Assembly (NCBI GenBank): GCA_025930495.1
Contig: JAICOU010000003.1
Location: 1-47,672 of the forward strand
Length of the DNA stretch: 47,672 nt
Direction: 5' to 3'
Origin: Nitrososphaeraceae archaeon
GTDB taxonomy: Archaea > Thermoproteota > Nitrososphaeria > Nitrososphaerales > Nitrosopumilaceae
Within the stretch, counting starts at the first letter, position 1. Each line of letters opens with the position of its first letter. The translations under genes and the position numbers were made by a program. This document shows positions 1-47,672 of this stretch, piece after piece. A model generated the notes under the pieces. It made no database searches and had not been told where the DNA came from. It was given only the letters and a program-made list of their open reading frames with translations.

Positions 1-209
1 ATTCTTTCTGCAACGGCATCAATATCTTCATCTATTGCAGAGTATTGCGCTTCGAATAATTTATGATATTGTGGAAAGTCTTCACCAGTTACATTCCAGT
101 GATAGTTTCTTGTTTTTGTATATATGATGTATTGATCTGCAACAATGTTACCTAGTATGTCAATGACTTTTTGACGTGAATTTGAAGCAAGTCCTATGTT
201 TGTTTCCAC
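1..209 (-). CDS. dps: Dps-family ferritin-like protein (3' end outside window)
   Basis: The minus strand encodes about 69 residues of a DNA-protection-during-starvation (Dps) protein and runs off the window edge. These proteins form a 12-mer shell that oxidises and stores iron with peroxide, protecting DNA. The visible part has the Dps N-terminal ferroxidase helix: NYHWNVTGEDFPQYHKLFE followed by a D..A.ER segment, the usual order of His, Asp and Glu ligands. The start is taken as GTG at 209, because the same frame reads a stop shortly upstream and there is no ATG between. An AT-rich TATA-like stretch (about 224-235) lies 20-25 bases before it, fitting a leaderless mRNA. Only the C-terminal half is missing, by truncation of the window. 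Confidence 0.85.
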   Translation of the reverse strand, partial: METNIGLASNSRQKVIDILGNIVADQYIIYTKTRNYHWNVTGEDFPQYHKLFEAQYSAIDEDIDAVAER

Positions 210-315
210 GTTAGTATAAGCAATTATTTAATTGATAAACAGTGCTGACAAATTTGTATATGAACCTGACATGAATGTAAGTTTGCCTTAATAATGTATT
301 TCATAGATTAAGAGT

Positions 316-453
316 ATGTCTAAGAAAACCTCCAAAGAACTAGAAAAAAATTGGAAGAAACTAGAACAAGGTGAAATGGCAGAAGAAGTTCATCAGCTTG
401 ATCTCAAAAAGGAGTATGAGCAAGATGAAGAATACGAGGCATCAGAAGATTAA
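316..453 (+). CDS. 45-residue highly charged small protein
   Basis: A short ATG-to-TAA frame encodes 45 residues very rich in Lys and Glu (MSKKTSKELEKNW at the start, acidic QDEEYEASED tail). No family is recognised. The composition is that of a soluble, largely helical or disordered peptide with a basic N-terminal half and an acidic C-terminal half. It lies divergently from dps and upstream of cdc48. A coding origin is plausible because the codons resemble neighbouring genes, but the frame is short and function is unknown. Confidence 0.5.
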   Translation: MSKKTSKELEKNWKKLEQGEMAEEVHQLDLKKEYEQDEEYEASED

Positions 454-465
454 GTGATAGAGTAA

Positions 466-597
466 ATGAATTCAACATATTATTTTCTTGTTTTGATAGT
501 TTCTGTATTGGTCATGATCATTAGCGCAAAAAACAATGTACCATTCAAATCATTAAATTACAATCAAATGGAAAAAATATGGCTGAAATTGAATTAA
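466..597 (+). CDS. Possible 43-residue single-pass membrane peptide
   Basis: The frame encodes 43 residues with one strongly hydrophobic stretch (about residues 5-19, YYFLVLIVSVLVMII) followed by a polar tail. It starts 12 bases after the preceding small ORF and its last 19 bases overlap the start of cdc48 in another frame. The hydrophobic segment is what makes it more than random, but there is no recognised family and the overlap weakens the case. It may instead be untranslated leader of cdc48. Confidence 0.25.
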   Translation: MNSTYYFLVLIVSVLVMIISAKNNVPFKSLNYNQMEKIWLKLN

Positions 598-2696
598 AAA
601 TCGAAGAGATGCCCCAAGCCTATGTAGGCAAAGGTGTAGCCGTTGTAGACCCAAAGATAATTGAAGAAAATAATTGGCAGCCGGGACAAATTCTAGAACT
701 ATCATCAAAGAAAAAAAGCCATGTCAGATTATGGTCTGGATTTCCAGAAGACTATGACAGTGAAATTATTCGCATAGATGGTCTGACTAGATACAACATT
801 GGTGCAAGTATAGGGGAAATGCTTTCTATTAAACCAGTTGAAGGAGTTGATGCAGAACAAATCATATTATCTCCAATTGAAAAAATTCATGCAGAGGGAT
901 TACACGAGTACATGTCATCGCTTTATCAGGGACATGTATTTACTACTGGCGATACAGTTATTGTCAATACTCAGATGGGAAGTAAAATTCAACTAGTTGT
1001 AACTAGTACAAAGCCATCAAAACCAGTATTTGTCACCGAGGATACAATATTCAAGTTGGGCAATATTACAAAATTAGATGATCCCTCCATACCAAGGATA
1101 ACATATGATGATCTAGGAGGATTGAAAAATGAAATTCAAAAGATACGGGAAATGGTGGAATTGCCCATGAGACATCCAGAATTATTTGAAAAAATTGGAA
1201 TAGAATCACCCAAAGGTGTTTTGCTGTATGGTCCACCTGGAACTGGAAAAACTCTATTAGCAAAGGCAGTTGCAGGCGAAACAAATTCCCATTTTACTTC
1301 GCTTAGTGGTCCTGAGATTATGGCAAAGCATTATGGGGAAAGCGAAGAAAAATTACGAGATATTTTCAAGCAGGCAGAAGAAAATGCGCCTAGTATAATT
1401 TTCATCGATGAAATTGATTCTATTGCTCCTAAAAGAGAGGAGGTTTCAGGAGAGTTGGAAAAAAGAATTGTTTCCCAACTTTTGACATTAATGGATGGCA
1501 TGAAAAGTAGAGGCAAAGTAATAGTGATTGCAGCTACTAACAGACCAGACTCTATTGATCCTGCTCTTAGGAGACCGGGTAGATTTGATAGGGAAATAGA
1601 AATTGGAATTCCAGATGATGAAGGAAGATTGCAAATTCTAAACATTCACACACGAGGAATGCCATTGGATAAAAAAGTAGATCTTAAAAAAATATCCAAA
1701 ACAACTCATGGGTTTGTAGGAGCTGATTTGGAAGTACTTTGCAAAGAGGCTGCCATGAGATCCCTTCGAAGAATTTTACCTGAAATTAATCTTCAAGAAG
1801 AAAAAGTGTCAAAAGAGATATTGCAAAAAATCAAGATAACCAGTGAAGATTTTACTGATGCACTAAAAGAAGTAAGACCATCAGCTCTCAGAGAGGTTCT
1901 AGTCCAAACTCCCAATGTTAGCTGGGATGATGTAGGTGGTCTTGACGAATTAAAAGAGACATTACGTGAAGCAATTGAATGGCCATTAAAATACAAAGAT
2001 GCTTTTGAATACGCTCAAATCAAAGCTCCAAAAGGTATCTTGTTGTATGGGCCTCCTGGAACAGGAAAAACCTTGATTGCAAAAGCCATTGCAACAACAA
2101 CTGAATCAAATTTTATCAGCATTAAGGGTCCAGAATTATTATCAAAGTGGGTTGGAGAATCAGAAAAAGGTGTACGAGAGATTTTCAGAAAGGCCCGTCA
2201 AGCAGCACCATGCATAATCTTCTTTGATGAGGTAGATGCCCTTGTTCCAAAAAGAGGTAGCAGTGATTCTGGATCACATGTTACAGAAAGCGTTGTATCG
2301 CAAATTCTCACTGAAATTGATGGATTAGAAGAATTACATAACGTCTTGATAATTGGTGCAACAAATAGATTGGATATTGTGGATCCTGCACTTCTCAGAC
2401 CTGGCAGATTTGATAGAATAATTGAAGTTCCAAATCCAGATGCCCACGGTATAGAAATGATATTTAAGATTCATACACAAAAGAAACCTCTTTCAGATGA
2501 TGTTGATCTAAAAAAACTAGTAGATATGGCAAAAGGGTTTAGCGGAGCTGAGATTGAAGAAGTCTGCAACCGTGCAGCACTTTTGGGAGTTAAGAGATTT
2601 GTTGAAAACAAAGAAAAATCTGTCAAGTCAATTAAGATAACACAAAAAGATTTAGAGCACTCCATAGAAGAAATAAAGAAAACAAAACCCTTATGA
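579..2696 (+). CDS. cdc48: Cdc48/VAT-type AAA+ ATPase
   Basis: This is the archaeal homologue of p97/Cdc48/VAT, a hexameric AAA+ unfoldase that threads proteins through its pore for degradation or remodelling. The 705 residues show an N-terminal double-psi barrel substrate domain (about 1-165), then two AAA modules. D1 has Walker A GPPGTGKT at 218-225 and Walker B IIFIDEID at 273-280; D2 has Walker A at 491-498 and Walker B IIFFDEVD at 546-553. Both modules keep the ATNR sensor-1 motif and the RPGRFDR arginine-finger region. Length is close to the usual 720-760, with a short C-terminal tail. The ATG at 579 gives the expected N-terminus. It stands alone, followed by a 185-base gap before gltX. 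Confidence 0.95.
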
Positions 2697-2833
2697 TTGA
2701 TCTTAAAAATATTTTGGCAGTATATGATTTTTCAGAAATTTTAACCGCATATACAACAGAAGAGTAAAAGATCATTCTTGAAAGACCTCATTGTAATGAA
2801 AAATATGGAGTTTTTTGGCAAAAATAAGGTAGT

Positions 2834-2874
2834 GTTAGTATAAAAAAGGCTTAGTAAACAGCTAACATAGGAGT
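2834..2874 (+). promoter_or_regulatory. Promoter and ribosome binding site of gltX
   Basis: A TATA-like run (gtataaaaaagg, about 2837-2848) is followed by AGGAG at 2870-2874, eight bases before a TTG codon at 2882. The strong Shine-Dalgarno at good spacing decides for TTG as the start of gltX, since no ATG is available nearby in that frame. Confidence 0.5.
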
Positions 2875-2881
2875 CTATAAT

Positions 2882-4591
2882 TTGGATGACGAGATAAGAA
2901 AAGAGATTCGAAAAATAGCATTACAAAATGCATTTGAGCATGAGGGAAAAACTCAGGATAAAATTGTATTAGCAAAAATTCTTGGAACAAAACCAGAATT
3001 TAGATCTAAGGTAAAAGAAATTGTTGGGAATATTGCAGAGATTGTTTCTACAGTTAATCAAACATCATTTGAGGAACAAAGAAAGGAAATAGAAGAAAAT
3101 TTTCCAGAAATTTTAATTCCAAAAGAAAAAATTGAGGAAAGAGAAGGACTACCTCCATTAAAAGGAGCAGAACAGGGGAAAGTCATAACTAGATTTCCAC
3201 CAGAACCTAATGGATATCCACACATAGGACATGCTAAAGCAGCTATCATTAATGCAGAATATGCAAAGATGTATGGTGGTAAATTTATTTTGAGAATGGA
3301 TGATACAAATCCAGAAGCTGAAAGAATGGAATACCATGCTGCAATTAAAGTAGGATTAGATTGGTTAGGGATCAAATTTGATATCATAAAAAACACTTCA
3401 GATGATATGGAATTATTTTATAAAAAAGGAATTGAGTTGATCAATTCAGGAAAAGCTTACGTCTGTACTTGTAAGAGAGATGACATAAGCAACAATAGAA
3501 AGGAAAGAAAAGCATGCAAATGTAGTAAAGGCGACATTAAACAAAATATTCAAGGTTGGGGGAAAATGTTTGACAAGTTTAAACCGGGGGATGCAATCGT
3601 AAGATTTCGCGGAGATATGAAAGCAGATAATGCAGTAATGCGAGATCCAGTATTATTTAGGATAATTGATGAAAAACACTACACACTAGGAAACAAATAT
3701 CGAGTTTGGCCAAGTTATGATTTTGCCGTAGCAATTGAAGATAGTAATGATGGAGTTACTCATGCATTTCGTTCTAAGGAATTTGAATTAAGAAAAGAGC
3801 TAATTGATGCTATTTTAGATGCATTGAATATGCGAAAACCATATCAGGATTTCTTTTCTAGGCTCGAATTCAAAGGCATGCCCATTTCTAAAAGAATCCT
3901 CAAGCCATTGATAGAAGAAGGAAAGGTGTCATGGTACGATGATCCAAGATTACCTACTTTAGAATCACTCAGAAGAAGAGGGATTAAACCAGAAGCAATA
4001 AAAAAATTCATCTTATCTTTAGGATTAACTAAAGCAAATACCTTAGCACCATTTGATGTACTTGAGTCATTCAATAGAAAATTCGTTGATGCAGACAGTA
4101 TTAGATTATTTATGGTGAGCAAACCAAAAAAACTCACAATTAAAAAATTACCATTTTCATTTGTAGAAATTCCAAATCACCCAGTAAAAGATATGGGGAA
4201 AAGAAAAATCAATTTAGATGAAAATTTCTATATTTCAGGAGAAGATGCAGAAAATATCAAAGAAGGCACTCAGATCAGATTATTAGGATTAGGAAATGTC
4301 GTAATATCAAAGATCAATGAAGAATTAGAAGGAGAATTCATAAAAGATGGGAACATTACAGACATACAAAAAATTCAATGGGTATCACAAAAAAATGCTC
4401 ACATAATCAAAATTCTCATTCCAAAGCAATTGTTTATTGATGATGAATTTAACGAAAATAGTTTAGAAGAATTGGAGGTTTATACAGAACCACATTACTT
4501 ACAATTAAAAGATGGAGAAGAAATTCAATTTGTCAGATTTGGATATTGTAGAAAGGATTCACAGAATCAAGCAATTTTTACACACAAGTGA
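2882..4591 (+). CDS. gltX: Glutamyl-tRNA synthetase, archaeal type
   Basis: A class I aminoacyl-tRNA synthetase that charges tRNA-Glu and, in archaea lacking GlnRS, also tRNA-Gln for later amidation. The 569 residues show the archaeal/eukaryotic architecture: an N-terminal helical extension (about 1-100), the catalytic Rossmann fold with FPPEPNGYPHIGHAKA (HIGH at 114-117), and a KMSKS-equivalent ISKRIL at 335-340. A beta-barrel anticodon domain (about 390-569) marks the GlnRS-like class rather than the bacterial one. A CTC...CKC pair (Cys195/197 and 212/214) could bind zinc. Its stop overlaps the GTG of the next gene, so the two are probably cotranscribed. Start is TTG, supported by the AGGAG upstream. 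Confidence 0.95.
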   Translation: MDDEIRKEIRKIALQNAFEHEGKTQDKIVLAKILGTKPEFRSKVKEIVGNIAEIVSTVNQTSFEEQRKEIEENFPEILIPKEKIEEREGLPPLKGAEQGKVITRFPPEPNGYPHIGHAKAAIINAEYAKMYGGKFILRMDDTNPEAERMEYHAAIKVGLDWLGIKFDIIKNTSDDMELFYKKGIELINSGKAYVCTCKRDDISNNRKERKACKCSKGDIKQNIQGWGKMFDKFKPGDAIVRFRGDMKADNAVMRDPVLFRIIDEKHYTLGNKYRVWPSYDFAVAIEDSNDGVTHAFRSKEFELRKELIDAILDALNMRKPYQDFFSRLEFKGMPISKRILKPLIEEGKVSWYDDPRLPTLESLRRRGIKPEAIKKFILSLGLTKANTLAPFDVLESFNRKFVDADSIRLFMVSKPKKLTIKKLPFSFVEIPNHPVKDMGKRKINLDENFYISGEDAENIKEGTQIRLLGLGNVVISKINEELEGEFIKDGNITDIQKIQWVSQKNAHIIKILIPKQLFIDDEFNENSLEELEVYTEPHYLQLKDGEEIQFVRFGYCRKDSQNQAIFTHK

Positions 4592-5472
4592 GTGAGAAAA
4601 TTATGAAGATAGCGCGACTATTCCATGAAAATAGTGAGACATATGGTTTTGTAAAAGGAGATAAAGTTGCAACAAAAGATGAAATAACTTATCAGACAGG
4701 AGTTCCAATTCCACAAAGCATCAAAGATTTTCTTTTTGATGGATGGTATGATGAAATCAAAGAACAATCGGATGCTTTGCCATATGGAGAAAATATTTCA
4801 AAATTTAAATTATCAAGTCCAATTCCAAATCCGAATAAGATCATCTGTTTAGCATATAATTATGTAGATCATGCGAAAGAACAAAATCTACTACCGCCAG
4901 AGGAGCCAGCTATAGTTCTAAAGCCAAGAACTACCCTAACAGGTACAGAATCAGACATAGTTTGTCCTGATTTTGTAACTCAGTTGGATTATGAAGTAGA
5001 ATTAGCCTTGATAATAGGTAAAAATTGCAAAAATATCAACGAAGAGCAAGCAAAAGAGGCAATATTTGGATACATGATTCTAAATGATGTTTCAGCAAGA
5101 GACATTCAATTCAAAGATAAACAGTTCACACGAGGAAAAAGTTTTGATACATTTGCACCATCTGGGCCATGGATAACAACAGCAGATGAAATCAAAGACC
5201 CACAGAATTTAAAACTGACAACTAAAATTAATGGAGATATACGACAAAATTCATCTACAAACAATATGTTCATAAAAATACCAGAAATAGTATCCAAATT
5301 AAGCAAAGTGATGACTCTTGAAAAAGGAGATATCATTTCAACTGGAACTCCTGCAGGAGTAATGTTAAACAAACCAAATGCAGTATTTCTTAAAAATGGA
5401 GACAAAATAGAAATGGAAATTGAAAAATTGGGAATTTTAAAAAATACAATTAGATTTGTGAATGAGAATTAG
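4588..5472 (+). CDS. Fumarylacetoacetate hydrolase (FAH) family protein
   Basis: An FAH-superfamily enzyme; members hydrolyse or decarboxylate beta-diketo acids (acylpyruvates, oxaloacetate, homoprotocatechuate intermediates). The metal site is visible: DYEVELA (Glu136, Glu138) and NDVSARD (Asp167), with GKSFDTFAPSGPW and STGTPAGV lining the active site. Length (294) is normal for the single-domain group. The frame can begin at GTG 4588, which overlaps the gltX stop, or at ATG 4603, which gives the more usual MKIARL start; I cannot decide between them. The 3' end overlaps the convergent GNAT gene by four bases. The substrate cannot be inferred from sequence; an oxaloacetate decarboxylase-like role is one possibility. 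Confidence 0.88.
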   Translation: MSEKIMKIARLFHENSETYGFVKGDKVATKDEITYQTGVPIPQSIKDFLFDGWYDEIKEQSDALPYGENISKFKLSSPIPNPNKIICLAYNYVDHAKEQNLLPPEEPAIVLKPRTTLTGTESDIVCPDFVTQLDYEVELALIIGKNCKNINEEQAKEAIFGYMILNDVSARDIQFKDKQFTRGKSFDTFAPSGPWITTADEIKDPQNLKLTTKINGDIRQNSSTNNMFIKIPEIVSKLSKVMTLEKGDIISTGTPAGVMLNKPNAVFLKNGDKIEMEIEKLGILKNTIRFVNEN

Positions 5473-6254
5473 CACAGAAATTTTTGCATTAGGTTAAATG
5501 TGATTTTATGTTCTAGAGTATGTAAAAAAGGCAATTTCTCTTTAGTCAAGATTTGTATTTTTTTATAATTTTTTTCTGCGCCATAATTTTGTATGTATGA
5601 AATAAGATTCAAAGTGTTATTTTGAGAACCTGAAAATAAAGTTACAATCAAAGTTTTATCAAAATGTTCTGAATCAGTCATAATTGCAGTTGAAACACTA
5701 CCAAACTTGTCTGAAAAAATTATTTTGTTTTGTTCTGATAACGAAAGTAAAGTTTCTTCATCTAAAACTAACCATCTCCACGATTTTACATAATGAGTTG
5801 CCATAGAATTTAAGACATTGCCAAATTGTATTTTATGACTATTGTTAATCTGTGGAGAAAGAGAATAAAAATTCCAAGTTTGAGATATCTGATAATTGAG
5901 ATTTTTTGCCATTGAAAGAGAGGGTAAATTTTTAGCATCAATAAGCATGAATGAAGATAGTATTTGTTTTTCTTTAGCAATTAATTCTATATGCCTAACT
6001 AGATCTGAAGCAAAACCTTGTCTACGAAAATTTGAGTTAATTCTGATTCCTTCAATCCATACTTGATTTTTAGAGAAAAATGCATGACATACGCCAACAG
6101 GATATTGTTTTTCAATAACGAGTAAATTGCCTTCAGATAACCAATAATCCCAAACATCTTGAATATAATCACCCCATGAAAAAGTATCTTTACAAAAACT
6201 CAATACAGAAAATTTATCTGAATTGATTGCATCTCTAATCACTATTGTCCCCAT
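5469..6254 (-). CDS. GNAT-family N-acetyltransferase
   Basis: A GCN5-related acetyltransferase using acetyl-CoA. The first 130 residues hold the GNAT fold: strand IEGIRINSNFRRQGFASDLV with the pantetheine-binding loop RRQGFA at 77-82, followed by a helix and a LSMAKNLNY segment equivalent to the ALYEKLGF motif. The remaining 130 residues do not resemble a complete second GNAT by eye but may be a degenerate copy, as in tandem-GNAT proteins. The start is ATG 6254, divergent from the Rieske gene with only 39 bases between them, so the two promoters must overlap. Acceptor substrate is unknown. Confidence 0.8.
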   Translation of the reverse strand: MGTIVIRDAINSDKFSVLSFCKDTFSWGDYIQDVWDYWLSEGNLLVIEKQYPVGVCHAFFSKNQVWIEGIRINSNFRRQGFASDLVRHIELIAKEKQILSSFMLIDAKNLPSLSMAKNLNYQISQTWNFYSLSPQINNSHKIQFGNVLNSMATHYVKSWRWLVLDEETLLSLSEQNKIIFSDKFGSVSTAIMTDSEHFDKTLIVTLFSGSQNNTLNLISYIQNYGAEKNYKKIQILTKEKLPFLHTLEHKITFNLMQKFLC

Positions 6255-6293
6255 ATACGAAAAAATATTAAGAATGATAGACTAAAAACCATA

Positions 6294-6602
6294 ATGGGTA
6301 AAATAATAGCTGGAAAAACCACAGACATTACTCCTGGAAAGATGATCAAAGTTTCGGTGGACGGTAAAGAGATAATGGTTGCAAATATTGATGGGGATTA
6401 TTGTGCTATGGACGATTCTTGTACTCATTCAGGTGCAAGTCTTTCAGAAGGAAAATTAGATGGCTGTAAAGTGATATGTGGATGGCATAAAGCCGAATTT
6501 GATTGTAAAACTGGTAAATTAGTTAAATTTCCTGCTAAAATTAGAGATTTAGCATCATATAATGTTTCTATAGAATCAGACAACGTATTTGTAGAGATGT
6601 AA
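6294..6602 (+). CDS. Rieske-type [2Fe-2S] ferredoxin
   Basis: A soluble Rieske protein of 102 residues. The cluster ligands are present in the right order: CTHSG (Cys43, His45) and CGWH (Cys62, His65), separated by 16 residues. No transmembrane segment or signal peptide is seen, so this is the ferredoxin subtype (like those of dioxygenase or nitrite reductase NirD systems) rather than a cytochrome bc-type subunit. The partner is not evident from its neighbours. Thaumarchaea typically carry several such small electron carriers in addition to many blue-copper proteins. Confidence 0.93.
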   Translation: MGKIIAGKTTDITPGKMIKVSVDGKEIMVANIDGDYCAMDDSCTHSGASLSEGKLDGCKVICGWHKAEFDCKTGKLVKFPAKIRDLASYNVSIESDNVFVEM

Positions 6603-6638
6603 CTATATACTTCAAATTTTCAAGAAATGGTGTAAAAA

Positions 6639-6908
6639 ATGATTGATGATAAACAAAACAAAGAAGCAATGAAAGAAGCAATAGAAACACTAAACCAAAT
6701 TGCTACAAACCATTCAACACCCAAAACAATTAAAAAATCCATTACTGATTTGATAGCGGATTTGAATAATGAGGAATATTCACTATCAGTTAGAGCTAAT
6801 AATACAATTAGTTTGTTAGATGATGTGACACAAGATCCAAATATGCCTTCATATGTAAGAACACAATTATGGCAAGCAGTCTCAAAGCTTGAAAGCATAA
6901 GAGAATAA
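6639..6908 (+). CDS. UPF0147 family protein
   Basis: An 89-residue, all-helical, acidic protein that matches the archaeal UPF0147 family in length and in its pattern (ETLNQIATNHSTPKTIKKSI near the N-terminus, DPNMPSYVRTQLW near the C-terminus). The family is widely conserved in archaea but has no established function. It lies 36 bases after the Rieske gene on the same strand and 25 bases before a methyltransferase. Confidence 0.85.
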   Translation: MIDDKQNKEAMKEAIETLNQIATNHSTPKTIKKSITDLIADLNNEEYSLSVRANNTISLLDDVTQDPNMPSYVRTQLWQAVSKLESIRE

Positions 6909-6933
6909 ATTCTATATTGTTTTAGTCCTAATA

Positions 6934-7692
6934 TTGAAAATAGAAGAATATCTAAAATCACTACCAGAAAATATAGTTAGTGGAGAAGATGTTCAATTAC
7001 CAGATAGATCATTTAGAGAAATTTTTAATTTTGCAAATTTAGGAAAAAATGATATTTTTTATCATCTTGGATGTGGAAATGGGAGAGGAATCATGTTATC
7101 CTTGAAAGAATATAATGTAAAAAAGGCTGTAGGTATTGACAATAACCCAGATAAAATCAAACAAGCAAAAGAGATTCTAAATCAAAATAGTCTTTCGGGA
7201 GAGTTAATTTGTGAAAATATACAAAATATAGATATTTCTGAGGCAACGGTAATTTTGTTTTGGTTTACTAATGAAGAAATTATTAATCATATGATGAATA
7301 AATTCAAAGATCTAAAACAGGGTACAAAAATAATCACGATTTGGGGGCCCTTACCAGATTGTCTTCCTGAAAAAGTAGAATTTCCATATATAATTAACCA
7401 GATTCCTTTCAAAAAAGCAAATAGTTTGCAAGAACAATTATTAGAAATTTTTGAAGTGAAATGTGTGAGTTTTGTAACTGCGTGGGAATTTGCAGAAAGA
7501 TACACAAAAGCAATCAGCACCCCTGAAATTGGAAATGACAGATTTTTAACAATTATTCAAACTTTAGTAATTTGGATTAATGCAAGGAATTTAGGAATCT
7601 CTTGTGGAGATAAAATCCCTGAGTCTATTCAGACATATATAGACATCATGAAAACACATTTCAATATTGATTTTGAACATCTTTTAAAATAA
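6934..7692 (+). CDS. SAM-dependent methyltransferase, class I
   Basis: A Rossmann-fold methyltransferase of 252 residues. Motif I is IFYHLGCGNGRG (about 41-52), followed by an acidic residue at the end of strand 2 (VGIDNN, Asp69) that would hold the ribose of SAM, and a motif IV-like strand ATVILFWF. The C-terminal third (about 150-252) is unfamiliar and may bind substrate. The start is TTG 6934, as no ATG precedes the conserved region. Target is unknown. Confidence 0.75.
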   Translation: MKIEEYLKSLPENIVSGEDVQLPDRSFREIFNFANLGKNDIFYHLGCGNGRGIMLSLKEYNVKKAVGIDNNPDKIKQAKEILNQNSLSGELICENIQNIDISEATVILFWFTNEEIINHMMNKFKDLKQGTKIITIWGPLPDCLPEKVEFPYIINQIPFKKANSLQEQLLEIFEVKCVSFVTAWEFAERYTKAISTPEIGNDRFLTIIQTLVIWINARNLGISCGDKIPESIQTYIDIMKTHFNIDFEHLLK

Positions 7693-7732
7693 TTTGTGTA
7701 ATCCTTTTATTTTGTGTTAATCACATATAGGT

Positions 7733-8080
7733 ATGACAGATAAAATAAACATCAATGTATCTGCCGTAGATTATGATAAAACAAGCAAGGCAATAACACA
7801 ACAACTTTTTCTTTTAGAAGAGATGGTTCATAGTCAAGAGGGTTTTGTAATGACAGATTCAGAATTTGCATTTGGGTGGCATTTTTTTGTTGTAAGTGTC
7901 AACAAAACATTAGTAGAAAAACTTGTTGATCAAATGGGATCAGATTTTAATAGATTGAAAGGAAAGAGTATGGAAAAAAAATTTCTCACATGGCTTACAA
8001 ATAATTTAGAGGGTAAAACTCCCCGATTCAAATTGGCCATTAAAGAAGAGATGGAATCAAGTAAATACGGTATTTTTTAA
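7733..8080 (+). CDS. Conserved-looking small protein of unknown function
   Basis: A 115-residue soluble protein starting at ATG 7733 after a 40-base gap that contains an AT-rich promoter-like run. I do not recognise a family. The composition is mixed alpha/beta with a central aromatic patch (FAFGWHFFVVSV) and a basic C-terminal half (KGKSMEKKFLTW). There are no cysteines, membrane segments or repeats. It ends 12 bases before the convergent tRNA-His gene. Confidence 0.65.
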   Translation: MTDKININVSAVDYDKTSKAITQQLFLLEEMVHSQEGFVMTDSEFAFGWHFFVVSVNKTLVEKLVDQMGSDFNRLKGKSMEKKFLTWLTNNLEGKTPRFKLAIKEEMESSKYGIF

Positions 8081-8092
8081 AAAATTACGTTA

Positions 8093-8165
8093 GGCCCTCG
8101 AGGGTAATCGAAACCCTGTCCGGGGATCCACAGTCCCCTATACTAGCCACTGTACTACGAGGGCC
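8093..8165 (-). tRNA. tRNA-His (GUG)
   Basis: The minus strand folds as an intron-free tRNA: acceptor GCCCTCG/CGAGGGC, D-arm GTAC/GTAT, anticodon stem GGGGA/TCCCC with loop CTGTGGA (anticodon GTG), T-arm AGGGT-TTCGATT-ACCCT. The extra G-1 specific to tRNA-His is encoded (8165) opposite a C73 discriminator (8093), as in other archaea. CCA is not encoded. Confidence 0.95.
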
Positions 8166-8247
8166 ACAAGAATAAAAAATCTGGTATCCTGTAATAATCT
8201 TTGATTTTAATATGATGAAAATTAGCCTGTAGATTTATTATTAACCA

Positions 8248-8343
8248 ATGAAAATTCAAGTTATGAGATTTTGGTGGGTAGCTATGGGAATAACAATTGG
8301 ACTCACATGGATTGGCGTTAACTACTTACTACCGTGGAAATAA
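8248..8343 (+). CDS. 31-residue membrane microprotein
   Basis: A very short ATG-to-TAA frame encodes MKIQVMRFWWVAMGITIG followed by LTWIGVNYLLPWK. One transmembrane helix (about residues 8-27) with Trp residues at both ends and basic residues at both termini is what one expects of a real single-pass peptide, and the Trp content (four in 31) is unlikely in random AT-rich DNA. It lies alone between tRNA-His and corA. Function unknown; a small subunit or regulator of a membrane complex is possible. Confidence 0.5.
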   Translation: MKIQVMRFWWVAMGITIGLTWIGVNYLLPWK

Positions 8344-8445
8344 TCTAAAATTCAAGATATCAAATTATTGATTTTAATTAATCGTTAGAACTTTTTATCA
8401 AAATAACGATCGCTTTAAATTTGTTGGAACAAGTTACCATTCAAC

Positions 8446-9462
8446 TTGAAGAAAGGATTTATCGCCAATCGATTGCATGGTGGAAAAAAACCTACAGGAA
8501 TAGTAGTGGAAAGAAAGATAGAAACAGTTCAAGGTAAGAAATTTTTATGGACAGATTTACAAAGTCCAGATAGAAGCGATGTTGAAAAATTAGCTGAGAA
8601 ATATAGTTTCAACACATTAAATATTGAAGACTGTATGACTAAATTTGAGCTTCCAAAATTAGATAGTTATGATGACCATTTCTTTGTGATATTACATTTT
8701 CCCCCACTCTTACAACAACCGGGAAGTTCAAGAAATAGCCAGCTTTCCATATTCATAGGAAAGGATTTTCTAGTAACCGTTCATCAAGGAGATTTAAAAC
8801 CATTAGTGGATTTAGTAAATATTTGTAAAAATGATTTGGATCAGCATAGAAAAGAAAGATTACTCGAAAAATCATCAGGATATCTACTTCATGAAATAAT
8901 AGATATTCTAGTAGACGATCTATTACACATATCAAGAAAAGTAATTGCTAATTTAGATGACCTTGAGGATGAAGTATTTGATGAAACAAAATCAGTTGCA
9001 AGAAGTATTGCATTACTTAGAAGGGAAATTAACATAATGAGAAGAATAGCCAACCCGTTAAAAAAATTCGTATTAGAAATTGCTAAAAATATTAAGAGGT
9101 TTTCAGATGAAGAGGATCTTGCATTATATTTTGATGATGTAATTGATCATATTGACAAAGTAATTGAAACCCTAGAAGAATCCAGAGAAACGATGGAGAT
9201 TTACAAAGATACAGATTTCATGCTCAGTACTGAAAAAACAAACAAAGTACTTGCAGCATTAACAATAGTTTTTACATTTGCAATTCCTGGAACAGTTATT
9301 GGAACATTTTATGGAATGAACATAAATTTACCTGGAGGAATAAATGATCATTCAACACTTTTAGGACCATATACATCACTCATAATAATAACTCTAGCAT
9401 CAATAATACCAGTAGCATTAATGTTTGGTTATTTCAAAAAGCTTGGTTGGATTAATAAGTAA
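8446..9462 (+). CDS. corA: CorA-type Mg2+/Co2+ channel
   Basis: A pentameric divalent-cation channel of the cytoplasmic membrane. The 338 residues show an N-terminal alpha/beta cytoplasmic domain (to about 165), a long helical stalk (about 165-270), and two C-terminal membrane helices (about 268-288 and 307-329). The first ends in the diagnostic YGMN pore signature (Gly290-Met-Asn292) and the second is followed by the basic tail KKLGWINK. Length is typical. The chosen start is TTG 8446, the nearest start codon before the conserved region; other upstream TTGs are in different frames. It is a single gene with its own upstream AT-rich promoter region. Confidence 0.93.
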   Translation: MKKGFIANRLHGGKKPTGIVVERKIETVQGKKFLWTDLQSPDRSDVEKLAEKYSFNTLNIEDCMTKFELPKLDSYDDHFFVILHFPPLLQQPGSSRNSQLSIFIGKDFLVTVHQGDLKPLVDLVNICKNDLDQHRKERLLEKSSGYLLHEIIDILVDDLLHISRKVIANLDDLEDEVFDETKSVARSIALLRREINIMRRIANPLKKFVLEIAKNIKRFSDEEDLALYFDDVIDHIDKVIETLEESRETMEIYKDTDFMLSTEKTNKVLAALTIVFTFAIPGTVIGTFYGMNINLPGGINDHSTLLGPYTSLIIITLASIIPVALMFGYFKKLGWINK

Positions 9463-9840
9463 AAAATAATTCAACCCAATAATTTTTTATGCAGACTAAT
9501 TTGTACTTTGATTAAATCTAGTTTTAGAATACCATGCATTACAACTACACTAAAGTTTTTTCACATTATTACAAATATTGAAACAATAATGATTGATGAA
9601 TCCTTCTTGAGTATAAAAGATAAAAGAATGGCCCTTAGATAACATCTTAATTCAATTTAGGATCGGCATGGAATATACATCAAAAGCAGTATTTTTGTAG
9701 GTATTGAAACCGTAGTTCATAAAAAATTAGATTTTTTGAAGTGTAAATTGATATGAATTGAACGTATCCTTTGCTTTACATTTCTTTTTGTTTTTCTAGA
9801 TAATAAGCTTAAATAAATACAAGATACAATAACCACAATT
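9463..9840. other. 378-base intergenic region
   Basis: This AT-rich gap holds no frame longer than about 17 codons that looks coding and no foldable GC-rich RNA by eye. Near its right end a TATA-like element (cttaaataaat, 9808-9818) lies about 28 bases before the ATG of the GRGTGS repeat protein. The left part probably includes the corA transcript end. Nothing else is seen. Confidence 0.5.
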
Positions 9841-10113
9841 ATGGGAAAAATTAGAATTAGAACAGGTAGAGGCACCGGATCAAGAGAAGTTGATGACGGT
9901 GGAAAAGATTGGGCCGGAGATGCATACAAAAAAGTGCAAGATGAAAAGAAAAAACAGGCAGCAAATAGAATGGTTCACACAGGAAGAGGAACTGGTTCAA
10001 AAAGATTAGGAGATATGCCAGATTCGAAACCAAGACCATCAACTGAGGGAATGACCAGAGTTACAGGTAGAGGTACTGGTTCAAGAAAGAGTACAGATAA
10101 AGGACAACAATAA
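9841..10113 (+). CDS. Small basic protein with three GRGTGS repeats
   Basis: A 90-residue protein with no recognised domain, carrying three near-identical octads: TGRGTGSR at residues 8-15, TGRGTGSK at 47-54 and TGRGTGSR at 75-82. The spacers are hydrophilic, rich in Lys, Arg, Asp, Gly and Gln, with one possible short helix (KKVQDEKKKQAANRM, about 30-44). No hydrophobic core, signal or membrane segment is visible, so it is probably largely disordered. Regularly spaced Gly-Arg motifs suggest binding of nucleic acid, nucleotides or another polyanion, by analogy with RGG boxes or AT-hooks, but that is inference. A TATA box (9808-9818) about 28 bases upstream indicates its own promoter and a short leader. 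Confidence 0.75.
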   Translation: MGKIRIRTGRGTGSREVDDGGKDWAGDAYKKVQDEKKKQAANRMVHTGRGTGSKRLGDMPDSKPRPSTEGMTRVTGRGTGSRKSTDKGQQ

Positions 10114-10179
10114 AAAACCTCAATTTTCATTTTTAAAAATATTTTATAATCTATAATACGTGAATTGTGAATTTTTATA

Positions 10180-10845
10180 TCAAATTCCTGTTTTTAGTTT
10201 TTTCCAATCAGATAGAAAATTGTCTAGTCCAATATCAGTCAAAGGATGTTGTAGCATTTTATCTAAAACTGCAGGAGGTAGAGTTACAACATGGGCCCCA
10301 ATTTTTGCGGCATCAATAACATGTATTGGATGACGAATACTTGCAACAAGAATCTGTGTTTTAAAATTATCATCATTATCCTTATAATTATCAAATATTT
10401 TCTTAATGTCTCTAATCAAATTCATTCCATCTTTACCAATATCATCTAATCTGCCAATAAATGGACTGACATATTTTGCACCTGATTTGGCTGCAAGTAA
10501 TGCTTGATTTGGAGAAAAAATCAATGTGACATTTACAGGGATTCCTTCAGATGTGAGATGTTTACATGCTTTCAATCCATCAGGAGTCATAGGAACTTTT
10601 ACAACAACATTTTCACCATATTGACGTAGACGTTTACCCTCTTCAATCATTCCAGAATATTCAGTACTTACAACTTCCAAGCTAACATCACCTTTGATAA
10701 TTTTTGTGATTTCTGCCATGATGTCTTTGGGATTACCACCTTCTTTTGACATGAGAGAAGGATTGGTGGTAATACCATCCAACAAACCCATATCATTAAA
10801 TTTTTTGATTGATTCTAGATTTGCAGTGTCAAGAAAAATTTTCAT
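10180..10845 (-). CDS. tal: Transaldolase (short, TalC/FSA-like form)
   Basis: A class I aldolase of the pentose phosphate pathway that moves a dihydroxyacetone unit between sugar phosphates. The 221 residues match the short transaldolase/fructose-6-phosphate aldolase subfamily. The Schiff-base lysine lies in NVVVKVPMT (Lys83), with Asp6 (FLDTAN), the TTNPSL loop (26-31) and the phosphate-binding VSPFIGRLDDIG (126-137). It is the last gene of an operon: its start overlaps the stop of the transketolase C-half gene by four bases. Whether it acts as transaldolase or as F6P aldolase cannot be settled by eye; the operon context favours transaldolase. Confidence 0.92.
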   Translation of the reverse strand: MKIFLDTANLESIKKFNDMGLLDGITTNPSLMSKEGGNPKDIMAEITKIIKGDVSLEVVSTEYSGMIEEGKRLRQYGENVVVKVPMTPDGLKACKHLTSEGIPVNVTLIFSPNQALLAAKSGAKYVSPFIGRLDDIGKDGMNLIRDIKKIFDNYKDNDDNFKTQILVASIRHPIHVIDAAKIGAHVVTLPPAVLDKMLQHPLTDIGLDNFLSDWKKLKTGI

Positions 10846-11816
10846 AATTTTCTACTCCTTATTTCTTTTACTTGTTTTGCCATATTAAAAGATGTTATTC
10901 CGTGTTTTTCTAAAAGCAGTGAAATTTCATTGTCTCTAGCAGACTCACCAAACATATCTTGAGCACCTATTCGTTTTATTGGAACAGGGTATCTTTCAGA
11001 AACAGATTCTGCAACTGCAGAACCCATACCTCCTAAGATATTGTGTTCTTCACAAGTAACTATACCCCCAGTTTCTCGTGCTGCTTTTTCCAAGAGTTCA
11101 GCATCAATTGGCTTAACAGAAAACATATCCAATACTCGGCAAGAGATTCCTTCTTGTTGTAATGATTCAGCTGCTTCAAGTGCCATTCTCACTGTTATGC
11201 CACATGCAGCTATAGTACAATCTGAACCATCACGAATTGTAATTCCTTTGCCAATTTGGAAATCTTGTGATTCAGAATGAACTACAGGAGTATTTGATCT
11301 TGCCATTCTCATGTAAAATGGACCATATTCATTTGCCATCAATCGGGTTAATTTTGAAACTGCAAAAGTATCAGCAGGTATGAACACACGAAAATTTGGA
11401 ATTACTCGCATAATCGCAATATCTTCAATTTGTTGATGAGAACCACCATCAGGTCCAACAGACAAACCACCGTGAGATACAACTAATTTTACATTGAGAC
11501 CTTTTTTGTTTCCAGGAGAAGGATAAGCAATTCCATTTCTTATTTGATCCACTGCGCGTCCAGGTAGAAATATTGCATAAGTACTAGCAAACGATATTTT
11601 TCCAGAAGCTGCAAGACCAGCAGATAGAGAAACTAAATTTGCCTCTGCGATTCCCACATTAAAGAATCTATTTGGAAATATTTTACCAAATCCAGAAGTT
11701 TTAAGAGAATCAGTTGTATCTGCACCCAAAACTACTATGTTTGGATTTTCTCGTCCAAGTTCAATTAGCGTTTTTGAATACTCTGAACGCATATCAGTCA
11801 TGATTGGGGGATTCAA
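10842..11816 (-). CDS. Transketolase, C-terminal subunit
   Basis: The second half of a split transketolase, holding the pyrimidine-binding (Pyr) and C-terminal domains. The catalytic Glu that activates thiamine diphosphate is in FFNVGIAEAN (Glu58), and SHGGLSVGPDGGSHQQIEDIA (114-134) supplies the donor-binding His and the TPP-facing loop; the C-terminal domain (about 195-324) is complete. Length (324) is normal for archaeal and split bacterial forms. The frame may begin at TTG 11816, overlapping the stop of the upstream gene, or at ATG 11801; both are close to the conserved region. It must pair with the N-terminal subunit encoded just upstream. Confidence 0.93.
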   Translation of the reverse strand: MNPPIMTDMRSEYSKTLIELGRENPNIVVLGADTTDSLKTSGFGKIFPNRFFNVGIAEANLVSLSAGLAASGKISFASTYAIFLPGRAVDQIRNGIAYPSPGNKKGLNVKLVVSHGGLSVGPDGGSHQQIEDIAIMRVIPNFRVFIPADTFAVSKLTRLMANEYGPFYMRMARSNTPVVHSESQDFQIGKGITIRDGSDCTIAACGITVRMALEAAESLQQEGISCRVLDMFSVKPIDAELLEKAARETGGIVTCEEHNILGGMGSAVAESVSERYPVPIKRIGAQDMFGESARDNEISLLLEKHGITSFNMAKQVKEIRSRKL

Positions 11817-13501
11817 AGATAACCTGCCTCTTCTGCTATTTTCTTAATCTGTTCTTGTTTTTCACCAACAACATGTAATCCAATCCATTTCTTTACAAGA
11901 GTAGAACCTCCCAATTCATTTGCTTTATCAAGCAAGATTTTTCGTTTTGTTTTGAGAACCTGATTCCTAAAATCTCTTATAGCACTACGTACATCTTGTT
12001 TTCCAATAATTGCGCTACCACCTACAAAAGATCTAGCGCCATCTACAAAACAGGAATCAATATTATCAAGAGTTACACCACCATCAGCCTCAATACAGCC
12101 TGAAAAATTATGCTCATTTAGAACAGTATTCAATCTAATCATTTTTCCATGGGTTTCTTCAATGTATTTTTGGCCTGATTTTCCAGGTACAACAGACATT
12201 ACAATGAGTTGATCAAGTGTAGGTATGAATTTGTAAGACCATTCAGGAAGGTCAGTGTCTGGATTGATTGCAAGACCTACACCAACTTGGCTCTGTTTTA
12301 ACAAATCATGAATTTCACCAAAGCTTGATTCGTCGCAAACTTCAACATGAACTGTAATTATATCACTCCCTGCTTCAACATAGTCTCTAACATGTTTTAC
12401 AGGTTCGTTAATCATCAAATGAGAATCAAATGGAATTACAGTTAAAGATCGTAATTCTTGGATTTTTCTATGATCAAAAGTTTTGGTTGGAACAAATTGG
12501 CCATCCATTACATCAAGATGAATGTAATCAGCTCTTCCAGATACACAACGTTTTACTTCATTTTCCAGATTTGTCATATCACCTGCAATGATTGAAGGTG
12601 CAATCATAAACTGAGAATCAAGTTCTAAATTAATTATTGGGGATACATCGGAGTCTGGAGCTTTTCCATGCCATTGTGGATTATCTTCCATGTGTTCAAC
12701 TCCTTTACCTTTAATTGTTCTGGCAATAATTATTGAGGGAATACCTTTTGTAGAATTTGCTTTAGTAATCGCAGAATTAATTTGTTCAATTCTATGTCCA
12801 TCTATTTCAATTACATTCCAACCAAATGATCTCCATTTATCACCGGTTTTCCATCTTGATGCATCTTTCCACATTTCAGAAATGTCATCGCCTTCTAATT
12901 TTTCATCTAATGGCATAATTTTTTCAGTGTAAGAATCCTGTTGTATAAAATTTCTATCTAAAAATGCTGTAATATTGTCTACTTTGTATTTAGCAGCAGT
13001 CATTGCAGCTTCCCATACTTGTCCTTCATCAGTCTCACCGTCACCCATTATGGTATAGATATGGTGATTCTTACCATCAATTTTTGCAGCAAGTGCAACA
13101 CCTACAGAATAAGATAATCCAGTTCCCAAGGAACCACCACAAAATTCAACCCCAGGACATTTTAGATCAGGATGTCCTTGTAATTTACTACCAAATTTTC
13201 TTAAAGTTTCAAGTTCAGATTCTGGAAAATAACCTGCAACAGCCATATTTGAAAACAAGCCAGGTGCTGCATGTCCTTTAGATAAGATTAGTCGATCTCG
13301 ATCATCCCATGTAGGATTTTTAGGATCATATTGCAGATGCTTGTAAAATAAACATCCTAGAATTTCAGCCATCGAAAAAGAACCTCCAGGATGACCAGAA
13401 CCGGCGCTATTTGTTGCCTTAATTACTAATTTACGGGCTCGTAGAACATTTTTCTTGATTTGATAATAATTAAGTCCCATTTCTCGATTACATGGCTTCA
13501 T
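11813..13501 (-). CDS. Transketolase N-terminal subunit fused to ribulose-phosphate 3-epimerase
   Basis: One 562-residue frame joins two enzymes. Residues about 8-285 are the TPP-diphosphate-binding half of transketolase: GSGHPGGSFSMAEIL (34-48), SKGHAAPGL (74-82) and GDGETDEGQVWEA (153-165). Residues 299-515 are a complete ribulose-5-phosphate 3-epimerase TIM barrel: IAPSIIAGD (300-308), HLDVMDGQFVP (328-338) with the metal ligands His328 and Asp330, DSHLMI (359-364, His361), MSVVPGKSGQKY (435-446), EADGG (471-475, Asp473) and GGSAIIG. The last 45 residues are an unassigned tail. There is no stop or frameshift at the junction. Coupled with transketolase C-half and transaldolase, the operon covers most of the non-oxidative pentose phosphate route. 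Start ATG 13501, or ATG 13480 seven codons in. Confidence 0.93.
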   Translation of the reverse strand: MKPCNREMGLNYYQIKKNVLRARKLVIKATNSAGSGHPGGSFSMAEILGCLFYKHLQYDPKNPTWDDRDRLILSKGHAAPGLFSNMAVAGYFPESELETLRKFGSKLQGHPDLKCPGVEFCGGSLGTGLSYSVGVALAAKIDGKNHHIYTIMGDGETDEGQVWEAAMTAAKYKVDNITAFLDRNFIQQDSYTEKIMPLDEKLEGDDISEMWKDASRWKTGDKWRSFGWNVIEIDGHRIEQINSAITKANSTKGIPSIIIARTIKGKGVEHMEDNPQWHGKAPDSDVSPIINLELDSQFMIAPSIIAGDMTNLENEVKRCVSGRADYIHLDVMDGQFVPTKTFDHRKIQELRSLTVIPFDSHLMINEPVKHVRDYVEAGSDIITVHVEVCDESSFGEIHDLLKQSQVGVGLAINPDTDLPEWSYKFIPTLDQLIVMSVVPGKSGQKYIEETHGKMIRLNTVLNEHNFSGCIEADGGVTLDNIDSCFVDGARSFVGGSAIIGKQDVRSAIRDFRNQVLKTKRKILLDKANELGGSTLVKKWIGLHVVGEKQEQIKKIAEEAGYL

Positions 13502-13559
13502 AAATTTAATAAAAATCTACTTCTGCAAAATTTTAATCTGATGGTTACTAAGTGATATT

Positions 13560-13940
13560 GTGGATATTAAAGAAAAAGTACCAATAATAGTTTATGATAA
13601 TCAATGTTATTTGTGTGTGAAATTTGCAAAAATGATTGAATTTCTTACAAGAGGTAATTTAACAATGATCGGACATTATTCAGATCTTGGCTTAAAACTA
13701 AGGCAAACGATGTTGGGAGAATCAGCATTAGAAATGTTTTGGTTAATAGATAAAAAAACAGCATATGGTGGAAGAGCGGCACTTTTACCATTGCTAAGAG
13801 CAATAATTACAAAAAATGAAAGAAACTCAAACAAAATTAAAACGGATGAGAATTGCGAACAAGAATGTAAAACTGTAAAAGCTGTTTTTATAAGATCTGC
13901 AAGTTTGTTTTCAAATAGTAAAAAAATAGAGCTACCATAA
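13560..13940 (+). CDS. DCC-family (DUF393) thiol-disulfide oxidoreductase-like protein
   Basis: A 126-residue protein with the hallmark of the DCC family near its N-terminus: VYDNQCYLCVKFAKMI (Cys16 and Cys19 in CxxC), a thioredoxin-like arrangement, followed by a FWLID strand and a GGRAALLPLL helix typical of the family. The C-terminal region is shorter and more polar than in bacterial members and has a second cysteine pair (NCEQEC). Redox function is inferred from the CxxC; no substrate is known. The GTG start at 13560 is the first possible. It is divergent from the sugar-phosphate operon with 58 bases between start codons. Confidence 0.75.
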   Translation: MDIKEKVPIIVYDNQCYLCVKFAKMIEFLTRGNLTMIGHYSDLGLKLRQTMLGESALEMFWLIDKKTAYGGRAALLPLLRAIITKNERNSNKIKTDENCEQECKTVKAVFIRSASLFSNSKKIELP

Positions 13941-13972
13941 TCTAAATAGCACATCAAATTCAGATTTTCATA

Positions 13973-15445
13973 ATGAAGATAAGAATAGAAAATCCAAATA
14001 ATCCAAAGAAAACAACAATGCTTTGCGGATTTGTCTTAGAAGATTCAGATAAAGTATTAGGATTAGAAAAAGTAGATTCTAAAATGATCCCAGTAATAAA
14101 ACAGTCAATAAATGATATGGGTGGGATATTTGGCAAAATAGGGATTATTCCAACTACAGGTAAAACAGCACAAAGAATACTTTTAGCTGGGTTAGGTAAA
14201 AAAGAGAATATCACTAATGACACTATAAGATTTGTTTCAGGAAAAATTGCTCAAAAGGCAAGAGAGTTAAAACTGAAAGAATTTTCCATAATAGTACCCC
14301 CAAGTTCTCTAATTGAGCCTATTGCATCAGTAGCCCAGATAGTAGAAGGATGTAAAATGTCTCTTTACAAATTTGAAAAATATAAATCAAAAAAAGAAAA
14401 CAACATTCCAGATCTTACAATTTTAGTTTCTAAATCAGAAAAGATTTCAAAAGTAGTGAAAACTGCAGATATTGTTTCTGATGGAGCTATATACACAAAG
14501 AACATTGCTAATTTGCCGCCAAACGAATGCACACCTACAACATTGGCAAATTTTGCAAGGATCATATCAAAAAAGAACAATATGAAATGCAACATCATTT
14601 CAAAAAACGGTCTCAAAAAGAAAGGATTCGGTGGAATTACTGCAGTAGGACAAGGAAGTAAAAATGAACCTAAACTGATAATTTTAGAGCATAATCATGG
14701 CTCTAGAAATGAAAAACCAATTGTATTAGTTGGTAAAGCAGTAACGTTTGACACAGGTGGTATTTCGTTAAAACCTGGTGATAAAATGGATGAAATGAAA
14801 TTTGATAAGTGTGGTGGATGTACGGTCATTGGAATAATGAAAGCAGTGTCAGAATTAAAATTGCCAATCAATTTAGTAGGAATTATTCCATCGGTGGAAA
14901 ATATGCCCAGTGGAGAATCATATAGACCGGGAGACATAATAAAATTATACAACGGAAAAACTGCAGAGATTTCAAATACGGATGCAGAAGGCAGATTAAT
15001 TTTAGCAGATGCATTATCTTATGGAGAAAAACAATATTCACCAAAAGCAATTATTGACTTTGCAACATTGACTGGAGCGTGCATAATTGCACTAGGTACG
15101 AACATAGCAGGTATGGTTTCAAATAATGACAAACTAACACAAAAGATCATAGAATCATCAAAAAGAACAACAGAAGAGATTTGGCAGCTTCCACTAAATG
15201 ATGACTATATGGATATGATAAAATCAGATGTTGCAGATATGAAAAATGTTGGAATTGGTAGAGCCGCAGGAACTATTACTGCAGCAGCATTCTTAAAAAA
15301 TGCAATTGGGAATACACCTTGGATTCATATTGATATTGCGGGTGTTGCGTGGACACAAGTAGCAACAAAAGAAAAACCATACAATCCAAAAGGCGCTACA
15401 GGTTTTGGAGTAAGATTAATTTTGGATTATTTACAAAATATATAA
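13973..15445 (+). CDS. pepA: Leucyl aminopeptidase, M17 family
   Basis: A cytosolic di-metal aminopeptidase. The C-terminal catalytic domain has all metal and catalytic residues: VGKAVTFDTGG (Lys255, Asp260), KFDKCGG (Asp278) and the signature NTDAEGRL (335-342; Asp337, Glu339, Arg341). The N-terminal domain (about 1-165) is the usual macro-like regulatory fold. Length (490) is normal for the hexameric enzyme. It releases N-terminal residues from peptides left by the proteasome and other proteases. The ATG start lies 32 bases after the DCC gene, in the same direction. Confidence 0.95.
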   Translation: MKIRIENPNNPKKTTMLCGFVLEDSDKVLGLEKVDSKMIPVIKQSINDMGGIFGKIGIIPTTGKTAQRILLAGLGKKENITNDTIRFVSGKIAQKARELKLKEFSIIVPPSSLIEPIASVAQIVEGCKMSLYKFEKYKSKKENNIPDLTILVSKSEKISKVVKTADIVSDGAIYTKNIANLPPNECTPTTLANFARIISKKNNMKCNIISKNGLKKKGFGGITAVGQGSKNEPKLIILEHNHGSRNEKPIVLVGKAVTFDTGGISLKPGDKMDEMKFDKCGGCTVIGIMKAVSELKLPINLVGIIPSVENMPSGESYRPGDIIKLYNGKTAEISNTDAEGRLILADALSYGEKQYSPKAIIDFATLTGACIIALGTNIAGMVSNNDKLTQKIIESSKRTTEEIWQLPLNDDYMDMIKSDVADMKNVGIGRAAGTITAAAFLKNAIGNTPWIHIDIAGVAWTQVATKEKPYNPKGATGFGVRLILDYLQNI

Positions 15446-15484
15446 ATTTAAAAATACAAATTAAAACAATACGATTATCGAAAA

Positions 15485-15643
15485 TTAGTAACCCCTACTG
15501 TTTCTATCTGGTTTATCGGTATTTGGATTTCTAAAACCATGTTTATCCATCATGTGATTTAGAAATCGTATATCATCTGAAAATGATTGTCCACAGACAA
15601 CACAATTAGGCATTGAAATCATAGGATAAATCATAAATTCCAT
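15485..15643 (-). CDS. Small C2H2 zinc-finger protein
   Basis: The frame encodes a single zinc finger: NCVVCGQSFSDDIRFLNHMMDKHGF, with spacing C-x2-C-x12-H-x4-H, followed by a polar tail. The frame stays open upstream to 15709, but that would run into the 3' part of the 5S rRNA gene, so I take ATG 15643 (52 residues) as the start; ATGs at 15634, 15622 and 15613 are also possible. Short C2H2 proteins of this kind occur in archaea as DNA- or RNA-binding proteins, but this one is unassigned. Confidence 0.7.
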   Translation of the reverse strand: MEFMIYPMISMPNCVVCGQSFSDDIRFLNHMMDKHGFRNPNTDKPDRNSRGY

Positions 15644-15675
15644 ATTAAAAGATTGATTGAAAGAATAATAGAAAA

Positions 15676-15790
15676 TGCCAGCACTGTTGCTTCCCAAGAG
15701 CTCTCGCACCTTAGTAGCACAACAGCGACATTAGGTTTGACTTCCAAGTTCGGAATGGGATTGGGTCGCACCCTAACGCTATGGCCGGCT
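15676..15790 (-). rRNA. rrf: 5S ribosomal RNA
   Basis: The minus strand carries a typical 5S sequence of about 115 bases: helix I from GCCGGC (5') with GCTGGC (3'), the loop region GCGACCCAATCCCATTCCGA, and AACTTGGAAGTCAAAC as in helix III/loop B. No 16S, 23S or tRNA is adjacent, so it is an unlinked 5S gene, the usual arrangement in marine thaumarchaea. A TATA-like run (about 15815-15825 on the minus strand) precedes it. Ends are accurate to a few bases. Confidence 0.92.
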
Positions 15791-15883
15791 TGAACAATGT
15801 TGACAGATTCTTATCTATTAAGGTAACGCCCTATTTTAGATAGTTCAAAAGAGGTATAAAGCAAGGAATAACCGAATTACGAC

Positions 15884-17671
15884 ATGACTCACAGAGTTGC
15901 AGTACTGGACAAAGACCTTTGCCAGCCAAAAAAATGTGGTTTAGAGTGCATAAAGTATTGCCCAGTTAACAAATCAGGGGCCGATTGCATCATACTTAAT
16001 GAAGAAACAAAAAAAGCCCAGATAGATGAAGATATTTGTAATGGGTGTGGTATATGTGTCAAAGTTTGTCCCTTTGAAGCAATTACTATTGTTAATTTAC
16101 CATCTGAATTAGCATTAGATAAAATTCATCAGTATGGTCCAAACTCATTTCGATTATACAAATTACCTACACCTAGAAAAGGGGAAGTTGTGGGATTACT
16201 AGGCAGAAATGGTATGGGAAAAAGTACCGTAGTAAACATTCTTGCTGGAAACTTGAAACCAAATTTAGGAAGATATGAAAACCCTCCAGAATGGGATGAA
16301 ATTTTAAAGTATTATGGTGGAACAGAATTAAAATCTCATTTTGAAAAAATTAAAAATAAACAACTTCGTGCATCAATTAAACCACAACAAGTGCATCATG
16401 TTGCACAAGCATTTGATGGTACTGGAAAAGAATTAATGGAAAAATACGATGAGCGAGGAGTATCAAGAGAATTAATCAAAGAATTGGAATTAGAAAATTC
16501 AATGGAACAAAATCTCAAAGAACTTAGTGGAGGAGAGCTTCAAAGATTAGCTATAGCAGCTGTTGCATCAAAAGATACAGAGTTTTACTTTTTTGATGAA
16601 CCATCATCATACAATGATGTTTTTCAAAGAAAAAGCGTAGCAAGAGTAATTCAAAGTTTAGCTAAAATTGGAAAAAGCGTAATGGTTGTTGAACATGATT
16701 TAACATTACTTGATTTTCTTAGTGATTATATAGAAGTACTTTATGGCGAACCTGCAGCATATGGAATAGTTTCTAGTGTGTTATCAACCAAAATTGGAAT
16801 CAATGTGTTTCTTGATGGTTATCTGCCGACTGAAAATGTTAGATTTAGAGACAAGAAGTTTTCTTTTGACGTATCTTCTTCATCTACTGATGAATTTCAA
16901 GAAGGAAGTGAAATTATGTCATATCCAAAACTAGAGAAAAAATACGCAACATTCTCAGTTACTGTTGAACCAGGCAGAGTAAGAAAAGGTGAAGTGTTGG
17001 GGATAATGGGTGCAAATGCGCTTGGAAAAACAACACTGATGAAGATGATTGCAGGTGTAGAAAAACCAAATTCAGGAGATATTGATAAAAAAATAAAAAT
17101 TTCATATAAACCACAATATCTTCAAAATGATATTGATGCTGAAGTTATTGCATTATTAGATAAAGCAAATGGTGGCGCAATTGAAGGCAGTCAGGAAGAA
17201 GAACAGATACTAGATCCATTGAAAATTAAAAAACTATACAATAAATCAGTAAAGAATCTATCAGGAGGAGAATTACAAAAAGTTTCAGTTGCTGCATGTC
17301 TTTTACAAAAAGTAGATCTTTATGCATTAGATGAGCCATCTGCATTTTTAGACGTAGAAGACAGAATAACTATTGCAAAATTCTTACAAAAATTTGTTCG
17401 ATCATTTGGAAAAACAGCTATTGTGATAGATCACGACATACAATTAATGGATCTCATATCGGACTCTATGATAATTTTTGAAGGCGTGCCAGGGTTATCT
17501 GGACATGCAACATCCCCTATGCCAAAAGCAGATGCAATGAATAGATTCCTCAAATCACTTGACATGTCATTTAGAAGAGACGAGAGAAGTTTGAGACCAC
17601 GTGTAAACAAATTAGAAAGTAGATTAGATAAAGAACAAAAAAATTCAGGTAATTTCTATTACAAAAATTGA
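15884..17671 (+). CDS. ABCE1/Rli1 ribosome recycling ATPase
   Basis: The archaeal ABCE1 splits post-termination ribosomes together with aRF1/Pelota. The 595 residues begin with two [4Fe-4S] cluster motifs (Cys13, 18, 22, 26, 35 and CNGCGICVKVCP, Cys52/55/58/62). NBD1 has Walker A GRNGMGKST (107-115), LSGGELQR (214-221), FFDEP (236-240) and His271. NBD2 has GANALGKTT (376-384), LSGGELQK (459-466), ALDEP (481-485) and His517. The NBD2 P-loop reads N-A-L where most relatives have N-G-x, but GxxxxGKT is intact. It begins 94 bases from the 5' end of the divergent 5S gene and overlaps the next gene by four bases. Confidence 0.95.
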   Translation: MTHRVAVLDKDLCQPKKCGLECIKYCPVNKSGADCIILNEETKKAQIDEDICNGCGICVKVCPFEAITIVNLPSELALDKIHQYGPNSFRLYKLPTPRKGEVVGLLGRNGMGKSTVVNILAGNLKPNLGRYENPPEWDEILKYYGGTELKSHFEKIKNKQLRASIKPQQVHHVAQAFDGTGKELMEKYDERGVSRELIKELELENSMEQNLKELSGGELQRLAIAAVASKDTEFYFFDEPSSYNDVFQRKSVARVIQSLAKIGKSVMVVEHDLTLLDFLSDYIEVLYGEPAAYGIVSSVLSTKIGINVFLDGYLPTENVRFRDKKFSFDVSSSSTDEFQEGSEIMSYPKLEKKYATFSVTVEPGRVRKGEVLGIMGANALGKTTLMKMIAGVEKPNSGDIDKKIKISYKPQYLQNDIDAEVIALLDKANGGAIEGSQEEEQILDPLKIKKLYNKSVKNLSGGELQKVSVAACLLQKVDLYALDEPSAFLDVEDRITIAKFLQKFVRSFGKTAIVIDHDIQLMDLISDSMIIFEGVPGLSGHATSPMPKADAMNRFLKSLDMSFRRDERSLRPRVNKLESRLDKEQKNSGNFYYKN

Positions 17672-18504
17672 CTCGAATGTTAAAGAGATCATTGGAAAAT
17701 ATACTTACTTCACAAGAAAGCCAAGAACTAATCTCATCTTTTGATCAGATTGGAGATATAATTATAGTTAGAATTCCTGATTCGTTGCTAGCAAAGAAGA
17801 AACTAATTGGTGAAACTCTTCTAAACGAAGTAAAAATTGCAAAGAGTGTTTTTTATCAAGCTTCTGCAGTTGAGGGAGATTTTCGTACCAGAAATTTAGA
17901 GATCTTGGCAGGAGAAGATAAGACAGAAACAGAATACAAAGAATTTGGCTGTAAATTTACAGTGGATGTTGAAAATGCATTTTTTTCACCTAGATTATCT
18001 ACGGAAAGAGAGAGAATTGCCAATTTAGTTCAAGATGGCGAAACTATAGTCAATATGTTTGCAGGTGTAGGCATGTTTTCAATTATGATTGCAAAAAAGA
18101 GGAGATGTACTGTATATAGTATAGATATTAATCCAATTGCAACAAAACTTTGTGAAAAAAATATAATATCAAACAAGCTTACAGGAAACGTCATCTCAAT
18201 AAATGGAGATGCATCACAAATAATTCAAGAACAATTAGAGAATAAATCAGATAGAACTTTGATGCTTCTTCCTGAAAGATCAGATGAATTCTTGAAATCT
18301 GCAATCAGTGCAACAAAAAGTGGCGGAATAATTCACTATTATTCTCACATTCATGCAGATAAAAAATCAAATGCAGGAAAACTTTCTGAAGAACACTATT
18401 TGCAAGTAACTCCAGTTAAATCAGAAATTTTAGGATCAAAAATAGTCAGAGCTGTAGGTCCTAGATATTATCAAACAGTTGTAGATGTAAAGATTTCAAA
18501 ATAA
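17668..18504 (+). CDS. Trm5-like tRNA (guanine37-N1) methyltransferase
   Basis: A class I SAM methyltransferase of the Trm5/Met-10+ group, which methylates G37 next to the anticodon. Motif I is VNMFAGVGMFSIMIAK (about 128-143), the acidic strand-2 end is IDINPIA, and a LLPERSDEFL segment matches the Trm5 active-site strand (usually NLP..A.EFL). At 278 residues it lacks the N-terminal D1 domain of Trm5b-type enzymes. The start may be TTG 17668, which overlaps the ABCE1 stop, or ATG 17677. Cotranscription with ABCE1 links two translation functions. G37 methylation is the best guess; wyosine-pathway relatives are alternatives. Confidence 0.85.
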   Translation: MTRMLKRSLENILTSQESQELISSFDQIGDIIIVRIPDSLLAKKKLIGETLLNEVKIAKSVFYQASAVEGDFRTRNLEILAGEDKTETEYKEFGCKFTVDVENAFFSPRLSTERERIANLVQDGETIVNMFAGVGMFSIMIAKKRRCTVYSIDINPIATKLCEKNIISNKLTGNVISINGDASQIIQEQLENKSDRTLMLLPERSDEFLKSAISATKSGGIIHYYSHIHADKKSNAGKLSEEHYLQVTPVKSEILGSKIVRAVGPRYYQTVVDVKISK

Positions 18505-18505
18505 A

Positions 18506-18724
18506 TTAATCGTCGGATGAAATTGATGCAGATGAGGGTTTTGTAGTTGCCATTACATATCCAATCCAAGCTACTACACCAAGGATTCCACCTGCTATCA
18601 TTAAAATAGATAATTGTAATACAATAGGACTCCATTCAGATAGCATTAGCAAATAGGCATAAAGAAAGAATGCTGTAATACATAGTACAAAAATGATAAT
18701 CCCCATTCCTTTACGTTTATCCAT
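18506..18724 (-). CDS. Two-helix small membrane protein
   Basis: A 72-residue protein with two membrane helices (about residues 8-27 and 34-59), a basic N-terminus (MDKRKGMG) and a Ser/Asp-rich cytoplasmic-type tail (SSASISSDD). No family is recognised. It ends one base before the convergent Trm5-like gene. Its upstream neighbour is the RimI-like gene on the same strand, 38 bases away. Confidence 0.65.
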   Translation of the reverse strand: MDKRKGMGIIIFVLCITAFFLYAYLLMLSEWSPIVLQLSILMIAGGILGVVAWIGYVMATTKPSSASISSDD

Positions 18725-18762
18725 TGAGCTAAAGTTTGGTGTGAGTTATTTATTGGTTTGAA

Positions 18763-19260
18763 CTAGTTCAATTCAATTGCCATAAGATATGCATCTTCAC
18801 CATCACGATAATACGCACTGAGTTTTTGTCTAATAACAAAACCTAGTTTTTCATACAATCGTACAGCATCATTATTACTACATCGTACCTCAAGATAGAA
18901 CTCGTCACATTTTTTTAGTTTAACACCATTTACAGATTCTTCAACTAGTGCTTTGCCAATTCCTTTTTTTCTATATTCATCAAGAACTGCAATAGATACC
19001 ACGTGGCCTTTTTTTACAAATCCTAATTTTTTGAAATTAGAAAAACCATATTCAGTTTTGCACATTATGTAGCCAACGTGTTTTCCTCCAATTTCTGCAA
19101 CAATGAAAGCTTCCGGAATTTCTGCAAGCAGACTTTCATAGAAATAATCAGAATAGTGTTCAGGAAGCGTTTTCAAATTGATTTCCATGACTGGGATCAG
19201 ATCGCTTGGTTCTGCACGACGTATGTTACAGTCACCCAATTGTCTGAGAATTACTTGCAT
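18763..19260 (-). CDS. rimI: RimI/Ard1-like N-terminal acetyltransferase
   Basis: A 165-residue GNAT enzyme likely to acetylate protein N-termini. Features: IRRAEPSDLIPVMEIN at the N-terminus, typical of archaeal Ard1/RimI; strand VVSIAVLDEYRKKGIGKAL with acetyl-CoA loop RKKGIG (97-102); and SNNDAVRLYEKLGF (128-141), then a Tyr pair (150-151). Archaea commonly use one such enzyme for broad N-terminal acetylation. It is divergent from the M50 protease gene, separated by 76 bases holding an AT-rich promoter region. Confidence 0.88.
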   Translation of the reverse strand: MQVILRQLGDCNIRRAEPSDLIPVMEINLKTLPEHYSDYFYESLLAEIPEAFIVAEIGGKHVGYIMCKTEYGFSNFKKLGFVKKGHVVSIAVLDEYRKKGIGKALVEESVNGVKLKKCDEFYLEVRCSNNDAVRLYEKLGFVIRQKLSAYYRDGEDAYLMAIELN

Positions 19261-19336
19261 AACTAGTATGTTTTATTGTCAATATTTAATTTTAAACCAC
19301 AAAACCATTTAATGGAAAGAAATAGCCGTAAACAGA

Positions 19337-20443
19337 ATGAGCGACCCTACTCAGGAAGACGTGATTTCCTTAGTCAATTCATTATTTGAAGTAAGCCAGT
19401 TCAATAGAGAAATGTATTCTTTGGAGTTTAGGATTAATGATCGTGATTTTAAATCAAAATTTGAGGATTTGGCAAGAAAATTAGAAAATATGAACTATGT
19501 TTGTAAGCTTGAACAAATGGAAGACGGTAAATATATTATAATTCAAAAATTCACTCCAAAAAAACAAAAGAAGTGGTTAAGTGCATCTTGGACTCCTCGG
19601 ATTTTGTTTGTAATTGTCATTATCTTTGTAATGATTGATGGCTATTATCGTACTGCAGGAACAAATTCCATCATAGATATTGGTGAACCACTAGAAATGG
19701 CAGGAATCTACACACTTTCACTTTTAGGAATTTTAGGAATTCATGAATTGGGTCATATAGTTGCAGCTAAGATTCATAAGCTAAAGACAACATGGCCATT
19801 TTTCATACCAGGATTACCAGTTATTGGAATTCCAACTTTTGGTGCATTTATTCAATCACGTGGATTAACAATTAATCGAGAAATTTTATTTGATGTAGCA
19901 ATAGCAGGACCAATTGCAGGATTGATAATCACAATCATAGTTTCAACATATGGAGCATACACTGCACCGATACTACAAGAAGATGTTGCACAAGGACTTT
20001 TTGCAGATTCAAAATTAATGGAATGGAATCAAGGAGAGCCATTACTAATGACTGCAAGTTTAGCATTGTTTGGAAAAGGTGGAACAGGTCATGAAGTAAT
20101 AATGACGCCAGTTTTATTTGCAGCGTGGATTGGATTTTTAATCACGTTCTTAAATTTATTACCAGCTTGGCAGTTAGATGGGGGACACATGGCAAGAACA
20201 CTACTTGGTGCTAAACGTCACAAGTATGCAACAATTGGAAGTATGGCAATTCTTGTTTTGTTAAATTATTGGTTAATGGCAATGTTGATTCTTGTTTTAA
20301 GTTCAAAAAATCCTGGCGCAACTCCACTTGATGATGTTTCCCCATTATCAAAAAATAGAAAACTTGCATACTTAGGTGTTATAGGATTAGCTGTTTTATG
20401 TGCACCAATACCGTCAAATTTTTTACCTAATTTCTTACCTTAG
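19337..20443 (+). CDS. M50 (site-2 protease-like) membrane metalloprotease
   Basis: An integral-membrane zinc protease. A soluble N-terminal domain (1-84) precedes about six membrane helices. The zinc site is HELGH (136-140) in one helix and WQLDGGH (278-284, Asp281) in another, with the conserved GPIAG (191-195) between them. Members cleave transmembrane substrates, releasing regulators or clearing signal peptides. The N-terminal domain is not a PDZ domain by eye. Its 3' end overlaps the convergent LarA-like gene by nine bases. Substrate is unknown. Confidence 0.9.
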   Translation: MSDPTQEDVISLVNSLFEVSQFNREMYSLEFRINDRDFKSKFEDLARKLENMNYVCKLEQMEDGKYIIIQKFTPKKQKKWLSASWTPRILFVIVIIFVMIDGYYRTAGTNSIIDIGEPLEMAGIYTLSLLGILGIHELGHIVAAKIHKLKTTWPFFIPGLPVIGIPTFGAFIQSRGLTINREILFDVAIAGPIAGLIITIIVSTYGAYTAPILQEDVAQGLFADSKLMEWNQGEPLLMTASLALFGKGGTGHEVIMTPVLFAAWIGFLITFLNLLPAWQLDGGHMARTLLGAKRHKYATIGSMAILVLLNYWLMAMLILVLSSKNPGATPLDDVSPLSKNRKLAYLGVIGLAVLCAPIPSNFLPNFLP

Positions 20444-21535
20444 TAAAACTCTAGCACCATCCATTACAACTGCAACTTTTTGTCTAGCACCTTGAGTTTT
20501 CAGAATATAATCCAAAGAGGGTTTGATTCCAGACAAGGAAATCATGTTTAATTTTTTTACATAGTATTCTGGAAGAATTGAAACCAATCCAATTTGAAAA
20601 TTCTTTTGTATTTCGGATAAAAATAATAGATCTTCCATTCCAGAGATATATTTAGTTGGATTTCGAAGTTGATCAATACTCAATCTACCCTCAATGTATT
20701 GCTGAAGTGCATCAGAACCCAAACCAGATTTACATTCTGCTACCAATATAGATAAGCCTCCATTTTGTATTGCATTAGCACAATTCCAAAGAGATGAAAG
20801 AGATTTTCCAAGATTATCATTACTTGAATCTTTTCCAGTACTGATTATCATTGATTTGTGGTGACCTATATCTTTGATTGCAAAGGATTCTAGAGTTTTT
20901 GTAGATGAAACGGTTTCGGAGGGATGATCTATTGTAAAATCAACAATGCCTTGAGAATTTGCTATAATTTCAATTGCCTTAATTTCAAAATTATTGACAA
21001 ATTTTTTTGCTTCATCAAAACTTTCTGTCAGTTGTCCAGGTGTGGGAAGATTACTCTTTCTTTTTGCATATGCAGAAAGCATTGATTCCTGACCAAACTT
21101 TTTGATTAATCTGGTGGAAATGGTTTCATATCCAAATAACCCATCAAATTCTATTTCTCCGATGAAAACAAGATTAGAATTGGAAAGATCAGCGTTGTCA
21201 AATTCATTAATTGAGCTTCCTTCAGGTAGACCAGATTTCACTAGATTCATTATTTTTTTCTCAGCCAAAATTTTAGGAAATGGCAATGATTTTTGTTCAC
21301 ATATGGTAAATAATGATGAGATAATTTTTTGAATTGATTTGGAGTTATGTAAAACTACAAGTTCCATAGGTTTTGTTAAATCAATAGTACTCAGTTTTTC
21401 ATTGATCGCCGTATCTTCCAAGATCTTACCATCAGAATCAATTTTTTGTTCTAGATTCTCTGCCCGAATATCTAAAACAACATCAGTAATACCATAATTT
21501 AACCAGATTTCAGGCATGATTAATACACAATACAA
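20435..21535 (-). CDS. LarA-like (DUF2088 superfamily) protein
   Basis: This resembles the lactate-racemase LarA fold: an N-terminal LNYGITDVVLDIRAENLEQ segment and a C-terminal half with NCANAIQNGGLSILVAEC, the GMEDLLFLSE region, the SILPEYYVKKLNM strand and SLDYILKTQG leading to VAVVMDGARVLL. However, the LarA motif with the nickel-pincer His (GTHR type) is not found in the central region, where the sequence reads IGEIEFDGLFGY, so racemase activity is doubtful. The start may be ATG 21535 or ATG 21517 (MPEIWLNYG), which gives the more usual N-terminus. It is divergent from pyrE with 32 bases between starts. Confidence 0.65.
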   Translation of the reverse strand: MYCVLIMPEIWLNYGITDVVLDIRAENLEQKIDSDGKILEDTAINEKLSTIDLTKPMELVVLHNSKSIQKIISSLFTICEQKSLPFPKILAEKKIMNLVKSGLPEGSSINEFDNADLSNSNLVFIGEIEFDGLFGYETISTRLIKKFGQESMLSAYAKRKSNLPTPGQLTESFDEAKKFVNNFEIKAIEIIANSQGIVDFTIDHPSETVSSTKTLESFAIKDIGHHKSMIISTGKDSSNDNLGKSLSSLWNCANAIQNGGLSILVAECKSGLGSDALQQYIEGRLSIDQLRNPTKYISGMEDLLFLSEIQKNFQIGLVSILPEYYVKKLNMISLSGIKPSLDYILKTQGARQKVAVVMDGARVLLR

Positions 21536-21567
21536 ACCAAAATAAATCCAGTGTAGTTAATTTAGAT

Positions 21568-22173
21568 ATGGAATTTGTAAAAGAGTTTGCAACCTTTTTG
21601 CATCAAAAGGGGATAATAAAATTTGGAGATTTTACACTGGCTAGTGGTAAAAAAAGTTCATACTATGTTGATTTGAGACTAGTTCCTAGTTATCCTCATC
21701 AATTTAGAACTATGATAAAATATCTGCAAAACAATATTGCAGAAAGCGTAGGATTGAATAGTTTTGATTCTTTAGTATCAGTTCCTACTGGGGGTTTGGT
21801 TATTGCATCAGCATTGGCAATTGAAACAGTCAAGCCATTAATCTATGTAAGAAGTAAACCAAAAGATTATGGAACTTCAAAATCAGTTGAAGGGCAAATT
21901 CATGAAGGAATGAAGGTTGTAATGATAGATGATGTTGCAACAACTGGAGGTTCGGTGGTAAATGCAATAAAATCACTAAAAGAAGCAAGCATAACAATAG
22001 AAGATGCATATGTAATTGTCAATAGAATGGAGGGTGCAGACAAGGCACTAAAAGAATTAGGAGTTAAATTGCATTCTATCACCAATATAATACAAATCAC
22101 ACAAGCATTACACGAACAAAAACTTGTTGATAGTGATACTTTAGAAAAAGTAAGAAATCAGATTAACAAGTAA
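21568..22173 (+). CDS. pyrE: Orotate phosphoribosyltransferase
   Basis: Joins orotate to PRPP to give OMP in pyrimidine synthesis. The 201 residues show a clear type I PRTase fold: KFGDFTLASGKKSSYYVDLR (18-37), the flexible catalytic loop KPKDYGTSKSVEG (97-109) and the PRPP-binding motif VVMIDDVATTGGS (117-129). Length is typical of the single-domain archaeal enzyme; no OMP decarboxylase is fused. It has a very short upstream region shared with the LarA-like gene. Confidence 0.95.
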   Translation: MEFVKEFATFLHQKGIIKFGDFTLASGKKSSYYVDLRLVPSYPHQFRTMIKYLQNNIAESVGLNSFDSLVSVPTGGLVIASALAIETVKPLIYVRSKPKDYGTSKSVEGQIHEGMKVVMIDDVATTGGSVVNAIKSLKEASITIEDAYVIVNRMEGADKALKELGVKLHSITNIIQITQALHEQKLVDSDTLEKVRNQINK

Positions 22174-22177
22174 TTTT

Positions 22178-22242
22178 TGGCAGCTCAGACAAATGCCTTT
22201 CAATCATCGTTCAGATATAACTCTGATTCTTCATCGCAGCCA
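22178..22242 (-). ncRNA. Candidate C/D box sRNA
   Basis: Between pyrE and a tRNA gene the minus strand reads in order GCGATGA (22231-22237), CTGA (22211-22214), ACGATGA (22204-22210) and CTGA (22185-22188), flanked by TGGC and GCCA that can pair. This is the C, D', C', D order of an archaeal 2'-O-methylation guide RNA. Both C-like boxes deviate from RTGATGA at position 2, and the gap between D' and C' is shorter than usual, so the call is weak. Confidence 0.28.
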
Positions 22243-22285
22243 GTAAATTTTGTCTGTGCTCATTTTAAAACTAACGGAAATAATA

Positions 22286-22359
22286 TGGGCCCAAAGGGCT
22301 TCGATCCCTTGACTCCCCGGTTATGAGCCGGGTACTCTACCAAGCTGAGTTATGGGCCC
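22286..22359 (-). tRNA. tRNA with CAU anticodon (Ile2 or elongator Met)
   Basis: Folds without intron: acceptor GGGCCCA/TGGGCCC, D-stem ACTC/GAGT, anticodon stem CCCGG/CCGGG with loop CTCATAA (anticodon CAT), T-arm AAGGG-ATCGAAG-CCCTT, discriminator A. G1-C72 and the lack of GGG/CCC pairs next to the loop exclude the initiator. The GGGCCC acceptor resembles archaeal isoleucine tRNAs, so it may be the agmatidine-modified tRNA-Ile2; elongator Met is the alternative. Position 54 is A rather than T. CCA is not encoded. Confidence 0.9.
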
Positions 22360-22400
22360 TAAGCAGATGGATTTTACCTTCAGTATAAAATGTTATGAGT

Positions 22401-23033
22401 TCAACAATATGCTTCATAACAACTATCAAGCAACATATTTTGTGCAGAGATGGATTTGTCTGCAATTTGGATCAAGTTATCTGAATCAGTTGATGTTTTT
22501 TCAAGAATGTTTTTCCAAGATGCAGCATGACGAATATCAGCTTCTGTATGAAGTTTAAAGTATTCTGTAGCATTTTCATTAGATATTCCATAGAATTCTG
22601 CCAAGCCATCAAGTTTGGTTTGGCTAATTTTAGGAATTTCTTTTTCAAAAGCATACATTGCACATGCTCCACCTTCATAGGTATTCATTAATTCAGATAA
22701 TCCTAAAACAGATTTCATAGTCTTTTCTAATCCTTCATAGTGAGTTAATTCAGATTCAGAAACTCCAAGCTCTCCTGCAAATTTAATCCATGATTTTATG
22801 TGAATTAATTCCTCTTGTTGATTATCAATTAATTCACTAATAACAGAATTAGGAGCCTTTTCTATAATAGGAGTCATAAATGATGGAACTGCCTTAACGA
22901 GTTGAAAGTATTCTTTAGAATAACCAGATAAAGAATCAAGAGTTAGTTTTCCATCAGACCACATTTGATAGAATGGGTGTTTTAGTAAACTTCTTTCTTC
23001 AATCATTTCATCAATTCGTTTTATTAGATTCAT
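22401..23033 (-). CDS. CADD/PqqC-like heme-oxygenase-fold diiron protein (putative pABA synthase)
   Basis: A helical-bundle protein of about 210 residues matching Chlamydia CADD and relatives, which are proposed to make p-aminobenzoate from their own tyrosine side chain. Numbering from Met 23033: HPFYQMW places Tyr22 at the site of CADD Tyr27; YAFE gives Glu130; QTKLDGL gives a Lys at the CADD Lys152 site; HTEADIRH gives His162, Asp166 and His169 in the metal-binding HxxxDxxH. ELIHIKSW supplies His78, but the position of CADD Glu81 is Asn here, with Glu three to four residues on. The frame is open upstream but would overlap tRNA-Glu, so ATG 23033 is chosen. TenA/PqqC-type activity is the alternative. 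Confidence 0.75.
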   Translation of the reverse strand: MNLIKRIDEMIEERSLLKHPFYQMWSDGKLTLDSLSGYSKEYFQLVKAVPSFMTPIIEKAPNSVISELIDNQQEELIHIKSWIKFAGELGVSESELTHYEGLEKTMKSVLGLSELMNTYEGGACAMYAFEKEIPKISQTKLDGLAEFYGISNENATEYFKLHTEADIRHAASWKNILEKTSTDSDNLIQIADKSISAQNMLLDSCYEAYC

Positions 23034-23114
23034 ATCACATCTCTCAATTTGCCAATAAAAAATCTTTGTGTAGTTTACAAAAGATTTTATGGACAAATTA
23101 CCCAATTTTGTTGG

Positions 23115-23205
23115 GTTCCAGTGGTGTAGACCGGTCAAGCATACTGCCCTTTCAAGGCAGTGATCCCGGGTTCAAAATCTAACGATGAAAATCCCGGCTG
23201 GAGCA
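23115..23205 (+). tRNA. tRNA-Glu (UUC) with a 15-base intron in the T-loop
   Basis: Acceptor GTTCCAG/CTGGAGC, anticodon stem CTGCC/GGCAG with loop CTTTCAA (anticodon TTC), T-stem CCGGG (23166-23170) and CCCGG (23193-23197), discriminator A (23205) followed by an encoded CCA (23206-23208). The T-loop is 15 bases too long. Removing 23177-23191 restores the standard TTCAAAT loop. The insert forms a textbook bulge-helix-bulge with its exons (see intron entry). Confidence 0.95.
23177..23191 (+). other. tRNA intron (noncanonical position, T-loop)
   Basis: TTCA (23171-23174) pairs with TGAA (23186-23189) to give the 4-bp central helix. Three-base bulges AAA (23175-23177) and AAT (23190-23192) flank it; the outer helix is the T-stem, and the inner one is TC/GA closed by a TAAC loop. 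Cutting after the second base of each bulge, as the archaeal tRNA endonuclease does, releases exactly 15 bases and leaves TTCAAA joined to TCCCGG. Confidence 0.88.
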
Positions 23206-23252
23206 CCAAGATTTAATTACTAATGAGAAAGTTTTTTGAATAGGCCTATATC

Positions 23253-24104
23253 TTGGACAGGAAAAATATCGAGATTAATCCTTTACTTGAAACATATGGT
23301 AAGTATATCGATCAAATTAATCAGGCATTAGATAGAGAATTATCATTATATTCAGAATCAGAGTTCATTGAACCACTAAAATATTCCTTAGAGGGTGGGA
23401 AACGAATTAGACCAATTATCTTAGTTTTGGCTGCAGATAGCGTAGGAAAAATTGACGATAATACATTAGCAGCATCATGTGCTGTGGAATTTTTACATAT
23501 GGAATCTATCATACATGACGACATTATAGATAACGAAACAATGCGAAGACAAAAAGAACCATTTCATATAAAATATGGATACAACACAAGTGTACTAACA
23601 GGAGATTTTGTTTTGGGATTAATTCTTGCGATTTCTTCTAGATTAGACAATGCAAGAATAACAAAGGATTTGGCAACAACAGCAATGTTGATGAGTGAAG
23701 GAGAAATGATAGAAAGTAGATTAGAAACCAGTGAAGATGTTACTTTTGATGATTATCTCAAAGTAATTGAATACAAAACTGCTACTGCATTTGAAGTGGC
23801 TGCAAGAATAGGTGCAATTATTGCAAATGGCAATGAAGAAGAAATAGAGGCACTAACAGAATATGGAAAAAATATAGGAATTGCATATCAAATAAGAGAT
23901 GATTTGTTTGACTGGAAGAATGAAGATAAATTATTTAATTTATTGATCAAGAAAAGTTCTGATCCAAGAGATGTTTTCAATAAAATGGAAGAACTTTTAA
24001 AAAAATATTCTGACAAGGCTAGAGCAAGTTTAAGAAAAATCTCAGATAATGATGCAAAAATGAATTTAGATAATCTTATAAAATTTACAACGTTTAAGGC
24101 ATAA
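23253..24104 (+). CDS. idsA: Short-chain isoprenyl diphosphate synthase (GGPP synthase-like)
   Basis: A trans-prenyltransferase that condenses IPP with allylic diphosphates, supplying the C20 or longer chains of archaeal ether lipids. The 283 residues show GGKRIRP (48-54), the first Asp-rich motif DDIID (89-93) and the second IRDDLFD (214-220, Asp216/217/220). The protein is about 30-40 residues shorter than typical GGPP synthases, mainly near the C-terminus, where a basic catalytic tail is normally found. TTG 23253 is the likely start, as no ATG precedes the conserved helix. It follows tRNA-Glu by 45 bases and its 3' end overlaps nuoN by 11 bases. Confidence 0.9.
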   Translation: MDRKNIEINPLLETYGKYIDQINQALDRELSLYSESEFIEPLKYSLEGGKRIRPIILVLAADSVGKIDDNTLAASCAVEFLHMESIIHDDIIDNETMRRQKEPFHIKYGYNTSVLTGDFVLGLILAISSRLDNARITKDLATTAMLMSEGEMIESRLETSEDVTFDDYLKVIEYKTATAFEVAARIGAIIANGNEEEIEALTEYGKNIGIAYQIRDDLFDWKNEDKLFNLLIKKSSDPRDVFNKMEELLKKYSDKARASLRKISDNDAKMNLDNLIKFTTFKA

Positions 24105-25578
24105 TACCTAAGCTAAGTGTTGGAGCAGCAAATTCTACAAATTTAATAATTGGATCTGGATATACACCAAATCCTACCAAGAAAACTATTGAAAATATCA
24201 TGATTGCAATTACAGACTTTGGTTCAGATATTCTTTTTTCAGTTTCTCCTTCAAAGTACATTTTTCTTGTGATCCAACCATAGTAAGCTAATGATAAAGC
24301 ACTGTTTAGAACTCCAGCTATTGCAAGCCATGGTGCCCACCATATAGTTGAACTAGCATCCAATGCACCACCAAATAACATTATTTTACTCCAAAATCCA
24401 GCAAGTGGAGGTACACCAGCTAAAGCAAATAATGAGATTACCAATCCAAGTGATGTAATAGGCATTCGTCTACCAAGTCCTTTGAGTTTATCGATGTTAG
24501 TTACTGCAAGTGTAGTTACTATTCCTGCAACTGCTATGAAGGCAGCACCTTTCATTACTGCGTGATTCAATATTTGGTATAGAGAACCTTGCAAACCAAG
24601 AGAGCTGTATGGAGCTACTGCAAGTCCAATCAAAATGTAGCCAGCATGAGCAATACTAGAATATGCCAACATCCTTGCAAGATTCTTTTGCATGATTGCA
24701 GCAATGTTACCAATGGTCATAGTCATCACTGCAATTATACCAAGAGCTAAAGTCCAATCAAGATTAAGTACAACCATTCCCAAAACAACTATTCTAATTG
24801 TTGCTGCAAATCCTGCTTTCTTTGTTCCAGCTGCAAGTAAAGTGGTAATAGTTGGAGGTGCACCTTCATAAGTGTCAGGTAACCATTGATGGAAAGGTAC
24901 TAGTCCCATCTTAAACCCAAATCCAGCAATAAACATTCCAACAGACAGCAGTGCTAATGGCAATAAGGAAGGATCAAGAGTAGAGTAACCCTGAATAACT
25001 TCACCAATATTTGTTGAACCAGTTAATCCATAAGATAATGAAATTCCATAAACAATAATTGCAGATGATAATGCTCCAAACAAGAAATACTTTAGTGCAG
25101 CTTCATTTGAGCTTGGATTCTTTTTCATAAATCCAACAAGAACGTATGTCGGAATGCTCATGAGCTCCCATGCAACAAATAACATCACCAGGTCAGTAGA
25201 ATATGCTACTAACACCATACCGATTGTTGAAAGAAGTATTAAGGAATAGTAAACAGCGGGATAGTTCTTTTTTCGCATGTAATTAAAGGAGCCAACTGTA
25301 GTAAAGATTGCAACAATTAGCATCGCGATTGCAAAGAATCCACCAAATGCATCATCAACAAGTACGTCTTCAGAAAACAGAGCAGATGGAAGAATATTAT
25401 CAGCAAGGAATTGATATGCTACATATCCAATTGAGACAATCAGTGCAGCAAATGCAATAACTGCATAAAATGAGTTTGAACCTTTTTCTTTTCTGGCAAT
25501 ACTGATGATAGGTAACAAAACTCCCACTGTACCAAGAATTGCAATTATTACCAATGGGGTTGAACTGATTTCTAACAT
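24094..25578 (-). CDS. nuoN: Complex I subunit NuoN
   Basis: An antiporter-like proton-pumping subunit of complex I, with about 14 membrane helices in 494 residues. Pumping residues are present: Glu in LFVAWELMSIP (TM5), Lys in GFKMGLVPFHQWLPD (TM7) and Lys in AAGTKKAGFAA (TM8). It is the last gene of the nuo operon and reads 11 bases into the 3' end of the convergent prenyl synthase gene. Start ATG 25578, 14 bases after nuoL. Confidence 0.95.
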   Translation of the reverse strand: MLEISSTPLVIIAILGTVGVLLPIISIARKEKGSNSFYAVIAFAALIVSIGYVAYQFLADNILPSALFSEDVLVDDAFGGFFAIAMLIVAIFTTVGSFNYMRKKNYPAVYYSLILLSTIGMVLVAYSTDLVMLFVAWELMSIPTYVLVGFMKKNPSSNEAALKYFLFGALSSAIIVYGISLSYGLTGSTNIGEVIQGYSTLDPSLLPLALLSVGMFIAGFGFKMGLVPFHQWLPDTYEGAPPTITTLLAAGTKKAGFAATIRIVVLGMVVLNLDWTLALGIIAVMTMTIGNIAAIMQKNLARMLAYSSIAHAGYILIGLAVAPYSSLGLQGSLYQILNHAVMKGAAFIAVAGIVTTLAVTNIDKLKGLGRRMPITSLGLVISLFALAGVPPLAGFWSKIMLFGGALDASSTIWWAPWLAIAGVLNSALSLAYYGWITRKMYFEGETEKRISEPKSVIAIMIFSIVFLVGFGVYPDPIIKFVEFAAPTLSLGIMP

Positions 25579-25591
25579 TTCACATTATCTC

Positions 25592-27670
25592 CTATATCAA
25601 CAATATCAGGACTACAAATAGCAATCCTGCTCCAAATACGAATAGATAAGATTGAGTCACACCGGTTTGAGTGCCTTGAACTACTTTGGCACTCCAACCA
25701 ACTGCTTTTTGGAATCCATTATTCATTCCATAATCAATAACAGTCTTTTCAAAGTATCTGAATACTCCTCTTGAAAGCCATAATGGAGCTACAACAAAGC
25801 ACCAATAGACAATTGCATTAAGATAAAATCGATTTAGAATAACTTTATGAATAGCATAAAAGAAAATATTTGAATTTACAAATTTAACAGGATCAATCCA
25901 TCTGCCAATATAGAACACATATCCTAATCCAGTTCCAATTGCAAAAGCAGATAATGATGCTGCAAGTGCAACAGGATTAATTCCATCTAAGAATTCAGGC
26001 AATATTGAATTTTCAATTTCATTATGTACAGAATGGATTCCAAATGATTCTTCAAGATAATCTGTAAATAATTCATGTAATCCACCTTCAAACGACAAGC
26101 CAACTAAACCAATAGCAATTGTAAGTACTGCAAGAATTCCATATGGCACCCACATAGATAATGATGCTTCATGAATATGATGTCCTTCTTCTTCCATCTT
26201 TTGAATATGTTTACTCTTGGAACCATAGAATACAAGACCAAGCATTCTAGTTGTGTAAAATGCAGTTATTACTGCAGTCAATACAGCAATTGCAAATATT
26301 GGTATGGCCCATTCATGTCCTGATGTATAAACTGCGCCAAAGATAGAATCCTTACTCCAGAAACCAGTTGTGATAAATGGTGCGCCCATTAATCCAAGAC
26401 CGGCAGCCCACATAAACGCATAAGTCTTTTTCATATTTTTGCGTAATCCCCCCATATCAGTCATGAATCTTGAACCAACAACATGTAGTAATGAACCTGC
26501 AGCCATGAACAATGATGCCTTAAACATCGCATGTGAAATCAGATGAAAGAAACCTGCAGTATATCCGTTAACAAATTGTTGTGACAATCCAGCAATGCCG
26601 AGTACCATCATCATATAACCAATCTGAGAACCAGTAGAGTATGCAAGTACTTTTTTAATTTCAGAATTAACCATACCCTGAAGTCCTAAGAGAAGAGCGG
26701 TGGTAGCACCAACAAGGAGAATTACTTCAAAGAATTGATCGGCCAGAATTCCTGCAGCGCTTAAAGCAAAAACCAACGGTGCCAGTCTCATAACTAGGAA
26801 AACACCTGCTTTTACCATTGTTGCAGCGTGAATCAAAGCAGAAACTGCTGTTGGACCAGTCATTGCCTCTAAGAGCCATTCGTTTAGTGGGAATTGTGCG
26901 GATTTGCCAATAGCTCCTCCAAATAATAAAATGAATGCAGGCACCAAGAGACCTTGTGCCGACATTGTTGTTGCCCAAGATGTATCATGCATTAATTCTC
27001 TAAATCCAAATGTTCCGGCAAATAAAAATATCAAAAGCATGCCTGCAATCATCATAACATCACCAACTTTTGTCATGATGAAAGCTTTCATACCAGCATG
27101 AGTTGGTGAATAATAATCTAAAAGACCAAGAACAGTTCGTCCTTCAGTACCAACATGATCTTTCTTTTTATCACGATACCAAAAGCTGATCAAGGCATAG
27201 GATGCAAGTCCTACACCTTCCCAACCAAAGAATACTTGTAACAAATTATCAGATAATACAATTAATTGCATTGAACCAATAAAGAACATCATCCAGAACC
27301 AAAATCTTGTTATTGATTTGTCGCCTTTCATGTATCCGGTACTGTAAATCATAATGAGAAATGAAATCCATCCGACTACATTTGCCATAATTATTGAAAG
27401 TGGATCAGCTAGCACACCTGCTTTCAAACCAATAGAATCAATCCAAGATATTTGATCATGAATTTCATGTGCTTCTAATGCCATTGGAAGTAAAGATGCT
27501 GCAGAAATTGCACTCATCAAAGCAAATCCAACTGCTGCATATCCAGTTGCGTGTTTGGATATTTTTCCAATTCCCGGCATTATCAGTGCAGCAATAAAAG
27601 GCAGTATCCAAACTAACCAAGCGCTTGCTGCACCTATTTCAAATGGTAGACCTAACATTTCAGTTGCCAT
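25592..27670 (-). CDS. nuoL: Complex I subunit NuoL
   Basis: The most distal antiporter-like subunit, 692 residues with about 16 membrane helices. It keeps Glu in FFGWEGVGLASY, Lys in IGKSAQFPLNEWLLEAM and Lys in HAATMVKAGVF. The C-terminal region beyond about 490 includes the amphipathic segment that spans the membrane arm, ending with a hydrophobic anchor. Length is longer than bacterial NuoL (about 610), owing to the loop around KKDHVGTEGRTVLGLL and the C-terminal part. ATG 27670 lies two bases after the nuoM stop. Confidence 0.95.
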   Translation of the reverse strand: MATEMLGLPFEIGAASAWLVWILPFIAALIMPGIGKISKHATGYAAVGFALMSAISAASLLPMALEAHEIHDQISWIDSIGLKAGVLADPLSIIMANVVGWISFLIMIYSTGYMKGDKSITRFWFWMMFFIGSMQLIVLSDNLLQVFFGWEGVGLASYALISFWYRDKKKDHVGTEGRTVLGLLDYYSPTHAGMKAFIMTKVGDVMMIAGMLLIFLFAGTFGFRELMHDTSWATTMSAQGLLVPAFILLFGGAIGKSAQFPLNEWLLEAMTGPTAVSALIHAATMVKAGVFLVMRLAPLVFALSAAGILADQFFEVILLVGATTALLLGLQGMVNSEIKKVLAYSTGSQIGYMMMVLGIAGLSQQFVNGYTAGFFHLISHAMFKASLFMAAGSLLHVVGSRFMTDMGGLRKNMKKTYAFMWAAGLGLMGAPFITTGFWSKDSIFGAVYTSGHEWAIPIFAIAVLTAVITAFYTTRMLGLVFYGSKSKHIQKMEEEGHHIHEASLSMWVPYGILAVLTIAIGLVGLSFEGGLHELFTDYLEESFGIHSVHNEIENSILPEFLDGINPVALAASLSAFAIGTGLGYVFYIGRWIDPVKFVNSNIFFYAIHKVILNRFYLNAIVYWCFVVAPLWLSRGVFRYFEKTVIDYGMNNGFQKAVGWSAKVVQGTQTGVTQSYLFVFGAGLLFVVLILLI

Positions 27671-27672
27671 AA

Positions 27673-29226
27673 CTAAACCCCCAGTACTCCATTCATGTAT
27701 GGAATTATTTGATTAAAGAAAATATCAGGATAAATTCCTAGGACTATTGTAAATCCTGCAAGTACCATCATTGGTGCAGTCATATACCAACTTCCTTCTT
27801 TCACTTTCTCAAGATGTTCTGGAAGTTTTCCAAAGAATACACGTTTTAGCATCCAAAGAATGTAAGACATTGTTAGTGCAGTTGCAACAAGTCCCAAAGC
27901 AAATGTAACTGCTCGGACTGTTGAACCTTCTTCAATAGCAGTTTCTAATGCTCCATAAAATAGAGTCCATTCACCCATAAAGCCGCTAGTTGGTGGTACA
28001 CCCATAATTGTCAATGCACCAATTACTGCACAGACAGCGGTTATTGGCATCTTTCCAGCAAGACCACCTAGTTGAGAAATATTTCTTGTACCAACTTTAA
28101 CAATTATAATTCCAGCCATCATGAAAAGGATGCCTTTACCAAGTGCATGTGTAACATACATCATTTCAGCTCCAGACAAACCAAGTACAGACATGGAGCC
28201 AATTCCAAATAGAATGTAACCCATTTGACTGATACTAGAATATGCAAGTAATCGTTTGATATCGTCTTGCATTAGTGCCATTGCACCACCGTAAATCATT
28301 GTGACAAGACCCCAAATGTGGAACCAAATTGAAAGGTCGGCAAATGTGTTTGGTAAAAATTCTACAATTAATCTAAAAATACCATAAGCGCCAATGCCGA
28401 TCATTGCAGGAGATAATAATGCACTAATTGGAGTTGGTGCAGAACCATGAACCCACGGAAGCCATATGTGGAACATGAATACTGCCAGTTTGACTCCAAG
28501 TCCAATTGTAATTGCAATCGCTGAGAACATCAGAATATCTTGTGGAATTTCTGATTCTTGAATATCTGCAAAATCAAAACTTCCAATTGAAAGACCAATC
28601 ATTAAAAATCCTAATAATAAAACAACAGCACCTGCATGAGTCCAAAATAAGAACATTAAACCGATTTTTCTTCTTGGACCAGCACCCCATAGAGCTACCA
28701 AAAAGAAAGCAGGAATCAGCATTATCTCAAAGAATACATAAAATTCAATTAAGTTGGTAGACAGTACAGTGCCAAGCATTCCCATTGCAAATACAAGATA
28801 TAGAGCAAAGTAAAGTCCGGATTTGGCATTGACATAGTTTGAAAGAGAAGAGGATTCAATTATTGTTGAATTACCACTAGTTGATGTGATTTCATGTTGT
28901 TCTTCCTCGTATTGTTCATGAAATCTGTGAATCATGTAGGGTTTTGAATAAAGTACCAAAATTGTACTTAGTACGTAAATCATAATAGCAAATGGAGATG
29001 CTAAACCATCCAATAGGAAACCAAATTCACCGAATTGCTCTGTCCACGGATAATGTTCTTCAGTAGTGCCACTTAATGTAGCTAGAATAATCAATATGGT
29101 AGCATAAAGCAGAATACCAAAGGTAAACCACATTGCAGGTGTAGGACCTATTTTTCTTCCAATTATGTATGCAATTGGAGATAACAGTAAAGGCAAGAAA
29201 ACTGCCTGTAAAAGTGCATACTCCAT
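27673..29226 (-). CDS. nuoM: Complex I subunit NuoM
   Basis: Antiporter-like membrane subunit of 517 residues. Glu in FYVFFEIMLIPAFFL (TM5) and Lys in GLGVKLAVFMFHIWLP (TM7) are present. At the site of the TM8 lysine, usually within a motif like SGVMIKIGAYG, this protein reads LLSPAMIGIGAYG, so a Gly stands where the half-channel Lys is expected. A hydrophilic loop of about 40 residues (roughly 105-130, rich in Glu and Ser) is longer than in bacterial homologues. ATG 29226 shares one base with the nuoK stop, implying translational coupling. Confidence 0.95.
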   Translation of the reverse strand: MEYALLQAVFLPLLLSPIAYIIGRKIGPTPAMWFTFGILLYATILIILATLSGTTEEHYPWTEQFGEFGFLLDGLASPFAIMIYVLSTILVLYSKPYMIHRFHEQYEEEQHEITSTSGNSTIIESSSLSNYVNAKSGLYFALYLVFAMGMLGTVLSTNLIEFYVFFEIMLIPAFFLVALWGAGPRRKIGLMFLFWTHAGAVVLLLGFLMIGLSIGSFDFADIQESEIPQDILMFSAIAITIGLGVKLAVFMFHIWLPWVHGSAPTPISALLSPAMIGIGAYGIFRLIVEFLPNTFADLSIWFHIWGLVTMIYGGAMALMQDDIKRLLAYSSISQMGYILFGIGSMSVLGLSGAEMMYVTHALGKGILFMMAGIIIVKVGTRNISQLGGLAGKMPITAVCAVIGALTIMGVPPTSGFMGEWTLFYGALETAIEEGSTVRAVTFALGLVATALTMSYILWMLKRVFFGKLPEHLEKVKEGSWYMTAPMMVLAGFTIVLGIYPDIFFNQIIPYMNGVLGV

Positions 29227-29531
29227 TATCCTTTCAAGCTCCTAAAGTCTGCAATGTCGATATTCTGATACATACGATATGCTACAATAATTAATGAAAG
29301 TCCAACTGCAACTTCAGCAGCAGCGATTGCAATTGAAAATAATGCTAATGTTTGACCACCACTATGTGGTAAGAATCTTCCAAATGCAACCAAGTTAAGA
29401 TTTGCTGCGTTGATAATTATTTCAACTGCAAATAACATTCGAATTGCATTTCTCTTTACAGACAAACCATAAATTCCAATACCCAAAAGGGCAACAGATA
29501 CTAGAACAAAATCAATCAGTTCGTTGCTCAT
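29226..29531 (-). CDS. nuoK: Complex I subunit NuoK
   Basis: A three-helix membrane subunit of 101 residues. The buried glutamates of the E-channel are visible: LFAVEIIINAANLNLVAFGR in TM2 and AAAEVAVGLSLIIVAYR in TM3. Length is normal. The start overlaps the end of nuoJ by 20 bases. Confidence 0.95.
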   Translation of the reverse strand: MSNELIDFVLVSVALLGIGIYGLSVKRNAIRMLFAVEIIINAANLNLVAFGRFLPHSGGQTLALFSIAIAAAEVAVGLSLIIVAYRMYQNIDIADFRSLKG

Positions 29532-30033
29532 TTTCTACATCCTCTCTTCTTGCTAAAATTAGTGCACCAGTAACTGAACCTGCTAAGATTAGTGCCATTA
29601 AAATCAAAGCTGGCCAATAATATGTTAGGAAGTCTGCACCAATATTTCTAAAATCAACTGCCGGTTCATCAGTAGTTATTGTTTTGATGCCAGAATCCAT
29701 TATAACTGAGCCTAATGCAACCATAAAAACTAGCATCAATGCAATACCAACAAACTTTCTTCTTTTATCTTCAACTTTCTTAAAGATGAGTTCTCTTTTC
29801 ACTAACATAACTGTAAACAAAATCAAAACTGCAATAGAACCTACATAGACTGCTAGCTGGAACATTGCAACAAACGGTGAATCCAAAAGCAAAAAGAAGC
29901 CTGCAATTCCACCAAGAGTTCCCATTAAGGCAATTGAACCATAAATTAAAGATCTTAATTCTAGTGCAGCTATTGCAGAACCAATTGTAATTACAGATAA
30001 TGCAAGAAATACAGCATCAGCCATGTGTTGCAC
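29512..30033 (-). CDS. nuoJ: Complex I subunit NuoJ
   Basis: Five-helix membrane subunit of 173 residues. The characteristic TM3 motif FQLAVYVGSIAVLILFTVM is present, including the Tyr and Gly that form the pi-bulge involved in coupling. It overlaps nuoI by 17 bases at its 5' end and nuoK by 20 bases at its 3' end, typical of tight translational coupling. Confidence 0.95.
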   Translation of the reverse strand: MQHMADAVFLALSVITIGSAIAALELRSLIYGSIALMGTLGGIAGFFLLLDSPFVAMFQLAVYVGSIAVLILFTVMLVKRELIFKKVEDKRRKFVGIALMLVFMVALGSVIMDSGIKTITTDEPAVDFRNIGADFLTYYWPALILMALILAGSVTGALILARREDVENEQRTD

Positions 30034-30514
30034 CTCGATCAGTGATTTTTATTTCAGAATCTTGAGAAACAAATGGTTTTACCTGAAGTTGAGCTGGTGT
30101 GTAAATCAAACCTTCCTTGCTAAATGAAGAAAGTTCATAATCATTTGTCATATACAATGCATAAAATGGACATGCATCTACACATAATCCACAAAATACA
30201 CATTTGCCATAATCAATTTGTGGCATGATGGCTTTTTTATTATGTTTGTGTTCTTCTGGAACTTTTACCATGGCAATTGCTTCTGCTACTCCTTCACATG
30301 CAATGGAACATAGCTGACAACCAGTACAATGATCATGAAATAACATATGGCGGCCTTTATAACCTGCAATTCCAACACCGGTAGATGGATCAAATTGATA
30401 ACCATCTCCAACAAATTTTAGTTTCTCTTCAGGATATCGTAATGTAAATCGTTTAATGGCTAAATGCTTAATTCCTGAGTTTAATGCCTTGATAATTCCA
30501 GTAGCTGTATTCAT
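30017..30514 (-). CDS. nuoI: Complex I subunit NuoI (2x[4Fe-4S])
   Basis: A peripheral-arm ferredoxin-like subunit of 165 residues carrying two four-cysteine motifs: Cys63/66/69 with Cys73 (CTGCQLCSIAC) and Cys105/108/111 with Cys115 (CVFCGLCVDAC). The partner Cys-Pro is Cys-Glu in the first motif and Cys-Pro in the second. In an 11-subunit complex with no NuoEFG, this is the outermost electron-entry point seen here, so reduced ferredoxin or another unidentified donor would dock near it. Confidence 0.95.
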   Translation of the reverse strand: MNTATGIIKALNSGIKHLAIKRFTLRYPEEKLKFVGDGYQFDPSTGVGIAGYKGRHMLFHDHCTGCQLCSIACEGVAEAIAMVKVPEEHKHNKKAIMPQIDYGKCVFCGLCVDACPFYALYMTNDYELSSFSKEGLIYTPAQLQVKPFVSQDSEIKITDRGATHG

Positions 30515-31812
30515 TACAATATTCCTCCAGGTCCCAAGACTCCAGCGTACAACAAACCGAGTGCTATAAAGATGTTAACGAATGCAAGTCCAATTAGTTT
30601 GTACCAACCAAGACTCAATAACATATCAATTCTGATTCTTGGGAAAACTCCTCTTGGCAATAAAATAAAAAAGATTACTCCGACTGTCTTTATTACAAAC
30701 CAAACAACGCCATTTAACATCTCTTGTGAAAATATTGGCAACCCAGGAATTTTTACAGTGATTGGACCCATTACTATTCCATCAGTGATAATTTCTTCAG
30801 GGAAAGGAGGCCAAATCATTGGTCCGGTCCAACCACCAAGGAATAAAACAACAAACAATGCTGCAAACGCATAAAGTTTCAAATAGGTTCCTAATTGAAC
30901 AAGACCGTAAATCATTCCAGAAAATTCAGTTAACCAACCAGCAACAATTTCACTTTCTGCTTCTGGTAAATCAAATGGAATTCTTTCTAATTCTGCTAAT
31001 ATCGTAATAAAGAAAATAATTGCGCCAATTGGCAAAAATATAATCCATGGAAAATTAGATTGACTAGCAACAATTTCAGAAAGATTCAGAGTCCCTGTAA
31101 GAATTACTACTCCCAATAATGAAAGAATCAATGGAATTTCAAAAGATACCATTTGATGTAATGCTCTTATTCCACCAATGAATGGGAATTTACTGTTTGA
31201 AGACCATGCAGAAAGAATAGTTATGATTGGAAAGAATCCAATAATGGCAAAGACAGCTAGCAATCCAACATCGACATCTGCAACTACCCATCCGGGTGCA
31301 ACCGGAATTAATGCGACGAATGCTGCTGCTGTTGCGACAAATATTACAGGAGCAGCCCAGAAAATTGGCTTATCAGCTTTTGCAGGAATAATAATTTCTT
31401 TTGAGATTAGTTTTAGTCCATCGCCCATTAATTGTAATATTCCTTCAATTTTTCCACAGTAAAAAGGACCTACTCTAAGTTGCAGTTTTGCCAACATTTT
31501 TCTTTCTATAAAGATCGTTCCAGCTGCAAGTAATGCTGCAAATCCAAATCCAGGAAAAGCAGCAATTTTAAACAAATCAGTAGTCATGAAAGCTTTCAAA
31601 ATTGGAAGAGTTCTAGAAGGATCTGCCAACCATGTCAATGCAAGAAATGGCGTAAGTAATTCACCATCAATCACAGGCATTTCAATATAGAACAAAATTA
31701 TTTGAATAGCAGGTAGACCAATCAGTGCAAAGATCAAAAGTATCCAAAACACATTATCTAAAATAGACTTTACAAATTCACTAAACTTGAAGTTTGGTGC
31801 AATGACAGACAT
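30514..31812 (-). CDS. nuoH: Complex I subunit NuoH
   Basis: The membrane subunit that holds the quinone chamber, 432 residues with about nine helices. Family motifs are present: FAALLAAGTIFIERKMLAKLQLRVGP, GLKLISKEIIIPAKAD, ELERIPFDLPEAESEIVAGW (the conserved acidic loop near the quinone site) and PRIRIDMLLSLGWY. It is longer than bacterial NuoH (about 325) because of an N-terminal extension and an extra 40-residue insert (GGWTGPMIWPPFPEE region). ATG shares its first base with the end of nuoI's region. Confidence 0.95.
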   Translation of the reverse strand: MSVIAPNFKFSEFVKSILDNVFWILLIFALIGLPAIQIILFYIEMPVIDGELLTPFLALTWLADPSRTLPILKAFMTTDLFKIAAFPGFGFAALLAAGTIFIERKMLAKLQLRVGPFYCGKIEGILQLMGDGLKLISKEIIIPAKADKPIFWAAPVIFVATAAAFVALIPVAPGWVVADVDVGLLAVFAIIGFFPIITILSAWSSNSKFPFIGGIRALHQMVSFEIPLILSLLGVVILTGTLNLSEIVASQSNFPWIIFLPIGAIIFFITILAELERIPFDLPEAESEIVAGWLTEFSGMIYGLVQLGTYLKLYAFAALFVVLFLGGWTGPMIWPPFPEEIITDGIVMGPITVKIPGLPIFSQEMLNGVVWFVIKTVGVIFFILLPRGVFPRIRIDMLLSLGWYKLIGLAFVNIFIALGLLYAGVLGPGGIL

Positions 31813-32949
31813 TTATCTATCTGCCTCCACTGGCCAATAATTAAGACTCCAGTATACAGCTGGCATGTTTCCAAGTTTTTCACCTTTGAGAAGATATGGT
31901 AATGCAATTAAGTTTCTGAAGGAACCAACACTTAGTTTTACTCTATAAGGTTCAGGTTTTCCATCAGAGACGATATAGCAACCCAATGAACCTCTACCTG
32001 ATTCTACACGTTTGTATACTGAATCAAGTCCTTTTCCTTTTGGATTTGGTTTTAGTTTTACTCTTACAGAACCTGATTTAGGCATTTTTTGTAATGCATG
32101 TCTAATTATTCTACAGCTTTCCATCATGTCAAGCCATGGAATTTTTGATCTTGCATAAGAATCACCTTCTTTAAGGACATTAGTTTGAAAATCTAATTCT
32201 TCATAGACATCATATGGTTCCTTCTTTCTAAGATCATAGTCAACACCACTAGCACGAAGAACAGAACCAGTTGTACCTAATCTAATTGCATCCTCACGTG
32301 ATAAAATACCAGTGTTAGCAGTTCTGGCAATTAAAATTGGATTGTCATAGAAAATTGCCGCATATTCTTTGATACGTTTTTCAAAATAGTTTACTTGTCT
32401 TAAACAAACATCTTCGAAGTTTGGCGGCAGATCATTTCTCACACCACCTGGTACAAAATGAGCATGAGTGACTCTAGCTCCTGTCATTTTTTCTAATAAA
32501 TCAATTAGCAATTCACGATCACCTGCTGGCCACATAAACATTGTAGAGTGACCTAAGAATATTCCATAGATTGCAAGCCAATACATTGTGTAAACACATC
32601 TATTCAATTCAGACGCAATAACTCGAATGTATTTTGCTCGTTCTGGTACTTCAATACCAAGAAGTTCTTCAACTCCTAAAACATACGGATACAAAATATT
32701 ACAAGAATCATGAATGACAGGTCTTTCTAAGTGTGGAATATTTGTAATGTAATTTCGATATTCAGCCATCTTTTCCTCACCACGATGAACATAACCAGGA
32801 TCAGGATCACATGCAACAATAAAGTCACCATCAATTTGCACAATAATTCTCATATGACCAGAACCTGGATGCTGCGGTCCAACATTAAGAGTCATAATTC
32901 TCTCATCTACTTTCTGAAGTGCAAGTCCCGGAGGTAATTCGTTAGTCAT
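31813..32949 (-). CDS. nuoD: Complex I subunit NuoD
   Basis: The 49-kDa-type subunit of the peripheral arm, 378 residues, related to the [NiFe]-hydrogenase large subunit but without its nickel-binding cysteines. NVGPQHPGSGHM contains the quinone-site His, and PGYVHRGEEKMAEYRNY, RANTGILSREDAIRLGTTG and SDGKPEPYRVK are conserved. It binds the quinone head group together with NuoB. The gene starts two bases after nuoC and ends one base before nuoH. Confidence 0.95.
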   Translation of the reverse strand: MTNELPPGLALQKVDERIMTLNVGPQHPGSGHMRIIVQIDGDFIVACDPDPGYVHRGEEKMAEYRNYITNIPHLERPVIHDSCNILYPYVLGVEELLGIEVPERAKYIRVIASELNRCVYTMYWLAIYGIFLGHSTMFMWPAGDRELLIDLLEKMTGARVTHAHFVPGGVRNDLPPNFEDVCLRQVNYFEKRIKEYAAIFYDNPILIARTANTGILSREDAIRLGTTGSVLRASGVDYDLRKKEPYDVYEELDFQTNVLKEGDSYARSKIPWLDMMESCRIIRHALQKMPKSGSVRVKLKPNPKGKGLDSVYKRVESGRGSLGCYIVSDGKPEPYRVKLSVGSFRNLIALPYLLKGEKLGNMPAVYWSLNYWPVEADR

Positions 32950-32951
32950 CT

Positions 32952-33542
32952 CTATCTTCCTTTAATTGCAAAGTCTTTTCTTAGTGGTGGTAAATCTGCC
33001 CAATCTTCTGGCAAAAGTAATCGTCGATTATCTGGATGACCTTGAAAGTAAACTCCAAACATTTCAAAAATCTCTCTTTCATGGAATTCTACACTGTAAA
33101 ATACTTCTCTAAGACTAGGAAGCTTTGTTGCATCGTTTCCAGGAATTGGATTTTCTTCTCTTTGTGCTCTAGTTGCCAATACAAGAATTTGTCTAGATAA
33201 TGAAGAATCAGTGTAGGAACCTAAATGATAAACCACTTCAATTTCCTTATCCTGTGGATAATCTACACCTGATACAGATTCAGCATGATCAAAATTTAGA
33301 ACATCTCTTAGAAATTCAGCTACTTCTTTAATATCGTCTCTGCCAACATTAATCCTAACTCTATCAGGTTTTACAAATGCAACTTTAACTCTAGTGTTAA
33401 ATTTTTCAACAATTTTATCTGCAAGATCTTTTTCAAATTTTGGTAATTCAATTTCTTTTTCTGGAGTAGGACTTGATTTAGTAGATGCAGGTGTTACATC
33501 AGATGTGGTTTCAATTGGTTCATTATCAGAATCAGAACTCAT
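32952..33542 (-). CDS. nuoC: Complex I subunit NuoC
   Basis: The 30-kDa-type peripheral subunit, separate from NuoD. A disordered Ser/Thr/Glu/Pro-rich N-terminal extension (about 1-35) precedes the conserved fold. The family signature is present as ...EVFYSVEFHEREIFEMFG with GHPDNRRLLLPEDW, close to the usual ERE.yDmfGi.F.gHPdlrRil. Length 196. ATG 33542 overlaps the nuoB stop by one base. Confidence 0.95.
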   Translation of the reverse strand: MSSDSDNEPIETTSDVTPASTKSSPTPEKEIELPKFEKDLADKIVEKFNTRVKVAFVKPDRVRINVGRDDIKEVAEFLRDVLNFDHAESVSGVDYPQDKEIEVVYHLGSYTDSSLSRQILVLATRAQREENPIPGNDATKLPSLREVFYSVEFHEREIFEMFGVYFQGHPDNRRLLLPEDWADLPPLRKDFAIKGR

Positions 33543-34066
33543 TATACAAACTTCCTAGCCTTCATTCTCTTGATTTTTTCTTGTAATAACATACACCCTT
33601 GAATAAGAGTTTCAGGTCTAGGCGGACAACCTGGAACATAGACATCTACTGGTAGAACTCCATCAATACCTGGAAGAACATTGTATGAATCAAAATACAA
33701 TCCACCAGTAATTGCACATGCTCCCATTGCAATGACATATTTTGGTTCTGGCATTTGATCATAAACTAAACGTAAACGTGGTGCCATTTTTCTTGTGATA
33801 GTTCCCTGAACTACAATTAGATCACATTGTCTAAGTGAACCAAATGCCTCAATGATACCAAATCTTTCAACATCATATCTTGGACTAGACGCTGCTCCAA
33901 ACTCTACACTACAACATGCAGTTTCAATATGAACAGGCCAAAGTGACCATATTCTACCCCAATTAATTGCATATCCCAATGGTTTATCAATTGCTTGTTC
34001 TAAAATATCACCTAATTTTCCAACAAACACATTTGCATTCTGTGGTGTTATCAGATCTTTTAGCAA
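33542..34066 (-). CDS. nuoB: Complex I subunit NuoB
   Basis: Carries the terminal [4Fe-4S] cluster N2 next to the quinone. The unusual tandem cysteine ligands are Cys51-Cys52 (TACCSVEFGA), with Cys117 (MGACAITGG) and Cys147 (VPGCPPRPE). It is 174 residues, typical length. A 40-base gap separates it from nuoA. Confidence 0.96.
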   Translation of the reverse strand: MLKDLITPQNANVFVGKLGDILEQAIDKPLGYAINWGRIWSLWPVHIETACCSVEFGAASSPRYDVERFGIIEAFGSLRQCDLIVVQGTITRKMAPRLRLVYDQMPEPKYVIAMGACAITGGLYFDSYNVLPGIDGVLPVDVYVPGCPPRPETLIQGCMLLQEKIKRMKARKFV

Positions 34067-34106
34067 TATAATCCTCCATTTTCATAATTTTGATTTATAT
34101 AAAAAA

Positions 34107-34481
34107 CTACCATATGTTTCGTCTCCCTGACTGATGTAATGCAAAAGCCATGGCAGCAAACATAATTGCCAAGAAACCAATAATTGGCAAAGTTGCAGAC
34201 TTTGGTAGTTCTAAAAGTGCACTTCCCCATGCATATAAGAAAATTGCCATAACATCAAAAACAACAAACATCAAAATGTAAGCATAATACTGCATCATAA
34301 AATGAGTTCGTCCTTCGCCTGATGGAACTTGTCCACATTCCATTGGCAAAAATTTAACTGGGTTGCTTCTTTTTCGAGGAGAGATCATTCTAGAAATTAA
34401 AAGTGCAGGTGCCATTGCTACTACTGCAAATCCAAACATTAACACTACAGTACTATAATTGCCCGCTAATTCCCCGACCAA
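34107..34481 (-). CDS. nuoA: Complex I subunit NuoA
   Basis: First gene of the 11-gene nuo operon: a three-helix membrane subunit of 124 residues. PMECGQVPSGEGRTHFMMQYYAYILMFVVFDV matches the family's conserved cytoplasmic loop and TM2, with the conserved Cys and Asp. Start is TTG 34481, 28 bases after a strong TATA box, which suggests a short or absent leader. No ATG is suitable upstream. Confidence 0.92.
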   Translation of the reverse strand: MVGELAGNYSTVVLMFGFAVVAMAPALLISRMISPRKRSNPVKFLPMECGQVPSGEGRTHFMMQYYAYILMFVVFDVMAIFLYAWGSALLELPKSATLPIIGFLAIMFAAMAFALHQSGRRNIW

Positions 34482-34504
34482 TTTAGCTTTGAACCCAAGT
34501 TTTT

Positions 34505-34513
34505 GTATAAAAA
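34505..34513 (-). promoter_or_regulatory. TATA box of the nuo operon
   Basis: The minus strand reads TTTTTATAC here, centred about 28 bases before the TTG of nuoA. Since the following genes overlap or nearly abut, it is the only clear promoter for the 10.4-kb nuoABCDHIJKMLN transcript. Confidence 0.6.
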
Positions 34514-34591
34514 GGTATGCACTTTTTTAATTTAAATTTTAGAAAAATAGTTTTTGAAAAGTACTTAATAGGATAATCACCAAATGCGATC

Positions 34592-35056
34592 ATGTCATTG
34601 AATATTGGAGATATTGCTCCAAATTTTGAACTTCCAGACATAGATCTCAAGATGAGGACTTTGGATGAATTCAAGGGGGGGAAAATCATACTATCATTCT
34701 TTGTTGCTGCAAGCTCTCCGGTTTGTGAAAATGAACTGTGTAAGTTTAGAGACTCTTGGAATGAGATAACAAACCTTGGTGCCCAAGTAGTTGCGATAAG
34801 TAATGATGGACCATTTGCTAACAAAGCATTTGCACAAAAACACAACTTTAATTTTCCAATATTGGCAGATTATAACAGTAAAACAATTCGTGATTACGAT
34901 GTTTTAATGCCACACCTACTACACATCAAAGATTACAATGCAGCAAAACGTTCTGTGTTTATAATAATGGAAGATGGAAAAATTGGATACAAATGGGTAT
35001 CTGAGAGTCCATTAAACGAACCTGATTATGAAGAAATTAAAAAATTTCTAAAATAA
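34592..35056 (+). CDS. bcp: Bcp/AhpC-family peroxiredoxin
   Basis: A thiol peroxidase of 154 residues with thioredoxin fold. The peroxidatic Cys45 is in SSPVCENELC, where the canonical loop reads TPVC, and Cys50 sits at the position of the resolving cysteine of E. coli-type Bcp (Cys45/Cys50). FELPDIDLKMRTLDEFKGGK and RSVFIIMEDGKIGYKW are the usual flanking strands. It is divergent from the nuo operon; a TATA-like cttaatagg (about 34565-34573) lies 24 bases before ATG, suggesting a leaderless mRNA. Probably protects against peroxide. Confidence 0.9.
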   Translation: MSLNIGDIAPNFELPDIDLKMRTLDEFKGGKIILSFFVAASSPVCENELCKFRDSWNEITNLGAQVVAISNDGPFANKAFAQKHNFNFPILADYNSKTIRDYDVLMPHLLHIKDYNAAKRSVFIIMEDGKIGYKWVSESPLNEPDYEEIKKFLK

Positions 35057-35069
35057 GGAAGATAATTGT

Positions 35070-35582
35070 TTATTCTATTTCTGCAACAATATCATTTTTA
35101 GCTACAGTTCCACCTACTTTAATTTTGACAGATTTGATAGAACCATTTTTGTGAGATTTAACAGCAACTTGCATTTTCATAGATTCTAAAGTACAAATAA
35201 CATCTCCTTGTTTTACAGAATCACCTTCTTGAACAGCAATAGAAACAACCTTACCAGGAATTTGGCTTTTTAATGTTAATTGAGTATCAGAAGAACTAGA
35301 ACCTCCAGAATTTTTGAATACAATTTTATCAAGATCAGTATGCATGTTAAGAGTAATTGGCACGTTATCAATGATGAGATGCATTTCATTTGTTGAATTT
35401 TCAAGATATCTTGCTCTATGATATTTTTGGTCTAATACAAATTCAATTCCTTTTGAATCCATTTTTAGAATTTTTATTTGATGCTTAACGGTATTGATTT
35501 TAATCACATATTCGTTGTTGCTAAGATTTTCAGCGATTTCGCCATCAAATGTTTTTTCAATATCTTTTATTTTATAATCCAT
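35070..35582 (-). CDS. Biotin carboxyl carrier protein
   Basis: The biotinylated carrier of the acetyl-CoA/propionyl-CoA carboxylase. The C-terminal 70 residues form the biotinyl domain, with the biotin attachment Lys136 in ESMKM (AMKM in most relatives), and a GSSSSDTQ linker at about 93-101. The N-terminal 90 residues resemble the BT-type linker domain that joins carboxylase subunits. It is the last gene of a three-gene operon, six bases after the biotin carboxylase. Confidence 0.93.
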   Translation of the reverse strand: MDYKIKDIEKTFDGEIAENLSNNEYVIKINTVKHQIKILKMDSKGIEFVLDQKYHRARYLENSTNEMHLIIDNVPITLNMHTDLDKIVFKNSGGSSSSDTQLTLKSQIPGKVVSIAVQEGDSVKQGDVICTLESMKMQVAVKSHKNGSIKSVKIKVGGTVAKNDIVAEIE

Positions 35583-35588
35583 TTATCA

Positions 35589-37076
35589 TCAATTCAATTT
35601 ATTTTTCCAAGTAGAATTATTAGAAGAAGAATTTTGCACTCTGCTCTTAAAATATTCAGAGTAAATAATGGCGGCGGCTAAGGCAGCCTCACTTTTTTCA
35701 ATTTTTTCTGTTTTCAAATCTTCTTTTAATCGATCAATAATATTATAGCGATTCAAAAAGTCTGTAGTAAGATGTCCATTTTTGTATTCATCAGTGTTAA
35801 GAATTGTTTTGTAAAGCGGTATTGATGTCTCAACACCTTGAATGTAAAAATCATTTAATGCGTTTAACATTCTGGTTCTTGATTCTTCAAATGTTTGACC
35901 CCATGTGCAAAGTTTGGCCATTAAAGAATCATAAAATGGAGACACAGTACAGCCAGAATAAAGATATGTATCACATCTAACACTTGGTCCTGATGGAATA
36001 GTCACATCAGGTACAGGACCTGTAGAAGGGGCAAAATCTAAGAATGTGTCTTCGGCATTTATTCTACATTCAATTGCATAGCCATTCATTTTGAGATCTT
36101 TTTGTTTGAATGGAAGTGGTTCACCATTTGCAATATCTATTTGTAGTTTAACAAGATCTAAGCCAGATACAAATTCAGTAATTGGATGTTCTACTTGTAG
36201 TCTAGCATTGATTTCTATAAAATAGAATTCACCATTATCTGCTCGAAGAAATTCTGCAGTACCAAGATTAGTATAATCAACTGCCTTAGCTGCTTTAACA
36301 ACCAATTCACCAATTCTATCTCTTGTTTCTTGATCAACTATAGGTGAAGGTGTTTGTTCAATAAGTTTTTGATTACGTCTTTGAATTGAACATTCTCTTT
36401 CAAATATATGAACTGCGTTACCATGTTTGTCTCTTGCCATTTGATATTCAATATGTCTAGTTTTTTGAAGAAATTTTTCAACTATTATTGCAGATTTTCC
36501 AACCGCCGAAATTGATTCACTTGTAACGGTCTCAAAACCTTCTCGTAGTTCTTTATCATTATTTACTAATCTTATTCCACGACCACCGCCACCAAAAACT
36601 GATTTTAATAGTACAGGGTATGAAATGTCATTTGCAATTTTTAATGCCTCTTCAACATCTTTTACAAGACCAGGGCTTCCTGGAACAGTTGGAACTTTTG
36701 CTTTTAACATGGCAGATTTACATTGCATCTTATCACCACAAAGATCCATAGATGCTGCAGTTGGACCAATAAAATTTATTTTATTTTTTTCACATTTACT
36801 TGCAAAGTCAGAATTTTCTGAAAGAAAACCATACCCAGGATGGATGGCATCTGCACCAGAAGATAATATAATCTCAATAATTTTTTCTTGATTCAGATAA
36901 GATTTAGCAGGAGCAGCCTCACCAATATGATATGCTTCGGTAGCTTGTTTGACGTGTAAGGAATTGTAATCTTCATCAGAATACACCGCTACAGTTTTGA
37001 TTCCAAGTGCTTTGCATGTCTTAATTACACGCAAAGCGATTTCTCCTCTATTTGCGATAAGAACTTTCTCAATCAT
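35589..37076 (-). CDS. accC: Biotin carboxylase subunit of acyl-CoA carboxylase
   Basis: ATP-grasp enzyme that carboxylates biotin with bicarbonate. The 495 residues show the N-terminal IANRGEIALRVIKT, the Gly-rich ATP loop GGGGRGIRL (162-170), ERECSIQRRNQK (226-237) and EINARLQVEHPITE (288-301), which holds metal- and bicarbonate-binding Glu288, Asn290 and Arg292. The last 40 residues are poorly conserved. With the neighbouring subunits it forms the bifunctional acetyl-/propionyl-CoA carboxylase of the thaumarchaeal CO2 fixation cycle. Confidence 0.94.
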   Translation of the reverse strand: MIEKVLIANRGEIALRVIKTCKALGIKTVAVYSDEDYNSLHVKQATEAYHIGEAAPAKSYLNQEKIIEIILSSGADAIHPGYGFLSENSDFASKCEKNKINFIGPTAASMDLCGDKMQCKSAMLKAKVPTVPGSPGLVKDVEEALKIANDISYPVLLKSVFGGGGRGIRLVNNDKELREGFETVTSESISAVGKSAIIVEKFLQKTRHIEYQMARDKHGNAVHIFERECSIQRRNQKLIEQTPSPIVDQETRDRIGELVVKAAKAVDYTNLGTAEFLRADNGEFYFIEINARLQVEHPITEFVSGLDLVKLQIDIANGEPLPFKQKDLKMNGYAIECRINAEDTFLDFAPSTGPVPDVTIPSGPSVRCDTYLYSGCTVSPFYDSLMAKLCTWGQTFEESRTRMLNALNDFYIQGVETSIPLYKTILNTDEYKNGHLTTDFLNRYNIIDRLKEDLKTEKIEKSEAALAAAIIYSEYFKSRVQNSSSNNSTWKNKLN

Positions 37077-37082
37077 GTTTAA

Positions 37083-38630
37083 TCACAGATTGATATTTCC
37101 ATGTTTTCTTGGAAGTTGCTTTTCTCTTTTGTTTGCGAGCATCTCTAATGCTTTAATTAACATGGGCCTTGTTTCAGCTGGATCAATTACATTATCTATA
37201 GTACCATGAGATGCTGCAACGTAAGGATTTTCAAATTTTTCTGAAAATTCACTGATTAGTTGTTTTTTAAGGGCTTCAGGATCATCTGCACTAGATAGTT
37301 CCTTTCTGTACATAATTTTTACAGCTGCCTCAGCACCTAATACAGCACATCGTGCAGTTGGCCATGCATAATTTACATCTGTTCTTAGATTTTTACTTCC
37401 CATGGCAATGTATGCACCACCATATGCTTTTCCTATTACAAGTGTAATTTTAGGAACAGTGGCCTCACAATAAGCGTAGAGAAGTTTGCTACCATGTCTA
37501 ATGATACCATTATGCTCTTGGTTAGAACCTGGCATGTAACCAGGAGTATCTACAAATGTAATAATTGGAATATTGAATGCATCACAAAATCGGATAAATC
37601 TAGCTGCTTTATTTGATGAATCAATATCAAGTGCACCTGCAAGATACAATGGTTGATTAGCTACAATACCTACAACTTTACCATTTAATCTACCATAACC
37701 AACAACAACGTTTGGCGCAAACAATTCATGAATCTCAAAGAATTCATGATTATCAACAACAGAATTAATGATTTCCTTCATGTCATATGGTTGTAAAGGA
37801 TTATCAGGAATTATGTTGATTATATTATGATCAAGTCTATTTGGATCGTCATCAGTTTTTATTTTTGGTGACTCTTCAGTATTATTTTGTGGAAGAAAAG
37901 AGATTAATTTTTTTATACAATCCATGCATTCGTATTCGTTCTTTACAACAAAATGTGCAACACCACTTTTTATTCCATGTGTCATTGCACCACCTAAGTC
38001 ATCAAATGAAATTTCTTCTCCTAGAACAGTCTTTACTACATCAGGTCCAGTTACAAACATGGTTCCTGCTTTTTCAACCATAATAACAAAATCAGTCATT
38101 GCAGGAGAATATACAGAACCACCAGCTGATGGACCAATACTTGCAGTGATTTGTGGAATAACACCAGATGCCAATTGATTATGATAAAAAATATCAGCAA
38201 ATCCATCAAGACTCATAATTCCTTCTTGAATTCTTGCCCCTCCTGAATCCATTATTCCAATTATAGGACAACCGGTTTTGACTGCATGATCCATCAATTT
38301 TGTAATTTTTTTAGCTCCCATTTGACTTAATGTGCCACCAAGTACAGTGAAATCATAAGCAAAGACAAAGATTTGTCTATCGTTTACTGTTCCATAGCCA
38401 CCAACAACACCATCAGTGTAGAATTTCTTCTTCTGCATATCATATTCATGATAATGATGAGTTGTGAGTGAATCAATTTCAGTAAAAGTACCAGCATCCA
38501 ATAAAAGATCAATTCTCTCTCGAGCTGTTAATTTACCTTTATCATGCTGATCTTTGATTTTATCTTGTCCTCCACCTTGTAATGATATTTTATTTCTCTT
38601 AGAATATTCCTCAATTTTCTCAAAGTGCAT
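37083..38630 (-). CDS. pccB: Carboxyltransferase subunit of acetyl-/propionyl-CoA carboxylase
   Basis: Transfers CO2 from carboxybiotin to acetyl-CoA and propionyl-CoA. The 515-residue PccB-type fold contains both crotonase-like halves: GIMDSGGARIQEG and GPSAGGSVYSPAMTDF in the N-half, and the oxyanion-hole GKAYGGAYIAMGSK and VDTPGYMPGS in the C-half. Archaea lack separate fatty-acid synthesis, so a role in the 3-hydroxypropionate/4-hydroxybutyrate cycle is most likely. It heads the operon; a TATA-like aattaatatagg (38655-38665, minus strand) is about 30 bases before its ATG. Confidence 0.94.
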   Translation of the reverse strand: MHFEKIEEYSKRNKISLQGGGQDKIKDQHDKGKLTARERIDLLLDAGTFTEIDSLTTHHYHEYDMQKKKFYTDGVVGGYGTVNDRQIFVFAYDFTVLGGTLSQMGAKKITKLMDHAVKTGCPIIGIMDSGGARIQEGIMSLDGFADIFYHNQLASGVIPQITASIGPSAGGSVYSPAMTDFVIMVEKAGTMFVTGPDVVKTVLGEEISFDDLGGAMTHGIKSGVAHFVVKNEYECMDCIKKLISFLPQNNTEESPKIKTDDDPNRLDHNIINIIPDNPLQPYDMKEIINSVVDNHEFFEIHELFAPNVVVGYGRLNGKVVGIVANQPLYLAGALDIDSSNKAARFIRFCDAFNIPIITFVDTPGYMPGSNQEHNGIIRHGSKLLYAYCEATVPKITLVIGKAYGGAYIAMGSKNLRTDVNYAWPTARCAVLGAEAAVKIMYRKELSSADDPEALKKQLISEFSEKFENPYVAASHGTIDNVIDPAETRPMLIKALEMLANKREKQLPRKHGNINL

Positions 38631-38754
38631 CTGATATTGTAGAAAAGAAATCTTCCTATATTAATTTAGTTTGATTTTTTTAGAATTCATTAGAACACAA
38701 CGTATTATTCTAAAGACATTGATTCAAATCTGATGATTTTGAATAACCGTTAAT

Positions 38755-39072
38755 TTATGAATTAAGATTCAAGAGCAGAAAATTCTTTTTTACAGATTTT
38801 TGATAAGAATCAAAAGAATTTTTCTCTTCGCTACATTTTTTGCATATACATAACTGAGAGACTCTCTGAATATCACAAGTATCTTGAAATTCACACTGTA
38901 AGCATCCAGCTGATCCTCTACAAACGATACACTGAAGTTCATTTATTTGAGCACATTTTTCATGTTTCACTCCTAATCCTTTTGCCCACAATCCAATTTC
39001 ATTTACTTCAATTTTTTCATTACAAACAATACAAGTACCTGGAAACTTCATTGGAATTTTTCTCCAGCTCAT
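38755..39072 (-). CDS. Cysteine-rich zinc-binding-type protein
   Basis: A 105-residue protein with 11 cysteines arranged as several zinc knuckles: CIVC (14, 17) with HEKC (37-40), CIVC (48, 51), GCLQC (57, 60), Cys66 and CICKKC (75-80). The last 20 residues are basic then hydrophobic. I do not recognise the family. The ATG overlaps the stop of the replication factor C gene (ATGA), so it is translationally coupled to RFC-L, which hints at a role in DNA transactions. Confidence 0.75.
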   Translation of the reverse strand: MSWRKIPMKFPGTCIVCNEKIEVNEIGLWAKGLGVKHEKCAQINELQCIVCRGSAGCLQCEFQDTCDIQRVSQLCICKKCSEEKNSFDSYQKSVKKNFLLLNLNS

Positions 39073-40223
39073 TGGATTAATTCAATCTCCTTTTCAAGAA
39101 CATCATCAAAAGTATCTAATTCCAATTTTAATTTTTTATTTTTTATACAAAATAACACGTATGGAAAACATATTGTAACAAATGTACTTGATGACATATG
39201 TAGATTTTTTGCCATAATAGATGACAGTGCTTTGATTTTTTTTCCATCCCATCTAATACGATTTAAAAGTGACCATGAAAGGTTGTATTGTGCGTATCTT
39301 ATTCGTTCATCATTTTGATATAATCCAATCAGAATTTCATTGAGATAACGTAGTAATCGCCAATTTTGAGTTTTCATAATTTTTCCATAAAGCATATCAG
39401 CTTCAGAAATAATTTCCAAGAGTTTTGCGAGTGTATTATTATCTAAATTACTGGTAATAATACTAGAGTAAAAAGCATCAATTTTTAATTTTGGATCAAT
39501 TTGTATAGAATACAAAACACTTCTAGCTTCATCAAGTGAATTTGCTTTAAAAAATGTATTAACGCCATCTTCTACATTTATGTTTTCAAATGACATCTCA
39601 GTTTGAGGATTAAATCCTGTAACAAGGGATTGTGTCAAATTAATCATAGAACGAATGTCACCGTGTGATCTATCAATTACTTTTATCATAGAATCAGGAC
39701 TGAGTGTTACATTTTCTTTTTGCAAAATATTTTCAAGATATATTTTCAAAAGACGTGGGGGAATTGGCTTGAAAGATATAGTTTTAACAACTTTTTTTAT
39801 ACTTTTCATTTTATCTGAGATATCAGAATTTGCAGCAAGTATGATTGGTACAGTAGGTTCCTTTAAAATTTCAATGAGTGCTTCTGCGCCACCATAATCT
39901 CCTCTGCCATGAATTCCATCAACCTCATCAATGAAAATCATAGGAATCCCCAAAATGCTGACATTACCTAATACGGGTGAAAGAATTTCATTAAGTCTAG
40001 ATTTACTTCGTACATCACTTGCATTCAAGCCAATCATATCATATCCAAATTGTTTTGCAGTAAGAAATGCAATTGTGGTCTTTCCAATTCCAGGTGGACC
40101 AACTAGCAGAAGTGGCTTTGTGCCTTTTTTCCATTTTGTGAACCATTCAATTATTGAAGATCTAGATTCTTCATTACCAAGCATGTCAGAAATATTCTGA
40201 GGCCTATATTTTTCAGACCACAT
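39069..40223 (-). CDS. rfcL: Replication factor C large subunit
   Basis: The clamp-loader subunit that opens PCNA. The AAA+ domain has the family N-terminus MWSEKYRPQ, Walker A GPPGIGKTT and Walker B FIDEVDG, followed by the ANS sensor 1. Helical lid and collar regions follow (about 190-340), and the protein ends soon after. The frame also opens 12 bases upstream at GTG 40235, overlapping the upstream stop, but ATG 40223 gives the normal start and is used here. At about 385 residues it is shorter than euryarchaeal RFC-L (about 480) and lacks their basic PIP-box tail. Confidence 0.93.
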   Translation of the reverse strand: MWSEKYRPQNISDMLGNEESRSSIIEWFTKWKKGTKPLLLVGPPGIGKTTIAFLTAKQFGYDMIGLNASDVRSKSRLNEILSPVLGNVSILGIPMIFIDEVDGIHGRGDYGGAEALIEILKEPTVPIILAANSDISDKMKSIKKVVKTISFKPIPPRLLKIYLENILQKENVTLSPDSMIKVIDRSHGDIRSMINLTQSLVTGFNPQTEMSFENINVEDGVNTFFKANSLDEARSVLYSIQIDPKLKIDAFYSSIITSNLDNNTLAKLLEIISEADMLYGKIMKTQNWRLLRYLNEILIGLYQNDERIRYAQYNLSWSLLNRIRWDGKKIKALSSIMAKNLHMSSSTFVTICFPYVLFCIKNKKLKLELDTFDDVLEKEIELIQ

Positions 40224-40231
40224 CAATTTAA

Positions 40232-41347
40232 TCACTTTGGGAGTTTAGATTCAAACTCTGACCATTTGTTTGCCTTTTGTAATTGATTATACCAGTATTG
40301 ATTATAGTGTTCAACAGTTAAAAACAAAAATTCTAAAAATTCTGTATGTGAAAATTCTGCAGGCAATAATTTAAGTGCTAAACGAGCATCTTGAAGATAT
40401 AAATTACTTTTGTCCAATGTTAGTTCAAATCCTTTTTTGACATCATTTGATAATAAAGTGTAATACAATGGCCAAGAGGGTATTTTCACAAATCCATTTT
40501 TGATAGAGTCTTCAATTTCATTTCCACACCCAACACCTTCAGCAGCTCTTGCCATTCCCAGATAGAAAATTTCGCCAAGAGGTCTTTCTGCTAGAGCCAT
40601 ATTTCTTCCGGCTGTTCCCATCACAGATCGATATTTTTTGTAAGATAGGTTCATTTCTTCTTCTGTAATCTTTGTTGGTTTTGATTTTAATTTCTCATCA
40701 AGATATTGACCTATTCGTGCATCTTTGAATCCTTCTTCAAATTCTTTTAGAACTTCATCTCCACCTTTAGAAATTTTATCTCGAGCTAATTTCAAAATAT
40801 ATGGATTCATTAGTTTGTAATCATCAAGATATTCCAAGTCTTCATCTTTGTCTACAATTCTATCCATGGGTTCACTAAGATCAATTGCTAAAATATGACC
40901 TTCCACAATGTCTTGTCTTAATTGAGGATCTTTTTTTCCAGTATAATTGGAAGCTCCGTCAAATAACGCATTAAATACAGGAAAAGTCATTTTTACAAAA
41001 TTTGAATTTAAAATACGAAGTACTCTATCTTTAATTACGTCTGGATTTTCTAATTTAGACTTTATATTGTTGATTTCAGATGCCTGAAGAATGATTTCAG
41101 TAGAACCTACTTCATTGCCAAATGCTTGTTGTGTTGAATTTGGAGAAAGATCAGATTTTATTTCATGTAAGAGATCTCTAGCAAATCTATCGGCAAAATT
41201 TGGAAACTCATTTTCTGTTTCTTCTTTGTATTGAGAAAATAATTTGTAACCTTTTGATTTGAATAATCCTTGTTTCATAATTTGTTTTCCAGGTTTTGTA
41301 CTCATCAAAGATTCTTTGCTGACAACAGACTGATCTTTTCCACTCAC
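40232..41347 (-). CDS. Unrecognised protein coupled to RFC-L
   Basis: A 371-residue, soluble, mostly helical and charged protein. It has only one cysteine (in EGVGCGNE), so it is not an iron-sulfur protein such as the primase large subunit. A conspicuous conserved-looking patch is YRSVMGTAGRNMALAERPLGEIFYLGMARAAEG (about 240-273). No nuclease, ATPase or polymerase motif is evident. Its stop overlaps the possible GTG of rfcL, and rfcL overlaps the Cys-rich gene, so the three form one operon. A replication or repair accessory role is inferred only from that context. Confidence 0.6.
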   Translation of the reverse strand: MSGKDQSVVSKESLMSTKPGKQIMKQGLFKSKGYKLFSQYKEETENEFPNFADRFARDLLHEIKSDLSPNSTQQAFGNEVGSTEIILQASEINNIKSKLENPDVIKDRVLRILNSNFVKMTFPVFNALFDGASNYTGKKDPQLRQDIVEGHILAIDLSEPMDRIVDKDEDLEYLDDYKLMNPYILKLARDKISKGGDEVLKEFEEGFKDARIGQYLDEKLKSKPTKITEEEMNLSYKKYRSVMGTAGRNMALAERPLGEIFYLGMARAAEGVGCGNEIEDSIKNGFVKIPSWPLYYTLLSNDVKKGFELTLDKSNLYLQDARLALKLLPAEFSHTEFLEFLFLTVEHYNQYWYNQLQKANKWSEFESKLPK

Positions 41348-41418
41348 ATACGAAGATCTGATTTATTGTTATTTATGCTTTCAAAACTAGAAAATTTCTT
41401 TCACTTAAATTACGAAGA

Positions 41419-42234
41419 ATGAAAAAGAAAATGATGGAAGTTATTGAAATTCTTCGCGAGGTTTCAAAACAGATTTATGAAAATGTAAAAGATTTGGCAG
41501 GAACAGATGATGCTGCAGGAGATTTTGGAAGAGGTGCAGGAGGTGATATTTCACGCAATATTGACATTATTGCTGAAAAAACAGTACTAGATTATCTTAA
41601 AGAAATTAATTTTGATTGTGTTGTTTTAGGAGAAGAGTGTGGTAGAGTAGAATTGTCTAATAATCCTAAAGGATTTGTCATTATGGATGCAATTGATGGT
41701 TCTGCAAATGCTGTAAGAGGAGTTCCATTTTTCTGTAGTTCATTAGCATTTGCAACTGAAGATAGATTGAGTTCCATTACAGATGGAGTAATAACAAATT
41801 TAGTAAATGGAGATATGTATTGGGCATCAAAAGGTAAGGGGGCATTTTTGAACAAGTTAAAAATTAAAGTTCATGATAAAGAACCAATTTACAAAATTAT
41901 TGGAATAAACACTTCAGGTGCAACATTGGAATTAATGAAGAGGTTACAGCCAATATTTGAGCAACATAATCACATAAGACATTTTGGTGCAAATGCACTA
42001 GAAATGGCCTTGTTTGCAAGAGGATTAATGGATATTTTCATAGATTTAAGAGATAAAATCAGGATTCAAGATATTGCTGCAGGATACTTGATAGTGAAAG
42101 AAGCGGGGGGATTACTTTTAGATGCGAATTTGAATCCACTTGATGCAGATCTTAGTTACAAAACAAGAATTTCATTTATTGCAGCAGCAAATCAGAAAAT
42201 CGTAGATGATGTTATTTCACAAATAAAAAAATAA
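41419..42234 (+). CDS. Inositol monophosphatase / fructose-1,6-bisphosphatase family enzyme
   Basis: A Li+-sensitive-type Mg2+-dependent sugar or polyol phosphatase of 271 residues. Metal ligands: Glu72/Glu73 (LGEECG) and Asp90, Asp93 in DAIDGSANAV (DPIDGT in most relatives; the Pro is Ala), and Asp218 in IQDIAAGYLIVKEAGG (WDxAAG in the family, with Trp replaced by Gln). These are the usual two-metal residues, so it should be active. In archaea such enzymes dephosphorylate fructose-1,6-bisphosphate or inositol phosphate; gluconeogenesis is the likelier role. ATG 41419. Confidence 0.9.
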   Translation: MKKKMMEVIEILREVSKQIYENVKDLAGTDDAAGDFGRGAGGDISRNIDIIAEKTVLDYLKEINFDCVVLGEECGRVELSNNPKGFVIMDAIDGSANAVRGVPFFCSSLAFATEDRLSSITDGVITNLVNGDMYWASKGKGAFLNKLKIKVHDKEPIYKIIGINTSGATLELMKRLQPIFEQHNHIRHFGANALEMALFARGLMDIFIDLRDKIRIQDIAAGYLIVKEAGGLLLDANLNPLDADLSYKTRISFIAAANQKIVDDVISQIKK

Positions 42235-42323
42235 AAACTATCTACAAATAGGAATTAATGATACTGAAACTATTGAAAAAATTAAATTCTAAATAAAACA
42301 AATACAAGGGGTTTTAATGTTAG

Positions 42324-43163
42324 CTATCCGTATGATTCGTACTTAATTTCGTAACTTCCATCTTTACGTTTTTCTTCTTTTGTTACAAATCCTTTTGGTC
42401 CCAAGTATTCAATAACTCCATCAATTGTACCCTGATATCCACAAATGTAGACTTTGGTATTTGCAGTTGTAATTTCTTCTCCAACCATTTCTTCTAAGGG
42501 AGAAACACCATTTTTGTTGGGTTTGAAAAATGATTCTACTCTACCAACATGACCTGCCCAAGATCTGTTAAAGAATTCTTTTGGTCTACTAATGGCTGCT
42601 CTATATCTGAAATTCCATTGATCTTTTCCTCTTTCAATACTCTCATTCTCTAAGTTGGTCAGTAATTCTTTGTAACTTAGCTCATCAACATAACTTGCTC
42701 CATGTAAAACAATAATCTCTCTTTTATCTCCCGTATCATGTAGATGTTTAGCAAAGGCAATAAATGGTGCAAGACCAGTTCCTCCACCAACACAAACAAT
42801 TCTTCTATTATCAGGTTGACCATTTGGCAATTTATCATCAATTAATAAAGCGTTACCTGTAGGATCTCCCAAATATACTTCATCACCAACATTTGCATAA
42901 AATAATTCAGTTGTGACACGACCGGGTAAAGGCTTCCTAACCCATCTAATCACAAATTCAAAATAATCTCGATTTTCAGGATGTGATGCAATTGAGTATG
43001 CTCTTCTGACAATCTTTTGTTCAGATGGTATTGGCAAGCCTATAGTAAGAAATTGACCTGTCGTATATTTTGGCATACCATCATTTGGGATTAAACGAAT
43101 TACAACGAGATCTTCTTTGAGTAATTGCATGTAAGTAATTTTTGCCTTATGTTCTACTACCAT
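42324..43163 (-). CDS. fpr: Ferredoxin-NAD(P)+ reductase-like flavoprotein
   Basis: A flavoprotein of the FNR superfamily moving electrons between NAD(P)H and ferredoxin. An N-terminal FAD barrel has RRAYSIAS (53-60) and GRVTT, and a C-terminal nucleotide domain has GGGTGLAPF (126-134) and KVYICGYQGTID (Cys in CGY) with a long GPKGFVTKEEKR tail. No [2Fe-2S] domain is fused. Length (279) matches bacterial Fpr-like enzymes. In a cell whose complex I has no NADH module, such an enzyme is a possible link between NAD(P)H and ferredoxin. Confidence 0.88.
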   Translation of the reverse strand: MVVEHKAKITYMQLLKEDLVVIRLIPNDGMPKYTTGQFLTIGLPIPSEQKIVRRAYSIASHPENRDYFEFVIRWVRKPLPGRVTTELFYANVGDEVYLGDPTGNALLIDDKLPNGQPDNRRIVCVGGGTGLAPFIAFAKHLHDTGDKREIIVLHGASYVDELSYKELLTNLENESIERGKDQWNFRYRAAISRPKEFFNRSWAGHVGRVESFFKPNKNGVSPLEEMVGEEITTANTKVYICGYQGTIDGVIEYLGPKGFVTKEEKRKDGSYEIKYESYG

Positions 43164-43408
43164 ACAAAGTAATTTTCGCTACTTTGGATAAATGTATTTC
43201 TGTTAAATTTTGATTGTAGATATCTTCAGATGGATTTGGATCAAATTCACATATAAAAATAAAAAATTCAAGTAAACAATTTGGAAAATAGTGTATTATA
43301 ACAATGAATGCGACGTAAACTCCTTTTTTGAACTATTAGTAAATTATCCTACTTTTACGAGAGAAAATTATCTTTTAATATTTATATCCAGAGATTTGGA
43401 GGGTAGGC

Positions 43409-43570
43409 ATGGCTAAACTAAAATGTGATGATTATGGTTTTGAGTGTGATTTTGTAGTCGAGGGTCAAATAGAACAGGTAATCGAAGAATTTGGAAAACA
43501 TACAGAAGAGATACATGGAATAGATTATTCAAAAGAAGCTTTAATGCAATTTATTCTTAGAAAGAAATAA
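43409..43570 (+). CDS. DUF1059-family small protein
   Basis: A 53-residue protein fitting the DUF1059 family: MAKLKCDDYGFECDFVVEGQ with the two cysteines (Cys6, Cys13), a helix containing EFGKHTEEIHGIDYS, and a basic end. The ATG follows GGAGGG by 6 bases, a strong Shine-Dalgarno that supports translation, and a TATA-like run (tttatat, about 43381-43387) lies upstream. Function is unknown; the family has been suggested to bind metal through its cysteines and histidine. Confidence 0.8.
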   Translation: MAKLKCDDYGFECDFVVEGQIEQVIEEFGKHTEEIHGIDYSKEALMQFILRKK

Positions 43571-43630
43571 GATCTATTCATATTTATTAATTCTTTATTC
43601 TATAATTAGATAAAATAACTCGCCAAAAAA

Positions 43631-44707
43631 TTAGACGTAGATTCGTTTCATTGTTTCTTCAAGAATTGGAACTTCTTTATCAATGATTTTTTCTACGGCA
43701 GGTACTATACCAGCCCTAGATTTCACATTTTCTTCATATATCTCAGCAATCTGATCTCTAAATAATAATTTGATTCCTGGAAGTGCAGTTATTCCTTCAT
43801 CAACTGTTCTTGGATCAGATAAATCTAAAATCAATGTACCTTTCTTTTTTTCTTCCATAATCAATTTTATTCTGTCAAAAGTAATCAAGAAATAATCAGA
43901 AGTTGTGGCAACAAAGATAATATCATACTTGTCAAATCCAGCTAAAACATCTTCAAATGCAACAGGTTTACCACTCAATATTTTAGAAAACCCAGTCGAA
44001 CGTTCAATGGTTTTACTTGTGACGTCAAATGCAAATCCCTTTTTATTAAGAGTTTTAGCAACCATAGCGGCAGGTTCGCCTGTACCTATTAACAAAATAC
44101 GTTTCTTAGCATCCAATCCTGCTTTTTCATCTACAATTTTAACAGCCACATCTCCAAGAGAAAGTACATCTTTACTTATTCCAGTTGTTTCTCTAATACG
44201 GGTTGAAATTCGTATAACACTCTCAAATAGTTTGTTCAAAATGCTGCCAGATGTATTAATCTGCTTTGCATGTGAAAGTGATGATTTAATCTCATTCAAG
44301 ATCTCTTCTTTTCCTACAACTACAGAATCTAAACCACATGCTAATCTTAAAAGATGAAGATAAACATCTGTGCTTTTATAAACTTCAAGAGTTTGATCAA
44401 AGTGATCAATATCAATTTGTTCTAGTTCTGATAGAGATTGCCAGGTTTCTTTAATTTGATTTAAAATAAGTGATTTTCCTTCAGTTCTTCTTCCATCTGG
44501 AGTATCTCCTGTTTCCAGATTACTTACTGTAAATATTTCAACTCTACTAGCAGTCTGAATTATTATACATTCTGCAACACCGGGGATTTTCTTAAAAGTC
44601 TCACATGCAATTTTGAGATCTTTAAATCTAAATCTAGATAATGTATGAAGTGGTATATTTTTAAAAGTAACTCTTGCATTAATTACATCAAAGTTAATTT
44701 CGCTCAC
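43631..44707 (-). CDS. hemA: Glutamyl-tRNA reductase homologue, active-site Cys absent
   Basis: The C5-pathway enzyme that reduces Glu-tRNA-Glu to glutamate semialdehyde. The 358 residues follow the family: N-terminal catalytic domain, GLDSVVVGKEEILNEIK (125-141), an NADPH-binding Rossmann domain with ILLIGTGEPAAMV, and a helical dimerisation end. However, the catalytic motif usually reading TCNR(T/V)E here reads TASRVE (52-57): Ala53 replaces the nucleophilic Cys and Ser54 the Asn. The nearest cysteine is Cys47 (AECIII), six residues earlier. Codon GCT at 44549-44551 differs from a Cys codon at two positions, so a read error is unlikely. It is 12 bases after the Ala-rich gene. Confidence 0.88.
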   Translation of the reverse strand: MSEINFDVINARVTFKNIPLHTLSRFRFKDLKIACETFKKIPGVAECIIIQTASRVEIFTVSNLETGDTPDGRRTEGKSLILNQIKETWQSLSELEQIDIDHFDQTLEVYKSTDVYLHLLRLACGLDSVVVGKEEILNEIKSSLSHAKQINTSGSILNKLFESVIRISTRIRETTGISKDVLSLGDVAVKIVDEKAGLDAKKRILLIGTGEPAAMVAKTLNKKGFAFDVTSKTIERSTGFSKILSGKPVAFEDVLAGFDKYDIIFVATTSDYFLITFDRIKLIMEEKKKGTLILDLSDPRTVDEGITALPGIKLLFRDQIAEIYEENVKSRAGIVPAVEKIIDKEVPILEETMKRIYV

Positions 44708-44718
44708 ATCATCACCAT

Positions 44719-45396
44719 TTATTCTCTAAGTTTATTCCTTCCACCTTTTGCAGTACGGAAAACATTCATACCAATGTAATAATTTTCATAAATAGATTCT
44801 AAATATTGAAGTTCTTGTTGTGTTGTGAGTATATCTTTTTTAGATGCATGGGGATCATTTTTTAGTTTCTTTAGTTTTTGCTTAGTTTCTTCCAAGAATT
44901 TTTCTACGCCAGATTCATAATTAGATATGCCACCAAATTCTGGACTTAGTACATGTTGTGGAATATATTTTGGAGTATTATCTGTTGGAATCTCCACTTT
45001 TCTTGTAAGCTCATCTTGTTCTTCTGATGAAAGAACAGGTCTGGGAAATCTATCTTTTTTGGCTAAGAAAAATTCGGGTTCGCCCATTTCTCTTCTAAAT
45101 ATTTCCTCACCTTTACGTTGGTTAGTAAATGTTGGTGCTTTGGCTGCTGTGGCCTTGACTTCGGCAGCTATTGCTTTGTATTCTTCCTCTGCTGCGGCTT
45201 CTGCAACTGCTTTGGCAGCTGCTGCTTTTGCCAAGGCTGCTTCGACTTCAGCTTCTGCTCTAGCTACTGCTGCTGCGGCTTTTGCTGCTACTTCTGCTTT
45301 TTCTGCAGCAGTTTTTGCTGCATCTTTTGGTATAGATTCTGATGCTGAAACTTCAGATTTTGTTTCTACCTTAGATTCCTCGTTCTCTTCAGACAT
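44719..45396 (-). CDS. Ala-rich helical protein of unknown function
   Basis: A 225-residue protein with a short Ser/Glu-rich head, a strikingly simple Ala/Glu/Lys/Val run (about 25-85) that should form a long single helix or coiled coil, and a more complex C-terminal part (about 90-225) with aromatic residues and PQHVLSPEFGG. The run carries heptad-like charge alternation. The first codon of the open frame is TTG 45399; ATG 45396 is the more natural start. No family is recognised. It lies in the same operon as hemA, 12 bases ahead of it, and its mRNA would have an AT-rich promoter (about 45419-45432). Confidence 0.75.
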   Translation of the reverse strand: MSEENEESKVETKSEVSASESIPKDAAKTAAEKAEVAAKAAAAVARAEAEVEAALAKAAAAKAVAEAAAEEEYKAIAAEVKATAAKAPTFTNQRKGEEIFRREMGEPEFFLAKKDRFPRPVLSSEEQDELTRKVEIPTDNTPKYIPQHVLSPEFGGISNYESGVEKFLEETKQKLKKLKNDPHASKKDILTTQQELQYLESIYENYYIGMNVFRTAKGGRNKLRE

Positions 45397-45594
45397 CAAA
45401 ATTTACTAAAATTGCCTGAATTTTAATATTCTTGTAAGAGAAATTTTCAAGATTAACTTTCAAGAGGCAAACTTGTCATAATTAAGAGCAAGTAGATAGA
45501 AATTGTCTGCTTGTTAATTCTTAACATTAGATCACAATACAAGAGATTCAGATCGGTTAGATGAAATCATAATAATAATTTAAGAAGATAAAGG

Positions 45595-45669
45595 CGCCCT
45601 TGGCGGGATTTGAACACGCGTCTCAACCGTGACAGGGTCGAATTCTAGACCGGACTATACTACAAGGGC
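45595..45669 (-). tRNA. tRNA-Asp (GUC)
   Basis: Acceptor GCCCTTG/CAAGGGC, anticodon stem CGACC/GGTTG with loop CTGTCAC (anticodon GTC), T-loop TTCAAAT, discriminator G. Two helix flaws are visible: the D-stem GTAT/GAAT has an A12-A23 mismatch, and the T-stem GCGTG/CCCGC has a T-C mismatch. CCA is not encoded. No intron. Confidence 0.88.
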
Positions 45670-45765
45670 ACGAATTGTTTCAAACAAATTGCTAGATTAA
45701 AAGTTTCTGTAAGAGTAAAAAATTTTGTAAAAGACTAAATTATACACGTCAAGCATTTTTGTCAG

Positions 45766-45839
45766 GGGTCTATGGCGCAGCCAGGTAGCGCACCGGACTT
45801 TTAATCCGGTTGTCGTGGGTCCGAATCCCACTAGACCCG
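45766..45839 (+). tRNA. tRNA-Lys (UUU)
   Basis: Acceptor GGGTCTA/TAGACCC, D-stem GCGC/GCGC, anticodon stem CCGGA/TCCGG with loop CTTTTAA (anticodon TTT), T-stem GTGGG/CCCAC, discriminator G. The T-loop reads TCCGAAT, so position 55, almost always T, is C in the gene. Its 3' end lies only four bases from the 3' end of the convergent argH. CCA is not encoded. Confidence 0.92.
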
Positions 45840-45843
45840 CCCC

Positions 45844-47304
45844 CTATTTTATCAATTCAGTAATTTTGTTTGATAGATTATCTAATGCCTTTGAAATATC
45901 ATTATCTCGTTTTGTTGCATTGATTCTATAGTTGTTGATTTTTTCCATACGATCTTCAATCATTCTCTTCTGTTCATCATATCCAGAAGAGCCAAAGGAC
46001 TTTCTGTCCTTTAGAGACGAGGTAATTGTCGTAGATTGAATAATTTCCATTATCAATTTCGGATTAGTTTTTGTTTCCTGAGCAATTTTTGAGATTTCTT
46101 TCATGCTAAGTTTATTCATAGATTTGTTGGATTGGTGTGCTATCTGCACTAAACCTCCTGCAATTTTATGAGTGGTTCGAAATGGAATTCCATTTTGAAC
46201 TAATTTCTCTGCAATGTCAAGTGCAATAAGATAACTAGATTCGGCAGCCTTTTTCATTTCCTTTTCATTAACATGTAATGTAAGAAGAATTGATTTTAGA
46301 ATCAATAATGCACTAATCGAAATTTTGGATGTGGACCAAATAGATGATTTGATTTGCTGCAGATCACGCCCATATCCTGAAGCCAGTCCTTTGATGGTAG
46401 TTAGAATTGCAGTAAGGTTCCCAATTACTTCGGCAGTTTTTCCTCTTGTTAATTCTAAGATATCAGGGTTTTTCTTTTGTGGCATTACGCTTGACGGAGA
46501 CGTAAATTCATCAGCCAATTCTATAAAGGAAAATTCAGAGGTGGACCAAATTACAAAATCTTCAGAAATTCTACTGAGATTAGTCATCAGTATTGCTATC
46601 ATTGCAACATATTCAGCAACAAAATCACGTGTACTTGTGGCATCAAGGGAATTTTCAATTATTCCATCAAAACCCAACATCTTTGCAGTGCTATGTCGAT
46701 CAATTGCAATGCTAGTTCCGCCAACAGGTCCTGCTCCTAGAGGACTCTGATTAACATGGCTAAATGCAGCATAAAGACGATCAAAGTCTCTAAACAATAC
46801 ATCTGCCTGAGCCAATAGATAGTGTGAAAACAAGCCTGCCTGAGCTTGTTGTAGATGTGTATAAAGAGGCATTATTGTTTTTTGGTGATTTTTTGCCAAA
46901 GATACGAGTGCCTCAATTGTATCAAGTAAGCAATTACAAATAATGTTAATGTCATCACGAATTTTCATTCGAATATCTAAAGTAACTTGATCATTTCGTG
47001 ATCTTGCAGTGTGCATTTTTCCACCACTTGCCATACCTGCTTTTTTGATTACAAGAGTTTCAATTAATTCATGAATATCTTCTGCTCCAGATGAAGTATT
47101 GAATTTTTCCTTTTTCAAAGATTCTAGTGCAGAAAGAATTTTTTTTGCATCATTTTTTGTAATGATTGTGTTTTCATATAACATAATAGTGTGCGCTTGA
47201 CTTCCCAAAAGATCATAGAGTGCTATTTGAGAATCATCATTTATAGATGAAACATAATCTAAAGTAATATCACTCAAATCAGTACCAAGACGTGAACGAT
47301 ACAT
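45844..47304 (-). CDS. argH: Argininosuccinate lyase
   Basis: Last step of arginine synthesis, releasing fumarate. The 486-residue fumarase/aspartase-superfamily protein has HTARSRNDQV (98-107), THLQQAQ (149-155, with the catalytic His150) and the signature SSVMPQKKNPD (271-281) containing the catalytic Ser. Length is typical. The ATG at 47304 is 25 bases from the centre of a TATA element shared with the divergent DUF59 gene, so the mRNA is probably leaderless. Confidence 0.95.
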   Translation of the reverse strand: MYRSRLGTDLSDITLDYVSSINDDSQIALYDLLGSQAHTIMLYENTIITKNDAKKILSALESLKKEKFNTSSGAEDIHELIETLVIKKAGMASGGKMHTARSRNDQVTLDIRMKIRDDINIICNCLLDTIEALVSLAKNHQKTIMPLYTHLQQAQAGLFSHYLLAQADVLFRDFDRLYAAFSHVNQSPLGAGPVGGTSIAIDRHSTAKMLGFDGIIENSLDATSTRDFVAEYVAMIAILMTNLSRISEDFVIWSTSEFSFIELADEFTSPSSVMPQKKNPDILELTRGKTAEVIGNLTAILTTIKGLASGYGRDLQQIKSSIWSTSKISISALLILKSILLTLHVNEKEMKKAAESSYLIALDIAEKLVQNGIPFRTTHKIAGGLVQIAHQSNKSMNKLSMKEISKIAQETKTNPKLIMEIIQSTTITSSLKDRKSFGSSGYDEQKRMIEDRMEKINNYRINATKRDNDISKALDNLSNKITELIK

Positions 47305-47325
47305 TACCTAAGGTTTTAGAATGGT

Positions 47326-47333
47326 TATATATA
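47326..47333. promoter_or_regulatory. Palindromic TATA element shared by argH and the DUF59 gene
   Basis: TATATATA is its own reverse complement and is the only TATA-like element in the 49-base gap. Its centre (47329.5) lies 25.5 bases from the first base of the argH start and 24.5 from that of the DUF59 gene, just where a TATA box would place leaderless transcription starts in both directions. Confidence 0.55.
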
Positions 47334-47353
47334 GCATAGACGCTTTTTTTGAC

Positions 47354-47672
47354 ATGAGTCTAGATATCAAACAACTTCGAGTAAAAATTTTTGATGAATT
47401 ATCAAAAATTGTAGATCCTGAAATCAATACATCAATTACAGATTTAGAATTAATTGATGAAGTTGATATCAATAGCAGTAATGTAAAAGTGGATTTGCAT
47501 CTAACTAGTCCATTTTGTCCTGCAGTTTTCGGATTTAAAATATGTCAAGACATTCATGATAATCTTTTAAAAGTAAATGGAATTGATGATGTTAAAGTAA
47601 ATGTCTCAAACCACTTTATGGCAGAGCAAATTAACAATCAGGTAAATAACAGCCCTAATCCAAAAAAGAAGA
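47354..47672 (+). CDS. MIP18/DUF59 family protein (3' end outside window)
   Basis: The last 319 bases encode 106 residues of a DUF59/MIP18 domain protein: MSLDIKQLRVKIFDELSKIVDPEINTSITDLELI, then SPFCPAVFGFKICQDIH (the conserved Cys region of PaaD/SufT-type proteins). The family helps assemble or deliver Fe-S clusters, or acts in phenylacetate ring metabolism. The sequence then turns polar (NNSPNPKKK) and continues beyond the edge. The archaeal role in Fe-S maturation is inference. Confidence 0.85.
   Translation, partial: MSLDIKQLRVKIFDELSKIVDPEINTSITDLELIDEVDINSSNVKVDLHLTSPFCPAVFGFKICQDIHDNLLKVNGIDDVKVNVSNHFMAEQINNQVNNSPNPKKK

Follow-up and report, generated by a model that had tools for sequence, protein, structure and literature searches.

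The stretch of DNA analysed here (the window, 47,672 nt in full) derives from a Nitrosarchaeum-like archaeon of the family Nitrosopumilaceae, and at positions 23115-23208 of its forward strand it carries a gene for tRNA-Glu(UUC) in which the T-loop is 22 nt long instead of 7. The acceptor stem (GTTCCAG/CTGGAGC) forms seven pairs, one of them G-U, the D arm is present, the anticodon loop CTTTCAA (anticodon UUC) closes a stem of 5 bp, and the T-stem (CCGGG/CCCGG) encloses the unspliced T-loop TTCAAAATCTAACGATGAAAAT. The genomic CCA that follows the discriminator is not retained by all relatives. The features of the locus are as follows:

23083..23089, forward strand: GATTTTA, a likely archaeal TATA box 32 nt 5' of the gene; the motif is kept upstream in relatives.
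23115..23176, forward strand: 5' exon of tRNA-Glu(UUC), running from the acceptor through the D and anticodon arms to the 5' strand of the T-stem and bases 54-59 of the T-loop; it matches the intron-free orthologue L032 exactly.
23171..23174, forward strand: TTCA, the exon side of the central helix (4 bp).
23175..23177, forward strand: 5' bulge AAA, with the predicted cut after 23176.
23177..23191, forward strand: 15-nt intron ATCTAACGATGAAAA at position 59/60; the exact intron-free form occurs in 45 of 250 genomes of the family.
23178..23185, forward strand: inner hairpin TC(TAAC)GA, in which TC/GA becomes CC/GG or GC/GC in some relatives.
23186..23189, forward strand: TGAA, the intron side of the central helix; TGGA where the exon has TCCA.
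23190..23192, forward strand: 3' bulge AAT, with the predicted cut after 23191.
23192..23208, forward strand: 3' exon, comprising base 60, the T-stem 3' strand, the acceptor 3' strand, the discriminator A (23205) and the genomic CCA (23206-23208).

The putative promoter element is a conserved part of the locus: GATTTTA lies 32-36 nt upstream (within at most 55 nt) in 163 of 176 loci, whereas control stretches of the same length, taken 300-1300 nt further upstream, contain it in 29 of 820 cases. A match to the Rfam family SpF36_sRNA at 23044-23092 scored 23.7 bits against a cut-off of 48 and was taken as a chance match.

The central helix TTCA/TGAA, four base pairs between two bulges of three nucleotides, constitutes a strict bulge-helix-bulge motif, and cuts between the second and third bases of each bulge would release 23177-23191 (15 nt) and leave the T-loop TTCAAAT. 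When spliced in this way, the gene is identical at 79 of 79 positions to a natural intron-free orthologue (L032, from genome G028 of the Nitrosopumilus group). An earlier sequence-only reading had proposed a tRNA-Glu(UUC) with 15 extra T-loop bases, a perfect bulge-helix-bulge and an excision that restores TTCAAAT, and the coordinates, the anatomy and the comparison with this orthologue agree with it on each point. In a simulation of random 15-nt inserts with the base composition of the window, four Watson-Crick pairs arose in 0.64% of draws, and the four central pairs together with two inner pairs in 0.05%. The minimum-energy fold of the lone pre-tRNA retains the T-stem, along with an inner hairpin of 3 bp, and does not include the 4-bp central helix; the motif therefore rests on its conservation in relatives and not on folding energy.

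This conservation was assessed across UUC-type loci, comprising 140 with an insert, 64 parsed as intron-free, eight re-read as intron-free (genes with D-loop inserts or a different acceptor, kept out of the insert count), and two unparsed (L146 and L161); the insert of L134, which has no mature loop, was left out. Because the loci come from overlapping sources, their counts are not counts of independent genomes, and distinct inserts were counted once. The 55 distinct inserts are 14-28 nt long, with 15 nt in 24 and 14-16 nt in 41 of them, and all four Watson-Crick pairs are retained in 51 of the 55, on which ground chance pairing was set aside. The remaining four are all of the distinct Nitrosocaldus-like inserts (family f2), in which one to three pairs are lost or weakened to G-U and the inner hairpin differs, so the strict motif is not universal. 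The second central pair is T-A in 49 inserts, C-G in five and T-G in one, the helix having changed in a compensatory manner from TTCA/TGAA to TCCA/TGGA, and the first inner pair is T-A, C-G or G-C in 54 of the 55. In the window sequence alone, a run of A permits four excision points; excision after T-loop base 6 (position 59/60) is the only one compatible with all 55 distinct inserts.

The residue at position 55 of tRNA is near-universally T/pseudouridine. In six tRNA-Glu(UUC) genes (L035, L054, L171, L179, L186 and L195) this position is C (TCCAAAT); the five of these with an insert have the matching TGGA in the intron, and the intron-free L054 retains C55.

Could the 15 nucleotides instead be retained, giving a mature tRNA with an enlarged T-arm? 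Splicing is inferred here, and the energy minimum, which leaves the loop as a hairpin, is compatible with retention. However, the length of the insert and the sequence of its hairpin loop vary while the pairs of the bulge-helix-bulge covary, the 45 intron-free genomes of the family lack precisely the stretch between the predicted cut points, and genes for the splicing enzymes are present. Taken together, these observations make retention extremely unlikely.

The genome encodes two PF01974 proteins, which correspond to the alpha and beta subunits of the splicing endonuclease. Catalytic residues were read by eye from alignments to 2cv8, 3p1z and 1a79: the alpha protein (178 aa) keeps the catalytic Tyr/His/Lys, and the aligned His is absent from the beta protein (187 aa). 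By a hand count in the 3p1z alignment, a lysine at alpha position 35 aligns with K44 of Aeropyrum pernix, a loop lysine tied to broad specificity (PMC6379350). From these sequence features the enzyme is predicted to be of the broad-specificity (alpha-beta)2 type, and thaumarchaeal splicing enzymes are described as alpha2-beta2 (PMC4090602). The proposal that a T-loop intron needs a broad-specificity endonuclease is thus borne out in that a splicing endonuclease is required and one of this type is encoded, although a strict motif does not by itself demand broad specificity. The ligase RtcB is encoded by one gene (E 2.1e-179).

The window gene escapes common tRNA searches. ARAGORN makes no call on it, even with introns allowed, and its score with the Rfam tRNA model, 17.7 bits, falls short of the cut-off of 29; once the intron is removed, ARAGORN recognises the sequence as tRNA-Glu(ttc). 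Among six relatives, ARAGORN called Glu in all three intron-free loci and in one of three intron-bearing loci, and this single call (L028) is a 76-nt gene that differs from the spliced form. The expectation that such a gene is easily missed by scanning therefore holds for ARAGORN and Rfam on the window gene; it is weakened by the intron-bearing relative that ARAGORN did call, and by tRNAscan-SE 2.0, which is described as including, in its default archaeal mode, a bulge-helix-bulge model for which thaumarchaeal introns served as training data (PMC8450103).

The Rfam cut-off is reached by 35 tRNA genes of the organism's genome, tRNA-Glu(CUC) among them, and the window gene brings the total to 36. 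ARAGORN finds introns of 40, 50, 17 and 14 nt in four of these tRNAs, and two more have apparent inserts by eye. L206 is, by eye, a tRNA-Val(CAC) with an insert in the variable region, and L222 is a tRNA uncalled by ARAGORN, probably Arg, with inserts at more than one place. Some expected tRNAs, e.g., Trp, are absent from this set of 36, perhaps because introns or gaps in the assembly conceal them.

A decayed or silent gene copy with a chance insertion, the functional tRNA being supplied by another gene, would also go uncalled by ARAGORN and by Rfam at its cut-off. However, a second tRNA-Glu(UUC), which the sequence-only reading had named as a possible refutation, was sought and not found in this genome: the other Glu match is the intron-free Glu(CUC), and a pattern for the T-loop element matches only the window gene. 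Because the genome is a draft of 120 contigs (99.18% completeness), a slight chance of an unseen second copy remains. Together with the exact identity of the exons to those of the intron-free orthologue, and the conservation of the insert, its pairing (across genera) and the upstream box, the negative search for another copy makes a silent gene extremely improbable. GAA accounts for 336 of 403 Glu codons in 13 long open reading frames of the window, and the anticodon CUC does not read GAA. Since the only GAA-reading gene found escapes ARAGORN and stays below the Rfam cut-off, draft genomes can seem to be without an essential tRNA.

We are therefore highly confident that the locus encodes a functional, apparently single-copy tRNA-Glu(UUC) whose 15-nt bulge-helix-bulge intron at T-loop position 59/60 is spliced, a reading drawn from sequence comparison. 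In the proposed mechanism, the pre-tRNA would be transcribed, the alpha-beta splicing endonuclease would cut two bases into each 3-nt bulge, and an RtcB-type ligase would join the exons. The normal T-loop UUCAAAU could then form, and the product would be the one GAA-reading tRNA found in this genome.

The intron is widespread in the family. A DNA query with the gene matched 55 of 61 genomes (the organism's own and 60 relatives), and of the 20 genera of the family in this survey, 15 have the insert in the sequences read, four are represented by a genome whose copy is intron-free, and in g14 only Glu(CUC) was seen. Across 250 genomes of the Nitrosopumilaceae, 191 fit an exact pattern with room for 0-30 extra bases and 45 fit the intron-free form, which leaves, by subtraction, 146 with an insert; among the 131 of good quality, 121 matched (30 intron-free, 91 with an insert). 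The 59 genomes that match neither pattern include 31 of genus g19 (0.7-1.2 Mb), in which the gene is diverged; a looser pattern matches 23 of these 31, and the insert is absent in all 23. When 400 genomes were drawn from the class, the exact pattern found inserts of 8-30 nt in 139, of which 134 belong to the same family and five to family f2, including G330, whose insert is the same as that in the Nitrosocaldus record L166.

Several other arrangements were seen in relatives. In families f3 and f8 of the same order, the tRNA-Glu(UUC) genes of L065, L069, L078 and L080 have an intact T-loop and a D-loop insert between GGTGTAG and TCCGGTCAAGCAT, which by its sequence is a putative second noncanonical intron site in this tRNA. 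L055 (G038, of another family) is a tRNA-Glu(CUC) with a 14-nt insert at 59/60, and none of the 12 Glu(CUC) genes examined from the window's own family has an insert. In one draft genome (L029, G014:C79), the sequence past the T-stem resumes at the counterpart of about window position 23342, so that the 3' acceptor strand is missing, probably through misassembly or deletion. A 2.2-Mb draft (G203) has two intron-free tRNA-Glu(UUC) loci, L271 and L272, with the same two neighbours, and probably represents two strains binned together.

Changes of intron state were followed in genus g12 (Nitrosopumilus), for which 57 of 95 genomes were taken, largely on account of their completeness; 25 of the 57 are intron-free and 32 have an insert of 15 nt. 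The comparison also covered 10 loci from other genera. The neighborhood is stable, intron or not: a polyprenyl-synthetase gene starts 42-77 nt downstream of the tRNA in 67 of 67 loci, and a TENA-like gene lies upstream in 64 of 67. All 32 Nitrosopumilus inserts are 15 nt long and 31 fit the pattern ATCnnnnGATGAAA(A/G), the exception being L267. On a tree built from two neighboring genes rather than from whole genomes, in which 32 of 64 inner branches are starred and several long branches flagged, the intron state must change five times in Nitrosopumilus (4-5 in bootstrap, at least three forced by starred branches), as compared with about 20 changes when the intron labels are shuffled.

The number of changes on the tree cannot tell gain from loss, and this count, along with the different inner hairpin of the Nitrosocaldus-like inserts, would be consistent with an intron gained repeatedly at 59/60 rather than inherited once and lost several times. 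However, the insert is present in three-quarters of the genera surveyed (15 of 20), and its uniformity within Nitrosopumilus makes about five losses simpler than as many matching gains; repeated gain is accordingly considered unlikely. Exact intron loss is the simplest reading of the changes in Nitrosopumilus, because most other genera carry the intron. As part of the overall explanation, in which we place high confidence, it would be an old resident intron of the family, lost now and then by exact removal.

A proposal by Randau and Soell, described in PMC3218864, holds that such introns persist by breaking up the integrase target at the 3' half of tRNA genes, and an intron at 59/60 does split the T-arm. 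At this locus, though, no integration beside the tRNA was found in the 25 intron-free or the 42 intron-bearing loci, and since the downstream gene stays 42-77 nt away in all 25 intron-free cases, none is seen to have followed intron loss. Protection from integration is thus quite unlikely as the reason for persistence here.

Several parts of this arrangement have precedents. Position 59/60 is listed among the sites of archaeal tRNA introns (PMC4090602), and 107 thaumarchaeal noncanonical introns are counted with tRNAscan-SE 2.0 (PMC8450103), in line with the earlier statement that introns beyond 37/38 are known. The 59/60 introns of the former source share the insertion point, motif and enzyme class of the window intron, which differs in being a strictly paired element of 15 nt, in an isoacceptor and lineage that the available text of that review does not name. 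The latter describes introns of the same clade and kind, the count being given, in the available text, without a list per tRNA. The permuted tRNA genes of Thermofilum pendens join at 59/60 (PMC3218864) and so share the T-loop junction position, whereas the window gene has normal gene order and a true intron. Among multi-arm tRNA introns, Cyanidioschyzon merolae also has a T-arm intron (PMC9602550), differing in being eukaryotic with three introns in one gene, and T-arm introns are mentioned for tRNA genes of Caldiarchaeum (PMC3293823). Nor is the length unusual, as had been suggested, given reported archaeal tRNA introns of 11-175 nt (PMC2738675) and the predominance of 14-16 nt among the inserts compared here. 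Because earlier work describes introns at 59/60, introns of similarly small size and noncanonical introns in thaumarchaea, the window intron adds to a known class; it is real, well supported and ordinary in kind, and its function is inferred from sequence.

The tRNA-Glu(UUC) 59/60 intron of the Nitrosopumilaceae was not found named in the open-access literature searched. One intron-bearing genome (G118, locus L228) is presumably, though not certainly, N. maritimus SCM1; in that case, tRNA databases very probably list the intron already.

A more speculative possibility is that the T-loop intron gates the maturation of the only GAA-reading tRNA found, such that T-loop modification, 3'-end trimming and charging would await splicing and the activity of the endonuclease would set a limit on the decoding of GAA. 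On this view, the exact losses that recur in Nitrosopumilus would represent repeated release from such control, probably with an RNA-derived copy of the spliced tRNA serving as the donor in gene conversion. We regard this scenario as very improbable. The locus nonetheless offers a natural series, in which one gene, within a neighborhood that stays constant across the Nitrosopumilus group and close relatives, is found with inserts of varied length and with exact losses, and questions on the loss of tRNA introns are therefore testable in these ammonia oxidizers.
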